From positions 1 through 64,000 of the forward strand of contig CANMWT010000014.1 in NCBI GenBank assembly GCA_947501635.1: DNA of 64,000 bases, given 5' to 3'. This DNA comes from an uncultured Roseobacter sp. GTDB lineage: Bacteria > Pseudomonadota > Alphaproteobacteria > Rhodobacterales > Rhodobacteraceae. Positions within the stretch are counted from its first letter, which is position 1, and the number at the start of each line of letters is the position of its first letter. Below, in pieces: positions 1 to 64,000 of the stretch. The notes beneath the pieces are model-generated. The model searched no databases, had not been told where the DNA came from, and saw only the letters and a list, made by a program, of their open reading frames with translations. The translations under genes and the position numbers were made by a program.

Positions 1-236
1 TCCGATACTTCATCATCAACACTCCATCTTTCCAAAAAGATTAAAGTGTTGCGTCGACCCTTTGAAACCGCCGGGACGAAGTGAGCTTTCGCTGACATTT
101 CTTAGACGGCAGCTTTTGGAAAAACGCAGACGCAGTACAATGCACAGCCGAGCTTGCGTTAAAACTGGCTTACCTAAAGGTGCCAAATATGCAGCACTCG
201 TAGGTGCCTGCCGTCAATCACGAAAACCCTACGCCA
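1..236. other. Lead-in region, no convincing gene
   Basis: A 71-codon open frame exists on the forward strand (62-277), but it has no clear ribosome binding site, no recognisable domain and an Arg/Cys-rich composition typical of spurious translation. The sequence looks like decayed intergenic DNA. Whatever lies upstream is outside the window. Confidence 0.4.
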
Positions 237-265
237 TTGACAAGCCTAATGAATTCTTTTTAGCT
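237..265 (+). promoter_or_regulatory. Candidate sigma70 promoter for the VPLPA-CTERM gene
   Basis: A perfect -35 hexamer TTGACA (237-242) is followed after 17 bases by TTAGCT (260-265), a weak -10. The placement, about 35 bases before the next start codon, fits, but the -10 matches poorly. This is inference from consensus only. Confidence 0.35.
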
Positions 266-302
266 GATTGCTTATAAGTAAAAAACAGTGGGAGATTAAC
301 GA

Positions 303-1280
303 ATGGCAAGCATAAAACTAATTGCAAAAAGCGCTTTAATACTTACCTTTTCCGTTCTCGGAACTATGGCCACTGCGGGTACTATCACATACTTCTCCAG
401 TACAACACAGGTGGTCGACGCCGGATCAACGGGGTGCTCCGCAGAGCGGGAGTGCGCCGGGGCACTTGGAAATTCGGTTCAACTATTTAGTGCTGATGGC
501 AACTCAGTTTCGGATGCGCTGGGAGACGATTTCGCGGAAGGTTCAGCATCCACATCTGGCGAAGCCAATCTTGAAACAGGCGAACTTAAGTCTTCAGCGT
601 CTGTAGATGCTGCTGATGTACCTGCAAACGGCTCGCTTTTCGCGTTTTCCCGTGCGGACTATGGCGATAGTTTTAGAACATTTGAAGCAGACGCCGAAAC
701 ACCTTTTACTTGGGCGAATGACACGGAAGTTACGTTTTCGCTCGACATTTCGGGGAGCGTTGATCTTGGAACCGGCGCAACGAACGGATCAACGGTATTT
801 TTCGCAGCCTATGCGCCGGGTGATCTCGACCTGCGGGGACAGTTTTTGCAAGCAGGCACCTCTGTCGGGCTGCCACCCTTGCCGCAGCCATTCTACAGCG
901 AAGCATATGCACTTGGGCAGAACAACGAAAACGACGGGGCGTCTTTTCTGGATGGGACGCTAGAGACTTTCCCTCAGACACTTGATATTACTTTTGCGCC
1001 AGGCGGCGATTTCGATTGGATCCTTGGGCTGATCACCTTCACTCGACTTGACACGACGGCGTTCCCTGACGGGTTTGGCACAATCGACTTTTCGAACACG
1101 ATATCGACAACTTATGTAGGACCCGACGGCGCGGTGACGACTTCCGCGTCCGGTGTATTTCCAGGGACACAACCGCAAGGGTCTGTGGATGTTATACCTT
1201 TGCCAGCAGGATTGCCTTTGCTTCTTGCAGGCTTGGGCGGATTCGCCATACTGCGCCGTTGGTCTTCGGCAAAGCTTTGA
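303..1280 (+). CDS. VPLPA-CTERM sorting domain-containing secreted protein
   Basis: 325-residue protein with an N-terminal signal peptide (about residues 1-25, hydrophobic core ending near ATA-G) and a C-terminal tripartite sorting signal: VIPLPAG, a hydrophobic stretch LPLLLAGLGGFAIL, then RRW and a short basic tail. This is the VPLPA-CTERM signal, known in Rhodobacterales and paired with an exosortase-type processing enzyme encoded elsewhere. The middle (about 30-290) is Gly/Ser/Asp/Thr-rich and acidic with no domain I recognise. It probably acts at the cell surface or in extracellular matrix. The start is supported by GGGAG seven bases upstream. It lies ahead of rpoB on the same strand but is separated by a hairpin and more than 500 bases, so it is probably not cotranscribed. 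Confidence 0.8.
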   Translation: MASIKLIAKSALILTFSVLGTMATAGTITYFSSTTQVVDAGSTGCSAERECAGALGNSVQLFSADGNSVSDALGDDFAEGSASTSGEANLETGELKSSASVDAADVPANGSLFAFSRADYGDSFRTFEADAETPFTWANDTEVTFSLDISGSVDLGTGATNGSTVFFAAYAPGDLDLRGQFLQAGTSVGLPPLPQPFYSEAYALGQNNENDGASFLDGTLETFPQTLDITFAPGGDFDWILGLITFTRLDTTAFPDGFGTIDFSNTISTTYVGPDGAVTTSASGVFPGTQPQGSVDVIPLPAGLPLLLAGLGGFAILRRWSSAKL

Positions 1281-1315
1281 CCAACTCAGAGGTGTGTAAC
1301 TATAGAAGCTGGCTC

Positions 1316-1350
1316 CCGGGCGACTGAACCCAAATCGGTTGGTCGCCCGG
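1316..1350 (+). terminator. Hairpin after the VPLPA-CTERM gene
   Basis: CCGGGCGAC (1316-1324) pairs with GTCGCCCGG (1342-1350), with an inner AACC/GGTT helix. No U-tract follows, so it is either a weak terminator or a 3'-end stabilising stem. Confidence 0.5.
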
Positions 1351-1639
1351 CGATAAATATCGAAGAATTTACCATTTCGCTTACGTCATTACTTGCTCTG
1401 ATGCTATGCTATGTGCGGCCAAGATTTTTTTTAAAAGTCGATTGCCACTAATGGCCGGCGATTGCGCACTCCTGACCCACCTCGAAATTTTTTACTTTTC
1501 TTCGCCCGCCCTGTTGTGCTTTTCTTAAACAAGCTCTAAGTCAAAGCTCTCGCTGGGAACGACGATTCGTGCCCGGCTTTTTGCGTCTTTGACATGGCAG
1601 GAGCAGGCAACACCCAACACACCCTCCCACATCTTTCGC
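1351..1639. other. Non-coding stretch upstream of rpoB leader
   Basis: AT-richer than its surroundings, with no convincing gene and no promoter matching consensus at both hexamers. A TTGACA occurs at 1589-1594 but no -10 follows it at 16-18 bases. The rpoBC promoter may lie here or upstream of the window. Confidence 0.4.
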
Positions 1640-1674
1640 AAAAAGCCGCTGCATCGACCCTAAAGCGGCTTTTT
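1640..1674 (+). terminator. Terminator-like hairpin in rpoB leader (attenuator candidate)
   Basis: AAAAAGCCGCT (1640-1650) pairs perfectly with AGCGGCTTTTT (1664-1674): an 11-bp stem, 13-base loop and five terminal Us. It lies about 135 bases before rpoB. In many bacteria a partial terminator lies between rplL and rpoB and sets polymerase subunit synthesis; this hairpin has the right position and shape for that role. Confidence 0.7.
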
Positions 1675-1694
1675 CGGGAAGATTATGATCGGGC

Positions 1695-1716
1695 GCGTGC
1701 TTTCGGGCAAGCACGC
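1695..1716 (+). promoter_or_regulatory. Second stem-loop in rpoB leader
   Basis: GCGTGCTT (1695-1702) and AAGCACGC (1709-1716) form an 8-bp stem with a 6-base loop and no U-tract. It sits between the terminator-like hairpin and the rpoB ribosome binding site. It could be an RNase processing site or an anti-attenuation element; its function is not shown. Confidence 0.45.
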
Positions 1717-1807
1717 ATGAATAGATCTGCTTTTCGATCTTTGAGCGTTCGCTGCGGTTGGCCCCACCGATTTGCGAACAGACAAAGATGATGGAGTGCG
1801 ATACCGC

Positions 1808-5944
<4,137 letters not shown>

Positions 5945-5949
5945 AAACG

Positions 5950-6117
5950 GTGGATTTGTTGCCTATTCTCGGTTTGGCGATTGGCGTTGCGTTCCTGCTC
6001 AGGAGCGTTATGCCAATACCACCCGAGAAACGGGTCAGACCCGTAAGCAACAGAGCCGTGGCTTTCATGATCGGTTTTATCATCGTGATAATCTCTGCCG
6101 ATCACCTCTTCTTCTGA
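5950..6117 (+). CDS. Small two-helix membrane protein in rpoB-rpoC spacer
   Basis: An uninterrupted 55-codon frame from GTG to TGA fills most of the 197-base spacer between rpoB and rpoC. The translation has two hydrophobic helices (residues 3-17, LLPILGLAIGVAFLL, and about 36-55) joined by a basic, proline-containing loop (PPEKRVRPVSNR), i.e. a hairpin membrane protein. GGAGGA lies at the end of rpoB, 15 bases before the GTG, which is long for a ribosome binding site; reinitiation after rpoB is possible. About 64 percent of third positions are G or C, slightly low, and AGA/AGG/ATA codons occur. I know of no family for it. It could be a real small protein or a chance frame; conservation would decide. 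Confidence 0.5.
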   Translation: MDLLPILGLAIGVAFLLRSVMPIPPEKRVRPVSNRAVAFMIGFIIVIISADHLFF

Positions 6118-6141
6118 TGTCCTTCATGTAAGGTGAAAAAA

Positions 6142-10386
<4,245 letters not shown>

Positions 10387-10409
10387 TCGCAGTCTGACTG
10401 AAACATTCC

Positions 10410-10443
10410 AAGCCCCCGCCGGAACAACCGGCGGGGGCTTTTC
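10410..10443 (+). terminator. rpoBC intrinsic terminator
   Basis: AGCCCCCGCCGG (10411-10422) pairs perfectly with CCGGCGGGGGCT (10428-10439) around a 5-base loop and runs into TTTT. It is a strong GC-rich terminator directly after rpoC. Confidence 0.95.
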
Positions 10444-10495
10444 ATTTTGGGCCGGGCCGTGTTTTGTACGGAAGGGGAGAAACCGGGTTTCATTG

Positions 10496-11302
10496 ATGGA
10501 TCAGCGTATCAAAATCATAGGTGTCATGCGCTTTTCGGTGCTGACACCCACCTATTACTCCGAAAGGTTCGATGGGCTGGAGGCAATCGCCGCGCATCTT
10601 TTCGCGCCAGGCCGTATGGAGTTGCGGTTTCGCATTTTCGAGACTTTGGTGCTGCCGTCATTGTTGGCGCAATCTGATCCCGACTTTGAACTTGTCATCC
10701 TCACAGCGGAAAACTTGCCGCCGCACTATATGGACAGGTTGGCGCAAGCGGTCTCTGTCGCGCCGAATATTCACCTGTGCCCTGTCGGGCCAGACAAGCA
10801 CTACCAGCTTATCAAGCAGGCATATCTGTCGATCGATACCGGCGCGGCGACACACCGTCTTATGTTTCGTCTGGATGACGATGATGCGGTTGCGCTGAAC
10901 TACATCAAAAGGTTGCGCCGGCTGGGCAAAACGCTTTTGCCATTGCAGCGGACTTCGGGTCCGCAGGCGATTTCGTTCAACCGCGGGTTCTATGTACGCC
11001 TGCAAGAGGGCGAAAACGAAGTCTTTGACGCCTGCGAGCGCGCCCCTTTGTCAACGGGCACCGCTTTGTTGGCGCCGCTGGACTATCTTCGTAACCCCTA
11101 CCGCTACAATCACCGCAAGCTGGCACAGTATTACAACCTGTATTCAGATGTCGCGGCGCCTGCCTTTGTGCGCACGATACACGGTGATAACAAGTCCACC
11201 CCGACACAAATGGGACTGACGCACAGGCTGGACGACAAGACAATGGCGCGGCAACTCAGAACAGGGTTCGGGCTGACCATACCCGATCTGCAGGCATTGT
11301 GA
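10496..11302 (+). CDS. Putative rhamnosyltransferase-like glycosyltransferase (PF11316 type)
   Basis: 268-residue protein resembling the putative rhamnosyl transferase family (PF11316). The pattern IKIIGVMRFS at the N-terminus, then an aspartate cluster FRLDDDDAV in the middle (equivalent to the metal/nucleotide-sugar DxD of GT-A enzymes), followed by SFNRGFY, matches the reverse-strand protein ending at 12156. No signal peptide or membrane segment, so probably cytosolic, acting on a surface glycan or glycolipid; the substrate cannot be read from the sequence. An in-frame TTG three bases upstream is an alternative start. One base separates its stop from the DMT transporter, suggesting translational coupling. 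Confidence 0.75.
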   Translation: MDQRIKIIGVMRFSVLTPTYYSERFDGLEAIAAHLFAPGRMELRFRIFETLVLPSLLAQSDPDFELVILTAENLPPHYMDRLAQAVSVAPNIHLCPVGPDKHYQLIKQAYLSIDTGAATHRLMFRLDDDDAVALNYIKRLRRLGKTLLPLQRTSGPQAISFNRGFYVRLQEGENEVFDACERAPLSTGTALLAPLDYLRNPYRYNHRKLAQYYNLYSDVAAPAFVRTIHGDNKSTPTQMGLTHRLDDKTMARQLRTGFGLTIPDLQAL

Positions 11303-11303
11303 G

Positions 11304-12170
11304 ATGTCGCCGAATGTAACCGGTGCCCTGCTGATGATGGCCTCCATGGCCTGTTTCACTGTGAATGACGCCTTTATCAAGGCAACCGACGGGGCGTTGC
11401 CGCTATCGCAAGTGTTGTTTCTGCGCGGCATCCCCGCAACGATCTTTATCGCCGCGCTTGCGATCCGACGCGGTGCGCTCAGGGCGGATGTGACCCAAAG
11501 CGACTGGGGGCTGATCGGCCTGCGTTCCATGGCAGAAGTCGGTGCTGCCTATTTCTTCTTGTCTGCGCTGCTGAACATGCCTTTGGCCAATGTCACAGCG
11601 ATACTGCAGGTGCTTCCACTGACTGTGACGCTGGGTGCTGCGCTTTTTTTCAAAGAGGCCATCGGCTGGCGGCGTATGCTGGCCATTCTGATCGGTTTTG
11701 CCGGCATGTTGCTGATCGTCCGCCCCGGGAGCGAGGGGTTTACGGTCTATTCCGTTTATGCCCTTGCTGCTGTTGGCTGTGTGACAACCCGTGACCTGTC
11801 GACGCGCAGGATGTCGAAGGCAGTGCCGTCGCTGCTGGTGACGCTGTCGGCTTCTCTGACGGTTCTGGTCGCGGCTGCTGTGGCTTCCGCCTTTGTGCCA
11901 TGGGCGATGGTCACACCAAGGTTGGGCGGGCTGATACTTGCTTCTTCGGTCTTTATCGTCGGCGGGTACTATTTCTCGGTACAGGTGATGCGGGGGGGAG
12001 ACGTCGCTTTCATTGCGCCGTTCAGATATACGGGTCTTGTCTGGGCGCTGGCACTTGGATGGTTCGTTTTCGGTGACTGGCCTGCCTCCATGACGCTGGT
12101 GGGGGCTGGCATTATCGTGGCAATGGGGCTGTTCACGCTCTACCGCGAAAGGCGACTATTGCGGTCTTGA
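11304..12170 (+). CDS. DMT-superfamily (EamA) transporter
   Basis: 288-residue integral membrane protein with about ten hydrophobic helices in two repeats, each ending in the glycine-rich pattern of EamA proteins (for example FAGMLLIVRPG near residue 135). The family exports or imports metabolites such as amino acids, purines or S-adenosylmethionine; the substrate here is unknown. The gene starts one base after the upstream glycosyltransferase stop. Its last 15 bases overlap the 3' end of the convergent second glycosyltransferase gene. Confidence 0.85.
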   Translation: MSPNVTGALLMMASMACFTVNDAFIKATDGALPLSQVLFLRGIPATIFIAALAIRRGALRADVTQSDWGLIGLRSMAEVGAAYFFLSALLNMPLANVTAILQVLPLTVTLGAALFFKEAIGWRRMLAILIGFAGMLLIVRPGSEGFTVYSVYALAAVGCVTTRDLSTRRMSKAVPSLLVTLSASLTVLVAAAVASAFVPWAMVTPRLGGLILASSVFIVGGYYFSVQVMRGGDVAFIAPFRYTGLVWALALGWFVFGDWPASMTLVGAGIIVAMGLFTLYRERRLLRS

Positions 12171-12968
12171 TGTCGCGATGCGGACGGTGTCCGCATCAAT
12201 GTTGTAGGTCTCTTTGAAATAGGTTTCTTCGTCGGGTGTCAGTAATTTCATGTTGGCAGGCTTGCTGGCCGGTTTTTGCCGCGAGTCGTTATAGTCGCTC
12301 ATGCCACGCAGCATCATGTCGGTGCCCGTAAAGGTTACAGTGGGCATACGTTGCCATAGTTTGTGGTGGCTGAAATTCATAACCGTGACATCTGCGCGGG
12401 CGGAAATCATCAGCGCCAGCGCCGGTGACCAATACGCAGCAGTAACAGGGGCTGCTTCGATCCCGTCGGCTGTCGGGCGTGCGATGAATCCCTGGTTGAA
12501 ATCCAGCGCGATCGACCGGACTTGGCGCAGCAGAGGCCGCGCCAGAGCGGCTTTGGCACGAAGCTCTTGCACAAAGGACACCGCCACCGCGTCATCGTCA
12601 TCGAGCCTGAACTGCAAGCACGGTTCATTGGTGTCGCGGCGCAGGGCGTTGATCGCACGTTTCATGACAGCCCGGTGCGGCCCGCTTTCATGCTGTTGCA
12701 GCACGATCTGCGGCACATCGGCGATCAGGTCCTGCAAACGGTCCAGATAGGGTTGCGGCAGGCTGTCACCGACCACGATAACAAAACTAAAGTCGGGATC
12801 GGTCTGGGCGCGCAGGCAGGGTAGGGTGAAGGCCTCGAAAAACGCAAATCGTGCAGCCATGCGCTGTGGCGCGTAAAGATACGCGATACGTTCGGCAATA
12901 CTGTCGTGTTCTACCTGAAATCCGCCCAAGGCAGGGTACGAAAAGCGGCAGATGCCAATAACCTGCAT
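12156..12968 (-). CDS. Second putative rhamnosyltransferase-like protein (PF11316 type)
   Basis: 270-residue paralogue of the forward-strand glycosyltransferase at 10496. Shared landmarks are the N-terminal VIGICRFS / IIGVMRFS, the conserved FRLDDDDAV, and a following DFNQGF / SFNRGF. The C-terminus ends in a polar tail and contains a HHKLWQ stretch paralleling NHRKLAQ in the first copy. No signal peptide. It converges on the DMT gene with a 15-base overlap, leaving no room for a terminator between them. The acceptor and donor sugars are unknown. Confidence 0.75.
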   Translation of the reverse strand: MQVIGICRFSYPALGGFQVEHDSIAERIAYLYAPQRMAARFAFFEAFTLPCLRAQTDPDFSFVIVVGDSLPQPYLDRLQDLIADVPQIVLQQHESGPHRAVMKRAINALRRDTNEPCLQFRLDDDDAVAVSFVQELRAKAALARPLLRQVRSIALDFNQGFIARPTADGIEAAPVTAAYWSPALALMISARADVTVMNFSHHKLWQRMPTVTFTGTDMMLRGMSDYNDSRQKPASKPANMKLLTPDEETYFKETYNIDADTVRIATSRPQ

Positions 12969-13052
12969 GCGGAGTTTCCCCTTTGCGCCATGCGTTCTAC
13001 GATGGGGCCAGCATCGCAGCGTGACGCTGGGGTGACAAGATATGAGCGGCTG

Positions 13053-13080
13053 TTGACAGCCGTGCCGACTCCTTTTATAC
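13053..13080 (+). promoter_or_regulatory. str operon promoter
   Basis: TTGACA (13053-13058), 16-base spacer, TTATAC (13075-13080). This is the best promoter match in the 390-base gap before rpsL and points towards it, giving a leader of about 270 bases. Confidence 0.65.
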
Positions 13081-13179
13081 GCGCGCTATCTCGGACGAGG
13101 GGTGGTTCGCTCCCCGACTGATACCAAAATGAAGTGGTCACGATCCGGCCCCCTATCGGCCCGATCCTCTGTTACCCCA

Positions 13180-13221
13180 CCGCGTCGTTTCCCTCGGTAC
13201 GGGAACGGAGGCGGTTTTTTT
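13180..13221 (+). terminator. Terminator-like hairpin in str operon leader
   Basis: A GC-rich imperfect stem (CCGC...CGTTTCCC against GGGAACG...GGCGG) ends in seven consecutive Ts (13215-13221). It lies between the promoter and rpsL, about 140 bases before the gene. It could attenuate the operon or end a short leader RNA of about 135 nucleotides. A weaker near-palindrome around GATCCGGCC/GGCCCGATC precedes it (about 13140-13166). Confidence 0.6.
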
Positions 13222-13358
13222 GTTGTCGCAGGCATATGCGGCAAGAAATAAACGCGCTTCTCGCGCACCATGGCGGCCCGCAGACGTGCGTGTCGTAGAA
13301 ATTGAAACCGCGCGGGGCCGTCTCGTGCACCTAGAGCTTAGACGGGGATAAAACCGGA

Positions 13359-13730
13359 ATGCCAACGATCCAACAGCTGATCCGCAAGCCGCGGCAGCCA
13401 AAAATCAAACGATCAAAGTCGATGCACTTGCAAGAGTGCCCGCAAAAACGTGGCGTCTGTACGCGCGTTTACACAACAACACCTAAAAAGCCGAACTCGG
13501 CGATGCGAAAAGTTGCCAAGGTCCGTCTGACCAATGGCTTCGAAGTCATCAGCTACATTCCGGGTGAAAGCCACAACCTTCAGGAGCACTCTGTGGTGCT
13601 GATCCGTGGCGGCCGTGTAAAAGACCTTCCCGGTGTGCGCTACCACATCCTGCGCGGTGTTCTGGATACACAGGGCGTCAAAGACCGTAAGCAACGTCGT
13701 TCGAAATACGGCGCGAAGCGTCCGAAGTAA
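13359..13730 (+). CDS. rpsL: 30S ribosomal protein S12
   Basis: 123-residue decoding-centre protein, full length, starting [12 protein letters not shown]. The streptomycin-related lysines K43 (TTPKKPNS) and K88 (GGRVKDLPG) are both wild type, and D89, the usual methylthiolation site, is present. GGGGA lies ten bases before the start. It is the first gene of rpsL-rpsG-fusA-tuf, 12 bases before rpsG. Confidence 0.99.
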
Positions 13731-13742
13731 GAGGAATATAAT

Positions 13743-14213
13743 ATGTCCCGTCGCCACGCCGCTGAAAAACGCGAAGTATTGCCAGACGCCAAATACGGTG
13801 ATCTGGTTCTGACAAAATTCATGAACAACCTGATGATCGACGGCAAAAAGTCGGTCGCAGAGCGTATCGTTTACAATGCGCTCACACGTGTTGAGACGAA
13901 AATCAAACGCGCACCTGTCGAAGTGTTCCACGAAGCCCTCGACAACATCAAACCTTCCGTCGAAGTGCGTTCGCGCCGCGTTGGTGGTGCGACGTATCAG
14001 GTGCCTGTCGAAGTTCGCCCCGAGCGCCGCGAAGCGCTGGCGATCCGCTGGCTCATAAAAGCGTCCCGCGCCCGCAACGAGAACACCATGGAAGAGCGCC
14101 TTGCCGGCGAGCTTCTCGATGCTGTGCAATCTCGCGGCACCGCCGTGAAAAAGCGCGAAGACACGCATAAAATGGCCGACGCCAACAAAGCGTTCAGCCA
14201 CTACCGCTGGTAA
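13743..14213 (+). CDS. rpsG: 30S ribosomal protein S7
   Basis: 156-residue primary 16S rRNA-binding protein of the small-subunit head. Complete, with the N-terminal [10 protein letters not shown], the central [16 protein letters not shown] segment and the C-terminal HYRW of the family. GAGGAA lies upstream. In enteric bacteria S7 represses the str operon by binding the rpsL-rpsG spacer; the spacer here is only 12 bases, so that mechanism would need another site. Confidence 0.99.
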
Positions 14214-14219
14214 GAATTG

Positions 14220-14240
14220 CGCGCCCCGTCCGGGGGCGCG
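14220..14240 (+). promoter_or_regulatory. Stem-loop between rpsG and fusA
   Basis: CGCGCCCC and GGGGCGCG pair around a 5-base loop just after the rpsG stop. No U-tract follows. It probably acts as an intra-operon stability or partial-termination stem. Confidence 0.5.
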
Positions 14241-14277
14241 TTCCAACGTTTATATAATTTCCTGAGGAAGCAGCCCC

Positions 14278-16395
<2,118 letters not shown>

Positions 16396-16400
16396 GAATT

Positions 16401-16424
16401 TCGGCGCCGCGCAAGAGGCGCCGA
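16401..16424 (+). promoter_or_regulatory. Stem-loop between fusA and tuf
   Basis: TCGGCGCC and GGCGCCGA form an 8-bp perfect stem with an 8-base loop. No U-tract, so it is likely a processing or stability stem rather than a terminator. Confidence 0.5.
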
Positions 16425-16475
16425 TCCCTCATCCGGCGGGTTGGCCGCCACTCAGAACACCTCAAGGAGGCCATC

Positions 16476-17651
<1,176 letters not shown>

Positions 17652-17755
17652 TCCGGGCTGCGCCCGCAAGGGCGCGCACCGTCTGGGGCGCCGCTGCGGT
17701 AGCTGATCCGAAGGATCACTGAGAGCAGCGCGCCAGCACCCGGCCGAGTAGCGAC

Positions 17756-17785
17756 AAAGACCGCCCCCACGGGGCGGTCTTTTTT
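17756..17785 (+). terminator. str operon terminator
   Basis: GACCGCCCC (17759-17767) pairs with GGGGCGGTC (17771-17779) around a 3-base loop and is followed by TTTTTT. It lies about 105 bases after tuf; the stretch between holds no tRNA or gene that I can see. Confidence 0.95.
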
Positions 17786-18087
17786 GGTTTGCTAACACGG
17801 TGATGATCTGCCGGATCGGACATCGAAACCCAAAGTGCCAGCTTCAGACCCACCAACCTGAACTCCATTTGGGCTTGGGGAACCTTGGATCCTGTCTGGG
17901 CTAATGTGGTGACTGCTGAACGGGTTGGTGCGATGTGCTCTGGAAACAGGCAAGAAATCACAGCAACGCAGCCCTTTTGAACAGAGTGCCTGTGACACAT
18001 CGCCATGAATTGATTTAGTCGGCTGTTTCGCCCATGATTGCGTATATTAGCCCGAAATCCATTCATTGCATTGATCTGGAAATCCAA
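17786..18087. other. Gap with no recognised element
   Basis: About 300 bases between the tuf terminator and the next likely start. Open frames on both strands are Cys/His/Arg-rich and look spurious. I see no promoter with both hexamers near consensus. Confidence 0.4.
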
Positions 18088-18564
18088 ATGGTCCCTATCG
18101 CACAAGCCGTCTCTATCGCAACACTCGCACTGGGTACTGGTGCTGCGGCGGTAACCGTGTTGAACAAAGACATTCCCGATCTGGAGGTGCCCGACAAAGA
18201 ATGGGTGCAGGAAGGCGCTTTGGACGGGCAGGTATTCTTCACTACAGACAAAGTTGTCGAGACGGGTGAGATACTGAATGACGAGTTGCTGTTCCGCGAC
18301 GGTACGTTTCAATCAAAGATGTGTCAGGTTTACTGCGATTTTGGCTGGTCACCTTACCAGACATGGACGGATGGAGAGACCACGTACTTCACGGCGACCA
18401 CCACCTGCCCGGATGCGCCGCATACCATTGTCTGGTATGGGTCAGTCACCAAAGATGAGATCGCGTTCGAAGGAACCTGGACCACACGTCGCTGGTATTG
18501 GACCAAGCAGATTTCTGTGACAGGTGAAGGGTCGACGACACCGCCTCTTGACGCGGAGAGCTGA
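18088..18564 (+). CDS. Hypothetical exported or membrane-anchored protein
   Basis: 158 residues from the chosen ATG, which has GGA seven bases upstream; an in-frame ATG 54 bases earlier has no binding site. A hydrophobic N-terminal segment (about residues 3-23, AQAVSIATLALGTGAAAVTV) looks like a signal anchor or signal peptide. The rest is soluble, rich in Trp, Thr and Asp, with two close cysteines (KMCQVYC) that could form a disulfide. No family recognised. It precedes the next membrane-protein gene by seven bases and is probably cotranscribed with it, inside the str-S10 interval. Confidence 0.65.
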   Translation: MVPIAQAVSIATLALGTGAAAVTVLNKDIPDLEVPDKEWVQEGALDGQVFFTTDKVVETGEILNDELLFRDGTFQSKMCQVYCDFGWSPYQTWTDGETTYFTATTTCPDAPHTIVWYGSVTKDEIAFEGTWTTRRWYWTKQISVTGEGSTTPPLDAES

Positions 18565-18571
18565 GCGCAAA

Positions 18572-19225
18572 GTGACGTATCCTCAGATGCCCTTTTGGGC
18601 CGGTCTTGCGCTTCGGATTTTGGTTCTGTTTGCATTGGTGTTAGCGGCCGGATGGCTGTCTCATATGGTGCGTGAAGCGCTCAACCTGCAGATTATGCCC
18701 GAGAACGAGCAAAAGATGCATCTGATGATCATGCTGGGCATGGTCGCTTACATCGGTTTGCTGATAATCCCCTTCGTGCCCAGTGCTGAAATCGGGATTG
18801 CCATGCTCACCGCGTTCGGCGCTGCCATTGCGCCCCTCGTTTATGCGGGAACGGTCGTTGCAATGCTCTTTGCCTATATCATTGGGCGTTTGGTGCCCGT
18901 GGCTGTACTTGTTCGGTTGTTGTCTTTTCTGAGGTTGCGGCGCGCGTCGGACCTGATCGCAAAATCGGCGCCGCTGTCGCGCGAAGATCGGTTGCGTCTG
19001 CTGCTCGACGGAGCGTCACATCGCACGGTTTCTTTGGCGCTTCGCCACCGGTATGTTGCTCTCGCGCTTGCCATCAACATGCCTGGCAACGCGCTTATTG
19101 GTGGGGGTGGCGGGATTATGGCACTTGTAGGGATGAGCGGCCTCTTCGCCCCTGTGCCAACTGTTCTGGCGGTCATGGTGGCGGTCGCTCCTGTGCCTCT
19201 GGCGGTATATGCGCTTGGACTTTGA
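18572..19225 (+). CDS. Integral membrane protein, distantly VTT/DedA-like
   Basis: 217-residue protein with about five or six hydrophobic helices. The segments PSAEIGIAMLTAFGAAIAPLVYAGTVV-AMLFAYIIGR and NMPGNALIGGGGGIMALVG recall the VTT (SNARE-associated) fold, but the match is weak and I give it as a possibility only. GTG was chosen as start because GCGGAGAG lies 11 bases upstream and the earlier in-frame ATG overlaps the preceding gene and adds a basic, non-conserved-looking stretch. Paired with the exported protein upstream. Confidence 0.6.
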   Translation: MTYPQMPFWAGLALRILVLFALVLAAGWLSHMVREALNLQIMPENEQKMHLMIMLGMVAYIGLLIIPFVPSAEIGIAMLTAFGAAIAPLVYAGTVVAMLFAYIIGRLVPVAVLVRLLSFLRLRRASDLIAKSAPLSREDRLRLLLDGASHRTVSLALRHRYVALALAINMPGNALIGGGGGIMALVGMSGLFAPVPTVLAVMVAVAPVPLAVYALGL

Positions 19226-19279
19226 TCAGCCTATGCAGGCTTCGTCTGCCATGTGCCGTATTTTTCCGCGATAAACCCA

Positions 19280-19308
19280 TTGCCTTTTGCAGCGACTCCT
19301 CGTAATAC
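19280..19308 (+). promoter_or_regulatory. S10 operon promoter
   Basis: TTGCCT (19280-19285), 17-base spacer, TAATAC (19303-19308), pointing at rpsJ with a leader of about 115 bases. Good match for a ribosomal promoter. Confidence 0.65.
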
Positions 19309-19321
19309 GCCCAAATCCATC

Positions 19322-19347
19322 AAGGGTGCGGCCAGCCGCGCCCTTTT
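19322..19347 (+). terminator. Hairpin with short U-tract in rpsJ leader
   Basis: AAGGGTGCGGC (19322-19332) pairs with GCCGCGCCCTT (19335-19345) including one G-U pair, then continues TT. It could terminate the upstream membrane-protein transcript. It also starts only about 7 bases after the predicted rpsJ transcription start, so it would equally form the 5' end of the S10 leader RNA. Confidence 0.65.
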
Positions 19348-19431
19348 CTGTTGGACCAAAAGACGCGACGAGGGTGTGCGATGAGCGCCCATCCTCCAAT
19401 CCGTTAAAATCCCAATGTAAGGGATATGTAT

Positions 19432-19752
19432 ATGGCCATTCAAAGCCAAAACATCCGCATTCGTCTTAAGGCGTTTGACTATCGGGTGCTGGATGCCTCC
19501 ACACAAGAGATCGTCAATACTGCCAAGCGCACTGGCGCATCGGTCCGCGGCCCCATTCCGCTGCCCAACAAGATCGAAAAATTCACCGTTCTGCGTGGTC
19601 CTCACGTTGACAAGAAATCCCGTGACCAGTTCGAAATCCGCACGCACAAGCGTCTGCTGGATATCGTTGATCCGACCCCCCAGACCGTGGACGCGCTGAT
19701 GAAGCTCGATCTTGCTGCTGGTGTGGACGTCGAGATCAAGCTGCAGTCCTAA
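19432..19752 (+). CDS. rpsJ: 30S ribosomal protein S10 / NusE
   Basis: 106-residue head protein of the 30S subunit that also serves as NusE in transcription antitermination. The start is [18 protein letters not shown] with AAGGGA seven bases upstream; an ATG six bases earlier is less well placed. The conserved core [26 protein letters not shown] is intact. First gene of the S10 cluster, 21 bases before rplC. Confidence 0.98.
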
Positions 19753-19773
19753 TAACTCAGGAGGGTAATTGTT

Positions 19774-20649
19774 ATGTTGCGCTCAGGCGTTATTGCAAAA
19801 AAGGTCGGTATGACCCGGCTGTTCATGGAAGACGGCAAGCAGATCCCTGTGACCGTTCTTCAACTCGATAAACTTCAGGTGGTGGCACAGCGCACGCCCG
19901 AGAAGAACGGCTATGCCGCTGTTCAGCTTGGTGCTGGCACGGCCAAGGCCAAGCGGACATCGCAAGCTATGCGCGGTCACTTTGCAGCGGCAAAGGTTGA
20001 ACCCAAGCGTAAGGTTGCCGAGTTCCGTGTGGACGAAGAGAACCTGATCGGCGTAGGTGAAGAGATCACCGCGGATCACTACTTTGAAGGTCAGTTCGTT
20101 GATGTGGCGGGCACCTCGATTGGTAAAGGTTTCGCCGGTGCGATGAAGCGCCACAACTTTGGCGGTTTGCGCGCGTCGCACGGTGTTTCCATCTCGCACC
20201 GTTCGCACGGTTCCACCGGGCAGTGTCAGGACCCGGGCAAGGTTTTCAAAGGCAAGAAAATGGCCGGCCACATGGGTGCTGCCCGTGTGACAACGCAAAA
20301 CCTTCAGGTTGTCCGTACAGACGCTGATCGTGGTCTTATCATGGTCAAAGGCGCAGTGCCGGGTTCCAAAGGCGGCTGGGTCACAGTCAAGGATGCGGTT
20401 AAAAAGCCATTCCCGGAGAATGCTATTTTGCCTGCCGCGCTGAAATCCGCCGCAGAAGAAGCCGCAAAAGCTGCCGAGGAGGCCGCAGCCGCAGCCGCCG
20501 CAGAAGCTGAAGCAGAAGCCAAGCGTCTTGCCGAAGAGCAGGCCGCCGCTGAAGCCGAAGCGCTGAAAGCAGCAGAAGCTGAAATCGCAGCCGAGGGTTC
20601 CGACGAAGCGCCCGCCGCTGACGAAGACAAGAAAGAAGGTGACGCATGA
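19774..20649 (+). CDS. rplC: 50S ribosomal protein L3 with Ala/Glu-rich C-terminal extension
   Basis: 291 residues. The L3 core (about 1-220) is typical: [17 protein letters not shown] at the start, and the [21 protein letters not shown] segment with the glutamine ([20 protein letters not shown]) that PrmB methylates in other bacteria. After the core comes a 65-70 residue tail made almost only of Ala, Glu, Lys and Asp, ending DKKEGDA, probably a charged helix followed by a disordered end. E. coli L3 has 209 residues. AGGAGGG supports the start. The stop overlaps rplD by four bases (ATGA). Confidence 0.97.
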
Positions 20650-21263
20650 AACTCGATGTCATCAAACTCGACGGCGGCAAAGCCGGATCCGTAGACCTCG
20701 ACGAGGCGCTCTTCGGTCTGGAGCCACGCGCCGACATCCTGCACCGTGTCGTGCGCTGGCAGCGTAACAACGCGCAAGCGGGTACGCACAAGGTCAAGAC
20801 ACGGTCCGAGACCAGCTACTCGACCAAGAAGATCTATCGCCAGAAAGGCACCGGCGGCGCACGCCACGGTGACCGCAACGCGCCGATCTTCCGCAAGGGT
20901 GGTATCTACAAGGGCCCGACACCGCGCAGCCACGGTCACGACCTGACCAAAAAGTTCCGCAAGCTGGGTCTGCGTCACGCGCTTTCTGCCAAGGCAAAAG
21001 CGGGCGAGCTGGTCATCATCGACGATGCGTCCTCTGACGGTAAGACAAGCGCGCTGGCCAAGCAGGTCGCCAACCTGGGTTGGAAACGTGCGCTGGTCAT
21101 CGACGGTGCATCCGTTAACGAGGGCTTTGCCCAAGCCGCGCGTAACATTGAAGGTCTGGATATCCTGCCGACAATGGGCGCAAACGTATATGACATCCTC
21201 AAGCGTGACACGCTGGTGATCACGAAGGCGGGTGTTGAAGCACTGGAGGCTCGTTTGAAATGA
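20646..21263 (+). CDS. rplD: 50S ribosomal protein L4
   Basis: 205-residue 23S rRNA-binding protein lining the exit tunnel. The tunnel loop ([17 protein letters not shown], then [19 protein letters not shown]) is present and wild type in appearance. In enterics L4 also autoregulates the S10 operon at its leader; a leader hairpin exists here but no homology was tested. ATGA overlaps join it to rplC and rplW. Confidence 0.99.
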
Positions 21264-21556
21264 ACGCCAAGGCAGAACATTACGATGTGATCCGCAAGCC
21301 GATCATTACGGAAAAAGCGACAATGACGTCCGAGAATGGCGCAGTCGTTTTCGAAGTGGCGATGGACAGCAACAAACCCCAGATCAAGGAAGCTGTTGAA
21401 GCGCTCTTTGGTGTGAAGGTCAAAGCGGTCAACACGACGATCACGAAGGGTAAGGTAAAACGTTTCCGCGGCCAGCTTGGCAAGCGCAAGGACGTCAAGA
21501 AAGCCTACGTCATGCTCGAAGAGGGCAATACGATCGACGTCTCGACAGGTCTGTAA
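21260..21556 (+). CDS. rplW: 50S ribosomal protein L23
   Basis: 98-residue protein at the exit of the peptide tunnel, docking site for SRP and trigger factor. Conserved [11 protein letters not shown] near the N-terminus and the [19 protein letters not shown] loop. Four-base overlap with rplD. Unlike the usual S10 order, rplB does not follow at once: a terminator and two unrelated genes intervene. Confidence 0.99.
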
Positions 21557-21573
21557 AAACCGACAAAGAATTG

Positions 21574-21610
21574 AAAGCCCCGGCGCGGTCATCTGCCCGG
21601 GGCTTTTTTT
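21574..21610 (+). terminator. Terminator after rplW
   Basis: AAAGCCCCGG (21574-21583) pairs with CCGGGGCTTT (21597-21606); the T-tract covers 21604-21610. It ends the first block of S10 genes well before rplB. Confidence 0.93.
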
Positions 21611-21711
21611 GTGCGCGGTGATTGGTCGTGCATTGGGCCATAGCAAGTTGATTATGTGGGCAACTGCGTTACCTTGGGCTTATGTGAGTATGTAAAAGCG
21701 AGTTCTGCGCG

Positions 21712-22611
21712 GTGCAAAAATTCCCGTCGTCAGTGTTGACCGCCGCGTTTGTCGTTGCGCCGTTCGCAACGGCTTCTTTTGCCCAAGAGCGCACCGGCTG
21801 GGGCACTCAGATCGAAGGGCTTACCGTTTATCAGGGTGAAACCGACCTTGACGAGGGCGGCAGCTTTACATCCAGCCGGACGTTTGTACGCGGCAGCGCG
21901 ATCTACAGGTTTGGCAAGGATACCTCTGCAGGAGTTTCTGTGAGTGTCGGCGCTTTCGACTATGATTTCGATGATGTTTCGGCGCGTCCGTGGAAAGACA
22001 TCCGGGATATCCGGGTGTCGGTTCCCACCCGCTTTCGTGTCAGTGATACAGCGACCGCGTTTATCTCGCCACAGGTCCGTTGGGATTATGAAAGTGGCGC
22101 AGATAAATCCGAGGGCAATACCTATGGCATCTTTGCCGGTGTCGCCTGGAAATTCAGCGACACATTGACGATCGGTCCGGCTTTTGGAGCTTACAGCCAG
22201 TTAGAGGAGAGCGGTGCCGACGTTTTTCCGGCCCTGCTGGTGGACTGGGACATAAACCAGCGGTGGAACCTCAATACAGGTGCGGGTCTGGGCGCCACGG
22301 GTGGTCCGGGACTGACCCTGGGGTATGATGTGACCGACAGTTCGCGCGTTTCACTCTCGGTGCGCTCGGAGAGTGTTCGCTTCAGACTGGATGACAACGG
22401 CCTTGCGCCCAACGGTGTGGGTGAGGATGAAAGTATCCCCGTGGTCATATCGTATCAATATGAACCGAACCCGGGCACATTGTTCAGCGCGTTTATCGGC
22501 GCGGAGTTTGATGGCGAGTTGACGCTGGATGATGCCTCGGGAAATCAGATCAGCCGCCAGTCATATGACACCGCTCCGCTGGCCGGGCTCGCACTCAGAC
22601 TGCGGTTTTGA
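21712..22611 (+). CDS. Outer-membrane beta-barrel protein, unknown function
   Basis: 299 residues beginning at GTG, with a signal peptide (about 1-24, cleavage near SFA-Q). The mature part alternates polar and hydrophobic residues in repeated strands (RTFVRGSAIYRF, SAGVSVSVGAFDYDF, LTIGPAFGAYSQL, RVSLSVRSESVRF) and ends in the aromatic LALRLRF, the C-terminal phenylalanine signature of BAM-inserted porins and barrels. About 12 strands are suggested. The exact family is not recognised. The start has only a weak binding site. It follows the rplW terminator and is probably its own unit. Confidence 0.75.
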   Translation: MQKFPSSVLTAAFVVAPFATASFAQERTGWGTQIEGLTVYQGETDLDEGGSFTSSRTFVRGSAIYRFGKDTSAGVSVSVGAFDYDFDDVSARPWKDIRDIRVSVPTRFRVSDTATAFISPQVRWDYESGADKSEGNTYGIFAGVAWKFSDTLTIGPAFGAYSQLEESGADVFPALLVDWDINQRWNLNTGAGLGATGGPGLTLGYDVTDSSRVSLSVRSESVRFRLDDNGLAPNGVGEDESIPVVISYQYEPNPGTLFSAFIGAEFDGELTLDDASGNQISRQSYDTAPLAGLALRLRF

Positions 22612-22708
22612 GGTCTCGGTTCGATGACGCGTTTCAGGCCGCCATTGACTTTTGGCAGTCTGCAGGCAAAGAATTTCCCATGTTTTATCAGTTCCGGAGA
22701 TTTGTTTT

Positions 22709-23587
22709 ATGTCTGCATCAGAAGAGATTTTAGCACCGCAAGCCTCGCGCTCTCCGGTCTACGGACTCGATCAGGAAACGCTGTACATCCCTGCGAAAGA
22801 TGCGGCGGAGATCGGGCAAAGCTACGCCGCGCAGTATCAGTCTGGCGAGCCTTACAACTACATCTGCATCGACAATTTTTTGCCTTTGGACATCCTCAAA
22901 AGGGTTCGGGACGAAGCACTGGCCGAAGAGGAGTTGCGCGCCGAGCACAGTTCCGAACAGGAACACCTTAAAGCGTCATACAATCCTGACAAACTGCCCC
23001 TCTATACCAGAGCGGTGTTCAATGCGCTGAATTCCAAGTCTTTCATCAGCTTTCTGGAGAAAATGACCGGCATTCCAAGCCTGATACCGGACCCGCATTA
23101 TTCGGGCGCGGGCATTCACAGGACGAGCAACGGCGGCTATCTCGGTATCCATGCGGATTTCAACCATCACAAGGCGATGAACCTCGAGCGTCGCCTGAAT
23201 GTGTTGATTTACCTGAATGACGACTGGAAAGAAGAATACGGTGGTGCGTTCGAGATCTGGACAGATGACATGAAGAAAAAGGTCGCCGCTTTTGCGCCGA
23301 TCATGAATCGCATGTGTTGTTTTTCAACCAGTTCGACCAGCATGCACGGCAACCCCGAACCCGTGAACCACCCCGAGGGTAAGCCGCGGCTGTCGATCGC
23401 GCTCTACTATTACACGGCGACATGGACAGACTCGCATGTGGCGCATTCAACCCTGTTTCGCGCGCGCGCAGGCTCTGCCGATGTGCCGACGGGCAGAAAC
23501 GACCGGATACGTATCATGCGCAAGTATACCCCGCCTGTTCTGCACAGTTTCGCAGAGCGTGTAATGCGCAAGGCAGGGATGATCTGA
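22709..23587 (+). CDS. 2OG-Fe(II) oxygenase (prolyl-hydroxylase-like fold)
   Basis: 292-residue enzyme of the 2-oxoglutarate/Fe(II) oxygenase superfamily (PF13640 type). The iron facial triad is readable: H148 and D150 in GIHADFN, and H213 in SMHGNPEP; R227 in KPRLSIALYYYT would bind 2-oxoglutarate. The typical frame GGYLGIHADFN ... RRLNVLIYLN ... GGAFEIW is intact, so it should be active. The start was chosen at MSASEEIL with GGAGA eight bases upstream; an in-frame start 57 bases earlier has none. The substrate is unknown. It lies between rplW and rplB on the same strand, about 210 bases before rplB; hydroxylation of a ribosomal protein is one possibility, glycan or small-molecule oxidation another. 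Confidence 0.85.
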   Translation: MSASEEILAPQASRSPVYGLDQETLYIPAKDAAEIGQSYAAQYQSGEPYNYICIDNFLPLDILKRVRDEALAEEELRAEHSSEQEHLKASYNPDKLPLYTRAVFNALNSKSFISFLEKMTGIPSLIPDPHYSGAGIHRTSNGGYLGIHADFNHHKAMNLERRLNVLIYLNDDWKEEYGGAFEIWTDDMKKKVAAFAPIMNRMCCFSTSSTSMHGNPEPVNHPEGKPRLSIALYYYTATWTDSHVAHSTLFRARAGSADVPTGRNDRIRIMRKYTPPVLHSFAERVMRKAGMI

Positions 23588-23609
23588 CCATTCGAAAAGA
23601 ATGGTCAGA
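23583..23609 (+). promoter_or_regulatory. Stem-loop at the end of the 2OG oxygenase gene
   Basis: TCTGACCATTC (23583-23593, spanning the stop codon) and GAATGGTCAGA (23599-23609) make an 11-bp perfect stem with a 5-base loop. No U-tract. It could stabilise the transcript end or impede read-through into rplB. The rest of the 209-base spacer holds a smaller TGACCGT/ACGGTCA stem and no convincing promoter. Confidence 0.55.
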
Positions 23610-23796
23610 GCTGTGGATATTGGTACTGGACGGTGCTTTCCCGACCTGTTAGCTACCCGCGGGTGACCGTTTCGGATTCGTTCGTTACGGTCATTGGGTC
23701 GTTCGCGATCTCTCTCTTTTGGCACCTACGGGGGCCTATAACCACATAGGCGGGATCACCTGATCGCCGCTGTATAGCAAACGGAAGACAGACAAC

Positions 23797-24639
23797 ATGG
23801 CACTCAAGTCGTATAAACCGACGACGCCGGGCCAGCGTGGGCTGGTACTGATCGACCGTTCGGAGCTCTGGAAAGGCCGTCCGGTCAAAGCCCTCACAGA
23901 AGGCTTGACCAAGAACGGCGGTCGGAACAACACCGGACGGATCACGATGCGCCGCAAAGGCGGCGGGGCAAAACGCCTCTACCGGATCGTTGACTTCAAA
24001 CGGAACAAGATGGATGTGGCGGCAATAGTCGAACGCATCGAATATGACCCTAACCGCACAGCCTTTATCGCTCTCGTGAAATACGAAGATGGCGAGCAGG
24101 CGTATATTCTGGCGCCTCAGCGTCTGGCGGTCGGCGATAGCGTGATTGCGTCGCAAAAAGCGGACATCAAGCCCGGTAACGCAATGCCATTTTCCGGCAT
24201 GCCCATCGGTACAATCGTCCACAACATCGAGATGAAGCCCGGAAAGGGCGGTCAGATCGCCCGTGCCGCCGGCACCTACGCGCAATTTGTAGGCCGTGAT
24301 GGTGGATACGCGCAGATCCGTCTGAGCTCTGGCGAGCTGCGTCTTGTGCGTCAGGAGTGCATGGCCACCGTTGGTGCCGTGTCCAACCCCGACAACTCCA
24401 ACCAGAACTACGGTAAAGCGGGCCGCATGCGTCACAAAGGCATCCGCCCAAGTGTTCGTGGTGTCGTGATGAACCCGATCGACCACCCGCATGGTGGTGG
24501 TGAAGGCCGGACCTCTGGTGGCCGTCATCCGGTGACCCCATGGGGCAAGCCGACAAAGGGTGCAAAAACCCGGAACAAGAAAAAAGCGTCCAGCCAGCTT
24601 ATCATCCGCTCGCGGCACGCCAAGAAGAAGGGGCGTTAA
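23797..24639 (+). CDS. rplB: 50S ribosomal protein L2
   Basis: 280-residue protein needed for subunit association and peptidyl transfer. [15 protein letters not shown] start; the conserved C-terminal loop [23 protein letters not shown] with its functional histidine is present. GGAAGA lies upstream. It begins the second S10 block (rplB-rpsS-rplV-rpsC-rplP); three bases separate it from rpsS. Confidence 0.99.
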
Positions 24640-24642
24640 TCT

Positions 24643-24921
24643 ATGTCTCGTTCAGTATGGAAAGGCCCTTTTGTCGACAGCTACGTGTTGAAAAAGGCCG
24701 AGGCGTCCCGCGAAAGCGGCCGCAACGAAGTCATCAAGATCTGGTCGCGCCGCTCGACAATCCTGCCTCAGTTCGTGGGTTTGACGTTTGGCGTATACAA
24801 CGGACACAAGCATATCCCGGTCAACGTGACCGAAGATATGATTGGTCAGAAATTCGGTGAGTATTCGCCGACGCGGACCTATTATGGTCACGCCGCTGAC
24901 AAGAAGGCGAAGCGCAAATGA
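24643..24921 (+). CDS. rpsS: 30S ribosomal protein S19
   Basis: 92-residue protein of the 30S head, complex partner of S13. Complete family pattern: [17 protein letters not shown], then [19 protein letters not shown] and the C-terminal [21 protein letters not shown]. Its stop overlaps the rplV start by four bases. Confidence 0.99.
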
Positions 24922-25298
24922 GCAAGGATAAAAATCCCCGCCGCGTGGCCGACAATGAAGCTATGGCGAAGCTGCGCATGCTGCGCACAAGCCCACAGAA
25001 GCTGAACCTTGTTGCCGGTCTTATCCGTGGCAAGAAAGTCGATCAGGCACTGACCGATCTGACGTTCTCGAAAAAGCGTATCGCGGTTGATGTGAAGAAG
25101 TGCCTTCAGTCGGCCATCGCAAACGCTGAAAACAACCACAACCTCGACGTGGACGAGCTGATCGTCGCAGAGGCCTATGTGGGTAAAAACCTGACCATGA
25201 AGCGTGGACGCCCACGTGCCCGTGGCCGCTTTGGCAAGATCATCAAGCCATTTGCGGAAATCACCATCAAAGTGCGTCAGGTAGAGGAGCAAGCCTAA
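24918..25298 (+). CDS. rplV: 50S ribosomal protein L22
   Basis: 126-residue 23S rRNA-binding protein whose beta-hairpin lines the exit tunnel ([14 protein letters not shown] near residue 95). Standard length. ATGA overlap with rpsS and a one-base stop/start overlap (TAATG) with rpsC show tight translational coupling. Confidence 0.99.
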
Positions 25299-26005
25299 TG
25301 GGTAACAAAGTCAATCCGATTGGCATGCGCCTGCAGGTGAACCGCACCTGGGACAGCCGCTGGTACGCCGATACAAAAGATTACGGGGACCTTCTGCTGG
25401 AAGACCTCGCGATCCGTGAATTCATCAAGAAAGAGTGTCATCAGGCCGGTGTGGCCCGTGTGATCATCGAGCGTCCGCACAAAAAGTGCCGCGTGACGAT
25501 CCACACAGCACGCCCCGGTGTCATCATTGGCAAGAAGGGTGCGGACATCGAAGGTCTGCGCCAGAAAATCGCCAAAATGACCGACAGCGAGCTGCACCTC
25601 AACATCGTTGAAGTGCGCAAGCCGGAACTGGATGCGGCCCTTGTTGGTGAAAGCATTGCACAGCAGCTTGAGCGCCGGGTTTCTTTCCGTCGTGCGATGA
25701 AGCGTGCTGTACAGAACGCCATGCGTATGGGTGCCCTTGGTATCCGTGTGAACGTTGCGGGCCGTCTTGGCGGCGCGGAAATCGCGCGGACAGAATGGTA
25801 TCGTGAGGGCCGTGTGCCTTTGCACACGCTGCGTGCCGACATCGATTACGCTCACGTCGAAGCGACAACTGCCTATGGTATCATCGGGATCAAAACATGG
25901 ATCTTCAAAGGTGAGATCATGGAGCATGACCCGTCTGCGCGTGACCGTAAAGCTCAGGAAATTCAGGATGGCCCAGCACCTCGCGGTGCCGGCGGTCGTC
26001 GCTGA
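25298..26005 (+). CDS. rpsC: 30S ribosomal protein S3
   Basis: 235-residue protein at the mRNA entry channel with the KH domain [16 protein letters not shown] (about residues 70-85) that contributes to mRNA helicase activity. [22 protein letters not shown] start and a C-terminal Gly/Arg end. Followed by rplP after 13 bases, with GGGGGATAG as the binding site. Confidence 0.99.
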
Positions 26006-26018
26006 GGGGGATAGATAA

Positions 26019-26432
26019 ATGCTTCAACCAAAGCGTACGAAATTCCGCAAGCAGTTCAAAGGCTCGATCAAGGGGCTGGCAAAGGGTGGGTCTGACCTGA
26101 ACTTTGGCACCTACGGCCTCAAAGCGCTGGAGCCCGAGCGGGTCACAGCCCGTCAGATCGAAGCTGCACGTCGTGCCATGACGCGTCACATGAAGCGTCA
26201 GGGCCGTGTGTGGATCCGGATCTTCCCGGATGTGCCGGTTACAGCCAAGCCGATCGAAGTTCGGATGGGTAAGGGTAAGGGCTCCGTCGACCGTTGGGCG
26301 GCGAAGGTCAAGCCGGGCCGTGTCATGTTCGAGATCGACGGCGTCAATGATGACGTGGCGCGCGAAGCGCTTCGTCTGGCAGCGATGAAACTGCCGATCA
26401 AGACGCGTGTCGTTGTCCGCGAAGACTGGTAA
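26019..26432 (+). CDS. rplP: 50S ribosomal protein L16
   Basis: 137-residue protein contacting tRNA in the A and P sites. [15 protein letters not shown] start; the [27 protein letters not shown] region contains the conserved arginine hydroxylated by YcfD in E. coli (here within VRMGKGKG). It ends the second S10 block: a terminator follows instead of rpmC. Confidence 0.99.
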
Positions 26433-26476
26433 ACACCACCGGGACGCGCTGTTCCGACCGACCATAGTAACAATCG

Positions 26477-26509
26477 AAAGCCCCCGCTGCCCTGTGCACG
26501 GGGGCTTTT
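26477..26509 (+). terminator. Terminator after rplP
   Basis: AAAGCCCCCG (26477-26486) pairs with CGGGGGCTTT (26499-26508), 12-base loop, then T. It separates rplP from rpmC. The remaining bases up to 26635 show no gene. Confidence 0.92.
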
Positions 26510-26635
26510 GGTATCTCTGGGGAACAGGTTCCGACGCGCAAAGCTGTCAGCTGCCTGTTGGTAGCAGAGGATCGCGATGCAGGGCGCATGCGCAACAGCG
26601 TGCGACGTGCCTTGACCTGCGGCCGCGGCAGGGGC

Positions 26636-27256
26636 TTAGCGCCATGCGTAGTTGAAGCTTACGCTGATACGCTCGTCTTCAGCCATATTTACGGGTACCT
26701 CGTGGCGCAGCCAGCTTTCCCACAGCAGCACGTCGCCCGGTTCGGGTTGCTGGTAATGAAAGCTGCGTAGCTCGGCCCGTGCATCCTTGCGGCGGGCAGG
26801 GGCTGCCATCATCATCTGCAGACGTGGGTCTTCGAACTTGATGGCGCTGGCACCGTCAGGGATGGTGACATAGGTCGTGCCACTGACGACAGAATGCGGG
26901 TGGATGTGGGACGTGTGGACACCGCCCTGAGGCAGAATGTTTATCCATAGGTCTTCCAGTTCCAGTACGCGGCCGTCCAGATCGAATTCCAGATCTTCGG
27001 CAAAAGAAGCGACGTGCAGATCAAGCACTTGTTCCAGCCTTTTGAAGATTTCGAACCGCCAGCCCAGGTCCGTCAGCGATGCATAGCTGGTGTAACCGGG
27101 GTACCCGTTTTCTTCACACCAGTTCTGGCCCGCTTCGTCGTCCTCGGCGATAGACCAGCACGATGCCTCAAGTTCGCTCGTGTCGATGGGGTCGCCTTTT
27201 TCGGCAAGCTTGGCACGGTACAGGCGGGTGACGAAAAGAGAGGAGATATTGCTCAT
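26636..27256 (-). CDS. Putative 2OG-Fe(II) oxygenase, PF13759/TIGR02466 type
   Basis: 206 residues, full length for this family. The core pattern is LWINILPQGGVHTSHIHPHSVVSGTTYV-like (about residues 103-130) with clustered histidines H114, H117, H119 and H121, then a distal histidine in SWLRHEVPVN (H185) and an arginine in ERISVSFNY (R196) as the likely co-substrate anchor. FEDPR (141-145) is also a family landmark. No biochemical role is established for this family. GAGAG precedes the start. It is on the reverse strand, its 3' end about 125 bases past the rplP terminator, and heads a reverse cassette inside the ribosomal cluster. Confidence 0.8.
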   Translation of the reverse strand: MSNISSLFVTRLYRAKLAEKGDPIDTSELEASCWSIAEDDEAGQNWCEENGYPGYTSYASLTDLGWRFEIFKRLEQVLDLHVASFAEDLEFDLDGRVLELEDLWINILPQGGVHTSHIHPHSVVSGTTYVTIPDGASAIKFEDPRLQMMMAAPARRKDARAELRSFHYQQPEPGDVLLWESWLRHEVPVNMAEDERISVSFNYAWR

Positions 27257-27321
27257 GGCTCTCTTTATTACGCGGGGATGGGGATGCGCAACAGGTGGGG
27301 TTGCGCTTTGCAGTGCCCGTC

Positions 27322-27939
27322 TTAGGTCGTGGCCATTTGTTGAAACAGCTTGGCCTTTGCAGGTTTTGGCGTTTCGGGCAGACGGGATGGTTTGATAAGC
27401 GTGCAGATTGTCTCGTGCATGCCCCGCAGATCCGCTTCTTCGCCGGCAAGCAGCATGATCGGAGTGTTATGGCCCCGAACGCGCAGCATCAAGCCAGTGT
27501 TGCCCATGGCGTCGGAGGCTTTCTTGACGAAGATGCTTTCGATCTGGTCAAAGGAAAAAGTTGTCGCGATCCGGCAGTTGTCGTTGCTGTTGACCCGACC
27601 GAATTCCACTTCGCGGCGATCGGTGTCCACAATGAGCTGACGGCGAAACCCGCGTGTCCCGAAGGCGTATAGCACAAGGCCCGATGCGATCAGAACACCG
27701 CCAGACACCATGGATCCGTTGAACATCCAGACGTGGAAGGGCAGGGGCGACAAATACCCGATCATCAGCCCGCCCAGCATGGAAATGAGCCCGAGGAACA
27801 TAAAACAGTACTCGAAAACCTTTGAGAGCGCATAACCGCGTTCGATTTCTCTGAATGTAATACGGCTTTTGCCGGCCATATTCTGGATCGAAGCTGCAGT
27901 GTTTGTCTGTAGTACCGGCATTTTCGTTGAGAATTGCAT
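27322..27939 (-). CDS. Hypothetical membrane protein with two helices and a soluble PH-like tail
   Basis: 205 residues. Two hydrophobic helices (about residues 43-62 and 70-92) are followed by a beta-rich cytosolic part (RRQLIVDTDRREVEFGRVN ... FSFDQIESIFVKKA ... LMLRVRGHNTPIMLLAGEE) with the character of bacterial PH-like domains, though I do not recognise a named family. AGGG lies seven bases before the ATG. It is transcribed towards the 2OG oxygenase gene on the same strand, 65 bases apart. Confidence 0.65.
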   Translation of the reverse strand: MQFSTKMPVLQTNTAASIQNMAGKSRITFREIERGYALSKVFEYCFMFLGLISMLGGLMIGYLSPLPFHVWMFNGSMVSGGVLIASGLVLYAFGTRGFRRQLIVDTDRREVEFGRVNSNDNCRIATTFSFDQIESIFVKKASDAMGNTGLMLRVRGHNTPIMLLAGEEADLRGMHETICTLIKPSRLPETPKPAKAKLFQQMATT

Positions 27940-28079
27940 TTGGCTACCCTTGTTTCGTGTTGATAACAGAGTTGGAGGCCAAACAAGTCCATTTTGAGGT
28001 GAACTTTCGACATATTGTGCACGTTTTTGGGGAATTGGCGCTTTCCAGACGCCTTTTTCGGGAAAGTTCGCGCGCGTGG

Positions 28080-28475
28080 CTATGCAACCAGAGGATCAGG
28101 CGCGCCCCAGGCGTTGGGCCCTTCGCTGGGCCGGGTGTAAAACCACAGCAAGACAAGCACGCCGACGATCGGCACGAACCCGATCAAAAGCCACCAGCCT
28201 GATTTCCCCATATCGTGCAGTCTGCGTGCCCCGACCGCGAGAGCCGGCAGAAAGATCGCAAGCGATACGAGCATACTGAGAGGTTGGCCGGCGTTTTCAT
28301 CCCCGATGTCGAAACCCAACATGGGGCCGATCAAAATGGCATCTATGGTTTGTGTGACCAAAGTCGCCAGGAAAACGGCCAGAATCCACCACCAGAATTC
28401 CGGGCGCGACGCACGGCCCGTGAACGTGGCATAGTGGGAAAGGACCTTTCTGACGGCGGCGACCATGTTGTTCAT
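28080..28475 (-). CDS. DUF805 membrane protein
   Basis: 131 residues with four hydrophobic helices. It shows the DUF805 marks: FTGRASRPEFWWW near the N-terminus, VGARRLHDMGKSGWW in the middle, and a C-terminal helix followed by WFYTRPSEGPNAWG. Function unknown; some members are phage or stress linked. GGGAGA supports the start. First of three reverse-strand genes between rplP and rpmC, 140 bases before the next. Confidence 0.88.
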   Translation of the reverse strand: MNNMVAAVRKVLSHYATFTGRASRPEFWWWILAVFLATLVTQTIDAILIGPMLGFDIGDENAGQPLSMLVSLAIFLPALAVGARRLHDMGKSGWWLLIGFVPIVGVLVLLWFYTRPSEGPNAWGAPDPLVA

Positions 28476-28556
28476 CTTTTTCTCCCGTGTATGTCCTTAT
28501 GTTACGCGCATAGTGATTTGGGGTAAATTGCGATGTCGCTGGGCTACTAAAAGGGG

Positions 28557-28585
28557 TTGTCATGGGCGGGTAACCCTCCTATACG
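28557..28585 (+). promoter_or_regulatory. Promoter for the rpmC (spc) block
   Basis: TTGTCA (28557-28562), 17-base spacer, TATACG (28580-28585), facing rpmC. It restarts transcription after the reverse-strand cassette. A long-range pairing in the leader (CACGGG 28605-28610 with CCCGTG 28657-28662) may structure the 5' end. Confidence 0.7.
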
Positions 28586-28682
28586 GCCCTCTCATCATGA
28601 ACTCCACGGGAATCAGGGTGACCAAGTGTGTCGGCACGAGATGCACATTGGGCCTGCCCGTGATGTTGAAAGGAAAAGGGCG

Positions 28683-28889
28683 ATGAACGCCAAGGAATTG
28701 CATGACAAAACGCCTGACCAGCTGCGTGAAGAGCTGGCAAACCTGAAGAAAGAGCAGTTCAACCTGCGTTTCCAGCAAGCTACGGGTCAGCTGGAAAACC
28801 CGGCTCAACTGCGCGTCGCGCGCCGCAATGCGGCCCGTGTGAAAACTGTATTGAACCAGAAAGCAGCCTCGGCTGCTGCGTCCGAGTAA
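28683..28889 (+). CDS. rpmC: 50S ribosomal protein L29
   Basis: 68-residue protein near the tunnel exit. [31 protein letters not shown] is the family pattern; the longer in-frame upstream extension is not conserved. AAAGGAAAAGGG lies upstream. It starts the block rpmC-rpsQ-rplN-rplX-rplE-rpsN-rpsH-rplF-rplR-rpsE-rpmD. Confidence 0.97.
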
Positions 28890-28900
28890 GGAGAGCCCAC

Positions 28901-29140
28901 ATGCCAAAGCGTATTCTGTCCGGCGTCGTGACCTCCGACGCAAATGCACAAACAGTCACCGTTTCCGTTGAGCGCCGCTTTACGCATCCGGTTCTGAAAA
29001 AGACCATCCGTAAGTCCAAAAAGTACCGGGCACACGATGAGAACAACACATTCAAGACGGGCGATAGCGTCCGCATCATCGAATGTGCACCAAAGTCTAA
29101 GACCAAACGTTGGGAAGTGCTCGAAGCCGCAGAGGCCTAA
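28901..29140 (+). CDS. rpsQ: 30S ribosomal protein S17
   Basis: 79-residue primary 16S rRNA-binding protein. [26 protein letters not shown] and [18 protein letters not shown] are family landmarks. Eleven bases after rpmC. The 72-base spacer to rplN contains a small GGCC/GGCC stem before GGGAGA. Confidence 0.98.
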
Positions 29141-29212
29141 AGCACCAACAGCTAAATCGAAACCCTGGGGACAAGGCCACGCATCGGCCCCCCAAAGGTC
29201 GGGAGAAACCAA

Positions 29213-29581
29213 ATGATCCAGATGCAGACCAACCTGGATGTTGCTGACAACAGCGGCGCGCGCCGTGTTCAGTGCATCAAGGTGCTGGGTGGTTCCAAGC
29301 GTAAATACGCATCCGTCGGCGACATCATTGTTGTCTCGGTAAAGGAAGCCATCCCACGCGGCCGTGTGAAAAAAGGCGACGTGCGCAAAGCCGTTGTTGT
29401 TCGCACCGCCAAGGAAGTTCGCCGCGAAGACGGTACAGCGATCCGTTTTGATCGCAACGCCGCCGTGATCCTCAACAACAACAACGAGCCAATCGGTACA
29501 CGTATCTTTGGACCAGTTGTTCGCGAGTTGCGTGCGAAAAACTTCATGAAAATCATCTCGCTCGCTCCGGAGGTGCTGTAA
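29213..29581 (+). CDS. rplN: 50S ribosomal protein L14
   Basis: 122-residue 23S rRNA-binding protein at the subunit interface, exactly the family length. [27 protein letters not shown] at the start and [23 protein letters not shown] at the end. Two bases separate it from rplX. Confidence 0.99.
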
Positions 29582-29583
29582 TC

Positions 29584-29895
29584 ATGGCTGCTAAGTTGAA
29601 AAAAGGTGACAAGGTCATCGTTCTGGCAGGCAAGGACAAAGGCAAGACAGGCAACATCACGTCTGTTGACCCGAAATCCGGCAAAGCCATCGTGGACGGC
29701 ATCAACATTGCCATCCGTGCGACACGCCAGTCGCAGACAACACAGGGCGGTCGCATCCCCAAGGCGATGCCGATTGACCTGAGCAACCTCGCGATCGTGG
29801 ATGCCAACGGCAAACCCACCCGCGTGGGCTTTAAAATGGAAGGCGACAAGAAAGTGCGCTTTGCCAAGACGACAGGGGACGTGATCGATGCTTGA
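29584..29895 (+). CDS. rplX: 50S ribosomal protein L24
   Basis: 103-residue assembly-initiator protein with an N-terminal KOW motif ([22 protein letters not shown]). Standard length. Its last eight bases overlap the start of rplE. Confidence 0.99.
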
Positions 29896-30451
29896 TTCTG
29901 CAAACTACACGCCCCGCCTGAAGGCCGCATACAAAGACAAAATCCGTGCGGCGCTCAAAGAAGAGTTCGGCTACAAGAACGACATGCAAATTCCGCGTCT
30001 GGACAAGATTGTCCTGAACATCGGCTGTGGTGCCGAAGCGGTTCGCGACAGCAAGAAAGCAAAGTCTGCGCAAGCTGACCTGACGCTGATTGCCGGCCAG
30101 AAGGCGCTGACCACCACCGCAAAGAAGTCCATCGCGGGCTTCCGTGTGCGTGAGGAAATGCCACTGGGAGCGAAAGTGACCCTGCGCGGCGACCGTATGT
30201 ACGAATTCCTTGACCGTCTTATCACGATCGCAATGCCTCGTATCCGCGACTTCCGCGGCGTATCGGGCAAGTCTTTCGATGGTCGTGGCAACTACGCCAT
30301 GGGCCTCAAAGAGCACCTCGTGTTCCCCGAGATCGACTTTGACAAGATCGACGAAAACTGGGGAATGGACATCGTGATCGCCACAACGGCGGGAACCGAC
30401 GCTGAATCAAAGAGCCTGTTGAAGCACTTCAACATGCCCTTCAATTCATAA
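29888..30451 (+). CDS. rplE: 50S ribosomal protein L5
   Basis: 187-residue 5S rRNA-binding protein. Landmarks are [17 protein letters not shown], a central [20 protein letters not shown] and the C-terminal [20 protein letters not shown]. It overlaps rplX by eight bases, so its translation is probably coupled. Confidence 0.99.
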
Positions 30452-30471
30452 GCGCGGGAAGGATATTAGAT

Positions 30472-30777
30472 ATGGCTAAGAAATCCATGATCGCACGCGA
30501 GAAAAAGCGTGAACGTCTGGTTGCTAAATACGCCGCGAAGCGCGCGGAGCTGAAAGCAATCGTAAACGACCAAGAAAAGCCGATGGAAGAGCGTTTCCGC
30601 GCCTCCTTGAAGCTGGCGAAACTGCCGCGCAACTCCAGCGCTGTGCGTCTGCACAACCGCTGCCAGCTGACCGGCCGCCCACACGCCTACTATCGTAAAC
30701 TTAAAATCTCGCGGATCGCGCTGCGTGATCTTGGCTCGCAAGGCCAGATTCCCGGCATGGTCAAGTCCAGCTGGTAA
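30472..30777 (+). CDS. rpsN: 30S ribosomal protein S14, zinc-free type
   Basis: 101-residue long-form S14 without the CxxC-CxxC zinc motif (C- type), with [16 protein letters not shown]-like core (here [16 protein letters not shown]) and the [11 protein letters not shown] end. Its 12-base spacer to rpsH carries AAGGAGG. Confidence 0.99.
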
Positions 30778-30789
30778 GGAGGGCATAAC

Positions 30790-31182
30790 ATGAACGATCC
30801 TATCGCAGATATGCTCACCCGTATCCGTAACTCTCAGATGCGCGGCAAATCCACCGTCATGACACCGGCGTCCAAGCTGCGTGCATGGGTCCTGGATGTG
30901 CTGGCAGACGAAGGCTACATCCGCGGCTATGAGAAAACCACTGGTGCCGACGGCCATCCGGCCATCGAGATCAGCCTCAAGTACTATGAAGGCGAACCTG
31001 TCATTCGCGAACTGAAGCGGGTCTCCAAGCCCGGTCGTCGCGTCTACATGGGCGTCAATGACATTCCCGTTGTCCGTCAGGGCCTCGGTGTGTCGATTGT
31101 CTCCACCCCCAAGGGTGTGATGTCGGACCAGGCTGCACGCAGCGCCAATGTTGGCGGTGAAGTGCTCTGCACCGTATTCTAA
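30790..31182 (+). CDS. rpsH: 30S ribosomal protein S8
   Basis: 130-residue 16S rRNA-binding protein and, in enterics, the translational repressor of the spc operon through the rplE region. [18 protein letters not shown] start; C-terminal [20 protein letters not shown] is typical. Ten bases precede rplF. Confidence 0.99.
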
Positions 31183-31192
31183 GGAGGGGCAC

Positions 31193-31726
31193 ATGTCTCG
31201 TATTGGTAAAAAACCGGTTGAGCTGCCCTCTGGCGTGACAGCGTCCGTCTCTGGTCAGACAATCGAAGTCAAAGGCCCCAAGGGCACCCGTTCGTTCAAC
31301 GCAACAGACGACGTGGACCTTAAGGTTGAAGACAACGTGATCACTGTCACACCCCGTGGCAAATCAAAGCGCGCGCGCCAGCAGTGGGGCATGTCCCGCA
31401 CACAGGTGCAAAACTGCGTGACCGGCGTCACCGAGGGTTTCAAGAAAGAGCTTGAAATTCAGGGTGTGGGCTATCGTGCTCAGATGCAGGGCAACACCCT
31501 GAAACTGAACCTCGGCCTGAGCCATGACGTGGACTACACCGCACCTGAGGGTGTGACCGTTACCGCGCCGAAGCAAACCGAAATCGTTGTGGAAGGCATT
31601 GACGAACAGCTTGTTGGTCAAGTTGCCGCGAACATCCGCCAGTGGCGCAAGCCCGAGCCCTACAAAGGCAAAGGTATCCGCTACAAGGGCGAGTTCATCT
31701 TCCGCAAAGAAGGCAAGAAGAAGTAA
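31193..31726 (+). CDS. rplF: 50S ribosomal protein L6
   Basis: 177-residue protein near the GTPase centre, two repeated domains. The start is [15 protein letters not shown] with AAGGAGGGG upstream; an in-frame upstream ATG lies inside rpsH and is not used. The C-terminus has the conserved [16 protein letters not shown]. Confidence 0.99.
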
Positions 31727-31738
31727 GGAACGCAAAAG

Positions 31739-32098
31739 ATGGCAAACAGCAAAAGACAACTGTTCATCAAACGCCGCCTGCGCGTTCGGAACAAACTTCG
31801 TCGCACGAATGCAGGTCGTATGCGCCTGTCCGTGCACCGCAGCAACAAGAACATTTCTGTTCAGCTGATCGATGATGTGGCGGGTAAAACCGTGGCGTCC
31901 GCGTCCACGCTTGAAAAAGATCTGGGCGTTGTGGGCAAGAACAACGTCGAAGCGGCGGCAAAAGTGGGCGCTGCGATTGCAGAGCGTGCGAAAAAAGCCG
32001 GCGTCGAGGAAGCGTATTTTGACCGTGGCGGCTTCTTGTTCCACGGTAAGGTCAAGGCGGTGGCAGATGCCGCACGCGAAGGTGGCCTGAAAATCTAA
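31739..32098 (+). CDS. rplR: 50S ribosomal protein L18
   Basis: 119-residue 5S rRNA-binding protein; basic N-terminus ([18 protein letters not shown]) and C-terminal [24 protein letters not shown]. Twelve bases after rplF. A hairpin follows before rpsE. Confidence 0.99.
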
Positions 32099-32105
32099 AC
32101 ACTGT

Positions 32106-32128
32106 AAGGCGCCCCTGACGGGCGCCTT
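32106..32128 (+). promoter_or_regulatory. Stem-loop between rplR and rpsE
   Basis: AAGGCGCCC and GGGCGCCTT form a 9-bp perfect stem with a 5-base loop. Only TT follows, so it is more likely a processing or partial-termination stem than a full terminator. The rplR-rpsE spacer (116 bases) is unusually long for the spc operon. Confidence 0.6.
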
Positions 32129-32214
32129 CGATGATCCGGGAGCGAAAGCTCACCTGGATTGAAACAACCGGGCGCAACCGCATATCGCGGGCCCACCAGA
32201 AAAAGGATGTTCTC

Positions 32215-32793
32215 ATGGCAGAACGTGAAAACCGTCGCGGCAACCGTCGCGATCGTGAAGAAGCACCGGAATTTGCCGACCGTCTGGTCGCCATCAACCG
32301 CGTGTCCAAGACAGTTAAAGGTGGTAAGCGCTTCGGGTTTGCCGCTCTCGTTGTTGTGGGCGATCAGAAAGGCCGCGTAGGCTTTGGCAAAGGTAAAGCC
32401 AAAGAGGTGCCTGAGGCGATCCGCAAGGCGACCGAGCAGGCCAAACGCCAGATGATCCGCGTACAGCTGCGCGAAGGCCGCACGCTGCACCACGACATGG
32501 AAGGGCGTCACGGCGCTGGCAAAGTGGTGATGCGCACGGCGCCAGAGGGTACCGGTATCATTGCCGGTGGTCCGATGCGTGCCGTTTTCGAGATGCTGGG
32601 CGTCAAGGACGTTGTGTCCAAGTCCATCGGCTCGCAGAACCCCTACAACATGATCCGTGCCACCATGGACGGTCTGAAAAAAGAAGCATCCCCACGCTCC
32701 GTTGCGCAACGCCGCGGCAAGAAAGTGGCTGACATTCTGCCCAAGCGTGAGGATGCCGTAGACACATCCGCACAAGTGGCTGAGGAGGCGTAA
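32215..32793 (+). CDS. rpsE: 30S ribosomal protein S5
   Basis: 192-residue protein at the mRNA channel affecting decoding fidelity. The start is [13 protein letters not shown] with AAAGGA upstream; the longer in-frame frame overlaps the stem-loop region and is not conserved. Core [22 protein letters not shown] and [13 protein letters not shown] are typical. Three bases before rpmD. Confidence 0.98.
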
Positions 32794-32796
32794 AAC

Positions 32797-32985
32797 ATGG
32801 CCAAGACAATCGTCATCAAGCAAATCGGCTCCCCGATCCGCCGCCCCGCAAAACAGCGCGCGACCCTGATCGGTCTGGGCCTGAACAAAATGCACAAAAC
32901 CCGCGAGCTGGAAGACACACCTTCCGTGCGCGGCATGATAAACTCGATCCCGCACATGGTGGAGATCGTGGAAGAGCGTGACTGA
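32797..32985 (+). CDS. rpmD: 50S ribosomal protein L30
   Basis: 62-residue protein; [15 protein letters not shown] at the start and the [20 protein letters not shown] core. Unlike the usual order, a terminator and about 950 bases separate it from rplO. Confidence 0.98.
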
Positions 32986-33007
32986 ACGCCTTGTAGCTTA
33001 GAGATTG

Positions 33008-33044
33008 AAAACGCCTCGCAGGAAATTGCGGGGCGTTTTCTTTT
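33008..33044 (+). terminator. Terminator after rpmD
   Basis: AAAACGCCTCGCA (33008-33020) pairs with TGCGGGGCGTTTT (33027-33039) with one G-U pair, then CTTTT. It ends the spc block ahead of rplO. Confidence 0.92.
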
Positions 33045-33097
33045 GCGGGTGAATGTCAATTTCGAGCCCAATCTGCCACATGCTGGACGCGATGGAG

Positions 33098-33117
33098 GTC
33101 GGCTGTGCACAGCCGAC
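33098..33117. repeat. 20-bp perfect palindrome
   Basis: GTCGGCTGTGCACAGCCGAC is self-complementary over all 20 bases. It lies in the non-coding gap after rpmD. It could be a binding site for a dimeric regulator, a cruciform or a remnant of a repeat element; nothing here assigns a function. Confidence 0.6.
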
Positions 33118-33320
33118 TCGCCTTCTTGGATGGGCTGCCGTTTCCGAAACGATGCCAGCGATGTCATCTTTGTACCTTTCATCAGGTTTGGTGCGATCAA
33201 CGCGGTCGGCCAAAGTGTGCCGCTTTGCGAAGCTGGCGCATTCGATGCATCCAGTTGCGGAATCTGCGCCTCACCGCCCGAGTCACAGTTTCGCCAAATT
33301 GTCCCACTACGGTCCGAGCC

Positions 33321-33587
33321 ATGGCACCATGGAACAAGTTTTGGGCAACCTTCTTCGGCGGATCCTGTTTATTCTTCGGGACCTGCGCCTTATTCGAATA
33401 CTTTCCGGGAGAAAGCATCGGCGTCAGGATGTTTGCACAATTGGCCGAAAGGTTCGGTGCTGTCGAAACGGGTCTAGGCACTCTATTTGTCGGCCTGATC
33501 TTGACCATCTGGATCCTCGTGTCTCGCCCCGGGGTCGCCACCGATGGCGGTCTCGGCTGCGACAGTGGTGGAGATGGCGGAGACTGA
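33321..33587 (+). CDS. Small hypothetical membrane protein
   Basis: 88 residues from ATG: two hydrophobic helices (about 8-26 and 51-67) and a Gly/Asp/Cys-rich tail ending GLGCDSGGDGGD, a tail style found on several small bacterial membrane proteins. The longer upstream frame is Cys/Arg-rich and looks non-coding, so the internal ATG was chosen. The ribosome binding site is weak (GAG only). No family recognised. It may be a real small gene or a decayed one. Confidence 0.45.
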   Translation: MAPWNKFWATFFGGSCLFFGTCALFEYFPGESIGVRMFAQLAERFGAVETGLGTLFVGLILTIWILVSRPGVATDGGLGCDSGGDGGD

Positions 33588-33866
33588 TCGCAGCTCAGCC
33601 CGTCTTGTTTGATCCGCAAAAACCGGCGAACTGTTTCTTTGTTCGCATCAAAGATGTTTTACATGGATCGCATTCAAACCAAGGATGCATTGAACAAACA
33701 TCGCTAGCCAAGGCAAACCCGATACTTTTGAACGAGCCGCGTTCGCACTCTCGTATGCTTGCCTGACAAGATGTAGGGTCGGGGCGTCAGGATGTTTGGA
33801 GGGCGCTTATCACTTGATTGCAGGCGACGCTAACCGCCGCCCTTTCCGTGCGTTCAATCTGGCCTC
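33588..33866. other. Gap before the rplO promoter
   Basis: No convincing gene. A 16-base string GGCGTCAGGATGTTTG at 33783-33798 repeats one inside the small ORF at 33420-33435, which may be a small local duplication. Confidence 0.4.
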
Positions 33867-33895
33867 TTGATCCCAACCCTTCTCCCGTCTATACG
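33867..33895 (+). promoter_or_regulatory. rplO-secY-adk promoter
   Basis: TTGATC (33867-33872), 17-base spacer, TATACG (33890-33895), about 95 bases before rplO. The -10 and spacing equal those of the rpmC promoter. Confidence 0.7.
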
Positions 33896-33988
33896 CCCAC
33901 GATCACCACAACGGTGACATAGAATCGAAACGCCGCGTTCGGCCACTCCCGTCGCTGGGGGTCGCATCCGGCAAAAGGAGAAGCGACA

Positions 33989-34471
33989 ATGAAACTGAAT
34001 GAACTGTCTGACAACGCAGGCGCCACCAAGAAACGCAAGCGCGTTGGTCGTGGCCCGGGTTCCGGCACCGGTAAAATGGGTGGCCGTGGTATCAAAGGTC
34101 AGAAATCCCGCTCGGGCGTGGCAATCAACGGCTATGAAGGTGGCCAGATGCCGCTTTACCAACGTCTGCCCAAGCGTGGCTTTAACAAGCCGAACCGCAA
34201 GGCCTACGCGGTTGTGAACCTTGGTCTGATCCAGAAATTCGTCGACGCCAAGAAAATCGACGCCAAGAAAGCGATCACCGAAGACGCCTTGATCGAAAGC
34301 GGTCTGGTGCGTCGCAAGAAAGACGGAATTCGCGTGCTTGCGAAGGGTGATGTGACCGCAAAGCTGAACATCGAAGTGACAGGTGCTTCCAAATCCGCGA
34401 TCGAAGCGGTGGAAAAAGCCGGTGGTTCGCTGACCGTTGCGGCGCCCGTCGCGGAAACGTCAGAGGCGTAA
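33989..34471 (+). CDS. rplO: 50S ribosomal protein L15
   Basis: 160-residue 23S rRNA-binding assembly protein. [29 protein letters not shown] at the start is the family signature; the rest is typical with a short Ala/Glu-rich end. AAAGGAG precedes it. First gene of the rplO-secY-adk unit. Confidence 0.99.
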
Positions 34472-34590
34472 GCCCAAGTTCAGGCTTGTGGGCGGCGTCT
34501 GTGCCGCTTACATAGTCCTTCAAGTTTTCCATGACGCCGCCCCGCCGGAAAACGGCCCGGGCGGCGTGTTTGTTACGAAAGAGAGCCCTC

Positions 34591-35955
34591 ATGGTTTCTG
34601 CCGTCGAGAACATGGCCGCCAACACCAGCTGGTCTGCGCTGGGTAAAGCGACCGATCTGCGCAATCGTATCCTCTTTACGCTCGGCCTTTTGATCGTGTA
34701 CCGCCTTGGTACCTTCATACCGGTGCCGGGTATCGATGGTGTCGCCCTGCGCGAGTTTATGGAGCAGGCAGGGCAGGGCATCGGCGGTATGGTGTCGATG
34801 TTCACCGGTGGTGCTTTGGGCCGGATGGGTATCTTTGCGCTGGGTATCATGCCGTATATCTCGGCCTCGATCATCGTTCAGCTGCTGACGGCGATGGTAC
34901 CTAAGCTTGAGCAGTTGAAGAAAGAAGGCGAGCAGGGCCGCAAGAAGATTAACCAGTACACGCGATATGGTACGGTTTTTCTGGCGACCGTGCAGGCCTA
35001 TGGGCTGGCTGTCAGCCTTGAAGCGGGCGATATCGTCACCGATCCGGGCTTCTTTTTCCGTGCGTCCTGCGTGATTACGCTGGTTGGCGGTACCATGTTC
35101 CTGATGTGGCTTGGTGAACAGATCACCGCGCGCGGCGTCGGCAACGGTATCTCTCTTATCATCTTCGTGGGCATTATTGCGGAAGTGCCCGCCGCCATGG
35201 CGCAGTTCTTTGCCTCGGGCCGTTCCGGTGCGATCAGCCCTGCGGTCATCATCGGCGTGATTGTGATGGTCATCGCCACGATCATGTTCGTGGTCTTTAT
35301 GGAACGCGCCCTGCGCAAGATCCATATTCAGTATCCGCGTCGTCAGGTGGGCATGAAGGTCTATGACGGCGGGTCGAGCCACTTGCCTGTCAAAGTGAAC
35401 CCGGCGGGCGTTATTCCTGCGATCTTTGCATCGTCCCTGTTGTTGTTGCCGATTACGATCAGCACGTTCTCGGGCAATTCGACCAATCCGATCATGTCAT
35501 GGTTGCTGGCGAACTTCGGGCCGGGACAGCCGCTGTATCTGGCGTTCTTCACAACGATGATCGTCTTCTTCACGTATTTCTACACGTTCAACGTCAGCTT
35601 CAAACCTGATGACGTGGCTGACAATCTGAAAAACCAGAACGGCTTTATTCCCGGTATCCGGCCCGGCAAAAAGACGGCCGAGTATCTGGAGTATGTGGTC
35701 AACCGCGTGCTGGTTCTGGGCTCGGCCTATCTGGCGGCGGTCTGTCTGCTGCCGGAAATCCTCCGCGGCGAATTTGCCATTCCCTTCTATTTTGGTGGCA
35801 CGTCAGTGCTGATTGTGGTCTCTGTGACGATGGATACGATCCAACAGGTGCAAAGCCACCTCTTGGCCCATCAATATGAAGGCCTGCTGGAAAAGTCGCA
35901 ATTGCGCGGTAAGAGTGGCAAAGGCCGTAAGAAACGGAGCCCAGTGCGCAGATGA
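34591..35955 (+). CDS. secY: Preprotein translocase subunit SecY
   Basis: 454-residue ten-helix channel of the Sec translocon in the inner membrane. The start at [14 protein letters not shown] has GAGAG upstream; an in-frame start 60 bases earlier is basic and unconserved. Helix 2 region [15 protein letters not shown], the G-N-G-I-S-L loop near residue 185 ([12 protein letters not shown]) and the cytosolic loop [12 protein letters not shown] are intact. Its stop overlaps the adk ATG by four bases. Confidence 0.98.
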
Positions 35956-36599
35956 ACATTATACTTTTAGGGCCGCCCGGTGCCGGCAAAGGGACACAGG
36001 CGCGTATGCTTGTCGAAGAGCGCGGCATGGTCCAGCTCAGCACGGGTGATATGCTGCGGGAAGCCAAGGACAGCGGCACCGAGATGGGCAACATCGTCGC
36101 CGATGTGATGGCGCGCGGGGCCCTGGTCACAGACGAGATCGTGATCGGCCTTATCAAGGAAAAGCTTGAGACGGTGAAAGCCAACGGTTTCATCTTTGAC
36201 GGTTTCCCCAGAACGCTGGCGCAGGCTGACGCCTTGGGTGACCTGCTTGAGGCTGTGGGCGAGACGCTGGCGCATGTGGTCGAGATGCGTGTGGACGACG
36301 AAGCCCTCGTGGCGCGTATCACCGCACGGTCGACCTGCGGTGGGTGCGGTGAGGTCTATAACGACAACACCAAGCCGATCCCCTCGGATGGGGCCTGCAC
36401 CAATTGCGGCAAGAAAGACGATTTCAAGCGCCGCGCCGATGATAATGAAGAAAGCCTCAAGACGCGTCTGATGGAGTACTACAAACAGACGTCACCCTTG
36501 ATCGGTTACTATTACGCCAAAGGTAAGCTGAGCCGCGTGGACGGGCTTGGCGCTATTGATGCTGTGCAGGCAGAGATCAAGAGCGTCTTGGACAGCTAA
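35952..36599 (+). CDS. adk: Adenylate kinase with Cys4 (zinc-type) LID
   Basis: 215-residue enzyme interconverting ATP+AMP and 2 ADP. P-loop [10 protein letters not shown] (7-16), NMP-binding region with LSTGDMLRE, and DGFPRT (83-88). The LID contains C129-x2-C132 and C149-x2-C152, the four-cysteine arrangement that binds zinc in Gram-positive-type adenylate kinases, in place of the Cys-free hydrogen-bonded LID of E. coli. ATGA overlap with secY. Confidence 0.98.
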
Positions 36600-36628
36600 G
36601 GGGCCGTTACAGGCGATAGGCGAATTTG

Positions 36629-36662
36629 AACGGAGGCGCGATTGCGGCCTCCGTTTTTTTTT
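36629..36662 (+). terminator. Terminator after adk
   Basis: AACGGAGGC (36629-36637) pairs with GCCTCCGTT (36647-36655); nine consecutive Ts from 36654. It ends the rplO-secY-adk unit. The reverse-strand DUF1194 gene ends only five bases beyond. Confidence 0.95.
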
Positions 36663-36666
36663 GTGG

Positions 36667-37605
36667 TCAAGGCACAAATACCAGCGGCCCTGCGCTCTCG
36701 CAGTCAGCTTCTTGTTGCTGGTCGCTGCGCGGCGTGCCGAGTTCCAAAACCATCGCGGGAATGATTTGCGCAGTATTGCCATTGTCGCCATTGTTCCAGG
36801 CGCGGGCGATATGGGTCTTTTGTGCAGCTGGCATTTCCGCCATTTCAAGCATCAGTTTCATAATGAGTGTTTCACGCACATCGCCGAAGCCGCGGGCGAT
36901 CAGGTGAAACGATCCGGGCCCGCCGATGACACAGTCTTCGTAGAACCGGCTGACCGCGTCGCTTGTTGTTGTGTCGCTTGCCGATGACGCGCTGGTGGCC
37001 AGTTCTATGGGAAGACCGTTGACGGTAAGACCGCGCGACAACACATGCTCGCGCGCGGGCTGAACGGCCAGCCCGTCGTTCAGGACGCCGTCGCCTGAAA
37101 TATCGATGACGTAGTCGCGCGCGGTCAGGCCAAGCTCGGACATGGCGACTTCGGCGGCGATGAGCGCATCGCCCACAGCGGTGGCCTGATAGTACATCGG
37201 GTCGTCGGGCCGGTCGTCTATCCGCAGAATTTCTTCGGCGAAGCTGGCCAGTTCCTGCGGTGTGGACATGATGCGCATGGGAACATGGACGCGCTGATAG
37301 CTTGCACCGCTCCATTCCATATAGGCGATGGCCACGCTGCCGGATTGCCCGCCGAGTGCCATTTGCGCGACGCGCGGATCTTTCAGCGCTTCTGCGTAAG
37401 CTTCGCGTTGGAAGCGGCGTTCGGTTGTTTCGATGGAGGAGGACACATCAACCGCGAGCACCAGTGCGATGTCGACGCGGTGTTTTTTGGCGACCACCTG
37501 TGTGGGTGTGTCCGCATGGATGTTGGGTACGGTCAGAGTGAGTGTCAGCAGAGTTACGGTCAACAGGGTAATCGCCTGTCGTATGGGGGCTTTTAGGGCA
37601 TGCAT
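36667..37605 (-). CDS. DUF1194 protein (von Willebrand A-like), exported
   Basis: 312 residues starting MHALKAPIRQ, with AAAGGAGA upstream; a longer in-frame frame exists but lacks a binding site. A signal peptide covers about residues 1-31. The mature domain opens DIALVLAVDVSSSIE; D53, S55 and S57 form a DxSxS MIDAS-like metal site as in vWA domains, followed by a Rossmann-type pattern (VIDISGDGVLNDG). Function unknown; probably periplasmic. It sits on the opposite strand between adk and rpsM, where the ribosomal genes are normally contiguous. Confidence 0.85.
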   Translation of the reverse strand: MHALKAPIRQAITLLTVTLLTLTLTVPNIHADTPTQVVAKKHRVDIALVLAVDVSSSIETTERRFQREAYAEALKDPRVAQMALGGQSGSVAIAYMEWSGASYQRVHVPMRIMSTPQELASFAEEILRIDDRPDDPMYYQATAVGDALIAAEVAMSELGLTARDYVIDISGDGVLNDGLAVQPAREHVLSRGLTVNGLPIELATSASSASDTTTSDAVSRFYEDCVIGGPGSFHLIARGFGDVRETLIMKLMLEMAEMPAAQKTHIARAWNNGDNGNTAQIIPAMVLELGTPRSDQQQEADCESAGPLVFVP

Positions 37606-37704
37606 ATGCCGTCTCCTTTCTGGTACGGCCACCTCCCACGCCGTGTGATCACCTTCACGATACAGAGAATTGGTTAATTCCAGCTTTGATATGGGTGCGG
37701 TGCG

Positions 37705-37725
37705 ATGCTGCGTCGCAGCATTTTT
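37705..37725 (+). terminator. Small hairpin with U-tract upstream of rpsM
   Basis: ATGCTGCG and CGCAGCAT abut around a single T (so ATGCTG/CAGCAT with a 5-base loop) and run into TTTTT. Forward orientation, in the DUF1194-rpsM gap. It could block residual transcription from the left before the alpha operon restarts. Confidence 0.5.
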
Positions 37726-37743
37726 CTGGTGCCTGCTCAAAAT

Positions 37744-37773
37744 TTGTGCAAATAGGTGACTGCACGGTATGCT
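37744..37773 (+). promoter_or_regulatory. Candidate alpha-operon promoter
   Basis: TTGTGC (37744-37749), 18-base spacer, TATGCT (37768-37773), just after the hairpin. A rival is TTGACG (37807-37812) with the poor -10 TAACCA (37830-37835). Neither is decisive. The rest of the gap to rpsM holds no gene. Confidence 0.3.
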
Positions 37774-37990
37774 GGATGGGGTATCGATGCGCTTCACTTC
37801 TATGGGTTGACGCCCGTCGTAAAAGCCCATAACCAGCACCATCTCTAATGAGAATCAATTTGCCGAAGGGTTCGCTACCCCGACGCAAGATCACCTGATC
37901 AGCCGAGGCCCGATGCCGTAAAACGCTTCGGGCTTACGTTGTGAAAAAAGGGTCTGGGATTACGGACCCGCAACGAAAAGGAAAAGACAC

Positions 37991-38359
37991 GTGGCACGTA
38001 TCGCCGGCGTAAACATCCCGACTGCAAAGCGGGTTCCAATCGCCCTCACATATATCACTGGTATCGGCAACACTTCTGCAAAAGCTATTTGCGAGGCTGT
38101 TGGTATCGATCCGGCCCGCCGGGTCAACGAACTGTCCGACGCTGAAGTTCTGGCCGTGCGCGAGCACATTGACGCCAACTACACCGTCGAAGGTGACCTG
38201 CGCCGTGAAGTTCAGATGAACGTCAAGCGCCTGATGGACCTTGGTTGCTACCGTGGCCTGCGCCACCGCCGCAACCTGCCGGTCCGCGGTCAGCGTACCC
38301 ACACCAATGCCCGTACACGCAAAGGCCCCGCAAAGGCCATTGCCGGTAAGAAGAAATAA
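37991..38359 (+). CDS. rpsM: 30S ribosomal protein S13
   Basis: 122-residue head protein contacting P-site tRNA and L5. GTG start, translated [22 protein letters not shown], with AAGGAAAAG upstream. The C-terminal [24 protein letters not shown] is the family signature. First gene of rpsM-rpsK-rpoA-rplQ. Confidence 0.98.
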
Positions 38360-38374
38360 GGGAGGGTCTGACCG

Positions 38375-38764
38375 ATGGCACGTGAAAAGACACGCACAAA
38401 GAAGAAGGCCTCCAAGAACATCGCGGCAGGCGTCGCGCATGTGAATTCGTCCTTCAACAACACCAAAATTCTGATTTCCGATGTACAGGGCAATGCGATC
38501 TCGTGGTCGTCTGCCGGTACAATGGGCTTTAAAGGATCGCGGAAATCCACACCCTATGCCGCTCAGATGGCTGCAGAGGATGCGGGCCGCAAGGCGCAGG
38601 AGCACGGTGTTAAGACGCTGGAAGTCGAGGTCCAGGGCCCTGGTTCCGGTCGTGAAAGCGCGCTGCGCGCACTGGCCGCAGCAGGGTTCAACATCACGTC
38701 GATCCGTGACGTGACGCCAATGGCGCATAACGGTTGCCGCCCGCCTAAGCGCCGCCGCGTTTAA
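38375..38764 (+). CDS. rpsK: 30S ribosomal protein S11
   Basis: 129-residue protein of the 30S platform. Landmarks are [28 protein letters not shown] and the C-terminal [22 protein letters not shown], full family length. AAGGGAGGG lies before the start. 113 bases separate it from rpoA, with an imperfect GGGG...CCCC stem. Confidence 0.99.
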
Positions 38765-38877
38765 GAGAATTTGACTATCTGGGGTTGCGCGTTTCAGTGC
38801 GGCCCCAATCCGCTTTTTTGAAACCTCGAGAGTCTTTGCCGTTTGGACATGGGGCTTAGACAGGAATGGAGGGACGC

Positions 38878-39894
38878 ATGATCCACAAGAATTGGGCTGA
38901 ATTGATCAAGCCTCAGCAACTTGATGTAAAACCCGGTAACGACCCGGCGCGTCAGGCAACAGTTACAGCGGAACCGCTTGAGCGCGGCTTTGGTCTGACA
39001 ATGGGCAACGCGCTGCGCCGCGTGCTGATGAGTTCTTTGCAGGGGGCTGCGATTACCTCTGTTCAGATTGACAACGTACTGCATGAGTTTTCTTCTGTTG
39101 CCGGTGTGCGCGAAGACGTGACCGACATCATTCTGAACCTCAAAGGCGTGTCTATCCGCATGGAAGTGGAAGGCCCTAAGCGTCTGTCCATTTCTGCCAA
39201 GGGACCGGGCGTTGTGACAGCTGGTGATATATCTGAATCCGCCGGTATCGAAATTCTCAACCGTGATCACGTGATTTGCCACCTTGATGATGGTGCGGAC
39301 GTCTACATGGAACTGACCGTAAATCAGGGTAAGGGCTACGTTTCTGCAGAAAAAAACAAGCCCGAGGATGCGCCGATTGGCCTGATCCCGATTGATGCAA
39401 TCTACAGCCCGGTCAAGAAAGTCAGCTATGATGTGCAGCCGACCCGCGAAGGTCAGGTTCTCGACTATGACAAGCTGACCATGAAGGTGGAGACAGACGG
39501 CTCTATCACGCCGGATGATGCTGTCGCATTTGCGGCGCGCATTTTGCAGGATCAGCTGGGAATCTTTGTCAACTTTGACGAGCCTGAAGCAGCTGGCCGC
39601 GCGGATGAGGATGACGGACTTGAGTTCAACCCGCTGCTGCTGAAGAAAGTGGACGAGCTGGAGCTGTCGGTGCGGTCTGCGAACTGCCTCAAGAACGACA
39701 ACATCGTCTATATCGGCGATCTGATCCAGAAAACCGAAGCAGAGATGCTGCGGACGCCGAACTTTGGCCGGAAATCGTTGAACGAGATCAAGGAAGTTCT
39801 GTCCGGTATGGGTCTGCACCTTGGCATGGACGTCGAAGACTGGCCGCCAGACAACATCGAAGATCTGGCCAAGAAATTCGAAGATTCCTTTTAA
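38878..39894 (+). CDS. rpoA: DNA-directed RNA polymerase subunit alpha
   Basis: 338-residue alpha subunit. The start is [14 protein letters not shown] with GGAGGG upstream; an in-frame ATG 12 bases earlier overlaps that site. The N-terminal dimerisation domain has [25 protein letters not shown]; the C-terminal domain (about 250-338) has [45 protein letters not shown], with the DNA-binding R and NxGxKS-type contacts. Confidence 0.99.
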
Positions 39895-40023
39895 GGGGTC
39901 TTCGTCAATGCCCGCGTCGTAGGCGGGGACAACTCGGGCTTGCGCCCCAAGGAGAGCCGGTGACACGCATCGCCGGCCAGACAAAGCAAAACAGTCCGTA
40001 GAGGACACATTAGGAGAAGAAAA

Positions 40024-40449
40024 ATGCGTCACGCACGTGGATATCGCCGCCTGAACCGCACACATGAGCACCGCAAGGCGCTGTGGGCGAACATGGCTGG
40101 CTCGCTCATCGAACATGAGCAAATCAAGACAACATTGCCGAAGGCAAAAGAACTGCGCCCGATCATTGAAAAAATGATCACACTGGCAAAGCGCGGTGAC
40201 CTGCACGCCCGGCGTCAGGCTGCAGCGAAGCTTAAACAGGACGCCTATGTCGCCAAACTGTTTGACGTTCTGGGCCCGCGCTACAAAGACCGTCAGGGCG
40301 GTTATGTGCGTGTGCTGAAAGCAGGCTTCCGTTACGGGGATATGGCGCCGATGGCGATCATTGAGTTTGTGGACCGTGATCGTGATGCGAAAGGGGCTGC
40401 AGACAAGGCACGCGTTGCCGCGGCTGAAGAGGATTTTGCGGAAGAGTAA
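40024..40449 (+). CDS. rplQ: 50S ribosomal protein L17
   Basis: 141-residue protein at the tunnel exit. [25 protein letters not shown] and [15 protein letters not shown] are family signatures. AGGAGAAG precedes the start. Last gene of the alpha operon. Confidence 0.98.
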
Positions 40450-40470
40450 GTCTTTCCGTATTGGTTGAAG

Positions 40471-40503
40471 GCCCCCGTACCGGTTGGTACGGGGGCTTTT
40501 TTT
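40471..40503 (+). terminator. Alpha-operon terminator
   Basis: GCCCCCGTACC (40471-40481) pairs perfectly with GGTACGGGGGC (40486-40496), 4-base loop, then seven Ts. Confidence 0.96.
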
Positions 40504-40540
40504 GTGCCTCCAGCGGGGATATTTTGGGACCAAAGAAGGG
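40504..40540 (+). repeat. Possible Rhodobacterales intergenic repeat motif
   Basis: GCCTCCAGCGGGGATATTTT followed by GGGACCAAAGAAG resembles a short motif I recall as scattered after genes in Rhodobacteraceae genomes (roughly GCCTCCGGCGGGGATATTT then GGCCAAAG). Only one copy is seen in this window, so the assignment rests on memory of related genomes. Confidence 0.35.
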
Positions 40541-40798
40541 GTGTGGCCAGCTTGCAGGAATGGATTTACGCGCCGCGTCTGGCTTTGTGGGAGAGACGCT
40601 GCGATTTGGCAAATGACGCGATCACCTTGCCTCTTGGACCATGTGGTGTGATTGTTTTGCAATGGGCGCCTTTAAGACGTCTGGTCGGGGTGCAGGCGGT
40701 GAAATGATGGAAGGCGTGACAGATATGTGCAGAGCTGTGCCGTTGGACGCCGGTCGGGCCTTTTTCGCAACGATTGCGCGATTTCGGGGCTGAGGGCT
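40541..40798. other. Gap upstream of rarA
   Basis: No convincing gene or promoter. The in-frame forward extension of rarA begins at a GTG (40727), but its N-terminal residues do not look like RarA. Confidence 0.4.
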
Positions 40799-42100
40799 TT
40801 GGGGGATTTGTTCGCCTCTGACCAATCACCGGAAGGGCCACGGCCGCTTGCTGATCGTCTGCGTCCGCAACGTCTGGACGAGGTCATCGGGCAGTCTCAT
40901 ATTCTGGGGGTCGACGCGCCCTTGAGCGTGATGCTGTCTGCCGGTGCCTTGGGGTCGCTGATTTTCTGGGGGCCGCCCGGTGTCGGCAAGACGACTATTG
41001 CGCGTTTGCTTGCGCATGAGACGGACCTGCATTTTGTTCAGATCAGTGCAATCTTTACCGGGGTGCCCGAGTTGCGCAAAGTGTTTGAGGCCGCGAAGAT
41101 GCGGCGTCGGAACGGGCAGGGCACGTTGCTGTTTGTCGATGAAATCCATCGTTTCAACAAGGCGCAGCAGGATGGTTTTTTGCCGCATATGGAAGACGGC
41201 ACCATTCTTTTGGTCGGGGCGACGACGGAGAACCCGTCCTTTGAGCTGAATGCGGCCGTGCTAAGCCGCGCGCAGGTTCTGGTTCTCGAACGGTTGAGTG
41301 CGGGCGATCTGGAGTTGTTGACGCAGCGTGCCGAGAGGGAACTGGGCAAGCCTTTGCCTTTGGATGGTGCGGCGCGTGAGGCTTTGCTTGAGATGGCCGA
41401 CGGGGACGGGCGGGCGCTTTTGAATTTGGTCGAACAGATTGCTGCATGGTCGGTTGAAGGCAAGCTTGACGCGGCCTCTTTGGGGGCGCGGCTCCTGAAG
41501 CGTGCCGCGCAGTACGACAAGAGTGGCGATGCGCATTACAATCTGATCTCGGCGCTGCACAAGTCGGTTCGTGGTTCCGATCCGGATGCCGCGCTTTACT
41601 GGTTTGCACGTATGTTGGAAGGTGGGGAAGATCCGCGTTTTCTTGCTCGACGTCTGACCCGAATGGCCGTTGAGGATATTGGTCTGGCGGATCCGCAGGC
41701 GCAGGCGGTCTGCTTGCAGAGTTGGCAGACTTATGAGCGGTTGGGCAGCCCCGAGGGTGAGTTGGCCCTCGCTCAGGCCGTCATTTACCTCGCGCTGGCG
41801 CCGAAATCCAACGCAGCATATGTCGCCTACAAGGGTGCCAGGGCGCTGGCGCGGCAAACGGGGTCGGCACCGCCACCCAAACATATCCTGAATGCGCCAA
41901 CATCCATGATGAAAGATCAGGGTTATGGCGCGGGCTATGCCTATGACCATGACGCGGAAGACGGGTTTTCGGGGCAGAATTACTTTCCGGACGGGGTCGA
42001 GCGGTCATCACACTATCAGCCTGTCGAGCGCGGTTTCGAGCGGGATCTGAAAAAGCGGCTGTCCTATTTTGAGCGCCTGCGGGCAAAGCGGGAAACTTGA
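40799..42100 (+). CDS. rarA: Replication-associated recombination protein A (AAA+ ATPase)
   Basis: 433 residues from a TTG chosen so that the protein begins LGDLF(A)SDQ, matching the usual MADLF-type N-terminus; the start is uncertain (GTG at 40727 is the alternative). Walker A GPPGVGKTT, Walker B LLFVDEIHRFNKAQQD, sensor 1 GATTENPSFE, and the MgsA C-terminal domain with RMLEGGEDPRFLARRL. The family (RarA/MgsA/WRNIP1) acts at stalled replication forks. First gene of a tight forward operon. Confidence 0.93.
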   Translation: MGDLFASDQSPEGPRPLADRLRPQRLDEVIGQSHILGVDAPLSVMLSAGALGSLIFWGPPGVGKTTIARLLAHETDLHFVQISAIFTGVPELRKVFEAAKMRRRNGQGTLLFVDEIHRFNKAQQDGFLPHMEDGTILLVGATTENPSFELNAAVLSRAQVLVLERLSAGDLELLTQRAERELGKPLPLDGAAREALLEMADGDGRALLNLVEQIAAWSVEGKLDAASLGARLLKRAAQYDKSGDAHYNLISALHKSVRGSDPDAALYWFARMLEGGEDPRFLARRLTRMAVEDIGLADPQAQAVCLQSWQTYERLGSPEGELALAQAVIYLALAPKSNAAYVAYKGARALARQTGSAPPPKHILNAPTSMMKDQGYGAGYAYDHDAEDGFSGQNYFPDGVERSSHYQPVERGFERDLKKRLSYFERLRAKRET

Positions 42101-42131
42101 CAAACACGGCGGGACGCGAGACAGACCGCGC

Positions 42132-42515
42132 ATGATGAATTCTGTTCTTATGGTGGCCGCGGGGGGCGCGATTGGAGCCGCACTGCGGTTTTTATGGTCC
42201 GTTGGTGTCCTGCGACTGCTGGGCGGGCCCACGGGTTTTCCTGTTGCCATCATGGGGGCAAACATTCTGGGTTCGTTTCTGATGGGGGCCTTTGTTGTAT
42301 ATGCCGCGCATCGCGGGGTTTCGCATCTGGCGCCCTTTGTCATGACGGGACTGTTGGGGGGCTTTACGACGTTTTCGGCCTTTTCGCTTGAGACGGTGAC
42401 ATTGCTTGAAAGAGGCGACATCTGGCACGCGGGGCTTTACGTCGGACTGTCGGTTGGATTGTCGGTTGCCGGGTTGATGATGGGGCTGTGGATGACGCGT
42501 ATGGTGGTCGGATGA
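42132..42515 (+). CDS. crcB: Fluoride channel Fluc/CrcB
   Basis: 127-residue, four-helix inner-membrane protein that exports fluoride as a dual-topology dimer. The family motifs are present: GGAIGAALRF near the start, NILGSFLMG (about residue 42) and GLLGGFTTFSAFSLE (about 75-89) with the pore phenylalanines. Two adjacent ATGs could start it. No fluoride riboswitch was recognised in the 31-base spacer after rarA. Its stop overlaps the rluC start (ATGA). Confidence 0.93.
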   Translation: MMNSVLMVAAGGAIGAALRFLWSVGVLRLLGGPTGFPVAIMGANILGSFLMGAFVVYAAHRGVSHLAPFVMTGLLGGFTTFSAFSLETVTLLERGDIWHAGLYVGLSVGLSVAGLMMGLWMTRMVVG

Positions 42516-43552
42516 GCCGCGTTCAAACGGTAACGGTAACGGTGGATGACGGGGACCAGCGGTTGGATCGCTGGTTCAAACGGCAATTCCCACAGATCAG
42601 CCAGGGGCGCGTTGAAAAAATGTGCCGCAAGGGTGAGATCCGCGTTGATGGAGGGCGGGTAAAAGCGTCGAGCCGGGTGCAGGCCGGGCAACAGGTGCGT
42701 GTGCCCCCGTTGCCGGACAGTGCAGCGCCGCCGCCCACTGCAAAGACGACTGTTTCGGCCGCGGACGCGAAACTTATCCGTTCCTGTGTGATATACAGGG
42801 ACGATCATGTGCTGGCATTGAACAAACCAGCCGGCTTGCCGACGCAGGGGGGCTCGGGTCAGTCGCGCCATGTGGATGGTTTGGCTGAGGCTCTGAAGTT
42901 TGATTATGATGAAAAGCCGCGCCTTGTGCACCGGTTGGACAAGGACACATCGGGGGTACTTTTGTTGGCGCGAACGCGGTTGGCGGCAAAGGCGCTGACG
43001 GCTGCGATGCGACACAAGGAGACCCGCAAGATTTACTGGGCCTTGGTGGCGGGTGTACCGATGCCGTATCTGGGGCAAATCCGTTATGGGCTGGTGAAGG
43101 CTGCGGGACGCGGCAAGGGCGGGGAAGGCGAGAAGATGATTGCTGTCCATCCGCGAGATATCGACGACACCCCCGGCGCGAAACGTGCGCATACGCTTTA
43201 TGCGACGCTGTACCGGGTGGGGTCGCGTGCGGCTTGGGTTGCGATGGAGCCGGTTACCGGCCGGACCCACCAGCTGCGCGCCCATATGGCCGAGATCGGC
43301 CACCCCATTGTCGGAGACGGCAAATACGGCGGGTCGGGTCAGGAAAATATGGGGGACGGCTGGGGCGCGCAGCTTGGGGGGATTATCTCGAAAAAACTGC
43401 ATTTGCATGCGCGTATGATGCGGTTTGAACATCCCGAAACGCGCAAAGTCATTACCGTCACGGCAGAGCTTCCGGACCACATGCTGCAAAGCTGGGAGAC
43501 ATTTGGCTGGACGGCGGGTTTGGCCGCAGAAGACCCGTTTGAGGATATCTGA
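42512..43552 (+). CDS. rluC: 23S rRNA pseudouridine synthase, RluC type
   Basis: 346 residues. An N-terminal S4 RNA-binding domain (about 10-70, QRLDRWFKRQFPQISQGRVEKMCRKGEIRVDG) is followed by the RluA-family catalytic domain with the active aspartate in PRLVHRLDKDTSGVLLLA (about residues 140-157) and PVTGRTHQLRAHMAEIGHPIVGD. The S4 domain plus HRLDKDTSGVLL argue for RluC over RluA/RluD. ATGA overlap with crcB, one-base overlap with the HAD gene. Confidence 0.87.
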   Translation: MSRVQTVTVTVDDGDQRLDRWFKRQFPQISQGRVEKMCRKGEIRVDGGRVKASSRVQAGQQVRVPPLPDSAAPPPTAKTTVSAADAKLIRSCVIYRDDHVLALNKPAGLPTQGGSGQSRHVDGLAEALKFDYDEKPRLVHRLDKDTSGVLLLARTRLAAKALTAAMRHKETRKIYWALVAGVPMPYLGQIRYGLVKAAGRGKGGEGEKMIAVHPRDIDDTPGAKRAHTLYATLYRVGSRAAWVAMEPVTGRTHQLRAHMAEIGHPIVGDGKYGGSGQENMGDGWGAQLGGIISKKLHLHARMMRFEHPETRKVITVTAELPDHMLQSWETFGWTAGLAAEDPFEDI

Positions 43553-44238
43553 TGGAGCGCCCTGTGCGGTTGGTTATCTTTGATGTGGACGGTACGCTTG
43601 TCGATAGTCAGGCGGATATTCTGGGGGCCATGACGCGTGCATTTCATGCGCAAGGCCTTGACGTTCCGGAACGGGATAAGATCTTGGGCATCGTTGGCCT
43701 GTCCTTGCCCGAGGCCATGGCACGTCTGGCACCTGATGAGGCGGCGGCGATGCAGGCTGAACTGGTCGAGGGATATAAACGTGCCTACGTGGAGATGCGC
43801 GCCAAGGTGGGCGCGGCGCAATCCAGCCCTCTGTATCCCGGAGCGCGGGCTGTGCTGGAAAGGTTGCATGCTGTGCCCGACCTTTTGATGGGTGTCGCCA
43901 CGGGTAAATCCAAACGTGGGCTGGACAAGCTGGTGCACGCGCATGATCTCAAACGGTTTTTTGTCACCCAGCAAGTCGCCGATTTCCACCCGTCCAAGCC
44001 GCACCCTTCAATGATTGTGCAGGCGATGGCGGATGCGGGCGTTGCAGCAGAGGACACCGTTATGGTGGGGGACACCAGTTTCGACATGGAAATGGCCGCT
44101 GCAGCGGGGGTTCAGGCGATCGGCGTGTCGTGGGGGTATCATCCGGTTCACGCCCTGCGCGGTGCGCGGCATGTTTTGGATGACTTTGCGGCGCTGCCCG
44201 GGGCGCTGAACGGGATATGGGGGAGCGGATATGAGTGA
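43552..44238 (+). CDS. HAD-family phosphatase (phosphoglycolate phosphatase-like)
   Basis: 228 residues. Motif I FDVDGTLVDSQADI (residues 8-21), cap-domain helices, motif II threonine in GVATGKSKRGL, motif III lysine in FHPSKPHPSM and the acidic motif VMVGDTSFDMEMAAAAG. The substrate cannot be fixed; it is close to Gph-like sub-branch IA enzymes. The start codon overlaps the rluC stop by one base (TGATG), and its last eight bases overlap the ATP12 gene. Confidence 0.88.
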   Translation: MERPVRLVIFDVDGTLVDSQADILGAMTRAFHAQGLDVPERDKILGIVGLSLPEAMARLAPDEAAAMQAELVEGYKRAYVEMRAKVGAAQSSPLYPGARAVLERLHAVPDLLMGVATGKSKRGLDKLVHAHDLKRFFVTQQVADFHPSKPHPSMIVQAMADAGVAAEDTVMVGDTSFDMEMAAAAGVQAIGVSWGYHPVHALRGARHVLDDFAALPGALNGIWGSGYE

Positions 44239-44941
44239 GTGGAAAGCAAAACGCTTCTGGACAGAAGCCTGCGTGCGCAAAGAGACAGACGGATACGGCA
44301 TTGCGCTGGACGCGCGCCCCGTGAAAACACCTGCCAAACGCACGCTGATTGTCCCGACGCGGGGCTTTGCCGAAGCGGTGGCGGCAGAATGGAATGCGCA
44401 GGACGAACAGATTGACCCGACGAAAATGCCTTTCACACGCACAGCAAATGCCGCCATAGACAAGGTTAGCCATCAACATGGTGAAGTCGCAGAGATGTTG
44501 GCGGCTTACGGCGACAGCGATCTGTTGTGTTACAGGGCAGACTACCCCGAGGCGCTGGTCGCGCGACAAGCCGCAACTTGGGACCCGATCCTAGACTGGG
44601 CAGCCGAGACGTTGGGGGCGCGTCTTGAGGCGCGCAGCGGCGTGATGCATGTGCCGCAAGACCCCATTATTCTTGAAAGGCTCAGCCATCGTGTGCATGG
44701 CTTATCAGCCTTTGAGCTTGCAGGTTTTCACGATCTTGTCAGCCTCTCCGGTTCCCTGATTCTCGCTTTCGCCACCACGCAAGAATTGCACAATCCCAAA
44801 GCGATTTGGGACATATCCCGTCTTGACGAGATTTGGCAGGCAGAGGAATGGGGAAAAGATGATGAGGCCGAAGCTGCGGCTGCCGTTAAAGAGCAGGCAT
44901 TTCTTCATGCAAAGCAAGTGTTTGACTTGTCGCGTGATTAA
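44231..44941 (+). CDS. ATP12-family F1-ATPase assembly chaperone
   Basis: 236 residues with the ATP12 pattern: KRFWTEACVRKETDGYGIALDARPVKTPAKRTLIVPT at the N-terminus, KMPFTRTANAAIDKV, DSDLLCYRADYPEALVARQAATWDPIL and the C-terminal LSGSLILAFA. In mitochondria Atp12 binds the F1 alpha subunit during assembly; alphaproteobacterial members are presumed to do the same. It is not near the atp operon here but ends the rarA-crcB-rluC-HAD operon. Confidence 0.9.
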   Translation: MSEWKAKRFWTEACVRKETDGYGIALDARPVKTPAKRTLIVPTRGFAEAVAAEWNAQDEQIDPTKMPFTRTANAAIDKVSHQHGEVAEMLAAYGDSDLLCYRADYPEALVARQAATWDPILDWAAETLGARLEARSGVMHVPQDPIILERLSHRVHGLSAFELAGFHDLVSLSGSLILAFATTQELHNPKAIWDISRLDEIWQAEEWGKDDEAEAAAAVKEQAFLHAKQVFDLSRD

Positions 44942-45022
44942 TTTTTGCGCGCGTTGCCTCGCTTGACGTTAGGACAAGCTGGAACACGGCGAATTCACCA
45001 AAGCTGCACTTGACCTCAATGG

Positions 45023-45034
45023 GGTATTAATACC
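45023..45034. promoter_or_regulatory. 12-bp palindrome upstream of aapJ
   Basis: GGTATTAATACC is perfectly self-complementary and lies about 110 bases before aapJ, close to TATAAC (45037-45042). It is a candidate operator for the transporter; no clear -35 at the right distance was found. Confidence 0.4.
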
Positions 45035-45141
45035 AGTATAACACCCACTTATTGCACGCAAAGTGCCGAAGTATCATCGCCGGTCAAAAGGACCGGCTGC
45101 ACCGCACAATAAATGGGCGGAAAATCAGGAAGAGGTAAAAA

Positions 45142-46158
45142 ATGAAAAAATCAGTACTCCTTGGTGCGCTGACAGTTGCTGGCCTTGCAGCCGGCGCAGC
45201 AGCGGCCGGTACGTTGGACGATGTCAAAGCACGCGGCACACTGAACTGTGGCGTGACAACCGGTCTGGTCGGCTTTGCTGCGCCAGATGCAAATGGCGAA
45301 TGGAACGGCTTTGACGTGTCCGTTTGCCGCGCAGTTGCGGCAGCCGTACTGGGTGATCCGTCTGCAGTAGAATTCGTTCCGACTACCGGCAAAACGCGCT
45401 TTACCGCGCTGGCGTCCGGTGAAATCGACATGCTGGCGCGTAACACCACATGGACGTTCTCCCGCGATGTTGACCTGAAGTTCACTTTCGTCGGCGTCAA
45501 CTACTATGATGGTCAGGGCTTTATGGTGCCCAAGGCGCTTGGCGTGTCCTCGGCCAAGGATCTGGACGGCGCGACCGTCTGCATCCAGACAGGCACAACC
45601 ACCGAGCTGAACCTCGCGGATTTCTTCCGCGCCAACAACATCAGCTATGAGCCGGTGCCAATCGAAACAAACGCTGAAGCGCAACAGCAGTACCTTGCCG
45701 GTGCTTGCGACGTTTACACAACAGACGCTTCCGGTCTGGCGGCGACACGTGCCACATTCGAAGCACCTGGCGACCACGTTCTGCTGCCGGAAATCATCTC
45801 CAAAGAGCCACTGGGGCCGCTTGTGCGCCACGGTGACGACGAGTGGGGTGACGTTGTGCGCTGGACGCTGAACGCACTCATCACAGCAGAAGAGCTGGGC
45901 GTGACATCCGCGAACGTTGGCGAAATGGCGTCCGGTTCGGGCAACCCTGAAGTGAAGCGTCTGCTGGGTACAGAAGGCACATTGGGCGAAATGCTCGGCC
46001 TTGACGCAGACTGGGCACAAAAAGCCATCGCGACCCAAGGCAACTACGGTGAAATCTTTGCCAAGAACATTGGCGAAGAAACACCAATCGGTCTGGCGCG
46101 CGGCTTGAACGCACAGTGGACCAACGGCGGGCTGATCTACTCTCCGCCCTTCCGCTAA
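45142..46158 (+). CDS. aapJ: General amino-acid ABC transporter, periplasmic binding protein
   Basis: 338 residues, signal peptide about 1-22 (MKKSVLLGALTVAGLAAGAAA). The mature protein has the polar amino-acid binding fold: GTLNCGVTTGLVGFAAPDANGEWNGFDVSVCRA, LASGEIDMLARNTTWTFSRD and the C-terminal AQWTNGGLIYSPPFR typical of AapJ. It captures polar amino acids for import. AGGAAGAGG lies upstream. A hairpin and 149 bases separate it from the permease genes, which would favour its higher expression. Confidence 0.93.
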   Translation: MKKSVLLGALTVAGLAAGAAAAGTLDDVKARGTLNCGVTTGLVGFAAPDANGEWNGFDVSVCRAVAAAVLGDPSAVEFVPTTGKTRFTALASGEIDMLARNTTWTFSRDVDLKFTFVGVNYYDGQGFMVPKALGVSSAKDLDGATVCIQTGTTTELNLADFFRANNISYEPVPIETNAEAQQQYLAGACDVYTTDASGLAATRATFEAPGDHVLLPEIISKEPLGPLVRHGDDEWGDVVRWTLNALITAEELGVTSANVGEMASGSGNPEVKRLLGTEGTLGEMLGLDADWAQKAIATQGNYGEIFAKNIGEETPIGLARGLNAQWTNGGLIYSPPFR

Positions 46159-46171
46159 GAACGGTAACGGC

Positions 46172-46199
46172 AAGGGCGCAGGTTAAACTCTGCGCCCTT
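46172..46199 (+). terminator. Stem-loop after aapJ (partial terminator)
   Basis: AAGGGCGCAG (46172-46181) pairs with CTGCGCCCTT (46190-46199), 8-base loop, followed by CGCTCTTTT. Such stems after binding-protein genes commonly protect the upstream mRNA and reduce read-through to the permeases. Confidence 0.7.
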
Positions 46200-46307
46200 C
46201 GCTCTTTTGGGGTGCAGCAATTTTAAAAGGCTGAAAATACATAAATACGGTCACGAGAAACGCAGCAAGCGTTCGGAAAATCGACCGGAACAACGGGGAA
46301 CAATTTA

Positions 46308-47522
46308 ATGACAACACTGACCGACCCGCCACAGCAGACGTTCCGGCTGTCCATGCTGATAAACGATACGCGGTATCGATCGATGACCTTTCAGGCGATT
46401 GCGTTGCTCGCCCTTATCGTGTCATTCGCCTATCTGCTAAACAACCTGTTTACAAACCTCGCAGCCGCCGGGCTGAATATTTCCTACGACTTTCTGGGCG
46501 ATCCTGCTGGTTATGATATCAACCAAACACTGGTTGAATATGACAGCCAGTCACCGCATTCACAGGCCGCAATAGTCGGCATTCTGAATACGTTGCTGGT
46601 GGCTTTTCTGGCCTGTGTGACTGCTACTGTGTTTGGCGTCATCGCGGGGGTGTTAAGGCTGTCGAACAACTGGCTCGTGTCCAAGCTGATGTCGTTCTAT
46701 GTCGAGATTTTCCGCAACATCCCGGTGCTGATCTGGATCATTATCATCTTCACCATCATGACCGCCGTGATGCCAGCGCCCCGCGCGTTCCGAGGCGATG
46801 AACCCGAGGCGACGATGCTGCTGGGTGCTTTCGCCTTTACCAACCGCGGTGTCTATATCCCCGCGCCGATCTGGGGCGGCGGATCCATGGTGGTGGTACT
46901 GACGTTCCTCGCGTCGGTCGTGGGTGTCTTGGCCTATCGCCGCTATGCCACCAACCTGCTTTACGCAACCGGTAAGCTTTTGCCGATGGGATGGCCAAGC
47001 CTTGCGATCTTTTTTGTGCCGACGATCCTGATGTACTTCATCATGGGGCGGCCGATCACGCTGGAGTATCCGGAGCTCGGAGGCTTTAACTTCCGTGGCG
47101 GTATCCAGATTGGTGCGCCACTGATCGCGCTTTGGTTTGCGCTGTCAATCTATACCGGTGCCTTTATCGCAGAGAACGTGCGTGCTGGTATTCAGGCGGT
47201 CTCCAAGGGCCAGACCGAAGCCGCGTCAGCCCTCGGGCTGCGCCCCAACCGCGTGATGAACCTTGTGGTTCTGCCACAGGCGCTTCGGGTGATTATCCCG
47301 CCACTGATCTCGCAGTATCTGAACATCACCAAAAACTCTTCGCTGGCTATTGCCGTGGGCTATGCCGATATCACCGCGACACTGGGCGGTATCACCCTGA
47401 ACCAGACAGGCCGGGCAATTGAATGTGTTTTGTTGCTGATGCTTTTCTATCTCACCATCTCGTTGAGTATTTCGACGGTGATGAACTTCTACAACAAATC
47501 TGTCGCGTTGAAGGAGCGTTGA
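46308..47522 (+). CDS. aapQ: General amino-acid ABC transporter permease AapQ
   Basis: 404-residue inner-membrane permease with about eight helices and the long periplasmic insert typical of AapQ. The EAA loop near residue 300 (ENVRAGIQAVSKGQTEAASALGL) contacts the ATPase. It forms a heterodimer with AapM. Three bases separate its stop from aapM. Confidence 0.92.
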   Translation: MTTLTDPPQQTFRLSMLINDTRYRSMTFQAIALLALIVSFAYLLNNLFTNLAAAGLNISYDFLGDPAGYDINQTLVEYDSQSPHSQAAIVGILNTLLVAFLACVTATVFGVIAGVLRLSNNWLVSKLMSFYVEIFRNIPVLIWIIIIFTIMTAVMPAPRAFRGDEPEATMLLGAFAFTNRGVYIPAPIWGGGSMVVVLTFLASVVGVLAYRRYATNLLYATGKLLPMGWPSLAIFFVPTILMYFIMGRPITLEYPELGGFNFRGGIQIGAPLIALWFALSIYTGAFIAENVRAGIQAVSKGQTEAASALGLRPNRVMNLVVLPQALRVIIPPLISQYLNITKNSSLAIAVGYADITATLGGITLNQTGRAIECVLLLMLFYLTISLSISTVMNFYNKSVALKER

Positions 47523-47525
47523 TCC

Positions 47526-48824
47526 ATGTCTGATACCAACCAACACTCCGCGTCCTTCGTACGAACTGAATCCATTCCGGAACGCGAGCCGCCCTACGCG
47601 GCGTCCGGTCCGGTCAAATGGGCGCGTGACAATCTGTTCGCAACACCCGCCAACGGCGTTTTAACGATCGTTGCGGCCTATGTCATTTATCTGATCCTTG
47701 CGGCAACTCTGCCGTGGATCCTGAATGGCATCTGGTCGACCTCGAGCCTGGCGGAATGCCGCGAAATCCTTGATGGCACGACCGGCGCTTGTTTCTCGGT
47801 TCTGAGCGAACGCTGGAATCAGCTTTTGTTCGGTTTCCAGTACCCGGAAGAGCTGTACTGGCGCCCAAGCCTTGCGTTTCTTCTGCTGTTTGTTGCCGCA
47901 GCGCCGGTTCTCTTTTTCGACCTTCCCCGCAAGCTGCTGATCTTTACTGCGCTCTACCCGTTTATCGCGTACTACCTGATCTGGGGGGGCACGATCCTCA
48001 CACCGATCGTGGCTATTCTGGGCTGTGTTGCGGGCGGGTACGTCTACCAGCGTTTTGTTGCGGGCAGCTTTGCGGCGGGCTTCTTCGGAGGGATCGTGGC
48101 AGCGCTGGTCGTGTGGAACCTTGGCGGATTGCTCATCACCGAAGAGGCAAATGAAGCCGCAGTGATGACAGCTGTGCCCAGCCGTGATCTTGGTGGCTTC
48201 ATGCTCAACATGATGCTGGGCGTCACATGCGTGTCGCTGTCGATCCCGCTGGGGATCGCACTGGCATTGGGGCGGCAGTCGTCGATGCCGTTGATCAAGT
48301 GGATCTGCGTCGTCTTCATCGAATTCATTCGCGGTGTGCCGCTTATCACCTTGCTGTTTGTTGCCTCGGTGATGCTGGCCTACTTCTTCCCGCCTGAAAG
48401 CTCGGTGGACCTGTTCTTGCGGGTTGTGATCATGATCACCATGTTCTCGGCCGCTTACATTGCCGAGGTGATCCGTGGCGGGCTCGCGGCTTTGCCCAAG
48501 GGCCAGTACGAGGCTGCAGACAGTCTGGGTCTCGACTACGCGCAGGCGATGCGGCTCATCATTCTGCCGCAGGCGCTCAAGATTTCCATTCCCGGTATCG
48601 TGAACGTGGCTGTTGGACTGTTCAAGGACACGACATTGGTTTCGGTGATCTCCATGTTCGACCTCGTCGGCATGATCCGCGGGCCGATCCTCGCCTCGAC
48701 CGAATGGAATGGCGTTTACTGGGAACTGCTGGGCTTTGCAGCACTCCTGTTCTTTGTCGTCTGCTACGGCATCTCGCAATACTCTCAATGGCTCGAACGT
48801 CGCCTTGCGACCGACCACCGCTAA
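47526..48824 (+). CDS. aapM: General amino-acid ABC transporter permease AapM
   Basis: 432 residues, about eight to nine helices. The EAA loop is [40 protein letters not shown]-like (about residues 318-357). The N-terminal 60 residues are cytosolic. GAAGGAG precedes it. Sixteen bases before aapP. Confidence 0.92.
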
Positions 48825-48840
48825 TAAGGAGGCCTTACCA

Positions 48841-49608
48841 ATGGCTGAAGCTACACAAATGAAGGTCTCTGACGAGATCGCAATTACCATCAGCAATATG
48901 AACAAGTGGTACGGGGCATTCCATGTGCTGCGCGACATTGACCTGACGGTCAACCGGGGCGAGCGGATCGTTATCTGCGGTCCTTCTGGTTCGGGCAAGT
49001 CGACACTGATCCGGTGCATCAATGCGCTTGAAGAACACCAGCAAGGCAGCATCGAGGTTGACGGCACGCTTCTGTCGTCGGACCTCAAGAACATCGACAA
49101 GATCCGGTCAGAGGTTGGCATGTGCTTTCAGCATTTCAACCTTTTCCCGCATCTGACGATTCTTGAGAACTGTACGCTGGCGCCGATCTGGGTGCGCAAG
49201 ACACCCAAGAAAGAGGCCGAAGAAACGGCGATGCATTTCCTTGAGAAAGTGAAAATTCCTGATCAGGCGAACAAGTACCCTGGGCAGTTGTCCGGCGGTC
49301 AGCAGCAGCGTGTGGCGATTGCGCGGTCATTGTGCATGAAGCCTCGGATTATGCTCTTTGACGAACCTACGTCTGCTCTTGATCCTGAAATGATCAAGGA
49401 GGTGTTGGACACAATGATCGAACTGGCCGAAGAGGGCATGACCATGCTTTGCGTGACGCACGAGATGGGTTTTGCGCGTCAGGTGGCCAACCGCGTGATC
49501 TTTATGGACGCCGGTCAGATCGTAGAGCAGAACGAGCCCGAACAGTTCTTCAACAACCCGCAAAGCCCGCGGACACAATTGTTCCTAAGCCAGATTCTCG
49601 GCCACTAA
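48841..49608 (+). CDS. aapP: General amino-acid ABC transporter ATPase AapP
   Basis: 255-residue ATPase. Walker [10 protein letters not shown] (about 48-56), Q-loop [13 protein letters not shown], signature [15 protein letters not shown], Walker [15 protein letters not shown] and the H-loop in CVTHEMGFA. The start at MAEATQMKV is preceded by AAGGAGG; a longer in-frame frame runs through aapM and is not used. Confidence 0.94.
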
Positions 49609-49630
49609 TACTGCAGAAACTGCATTGAAA

Positions 49631-49654
49631 CGCCGCTCTCGTCCGAGGGCGGCG
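49631..49654. terminator. Convergent hairpin between aapP and the sixA-like gene
   Basis: CGCCGC-T-CTC pairs with GAG-G-GCGGCG around a 4-base loop, with short T-runs on both sides. It is a weak bidirectional terminator placed between convergent genes. Confidence 0.6.
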
Positions 49655-49656
49655 CT

Positions 49657-50160
49657 TTACGTTTCGGCCATCAGTTCGCGTGGAATAGCAAAATCGACCA
49701 CTGTTCCCTCAAACCACTGGATGTCCTCCCAACGCAGGGCATCAAAATCACAGACCAGCGTCGCCCCTGTGGGATAGTCGTGAAAACGGTCGTGCAGGGG
49801 GGGATCGTCCACAAGGCGGTGCGCCATTTCGCAAATACCCGGATTGTGGGCCAGCATCAGCACACAAGGATCTGTTGCGGCATGCAACGCATTCAGCATT
49901 GTCGGGGCTTCGGCGTGGTATAACGCCTGGACGAATTGCGTGTGCGGACTGGGGTCGAGCGCCAGTGCAAGCAAGGTTTGACCGGTGCGGGCAGCCGTTG
50001 AGCACAGCACCTGATCGGGTAGATACCGTTTTTCGCGCATCCAGTTCCCCAAGGCCGCCGCCGATGCCAGCCCACGTTTGTTGAGAGGGCGGTCGTGATC
50101 TGACAGGCTGGCATGGCTCCAGTCAGATTTTGCGTGGCGCATCAGGATCAGTCTTAGCAT
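49657..50160 (-). CDS. SixA-like histidine phosphatase
   Basis: 167 residues of the histidine-phosphatase (phosphoglycerate mutase-like) superfamily: catalytic LILMRHAKSDW (R8 H9) and the second histidine in MLAHNPGI. The RHAKSDW form and small size match SixA-type phosphohistidine phosphatases, but the substrate is not certain. AAGGGC precedes the ATG. Its start lies four bases after the Fe-S protein stop, so the two are probably cotranscribed. Confidence 0.83.
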   Translation of the reverse strand: MLRLILMRHAKSDWSHASLSDHDRPLNKRGLASAAALGNWMREKRYLPDQVLCSTAARTGQTLLALALDPSPHTQFVQALYHAEAPTMLNALHAATDPCVLMLAHNPGICEMAHRLVDDPPLHDRFHDYPTGATLVCDFDALRWEDIQWFEGTVVDFAIPRELMAET

Positions 50161-50164
50161 CGGC

Positions 50165-50815
50165 TCAGCCCTTGAAGCTCGTCATATGATAGGCGGATTG
50201 TTCGATCACCCGCGGAAAGCCCTGTGACACCGGGCAGGCATATCGTGCGGCGCAACCGCGTGTCATGCATGGTGCGCCTGCTTGTGTATCGAGGAAGCTT
50301 TTACATTTTGGCACATCATAGGCCGCGCCGTCGAGTGCATCTACCGGACAAGCCGTACGGCAGGGCTGGGCTGCACAACTCAGGCAGGGGTTTTCTGGTG
50401 CTTCAGGCAGGTCGATATGCGCAGGCAGAGCCAAAGCGCCGCGGAAAGAAACAAACAGCCCGGCACGGTCATGTACCAAAAGCATAACAGGTGAGGTGTG
50501 AACGCGTCCGGTCCGCAATGCCCAGGAAAAAAACGGCAGATAGGGTGGGCCGCCAAAAGGAAAAAGCGCTTCGCCGCCTACTTCATTTGCCCATGCACCG
50601 ATCACGCGGATCGACCAGTTGTCCATCGGATCGTCTTGTCCGCTTTGCCATTCCGGTCCGTTTTTGAATGCGGGCCAGAAGGCAGGCTCGTTGGGCCCAA
50701 GCATCAGCAGCGTCTTGCAGGCGGCTGGTGCCTTGTCCTCCGCGCGCGGGTGAAATCCGCCAAGAATGGTCAGGTGACGCGCCTGCGCCTGCGCTTGAAA
50801 GTCTTCGTAAGTCAC
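50165..50815 (-). CDS. Ferredoxin-like iron-sulfur protein
   Basis: 216 residues from a GTG that overlaps the preceding gene's stop as GTGA; a longer in-frame ATG (50875) would overlap that gene by 64 bases. Two cysteine sets near the C-terminus, CLSCAAQPCRTACP and CMTRGCAARYACP, fit one or two [4Fe-4S] clusters and resemble the arrangement in QueG-type reductases, but no cobalamin domain is visible. The N-terminal 130 residues have the WSIRVIGAWANEVGGEALFPFGGPPY segment. Precise role unknown. Confidence 0.72.
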   Translation of the reverse strand: MTYEDFQAQAQARHLTILGGFHPRAEDKAPAACKTLLMLGPNEPAFWPAFKNGPEWQSGQDDPMDNWSIRVIGAWANEVGGEALFPFGGPPYLPFFSWALRTGRVHTSPVMLLVHDRAGLFVSFRGALALPAHIDLPEAPENPCLSCAAQPCRTACPVDALDGAAYDVPKCKSFLDTQAGAPCMTRGCAARYACPVSQGFPRVIEQSAYHMTSFKG

Positions 50816-51606
50816 TTGCGTGCAAATGGCAGGGCCAGCGTCCAGCCCAGCTTGCTTGGGCGATCGTCCTGCCATTGCAGCCCGACCTGCATTTCATCGT
50901 GGCCTGCTTGGGGTTGCGCAATGTAGGTACCAAACATCCTATCCCAGATCGACAGGGCAAAGCCGTAGTTGCTGTCATGTTCGCTGCGATGCACGGAATG
51001 ATGCACGCGGTGCATATCCGGGGTCACAAGCACCTTGCGTACCGCGCGATCCAACCACGCAGGCAAGGCAAAGTTCGAATGGTTGAACATGGCCGTACCA
51101 TTCAGAATTATTTCGAAGATAACGATAGCGATTGCAGCAGGGCCCAGCAGATACACCAGCCCGATCTTCAGCAACATGGACAGTGCAATTTCGACCGGAT
51201 GAAACCGGATGGCCGTGGTCACATCCATGTCCACATCCGCATGGTGAACCCGGTGAAGACGCCACAACAGCGGCACCTTATGCGTGATTAGATGCTGCAG
51301 CCAGATAGCGAAATCAAAGATCAGTACGACGATCGCGACCTCAAGCCAGAGCGGCAGTGCCACGGCATTGAACAGTCCCCAACCTTGCGCGTCTGCGTCA
51401 ATTGCCGCTCCTACCGCGAGCAGTGGCAAGGCAAGGGCCATCAGGCGTAGGGTGACAGTATTCAGCAGCGTCACGCCCCAGTTTGTGACCCAGCGCGCGC
51501 TGCGCGGTTGGCTGCGCACACGACGTGGGGCGATGGCCTCCAGCGTTGCGAGAACGGCAAAAAGGCCCAGAAAGATAGTCAGGCGTATGACGGCTTCGTT
51601 TTCCAT
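50812..51606 (-). CDS. Fatty-acid hydroxylase / sterol desaturase family protein
   Basis: 264 residues with about four helices and the eight-histidine di-iron pattern of PF04116: QHLITHKVPLLWRLHRVHHAD (about 104-124), FHPVEI, NHSNFALP and HRVHHSVHRSEHDSNYG. The family hydroxylates or desaturates lipids in the membrane; the substrate is unknown. It overlaps the Fe-S protein gene start by four bases, and an Fe-S electron donor beside a di-iron oxygenase is plausible (inference). Confidence 0.85.
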   Translation of the reverse strand: MENEAVIRLTIFLGLFAVLATLEAIAPRRVRSQPRSARWVTNWGVTLLNTVTLRLMALALPLLAVGAAIDADAQGWGLFNAVALPLWLEVAIVVLIFDFAIWLQHLITHKVPLLWRLHRVHHADVDMDVTTAIRFHPVEIALSMLLKIGLVYLLGPAAIAIVIFEIILNGTAMFNHSNFALPAWLDRAVRKVLVTPDMHRVHHSVHRSEHDSNYGFALSIWDRMFGTYIAQPQAGHDEMQVGLQWQDDRPSKLGWTLALPFARK

Positions 51607-51662
51607 ACTTGTAATCTAGAGGGCAAGCTGCGCAGCACAAGCGGAAGATCAACACATCCTCG

Positions 51663-52526
51663 TCAGTTGCGCCGGATGATTGAACCCGCGCCGTGCTCGG
51701 TAAAGAGCTCGAGCAAGCAGGCATTTGGGGCGCGTCCATCCAGAATAACCGCTGCGCGTACCCCGCCTGCGAGTGCATCGAGAGCTGTTTCAGTCTTTGG
51801 GATCATGCCGCCGGCTATTGTGCCTGCTTCGGTCATCTCTTTGATCTGGGCTGCGGTCAGGTCGGTCAGTACCTCGCCCTGCGCGTTCTTGACGCCCGCC
51901 ACGTCGGTCAGCAGCAACAAGCGGTCGGCCATCAAACCGGACGCGATTGCACCCGCCGCCGTATCACCGTTGATGTTGAAGGTTTCTCCGTTCAGGCCCG
52001 CGCCAAGCGGCGCGATCACCGGAATATATTCTTTTTCTGCCAGGTCGCGCAGAACCTGCGGGTTCACCTTGTTCGGGGTGCCTACGAAACCCAGTGCGGG
52101 GTCAGTCTGAATGCAGGTTATCAGGCCCGCATCTTTGCCAGATAGTCCGACAGCACGCCCGCCTTGCCCATTGATAGCCTGCACAAGCCTTTTGTTCACC
52201 AGCCCGCTCAGCACCATTTCAACGACTTCCATGGTTGCCGCATCTGTTACACGCTTGCCGTTCACGAACTCGGACTTGATCTGCAGCTTATCAAGCATGG
52301 CGTTGATCATAGGACCGCCGCCATGAACGACGACGGGGTTCACACCAACCTGCCGCATCAACACGACGTCACGGGCGAATTCTTCCATCGCTTCATCGCT
52401 GCCCATGGCATGGCCACCCAGCTTGATGACTACGGTCGCGTCGGCATAGCGTTGCAGGTAGGGCAAAGCCTTGTTGAGTGTTTTGGCAGTAGCAATCCAG
52501 TCGCGGTTCATGTCTTGGGTCTTCAT
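51663..52526 (-). CDS. argB: Acetylglutamate kinase
   Basis: 287-residue enzyme phosphorylating N-acetylglutamate in arginine synthesis. Start set at [17 protein letters not shown], the form seen in Rhodobacterales; MNRDW is an alternative. [11 protein letters not shown] binds ATP phosphate, [13 protein letters not shown] holds the substrate, and the C-terminal [27 protein letters not shown] is typical. It follows engB with a 56-base spacer on the reverse strand. Confidence 0.96.
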
Positions 52527-52582
52527 TTTGATGCCATTCGTAGGGGTCTTGGGGTTGGCGCTGCCCGGGGCATTGCCCGGTG

Positions 52583-53233
52583 TCACTCCAACGTGTTGAT
52601 TATGGCGCGCAGTGTCGGAATTCCCCAACCTTTTTCGCTTGAGGTGACGATGAGTTCGGGAAAGGCGGCGGGGTGTCGGGATAGCGCAGACCGGACCTGA
52701 TCGAGGATTTTCTCGCGCTCTTTGTCTTTTACCTTGTCCGCTTTCGTCAGAACGACCTGAAAGGTCACCGCCGCGCTGTCGAGCAGGGACAGTATTTCGT
52801 CATCCACCTTCTTGACACCGTGGCGGGCGTCGATCAGCACAAAGGCACGCCGCAGCGTTTGCCGACCGGACAGATACTGCTTGAGCAGCCGTTGCCATTT
52901 CTCGACCACGGGCAGGGGGGCGTTGGCATACCCATAGCCCGGCAGGTCAACAAGATAGTGGCTGTCGCCAGTGGCAAAATAGTTAATCTCTTGCGTGCGT
53001 CCGGGCGTGTTGGAGGCACGCGCAAGCCCTTTGCGTCCGGTCAGAGCATTGATCAGCGAAGATTTACCAACGTTGGAGCGACCGGCAAAACAAACTTCCA
53101 TCCGGTCCGCGGGGGGCAGGCCAGACATCGCGACAACGCCTTTGACAAAGGTGGTTTCGCCGGCAAAAAGCAGACGACCCTCTTCAAGCAATTGCGGGTC
53201 CGGCTCTTCAGCGATGGGAAATGGCATTTGCAT
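52583..53233 (-). CDS. engB: Ribosome biogenesis GTPase EngB (YihA/YsxC)
   Basis: 216-residue TrmE-Era-type GTPase needed for 50S assembly. G1 [12 protein letters not shown] (about 52-63), G2 threonine in [13 protein letters not shown]3 DLPGYGYA and G4 TKADK are intact. Its ATG overlaps the MOSC gene stop by one base (TAATG), and a second Met two residues on is a possible start. Order yidC-MOSC-engB-argB is common in Rhodobacterales. Confidence 0.95.
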
Positions 53234-53973
53234 TACAGCACCTCAAGCGGGTCGCCGACACGAATTTCGCCGCTTTCTACAATCTCTGCACGTACGGAAA
53301 AATCCCGGTGACCCCAGTGTTCCAAAGCCGACAGGATGTCGGTATCGCGCTGTCCGGTCTCTGGATTGGCCGTTGTCGCGAGGCAGCGGTCTGTGCGCTC
53401 TCGTACATGCAGGACACAGCTGCCGATACGCACCTTGCGATCCATCCAATCGAACTCTTCCCATGGGGCTTCGCCGTCCAGCCAGATGTTACCGCGCCAT
53501 CTGTGGACTGACAGGGCGCGCCCGATGTGCTGTTCAACCGCACGGTGTGATGCGGTGTTGCACAGTGTGACAGACGGAAAATCGCTGTCGGTGAAACCGC
53601 GGCCTTCCAGTTTGACGATGCGGTCAGGCAAAGCGCGGTTCTGCGGCACCAAGGGCGTCACCCAGTTGATAAATCCGGTCGTGTCGCCGTCAGGATCAAA
53701 CGACAGGTCCGCCTTGGCGGGATGGGACAGGGTCAGCAACCCCGTCTCTTCATCGTAGTGTGACGTAATAGCCATCAGGGCCGGTGCCTTGGAAACGCGG
53801 CTGAAATTGGCACATGGAGCCCATTCAGAACCGTCAATACGAGCAGCGTCATGTGCTACGGCCCACTGCCTGTCATAGGGCATCGAGGCACCCGCCCTTA
53901 GCGCCACCTGCTCAAGATGCTCACGCCCGTGGCTTTTGAGAGGATAGCGCAGGAGGCTAGTTACTTGTATCAT
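53233..53973 (-). CDS. MOSC-domain protein
   Basis: 246 residues: an N-terminal beta-barrel MOSC_N part (QVTSLLRYPLKSHGREHLEQVAL) and the MOSC core with RRWRGNIWLD-like segment (here VHRWRGNIWLDGEAPWEEFDW) and CLATTANPETGQRD. MOSC proteins handle sulfur or molybdenum-cofactor transfer, and related mARC-type proteins reduce N-hydroxylated compounds. The start overlaps the yidC stop as ATGA, which excludes the longer frame. Confidence 0.88.
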   Translation of the reverse strand: MIQVTSLLRYPLKSHGREHLEQVALRAGASMPYDRQWAVAHDAARIDGSEWAPCANFSRVSKAPALMAITSHYDEETGLLTLSHPAKADLSFDPDGDTTGFINWVTPLVPQNRALPDRIVKLEGRGFTDSDFPSVTLCNTASHRAVEQHIGRALSVHRWRGNIWLDGEAPWEEFDWMDRKVRIGSCVLHVRERTDRCLATTANPETGQRDTDILSALEHWGHRDFSVRAEIVESGEIRVGDPLEVL

Positions 53974-55790
53974 CAGGTATCCGGTTTGGACTTCTTGCTG
54001 AAGCTGCCTTTGATGTTTCCAAAGACATCCGGTTTGTAGCCCTGGCTGCGCATGATCATGTATTGCTGGGCGAAGGTGATTGTGTTGTTCGCGATCCAGT
54101 ATACAATCAGGCCGCTGGCGAAACCGCCCAGCATGAACATGAAGACCCATGGCATCCAGGCAAAGATCATTTGCTGTGTCGGATCGGTGGGTGCGGGGTT
54201 CAGCTTTTGCTGGAGCCACATGGAAATCCCAAGCAGCAGCGGTAGTATGCCGATGAAGATCAACGCTAGGATAGAACCGGCCTCGGGGCCTTCAAAGGGC
54301 AGCAATCCGTAAAAGTTCATAATGGACGTCGGATCTGGCGCGCTGAGATCCTGGAACGGGCCGAAAAAGGGCGCGTGCCGCAGTTCGATGGTGACGAAGA
54401 TCACCTTGTAAAGCGAGAAGAAGATCGGAATTTGCAACAGGATCGGCAAACAGCCCGCGGCCGGGTTAACCTTTTCCTTTTTGTACAGCTCCATCATACC
54501 TTGCTGGAGCTTCTGACGGTCATCGCCCGCTTCTTCCTTGAGCTTTTCCATCTGTGGCTGAAGCTCTTTCATCTTGGCCATCGACACATAGGATTTGTAA
54601 GCCAGCGGCAACAGGATCGCCTTGATGATAAGGGTCAAGCCGATGATCGCCCAGCCCATGTTGCCGATGAAGGCGTTCAGGTAGTGCAACAACCAGAAGA
54701 TCGGTTTTGTCAGGAAGAAGAACCAGCCCCAGTCGATGCTGTCGATAAAACGGTCGACGCCCGCGGACTGGTAGTCGCGTATCGTTTCCCATTCCTTGGC
54801 ACCGGCAAAGAGCTGTGTTGTTGCTGTGATGGATGTCCCGGGCGCTACAGTTTGTGCTGGAAGAACCGTTTCGGCCTGGTAGATGTCGCGGCGTTCGTCA
54901 TATTTTGCGACGGATTTGAACGCACTGCCCGGGGCGGGGATAAGGGTCGACATCCAGAAGTGATCGGTAAACCCGATCCAGCCGTTTTGTGTGACTTGTG
55001 TAACTTCCGCCCGTGCGCGTTCGCGTTCGTCGAAAGCGAAATCTGGCATGTCGCTCCAGTCCGTTTCGGTCAGCTCACCGTCAGCCATGGCCACGACGCC
55101 TTCGTGCAGAATGAAGAAGTTTCTGAGGTCAGCCGGTTCTCCGTGCCGCGCGAGGATGCCGTAGGGCGCCATGGTTGCGGCACTGTCCGAAGTATTCGCC
55201 ACCGACTGCGTGATGGTGAACATATAGTCTTCGTCAACTGTGATAACACGTGTAAATGTGAGGCCCGCGCCGTTGTCCCAGGAGAGTGTCACAGGGGCGT
55301 CCGTGCTGAGGGTAGATCCGTCCGTCTGGGTCCATTCCGTGTTTGGCCCGGGCACTGCGGATGGATCTACGCCTGCGCCGGCCGCCCAGCCATAAAGGGC
55401 GTAATAGGCGTTTGAACTCCCGACGGGCGACAGCATCGTTACGATTTCAGCGTCTTCGTCCTGAGTTTCGCGGTAGTCTTTCAAGGACAGGTCATCGATG
55501 CGCCCACCAAGCAAAGAGATAGAGCCGCTAAGTCTTTGTGTTTCGATTTGGATGCGCGGTGCACTTTCAAGCGCTGACGTGCGCGTCTCGGTTTCGGTTT
55601 CCAACACGGCGGGCGCTTCGCTGGTCACGGATGGCAGGCTGCCTGTCGTCGCGTCCGGGGTTAACTCGGTGGCGTTTTCGACATCCAGCGGCAGTTCCGG
55701 TTCCGGCGGTGGAAAGAGCACAAACCACACCAGTATCACCAGAAAACTAAGCGCTGTCGCCAGAATAAGGTTCTTGTTTTGATCGTCCAT
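53973..55790 (-). CDS. yidC: Membrane protein insertase YidC
   Basis: 605 residues, Gram-negative type. The start MDDQNKNLILATALSF is canonical. It has an N-terminal signal anchor (about 9-28), a large periplasmic P1 domain to about residue 355, and five C-terminal helices with the positively charged cytosolic loop MAKMKELQPQMEKLKEE and VNPAAGCLPILLQIPIFFSLYKV. It inserts membrane proteins with or without SecYEG. Overlaps the MOSC gene by four bases. Confidence 0.97.
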   Translation of the reverse strand: MDDQNKNLILATALSFLVILVWFVLFPPPEPELPLDVENATELTPDATTGSLPSVTSEAPAVLETETETRTSALESAPRIQIETQRLSGSISLLGGRIDDLSLKDYRETQDEDAEIVTMLSPVGSSNAYYALYGWAAGAGVDPSAVPGPNTEWTQTDGSTLSTDAPVTLSWDNGAGLTFTRVITVDEDYMFTITQSVANTSDSAATMAPYGILARHGEPADLRNFFILHEGVVAMADGELTETDWSDMPDFAFDERERARAEVTQVTQNGWIGFTDHFWMSTLIPAPGSAFKSVAKYDERRDIYQAETVLPAQTVAPGTSITATTQLFAGAKEWETIRDYQSAGVDRFIDSIDWGWFFFLTKPIFWLLHYLNAFIGNMGWAIIGLTLIIKAILLPLAYKSYVSMAKMKELQPQMEKLKEEAGDDRQKLQQGMMELYKKEKVNPAAGCLPILLQIPIFFSLYKVIFVTIELRHAPFFGPFQDLSAPDPTSIMNFYGLLPFEGPEAGSILALIFIGILPLLLGISMWLQQKLNPAPTDPTQQMIFAWMPWVFMFMLGGFASGLIVYWIANNTITFAQQYMIMRSQGYKPDVFGNIKGSFSKKSKPDT

Positions 55791-55948
55791 CGGGACCGCC
55801 ACCTGATCTGTTCCGTGTATCAGCGTGGTTCAACAGAGTGTGGGCCAAAAGGTCAAGTGGATTCCGTTTTAGAGATCACTTCTGCTACGCTTCGTCGCTT
55901 TAATTGGCCTGTTCTGCACCTGTGTGTGCAGCCCGAGAGCGGTGCAGA

Positions 55949-57508
55949 TCACCGTGACTTGTTACCCAGAATTTTTGGTGCGGCCTGAAGTTTTGCATTA
56001 TGTCGCGTGATCCAGTCCAGTGTTTGGTCAAACGGCATCGGTTTTCCGATGCCGAATCCCTGTACGTGATCGCATCCCAATTGGGCAAGCAGTGCGTGCT
56101 CTCCGACACTTTCGACACCCTCTGCCAGTGTTTCCACTTCCAGCCTTTCCGCCATGGTCAAGATTGCGCTTATCATGCGTTGCTGATCGGGGTCGCGATC
56201 CGCCTTGATCACAAATGATCTGTCGATCTTGATCCGGCTAACCGAGAAACGGCGGATCGACGCGATAGAAGCCTGCCCGGTACCGAAATCATCCAGATCG
56301 ATGCGGCACCCCAGTTCGCCAAGTCCCTTGATGTTGCGGGTGATCACATCATCGGAGGTATTTGACACGACAGTCTCGAGCACCTCGACCACAAGCCGGT
56401 CTGGCGCAAGATCAAAACGGTCCAGTTCCCACTTGATCTTTTCAACGAGTTTGGGGTTGCTCAATTCAGGACCGGCAAAATTGACGCCCACCTGAGGTAC
56501 ATCCATTCCGGCACTGTCCCAGGCTTTGAGCGCGGTAAAGGCATGATACATCATCACCTCGGCCAAGCGCTCAAGTTTCCCGGCTTGTTCTATGGCTGGC
56601 AAAAAATCCGCTGGCGCGACCATACCGCGGTTGGGGTGGTTCCAACGTGCCAAAGCTTCAAAGCCAGTGACCAGCCCCGTATCCGTCGAAATCTGAGGCT
56701 GGAACCACGGCTGAATCTGACCTCTTTCCAACGCGGCAACGACCTCTTCCGTGAGGGTTGTTCGAGCGCGCGCCTTGCGCCCCATTTCATCGGAATAGGC
56801 GCGTATCGCGTTGGGGCCGTTGCTTTGCGCTGCGTGCAGAGCTTGCGTCGCGGCATCAAGCCATGCCTTGCCGGAGGTGTCGCCGTCCAAGGCCAGAACG
56901 CCGGTGTGTTTGCAAAAGCCGACACAAGCTGTGACGTAGATGCTTGTGCCGTCCACAGAAACCGGTTCTTCGATTGCGGCCTGAATGCGCCCGGCAAGCT
57001 GAATACACAACTCGAGATCAAGATGTTGAACCGGCGCCAGGCATACGGAAGACCTAAAATCGGCGGTCTGCGCGGTGGCATCATGGGTGCGCAGGATCGA
57101 TGCGATCCTGCTGGATGTCACCTGCGCCACATGATCCGCAGCGCGGCGGCCATATCGGTCGAGCAATTCCTTGTGCTCATCAAGTTCAATCTGAAAAACG
57201 GCCGTGTTCAGGCCCTCTTCGCGGGCCTGCTGAAAAATGCGCTCGACCATGACACCAAAACCGTCGCGATGCATGACGCCAGCCACAGCGCTGCGCGCAA
57301 GGGCATCCTTTTTGTGACCTTCCCGTCCATTGCTGAGCATAAACAAGAGTGGAAACAGCGCCGCGCAGATCATCAGCGCCATTTCGCCACCGAACCAGAA
57401 AAGTCCCAAGCAAATGGCCGGCAGGAAGGCAAAGCACGCCGGGTCGGAAAGGAAGTCTTTCACAGCATTGCGTAATCTGAGCCAAATGCCGGATACATCT
57501 TTTGCCAT
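55949..57508 (-). CDS. EAL-domain c-di-GMP phosphodiesterase with degenerate GGDEF
   Basis: 519 residues: two N-terminal helices (about 24-58), a GGDEF-like domain (about 80-240) lacking the GGDEF motif (LAPVQ in its place), then an EAL domain (about 255-505). Catalytic residues are kept: E284 in the EAL motif (GFEALARW), N343, E375, D406-D407 in DLDDFGTG, K428, E463 and Q484. So phosphodiesterase activity is likely and cyclase activity is not. QGFGIGKP replaces the usual QGYxxGRP. It probably controls a motile-sessile switch; the partner is not visible. Confidence 0.9.
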   Translation of the reverse strand: MAKDVSGIWLRLRNAVKDFLSDPACFAFLPAICLGLFWFGGEMALMICAALFPLLFMLSNGREGHKKDALARSAVAGVMHRDGFGVMVERIFQQAREEGLNTAVFQIELDEHKELLDRYGRRAADHVAQVTSSRIASILRTHDATAQTADFRSSVCLAPVQHLDLELCIQLAGRIQAAIEEPVSVDGTSIYVTACVGFCKHTGVLALDGDTSGKAWLDAATQALHAAQSNGPNAIRAYSDEMGRKARARTTLTEEVVAALERGQIQPWFQPQISTDTGLVTGFEALARWNHPNRGMVAPADFLPAIEQAGKLERLAEVMMYHAFTALKAWDSAGMDVPQVGVNFAGPELSNPKLVEKIKWELDRFDLAPDRLVVEVLETVVSNTSDDVITRNIKGLGELGCRIDLDDFGTGQASIASIRRFSVSRIKIDRSFVIKADRDPDQQRMISAILTMAERLEVETLAEGVESVGEHALLAQLGCDHVQGFGIGKPMPFDQTLDWITRHNAKLQAAPKILGNKSR

Positions 57509-57623
57509 TTTTCACATCCTTGCGCCGAAGGGTCACTGGTCCCGTGCAGTTTCTAAGTCAGCGGGAGTGACGTCTCGGTTAACAAGCGTGGTATTACCCA
57601 CAAGCAATTGAGTAAAATTCAAG

Positions 57624-58448
57624 CTACTTCAGGGTCAGGTCTCTGAAGTCGAAGAGTTTGGGATCCAGGAGATGCGAGGGGCGTGCATTCATCAATGCCC
57701 GGAACATCACCTGACGGCGTCCGGGGCTGTTTTTCTCCCACCCGTCCAGAATGGCTTTGACCTGCTGGCGTTGGAGCCCGTCCTGACTGCCACAAAGATC
57801 GCATGGAATGATCGGGTATTTCATGGCGGTTGAAAACTTCTCGCAGTCGGCTTCTGCCACATGCGCGAGGGGCCGGTACAAAAAGAGATCGCCTTCCTCG
57901 TTCACCAGTTTGGGCGGCATGGTCGCAAGACGCCCGCCGTGAAAAAGGTTCATGAAAAACGTCTCGAGAATATCATCCCTGTGGTGACCCAGCACCACGG
58001 CGGAGCAGCCTTCTTCCCGTGCGATGCGGTAAAGGTGGCCACGGCGCAGGCGCGAGCACAACGCGCAGAAAGTACGCCCCTGAGGGATCTTGTCCATGAC
58101 CACCGAATATGTGTCCTGGTATTCGATCCGGTGGGGCACACCCATTTTTTGCAAGAATGCCGGCAGAACCGTCGCGGGAAATCCGGGTTGGCCTTGATCG
58201 AGGTTGCAGGCCAGCAGGTCCACAGGCAAAAGCCCCCGCCACTTCAGTTCGTAAAGCACCGCAAGAAGCGTGTAGCTGTCCTTTCCGCCGGACAGGCAGA
58301 CAAGCCAGCGCGCGTCTTTTTCGATCATACCGTATTGGTCCACAGCCTCGCGCACCGCACGCACGATGCGTTTGCGCAGCTTGCGAAACTCAGTCGTTTT
58401 GGGAGCTCCCTCAAAGAGCGGGTGAATTTCGTCAGTGGAGTCCAGCAT
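57624..58448 (-). CDS. ttcA: tRNA 2-thiocytidine(32) synthetase TtcA
   Basis: 274 residues. PP-loop SGGKDS at 53-58, C128-x2-C131 (FCALC) and C216-x2-C219 (CDLCGSQ), the cysteine pattern that binds the [4Fe-4S] cluster in TtcA. It thiolates C32 in a subset of tRNAs, including tRNA-Arg(ACG) in enterics. The only tRNA in this window is that species, though there is no evidence that the linkage means anything. It lies between the EAL gene and the DUF3833 gene. Confidence 0.93.
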
Positions 58449-58536
58449 CCGGTGGTCCTGCTTTTGAACGTGGCTTCTCTATACGCGCAGTCGGAGTGAA
58501 CCAAAAGCCTTTTGCACGCGTAGTAATAAAGGCAAC

Positions 58537-59076
58537 ATGAGGTCATTTATGCTAAGATTACAGCTGCTCGCGCTTTCCTTTGTTCTTGCGGGGTGCGTCG
58601 GCAAACCCGCACTGGATGATCCCAAACTTTCCGACCATCAGTTCAATCTCGAAGAGTTTTTTGAGGGCAAGGTCGTTGCCAGCGGGCAGTTTCAAGACGT
58701 CTTGGGCACCGTCCGGCGCCGTTTTGACGTTGAGATTACGGGCACATGGGATGGGCAGACACTCAGACTTGTCGAAGACTTCGCCTACGCGGACGGCACC
58801 TTCGAACAACGTATCTGGACGTTACGAAAAACCGGAGCTCAAACATGGGCAGGCACGGCGCCGGGCGTGACCGGAGAGGCAACAGGCGAAGAACGGGGCG
58901 ATACATTCAACTGGACGTACACCATTGATCTGCCAGTGCCTGACGGCACGATGCGTGTCAGCTTTGATGACTGGATGTGGCAACTGGGCGAACGGCGTGT
59001 GTTGAACCGTGCCTATATGAAAAAGTATGGTGCCGATATCGGAGAGGTCATAATCTATTTCGAGAAACTACGCTGA
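58537..59076 (+). CDS. DUF3833 lipoprotein
   Basis: 179 residues. Lipobox LAGC near residue 19 follows a hydrophobic signal, so the mature protein should be lipid-anchored at Cys. The body has the DUF3833 pattern: FNLEEFFEGKVVASGQFQDVLG, ... WTLRKTG and DDWMWQLGERRVLNRAYMKKYGADIGEVIIYF. Function unknown. A second start at 58549 (GAGG six bases upstream) is as plausible. It is the only forward gene in this reverse-strand block, and its stop abuts the yidD stop with no spacer. Confidence 0.87.
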   Translation: MRSFMLRLQLLALSFVLAGCVGKPALDDPKLSDHQFNLEEFFEGKVVASGQFQDVLGTVRRRFDVEITGTWDGQTLRLVEDFAYADGTFEQRIWTLRKTGAQTWAGTAPGVTGEATGEERGDTFNWTYTIDLPVPDGTMRVSFDDWMWQLGERRVLNRAYMKKYGADIGEVIIYFEKLR

Positions 59077-59319
59077 CTATCCGTCATGCGCGTCGCGTTT
59101 TTCGGGAACGGGGTCATAACCGCTTTTGCCCCATGGATGGCACCGGGTAATACGCCGAAAAGCAAGCCACCCGCCGCGCAGCCCACCATGGGTTTCCAGC
59201 GCCTCAAGCGCGTAAACACTACAGGTCGGTTGATAACGGCAGTTGTGTCCAACCCACGGGCTAAAAATCAGCCTGTAGCCGCGTACCGGCAGCGCCAACA
59301 ATCTGGCGAGGAGGGTCAA
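59077..59319 (-). CDS. yidD: Membrane protein insertion efficiency factor YidD
   Basis: 80 residues; PVRGYRLIFSPWVGHNCRYQPTCSVYALEALETHG is the family signature, with the conserved cysteines. It assists YidC-dependent insertion at the inner face of the membrane. Its ATG overlaps the rnpA stop by three bases. Usually yidC follows directly; here the next reverse genes are ttcA and the EAL gene. Confidence 0.95.
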   Translation of the reverse strand: MTLLARLLALPVRGYRLIFSPWVGHNCRYQPTCSVYALEALETHGGLRGGWLAFRRITRCHPWGKSGYDPVPEKRDAHDG

Positions 59320-59720
59320 GACCTGGCCCCGTGCAGTGTGTGCAATGCGGTCTCAAGATCTGCCAGAAGTGCTTTGAACGGCCGTTCTGCCGTTGCCCCT
59401 GATCGGCCGATCAGAACATAATCGGTTCCCGCTTTGCCGTGTTGGGGCAGGACAAGGCGCGCGATCTCGCGCAGGCGTCTTTTTGCGCGATTGCGTGCCA
59501 CGGCATTGCCGACCTTTTTGGAGCAGGTGAAACCGACGCGCGTGGCGCCGCAAGGATCATCAGGGCGGGCGCGCATTTGCAGGATAAACCCGGGCTTGGC
59601 GACGCGCGGTCCGCGTGCCGCCCGTAAAAAGTCGGCGCGTTTGGTCAGGGTTGCCAAACGAAAAGAAACCGCCGCAGGCGTATCCTCGTCCGGAGAGAGG
59701 GGGGCTTGCGGCGGTGTCAT
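59316..59720 (-). CDS. rnpA: Ribonuclease P protein component
   Basis: 134-residue basic protein cofactor of RNase P. FRLATLTKRADFLRAARG near residue 20 and the RNR signature AVARNRAKRRLREIARL are present. The chosen ATG gives a short acidic lead before the conserved part; a longer frame runs back through rpmH in another frame and is not used. Follows rpmH by 26 bases. Confidence 0.93.
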   Translation of the reverse strand: MTPPQAPLSPDEDTPAAVSFRLATLTKRADFLRAARGPRVAKPGFILQMRARPDDPCGATRVGFTCSKKVGNAVARNRAKRRLREIARLVLPQHGKAGTDYVLIGRSGATAERPFKALLADLETALHTLHGARS

Positions 59721-59746
59721 TTTATTCAGACCTTCAGCAGGTCGGA

Positions 59747-59881
59747 TCAGGCGCTGAGCGACTTCCGGCCCTGCGCGCGACGTGCATTGATGATTTTCCG
59801 GCCCGCTTTGGTGGCCATACGCGCGCGAAAACCGTGGCGCCGCTTGCGCACGAGGTTCGAGGGTTGATAGGTGCGTTTCAT
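59747..59881 (-). CDS. rpmH: 50S ribosomal protein L34
   Basis: 44 residues, [20 protein letters not shown] at the start and [12 protein letters not shown] at the end, the complete L34. GGAGACGGAG lies before the ATG. It begins the conserved rpmH-rnpA-yidD cluster on the reverse strand. Confidence 0.97.
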
Positions 59882-60008
59882 CGCTCCGTCTCCATTTTAT
59901 ACGTCGGGCCAAGCGGAATCGCTCGGCGGCCGGTTCTATTCGAAGCCCGTCCTCTAAAGTGCATCGGCGGCCAAGTCAAACCCTCTGGCCCGCCAAAATG
60001 CAAGGTTT

Positions 60009-60053
60009 TGCAATATTTGCACCCTAAACTGGGGGCGATGTTTCAATATTGCA
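60009..60053. repeat. Inverted repeat in the rpmH / TVP38 divergent spacer
   Basis: TGCAATATT (60009-60017) and AATATTGCA (60045-60053) are perfect 9-base arms 27 bases apart, in the 300-base gap between divergent genes. It could be a paired regulator site. No gene and no clear oriC feature (no DnaA-box cluster) is seen in this gap. Confidence 0.45.
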
Positions 60054-60181
60054 GGTCGGGCGGGGCAAAAGTCACGCAATGTGTCACGGTCGTTCAAGCA
60101 GCCGTGATGCCCCTATCGCGGCTAGCGTGCAAACGTCATGTATAGTGTCAATTGCAACCCGTAGCCGGAAAGGCGACAGTA

Positions 60182-60913
60182 ATGACTGATATGACGAATA
60201 CGCACAAAGTAGGCTGGACGCATAGAATTCCGCTGCTCATCATCATTGCAGTCGCCGTGGTCGGTGCGCTCACTTTAAAAGACCATATCAGCTTTGAAGC
60301 GCTGCGCGACAACCGCGACGCACTGATTGCCTTTCGAGACGACTATATCGTGCTGACGGCTTTGAGCTTTGTTGCGGCGTATATCGTGATTGTTGCTTTT
60401 TCGTTGCCGGGCGCCTTGGTTGCCACGCTCACAGGCGGCTTTCTGTTCGGCACAATCGGCGGCTCTGTGCTGAGCGTTACCGGAGCTACTCTGGGTGCGA
60501 CACTGATCTTTCTGGCCGCACGTCACGGCTTTGGCGAGCAGTTGAAGGCGAGAATGGATGCTTCTGAGGGAACGGTTGGAAAAATTTCCAAGGGTGTTGA
60601 TGAAAACCAGTGGTCGATGCTGTTTTTCATGCGTCTGGTGCCGGTTGTGCCGTTCTTTGTTGCCAACCTCGTGCCGGCCTTTCTTGCAGTGCCCGTGCAC
60701 CGGTACGTTGTCTCCACGTTTTTTGGCATCATTCCCGGTTCGCTGGTCTATGCCTCGATTGGGGCCGGGTTGGGTGAAGTGTTTGCGCGCGGCGAAAGCC
60801 CCAACCTTGGCGTGATCTTCGAGCCGCATATTCTCTTGCCGATCCTCGGGCTGAGCCTGCTGTCTGTGTTGCCGGTCATTGTCAAAGCCGTGACGGGCAA
60901 GAAAGGCCTTTAA
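60182..60913 (+). CDS. TVP38/TMEM64 family (VTT domain) membrane protein
   Basis: 243 residues, about six helices. The VTT core is clear: FSLPGALVATLTGGFLFGTIGGSVLSVTGATLGATLIFLAAR and the RLVPVVPFFVANLVPAFLAVPVHRYVVSTFFGIIPGSLVYASIGAGLG segment. Members are linked to membrane lipid scrambling or transport; the role here is unknown. GGAAAGG precedes the chosen ATG. One base separates it from the oxidoreductase gene, a frequent pairing in proteobacteria. Confidence 0.88.
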   Translation: MTDMTNTHKVGWTHRIPLLIIIAVAVVGALTLKDHISFEALRDNRDALIAFRDDYIVLTALSFVAAYIVIVAFSLPGALVATLTGGFLFGTIGGSVLSVTGATLGATLIFLAARHGFGEQLKARMDASEGTVGKISKGVDENQWSMLFFMRLVPVVPFFVANLVPAFLAVPVHRYVVSTFFGIIPGSLVYASIGAGLGEVFARGESPNLGVIFEPHILLPILGLSLLSVLPVIVKAVTGKKGL

Positions 60914-60914
60914 A

Positions 60915-62333
60915 ATGAGACGTATAACAACGGATGTGCTGGTCATCGGTGCTGGCTCTGGCGGGCTGTCGGTGGCGGCGGGGGCCGCACAGATGGGGGC
61001 CAGAGTTGTCCTGCTGGAAGGGCACAAAATGGGGGGCGATTGTCTGAACTACGGTTGCGTGCCCTCAAAGGCGCTGATCGCAAGCGCAAAGGCCGCCTAT
61101 GCACAACAACACAGCGCTGCCTACGGCGTCTCGGATGCGGCGGGCGAAGCGAATTATGCGGCGGCCAAGGACCATGTACAGGCGGTCATTGACCAGATCG
61201 CGCCGGTCGACAGCCAAGAGCGTTTTGAAGGCTTCGGTGTGGAGGTGATCCGCGCATTCGGACGTTTTACCTCACCGACAGAGGTTGAGGCAGGCGACAC
61301 CGTCATTACCGCGCGCCGGGTGGTGATCGCTACCGGTTCGGCCCCTCTGGTGCCACCCATTCCGGGGCTGGACAGCGTGCCTTTCGAAACCAATGAGACC
61401 TTGTTTGAGCTGCGCGAGAAACCCCGGCACCTTATCATCATTGGCGGCGGACCCATCGGGATGGAGATGGCGCAGGCCCATGTGCGTCTGGGCAGCGAAG
61501 TCACCGTTGTCGAAGGAGCCAAAGCATTGGGGAACGACGACCCAGAACTGGCAGAGGTGGTTCTGAACAGCTTGCGGGAAGAAGGCGTGACCATCGAAGA
61601 GGACGCATTGGTCACCGAGGTTTCAGGGCAGGCAGGCGCCATCGAGGTGAAGACCAACGACGGGCGCTCTGCAAAGGGTACGCATCTGCTGGTTGCCGTG
61701 GGGCGCAAGTCCAACACTGAAAAGCTGGGGCTTGAGGCCGCAGGGATCAAGACCGAGGGCAACGGGATTGCAGTTGACGCAAGCCTGCGCACCACGAACC
61801 GCAAGGTCTATGCCATTGGCGATGTCGCGGGTGGCCTGCAGTTCACACATGTGGCGGGATACCATGCTGGTGTCATCATCCGTTCGATGCTGTTCGGCCT
61901 GCCGTCCAAAGCCAAAACCGCGCACATCCCCTGGGCAACTTACACCGATCCGGAGCTGTCGCAGGTGGGGCTGACCGAAGCGCAGGCGCGCAAGGTTCAC
62001 GGGGACATGCTGGAAGTTGTGCGCTTTGACTATTCTCACAACGATCGCGCCATTGCCGAACGCAAAACCAAGGGCTTTATCAAGGTTATGGTGGTCAAAG
62101 GCAGACCGGTTGGTGCCTCGATTGTGGGATATCAGGCGGGCGAATTGATCAACCTTTGGGCGCTTGCGCTGGCCAACAACATGAAAATGAGCCAGATCGC
62201 TGCCATGGTTGCCCCGTATCCCACGATTGGCGAGATCAACAAACGCGCGGCGGGTGCCTATTTCAGTCCGAGGCTTTTTGAAAATCCGACCGTGAAAAAG
62301 GTTGTGGGTCTTGTCCAGCGGCTTATCCCGTGA
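60915..62333 (+). CDS. FAD-dependent pyridine nucleotide-disulfide oxidoreductase (mercuric reductase-like)
   Basis: 472 residues. FAD site VIGAGSGGLS (10-19), redox disulfide C43-C48 in GGDCLNYGCVPSKA, NAD(P) site IIGGGPIGMEMAQ and the second FAD motif VYAIGDVAGG. It has no N-terminal heavy-metal domain and no C-terminal vicinal cysteines, so true mercuric reduction is unlikely; and the HxHPT...E motif of lipoamide dehydrogenase reads APYPTIGE, lacking the base histidine. So it is neither standard MerA nor Lpd. It probably works with the TVP38 protein. Confidence 0.85.
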   Translation: MRRITTDVLVIGAGSGGLSVAAGAAQMGARVVLLEGHKMGGDCLNYGCVPSKALIASAKAAYAQQHSAAYGVSDAAGEANYAAAKDHVQAVIDQIAPVDSQERFEGFGVEVIRAFGRFTSPTEVEAGDTVITARRVVIATGSAPLVPPIPGLDSVPFETNETLFELREKPRHLIIIGGGPIGMEMAQAHVRLGSEVTVVEGAKALGNDDPELAEVVLNSLREEGVTIEEDALVTEVSGQAGAIEVKTNDGRSAKGTHLLVAVGRKSNTEKLGLEAAGIKTEGNGIAVDASLRTTNRKVYAIGDVAGGLQFTHVAGYHAGVIIRSMLFGLPSKAKTAHIPWATYTDPELSQVGLTEAQARKVHGDMLEVVRFDYSHNDRAIAERKTKGFIKVMVVKGRPVGASIVGYQAGELINLWALALANNMKMSQIAAMVAPYPTIGEINKRAAGAYFSPRLFENPTVKKVVGLVQRLIP

Positions 62334-62344
62334 AACGCTAGCTT

Positions 62345-63766
62345 ATGTTTAACTCGCTCTCAGGCCGATTGCTGATCCTCACAACGATCTTTGTGATGAT
62401 CGCCGAGGTATTGATCTTTGTGCCTTCAATCGCGCGGTTCCGCGAGGATTACCTCAACAACCGGCTAGAGCGGGCACAAATCGCGTCGCTTGCTCTTTTG
62501 GCGGATGACATGCTCGACAGCGATCTGGAAACTGAGCTGCTGGAAAATGCGGGTGTTTTCAACGTTGTGTTGCGGCGCGATCAGATCAGGCAGCTGGTGC
62601 TCAGCTCGGACATGCCGCAGACTGTCACCTCTACCTTTGACATGCGCGACGACAGTGCGCTTGTTCTGATCCGGGATGCGATCGCGCGGTACGTTTCTGC
62701 CGAGAACGAAGTGATCCGGGTAATTGGCGCACCGGTGCGTGATGCGGGCCTTCTCATTGAAATCACGATGGAGACGCAGCCGCTGCGCGCCGCCATGATC
62801 GACTACGGGTTCAGAATTCTGATCCTGTCTGCCGTGATCTCGATCATCACCGCCAGTTTGTTGTTTGTCGCAATGCGTGCGCTTTTGCTCAAACCCATCA
62901 AACGGGTGGTCATGGACATGCAAAACTATGCCGCAGCGCCTGAAGACGCCCGCCGCATCATTGTTCCCTCCGCCAGTGTCACTGAACTGCGTGAAGCTGA
63001 GGACGCTTTGCAAAAGCTAGAAACAGACCTTACGCAGGCCTTGCGTCAAAAGGAACGATTGGCACAGTTGGGCAGTGCCGTCAGCAAGATCAGCCACGAC
63101 CTGCGCAATATCCTGACGTCTGCCCAGTTGTTCACCGACCGTATCGAAATGAGCGAGGACCCCACTGTAAAACGCATGGCGCCCAAGCTTGTGGGGTCGA
63201 TCACGCGTGCCGTTCACCTATGCGAAAGTACTCTCGCCTTTGGCAAGGCCGAAGAGCCCAGCCCGACGCTGACGATGCTCAAATTGCGTGAACTGGTCGA
63301 AGAGGTTATCGAAGGTGAAGTATTGGCTATCGGCGACTATGACCTGTCGCTGCACTGCGCGGTTCCACCTGCTATGATGACCCGCGCAGACCCCGAGCAG
63401 TTGTACCGTGTCGTTGCAAACCTGATGCGAAACGCCCGACAGGCGATGATGGCGTCGGGCCAGAACGGCACCATCACAGTTGATGCCCGTGAGGACGCGA
63501 CGGCCTGGTGGATTGATGTGCGCGACACTGGCCCTGGTCTGCCACCCAAAGCGCGGGAGTTTCTGTTCACGCCCTTTCAGGGCGGCGCGCGCAAAGGTGG
63601 CTCGGGGCTGGGTCTTGCGATTTCTGCGGAATTGATCCGCGGACATGGCGGACGGTTGGATTTGGCCAGCACCGGCCCTGAAGGAACATGCTTTACGATC
63701 TGCTTGCCCAAAGGCGATGGCACGCTCCCCCCGCGCAGCACAACTTTCGAGGGTGCGGTGGATTGA
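62345..63766 (+). CDS. Sensor histidine kinase
   Basis: 473 residues. Helix 1 (about 9-29), a periplasmic or extracytoplasmic domain (30-155), helix 2 (about 157-180), a HAMP-like linker (181-235), then the kinase core: H-box SKISHDLRNILTSAQ with H251, N-box VANLMRNARQAM, G1 DTGPGLPP and G2 GGSGLGLAI. The HDLRNIL H-box is of the type seen with NtrB-like small kinases. No response regulator is adjacent, so its partner is elsewhere. Eleven bases after the oxidoreductase. Confidence 0.9.
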   Translation: MFNSLSGRLLILTTIFVMIAEVLIFVPSIARFREDYLNNRLERAQIASLALLADDMLDSDLETELLENAGVFNVVLRRDQIRQLVLSSDMPQTVTSTFDMRDDSALVLIRDAIARYVSAENEVIRVIGAPVRDAGLLIEITMETQPLRAAMIDYGFRILILSAVISIITASLLFVAMRALLLKPIKRVVMDMQNYAAAPEDARRIIVPSASVTELREAEDALQKLETDLTQALRQKERLAQLGSAVSKISHDLRNILTSAQLFTDRIEMSEDPTVKRMAPKLVGSITRAVHLCESTLAFGKAEEPSPTLTMLKLRELVEEVIEGEVLAIGDYDLSLHCAVPPAMMTRADPEQLYRVVANLMRNARQAMMASGQNGTITVDAREDATAWWIDVRDTGPGLPPKAREFLFTPFQGGARKGGSGLGLAISAELIRGHGGRLDLASTGPEGTCFTICLPKGDGTLPPRSTTFEGAVD

Positions 63767-63870
63767 ACTCAAAAGGCGGAACCTTTTGGGAAGTACGAAA
63801 TTGCTGCAGGAAAATTTACAGTCTTTGGGCTTGCATAACCGGCGCGGCAAGACTAAACCCCGCTCTCAGT

Positions 63871-63947
63871 GGACCGATAGCTCAGCTGGATAGAGTACTT
63901 GACTACGAATCAAGGGGTCGGGGGTTCGAATCCTCCTCGGTCCGCCA
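63871..63947 (+). tRNA. tRNA-Arg (anticodon ACG)
   Basis: 77 bases with encoded CCA. Acceptor GGACCGA pairs with TCGGTCC; the anticodon stem CTTGA/TCAAG encloses loop CTACGAA with anticodon ACG at 63905-63907 (read as ICG after A34 deamination); the T-arm GGGGGTTCGAATCCTCC is typical. It lies about 100 bases after the histidine kinase. A loose promoter, TTGCAT (63831-63836) with TAAACC (63854-63859), precedes it. Confidence 0.97.
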
Positions 63948-64000
63948 CTGAATTTCACCAAATAACTGATTAATAGTGATTTTTTGGGGCTTTCCGTTTT

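Follow-up and report, generated by a model that had tools for sequence, protein, structure and literature searches.

The rpoB and rpoC genes of the uncultured Roseobacter sp. considered here lie on a 64,000-nucleotide stretch of DNA, which was analysed as a whole and is called the window in the following. They are separated by a spacer of 197 nt between the rpoB stop codon (5942-5944) and the rpoC ATG at 6142, and the GC content of this spacer is 48%, compared with 59% in rpoB. A preliminary description of this DNA had reported a complete frame of 55 codons in the spacer, running from a GTG start to a TGA stop, and this frame could be confirmed at 5950-6117, with the TGA at 6115-6117. The features of the locus are collected in Table 1, together with the families of small genes that recur at the same place in other genomes.

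Table 1. Features of the rpoB-rpoC site in the window and families of spacer genes in related genomes
Feature	Location	Strand	Remark
55-codon ORF	5950..6117	+	Opens with GTG, closes with TGA; predicted miniprotein with two membrane helices, local occupant of the rpoB-rpoC slot
rpoB	1808..5944	+	Upstream flank of the slot; the listed frame opens at TTG 1772, ATG 1808 is the likely start
rpoC	6142..10386	+	Downstream flank of the slot; the listed frame opens at GTG 6133, ATG 6142 is the likely start
GGAGG	5929..5933	+	Shine-Dalgarno-like, within the last rpoB codons; read from the sequence
AAGGTG	6130..6135	+	Likely rpoC ribosome-binding site; read from the sequence
Imperfect inverted repeat	5966..6029	+	Within the window ORF; forms the core of the stable RNA fold; 37/52 aligned positions
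Second, small inverted repeat (ACGGGTCAGACCCGT)	6030..6044	+	Within the window ORF
Family A	rpoB-rpoC spacer of G008, G007, G279, G209
Family B	rpoB-rpoC spacer of G010, G197
Family C	rpoB-rpoC spacer of G003, G399, G276
Hairpin family H	Directly behind rpoB in G114, G317, G218, G129		Shortened in G129, with a single clear hydrophobic segment

The window opens at a contig end, and rplL is found on a different contig, C16, about 430 nt before that contig stops. The gap between rplL and rpoB measures 255-285 nt in four of the five congeners that were read, the fifth being not resolved, and a break or an insertion seems to separate the two genes in the window genome. Also 5' of rpoB, positions 303-1280 encode a secreted-looking protein of 325 aa that ends with VIPLPAGLPLLLAGLGGFAILRRWSSAKL, presumably resembling a C-terminal sorting signal of the VPLPA type.

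The peptide encoded in the spacer possesses two hydrophobic segments that flank a basic, proline-rich turn, and the loop contains PPEKRVRPVSNR. The helical hairpin with a basic loop that had been proposed was upheld by an AlphaFold2 model from the single sequence, in which two helices (residues 4-20 and 34-54; mean pLDDT 76.5, pTM 0.46) are predicted, with the hydrophobic stretches around the loop. The length of the ORF by itself is unremarkable, because dinucleotide shuffling of the spacer produced a closed plus-strand ORF of at least 50 aa 1907 times in 20,000. When two hydrophobic segments were demanded in addition, 5 of the 20,000 shuffles were comparable, in line with the earlier view that a frame with two transmembrane segments would rarely arise by chance; this criterion was chosen after the ORF had been seen and is therefore a guide rather than a strict test. 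Genes of the window have codon scores between 0.02 and 0.47 (5-95% range); the ORF, at 0.216 per codon, falls among them and exceeds the 95% point of shifted frames (0.02). This gene-like score is driven by the amino-acid make-up, and the score based on synonymous choices only is neutral and does not discriminate (-0.022). The distance from GGAGG to the GTG start is long, 16 nt compared with 7 nt where rpoB ends with GAGGAAGATGAGTGA, and TTG codons at 5956 and 5959 provide alternative starts.

Relatives of the peptide were sought widely. No convincing match was obtained in a scan of genome contigs, nor in plasmids, phages or viral contigs, and the comparison with 99 relatives returned, the own genome aside, only matches at E 0.12 and above. 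Also 238 genomes of the family contained no convincing relative; the best other match there (G200, E 0.007) was rejected, as it is part of a larger frame without an adjoining rpoC. Profile searches against Pfam, NCBIfam and PHROGs yielded nothing convincing (best E 0.065), and with no Pfam family match and a sole NCBIfam match at E 2.6, it was fair to call the peptide unreported-looking.

The recurring feature is the rpoB-rpoC site and not the window peptide. In 19 genomes of the genus, the spacer ranges from 53 to 451 nt. It is short in ten of them (53-91 nt), with a common leader, TTTCAAGGATTTGAAA, ahead of rpoC in place of the AAGGTG of the window, and in the nine others, the window genome included, it holds a small ORF and lacks this leader. 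The 18 congeners of the window genome thus have either a short spacer (10) or a different ORF in it (8). These genus occupants comprise membrane hairpins (G000, 55 residues; G015, 84; G011, 82; G006, 85), lipoprotein-like proteins (G008 and G007, family A; G010, family B; G003, family C) and a soluble-looking protein of 97 residues in G005. The spacer of G010 is the same as that in a contig named uncultured Roseobacter sp. 2-944-J. Next to this variable piece, the first 198 aa of RpoC are 96-100% identical in all 18 congeners. In a tree of the 19 genomes, calculated from the flanking rpoB and rpoC DNA, occupancy is not clustered, since its 6 changes are close to the shuffled mean of 6.6-6.7 and as few changes occurred in 198 and 222 of 500 shuffles; support for the tree is weak, with 6 of 16 inner branches at threshold, and these branches force just 3 changes. 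In G015, G006 and G011, frames of 97-99 aa that run from the rpoB stop were considered as occupants and rejected as shadow frames, because their full codon scores lie below those of the hairpin frames. The difference is slight in G015 (-0.001 versus 0.019), and synonymous codon scores fail to separate the two kinds of frames in these three genomes. The shadow frame is free of stops because the hydrophobic codons of the hairpin leave that frame without them.

Beyond the genus, 350 of 394 searched family genomes gave a match, and the 138 that were read are the best-scoring among the matches listed and are thus biased to nearer relatives. An occupant ORF is present in 16 of them and a short spacer in 120; one could not be read, and one (L274) has a long spacer that contains an rpoC-start copy, with two ORFs farther inside, which makes it the lone long spacer without an ORF close after rpoB. 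Among the 36 contigs that are nearest by RpoC after L051, one is occupied and four were not readable, and two of the 36 are identical in sequence to genomes among the 138. The occupancy counts exclude L051, which carries the spacer of G010, as well as G209 and G276, which came from a targeted search, and L088-L130 from other Alphaproteobacteria, of which a few spacers reach 150-220 nt. Unoccupied spacers of Rhodobacteraceae measured 43-128 nt where read, and one contig showed an overlap. The ORFs encode membrane hairpins, lipoprotein-like proteins or soluble proteins, and we are confident that this spacer is a slot for accessory genes.

Families A, B, C and H each occur in this spacer in more than one genus. 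All their members lie directly 3' of rpoB, and all but one were seen 5' of rpoC; the exception is G218, whose locus stops about 50 nt past the ORF, so that only its rpoB side is visible. In profile searches of 238-248 genomes each, strong matches (E below 1e-10) occurred in seven genomes, all in the spacer. Four of these (G279, G197, G114, G129) had already been in the query alignments, which leaves G209, G276 and G218 as independent cases, all three of them in the spacer. Weaker matches were obtained in 2 (family A), 11 (C) and 18 (H) genomes, and the four such loci that were inspected (both of A, two of C) are outside the spacer. A structure model of family A reached a mean pLDDT of 68.9, and no solved structure matched families A and C up to E 1.

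A common ancestor of all spacer hairpins was considered, but kinship was seen only for G114, G317 and G129 (z 8.7 to 25.3) and for G218, which is tied to these three through their profile search. The window peptide matches the family H profile weakly, with 6.0 bits, and 3 of 300 class-preserving shuffles scored as high in a test that covered four peptides including this one; its pairwise z values with G114, G317 and G129 are 0.0, 0.2 and 2.2, respectively.

Family A is under purifying selection at the coding level: in the pair G008/G007, mismatches are distributed over the codon positions as 23/12/50 of 94, and pN/pS is 0.31. The other family pairs have pN/pS values of 0.47-0.68, several of them with saturated synonymous sites. 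The pair G114/G317 of family H, with a pN/pS of 0.52 and a flat pattern of 16/10/13 of 63, gives weaker support for coding selection. These values bear on the view that the spacer merely tolerates insertions and drifts, its ORFs being neutral, short-lived and without a selected function. The patchy occupancy with its turnover, the singleton status of the window peptide and the flat pattern of the H pair all agree with such drift, but the selection on family A speaks against it, as does the fact that families remain recognisable at the same place across genera at 32-68% amino-acid identity. We regard drift as quite improbable.

A more direct challenge to the window ORF comes from the RNA. The minimum free energy of the spacer is -74.5 compared with a shuffled mean of -52.9 (z -4.6, 0 of 200 shuffles as low; z -5.75 and -5.15 when repeated against fewer shuffles), whereas 80 random gene segments of the window have a mean z of -0.04 and none reaches -4.6 or below. 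The reverse strand also folds well (z -3.5, 0 of 60 as low), which is palindrome-like behaviour, and when the codons of the ORF were permuted with the protein kept, 1 of 300 versions folded as low (z -4.4). The spacer thus folds better than both its shuffles and its codon-permuted versions, as a structured intercistronic RNA would. It could serve in intercistronic processing or balancing, or be a decayed palindromic repeat, and the ORF would then be fortuitous. Very stable stems right after rpoB in 3 of the 10 empty congener spacers (L033, L047 and L048, z -4.4, -5.3 and -4.9) point in the same direction, while the remaining seven have z values between -1.7 and 0.9. The rarity of two-transmembrane frames in shuffled spacers argues against a fortuitous ORF, and when the ORF was recoded from the codon usage of rpoB and rpoC, 8 of 300 versions folded as well. 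Rfam contained no match for the spacer up to E 1, and neither a second copy nor a related spacer turned up in the window and the loci compared. Moreover, strong folding is found in occupied spacers in general, with z of -2 or below in 16 of 24 compared with 2 of 24 adjoining rpoB segments (Wilcoxon p 0.0005; G209 and G276 are part of this set, and four spacers of at least 877 nt are not). As clearly protein-coding occupants share it, strong RNA structure may be a property of the slot. A structured RNA with a fortuitous ORF is the main rival to a translated miniprotein, and we consider it rather unlikely.

How the occupants are coupled to the operon was compared for 26 of them (9 + 16 + 1; the hairpin frame was taken for G015, G006 and G011, and the first ORF for G038). 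Their start codon overlaps the rpoB stop in 17 cases, and their stop overlaps the rpoC start (ATGA) in 14. The overlap with rpoB proves little, since an rpoB ending in GAGTGA supplies a GTG start as well as a GGAGG 7 nt ahead of it, so that the start comes free with the end of rpoB. Assessed by eye, the 26 include 7 hairpins or relatives, 9 proteins with a lipobox, 3 with a signal-peptide-like start and 7 soluble-looking proteins, some of 280-304 residues; hence 19 look membrane-bound or exported, as far as sequence reading by eye and a hydropathy sum can tell. Two further resemblances were noted by eye: a coiled-coil ORF family (RLDEQDASHDRLM.KVDRL) in the spacer of three genera (L227, L255, L274), and ORFs of about 300 aa in two genera (L286 of G435 and L227 of G038) with VLLVLTW and VLLLLTY, respectively, near the start. 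The tight coupling, the envelope-bound look of the majority and the strong mRNA structure would suit regulatory leader peptides that tune rpoC translation or tether the mRNA to the membrane. Such a role fits poorly with the short spacers that lack any such ORF in 10 of 19 genus genomes and 120 of 138 others, and with occupants that are unrelated in sequence and include the large soluble-looking proteins, and we think it very improbable.

The window ORF is, in our view, best explained as a translated membrane hairpin that locally fills an insertion slot in the rpoB-rpoC spacer, and we assign this reading a probability of roughly 0.6. The interpretation of the ORF as a membrane miniprotein in the preliminary description is thereby partly supported, and the short predicted membrane protein is probably real. 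On sequence evidence, the ORF is likely a translated occupant of the site, and this has to be weighed against the lack of a relative to compare, the neutral synonymous score and the distant ribosome-binding site. In the Rhodobacteraceae that were read, the spacer is either short or, L274 excepted, longer and filled by a small gene whose start lies close to the end of rpoB. Such a gene would be expressed along with the operon, and its product would be translated off the mRNA of the RNA polymerase subunits.

Scars in two genomes suggest how genes may be gained. In G038, the spacer (L227, 1740 nt) holds three ORFs in series, and a truncated copy of the rpoC start follows the first and the second; these copies are about 46-54 nt long with 1 and 2 mismatches in 36, and the first lacks the ATG. 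G369 possesses one copy, with 6 mismatches in 36, ahead of its ORFs. The scan covered 189 spacers, a set that leaves out those of G435 and G155; the remaining 187 had no such copy, and a reversed control query gave 0. These copies show that, in G038 and G369 at any rate, a gene was gained along with a new rpoC start. Among 248 family genomes, more than one rpoC-start match is found only in G038 (3) and G209 (2). The contigs C12 and C56 of G209 have four rpoB/rpoC matches and two rpoC-start matches, which may reflect a second rpoB-rpoC pair or a strain mixture.

As the flanks are very conserved, homologous recombination is a likely route. Incoming DNA would recombine through the rpoB 3' and rpoC 5' ends, either in an exchange by double crossover or through homology on the rpoC side alone, in which case the old rpoC start would be left behind as a scar. 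Gene transfer agents are known from Rhodobacteraceae and are a possible vehicle. A comparison of G279 with the genus in four rpoB windows gave no clear sign of a recent exchange of the flanks (G007 on top in one of four). No donor was found: viral contigs contained 0 rpoC-start copies, and plasmids gave a single weak match, to a Serratia rpoC. Family A was not found in viral contigs, plasmids or phages, families B, C and H not in viral contigs, and the hairpins of G006 and G015 not in plasmids. The occupant of L087, on a MAG contig, matches the phage protein family phrog_2072 (E 2.6e-38).

The most likely function of the cargo would be a strain-specific protection of the envelope, either by phage exclusion or by immunity to the toxin of a rival. 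We favour it because 19 of the 26 proteins have the look of membrane-bound or exported ones and because turnover is rapid, and even so, that the occupants guard the envelope is a tentative idea at low confidence. Known defence models do not back it, since a PADLOC scan of 10 cargo proteins left 9 without a match, the window peptide included, and gave a weak DarG match for L087 (E 0.0046). In a wider scheme, the rpoC start would be a docking sequence for gene capture without a dedicated recombinase, with cargo that mostly protects the envelope against phages or rivals. Foreign genes would arrive with their own rpoC-start copy, take the place of the spacer or lengthen it, possibly form arrays, and be expressed at once from the operon; deletion of the cargo would be risky, as both neighbours are essential. 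We consider this scheme unlikely.

A full-text literature search for the site and for small proteins located there returned nothing relevant, which is weak evidence of novelty, as most subscription journals lie outside it. Two papers that were consulted have no bearing on the rpoB-rpoC site: in PMC3359395, the subject is BamF, and in PMC10890935, RpoB and RpoC are mentioned solely as co-purified proteins. Both rpoB and rpoC serve as standard marker genes, and their operon is usually regarded as fixed. A slot in it would offer a clean spot to seek small unannotated genes and a natural experiment on the RpoB:RpoC balance, and it would supply envelope proteins with a possible guarding role against phages or competitors. 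It would also allow a singleton miniprotein to be judged by its site where conservation cannot serve.

In size, in their hairpin or lipoprotein form and in their fast turnover, the occupants resemble the small membrane proteins and lipoproteins of superinfection exclusion and toxin immunity, but they differ from these in matching no PADLOC model in nine of ten cases. The three serial ORFs of G038, the first two of which are followed by copies of the rpoC start, recall the cassette arrays of integrons; unlike in integrons, what is repeated is not attC but the beginning of an essential gene, and copies were seen in only 2 of 189 spacers. Chromosomal hot spots consist of variable genes between core genes, and the slot is like them in its conserved flanks, variable cargo and patchy presence. 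It is unlike them in that it mostly takes up single small genes, within one essential operon and in the same orientation as this operon.
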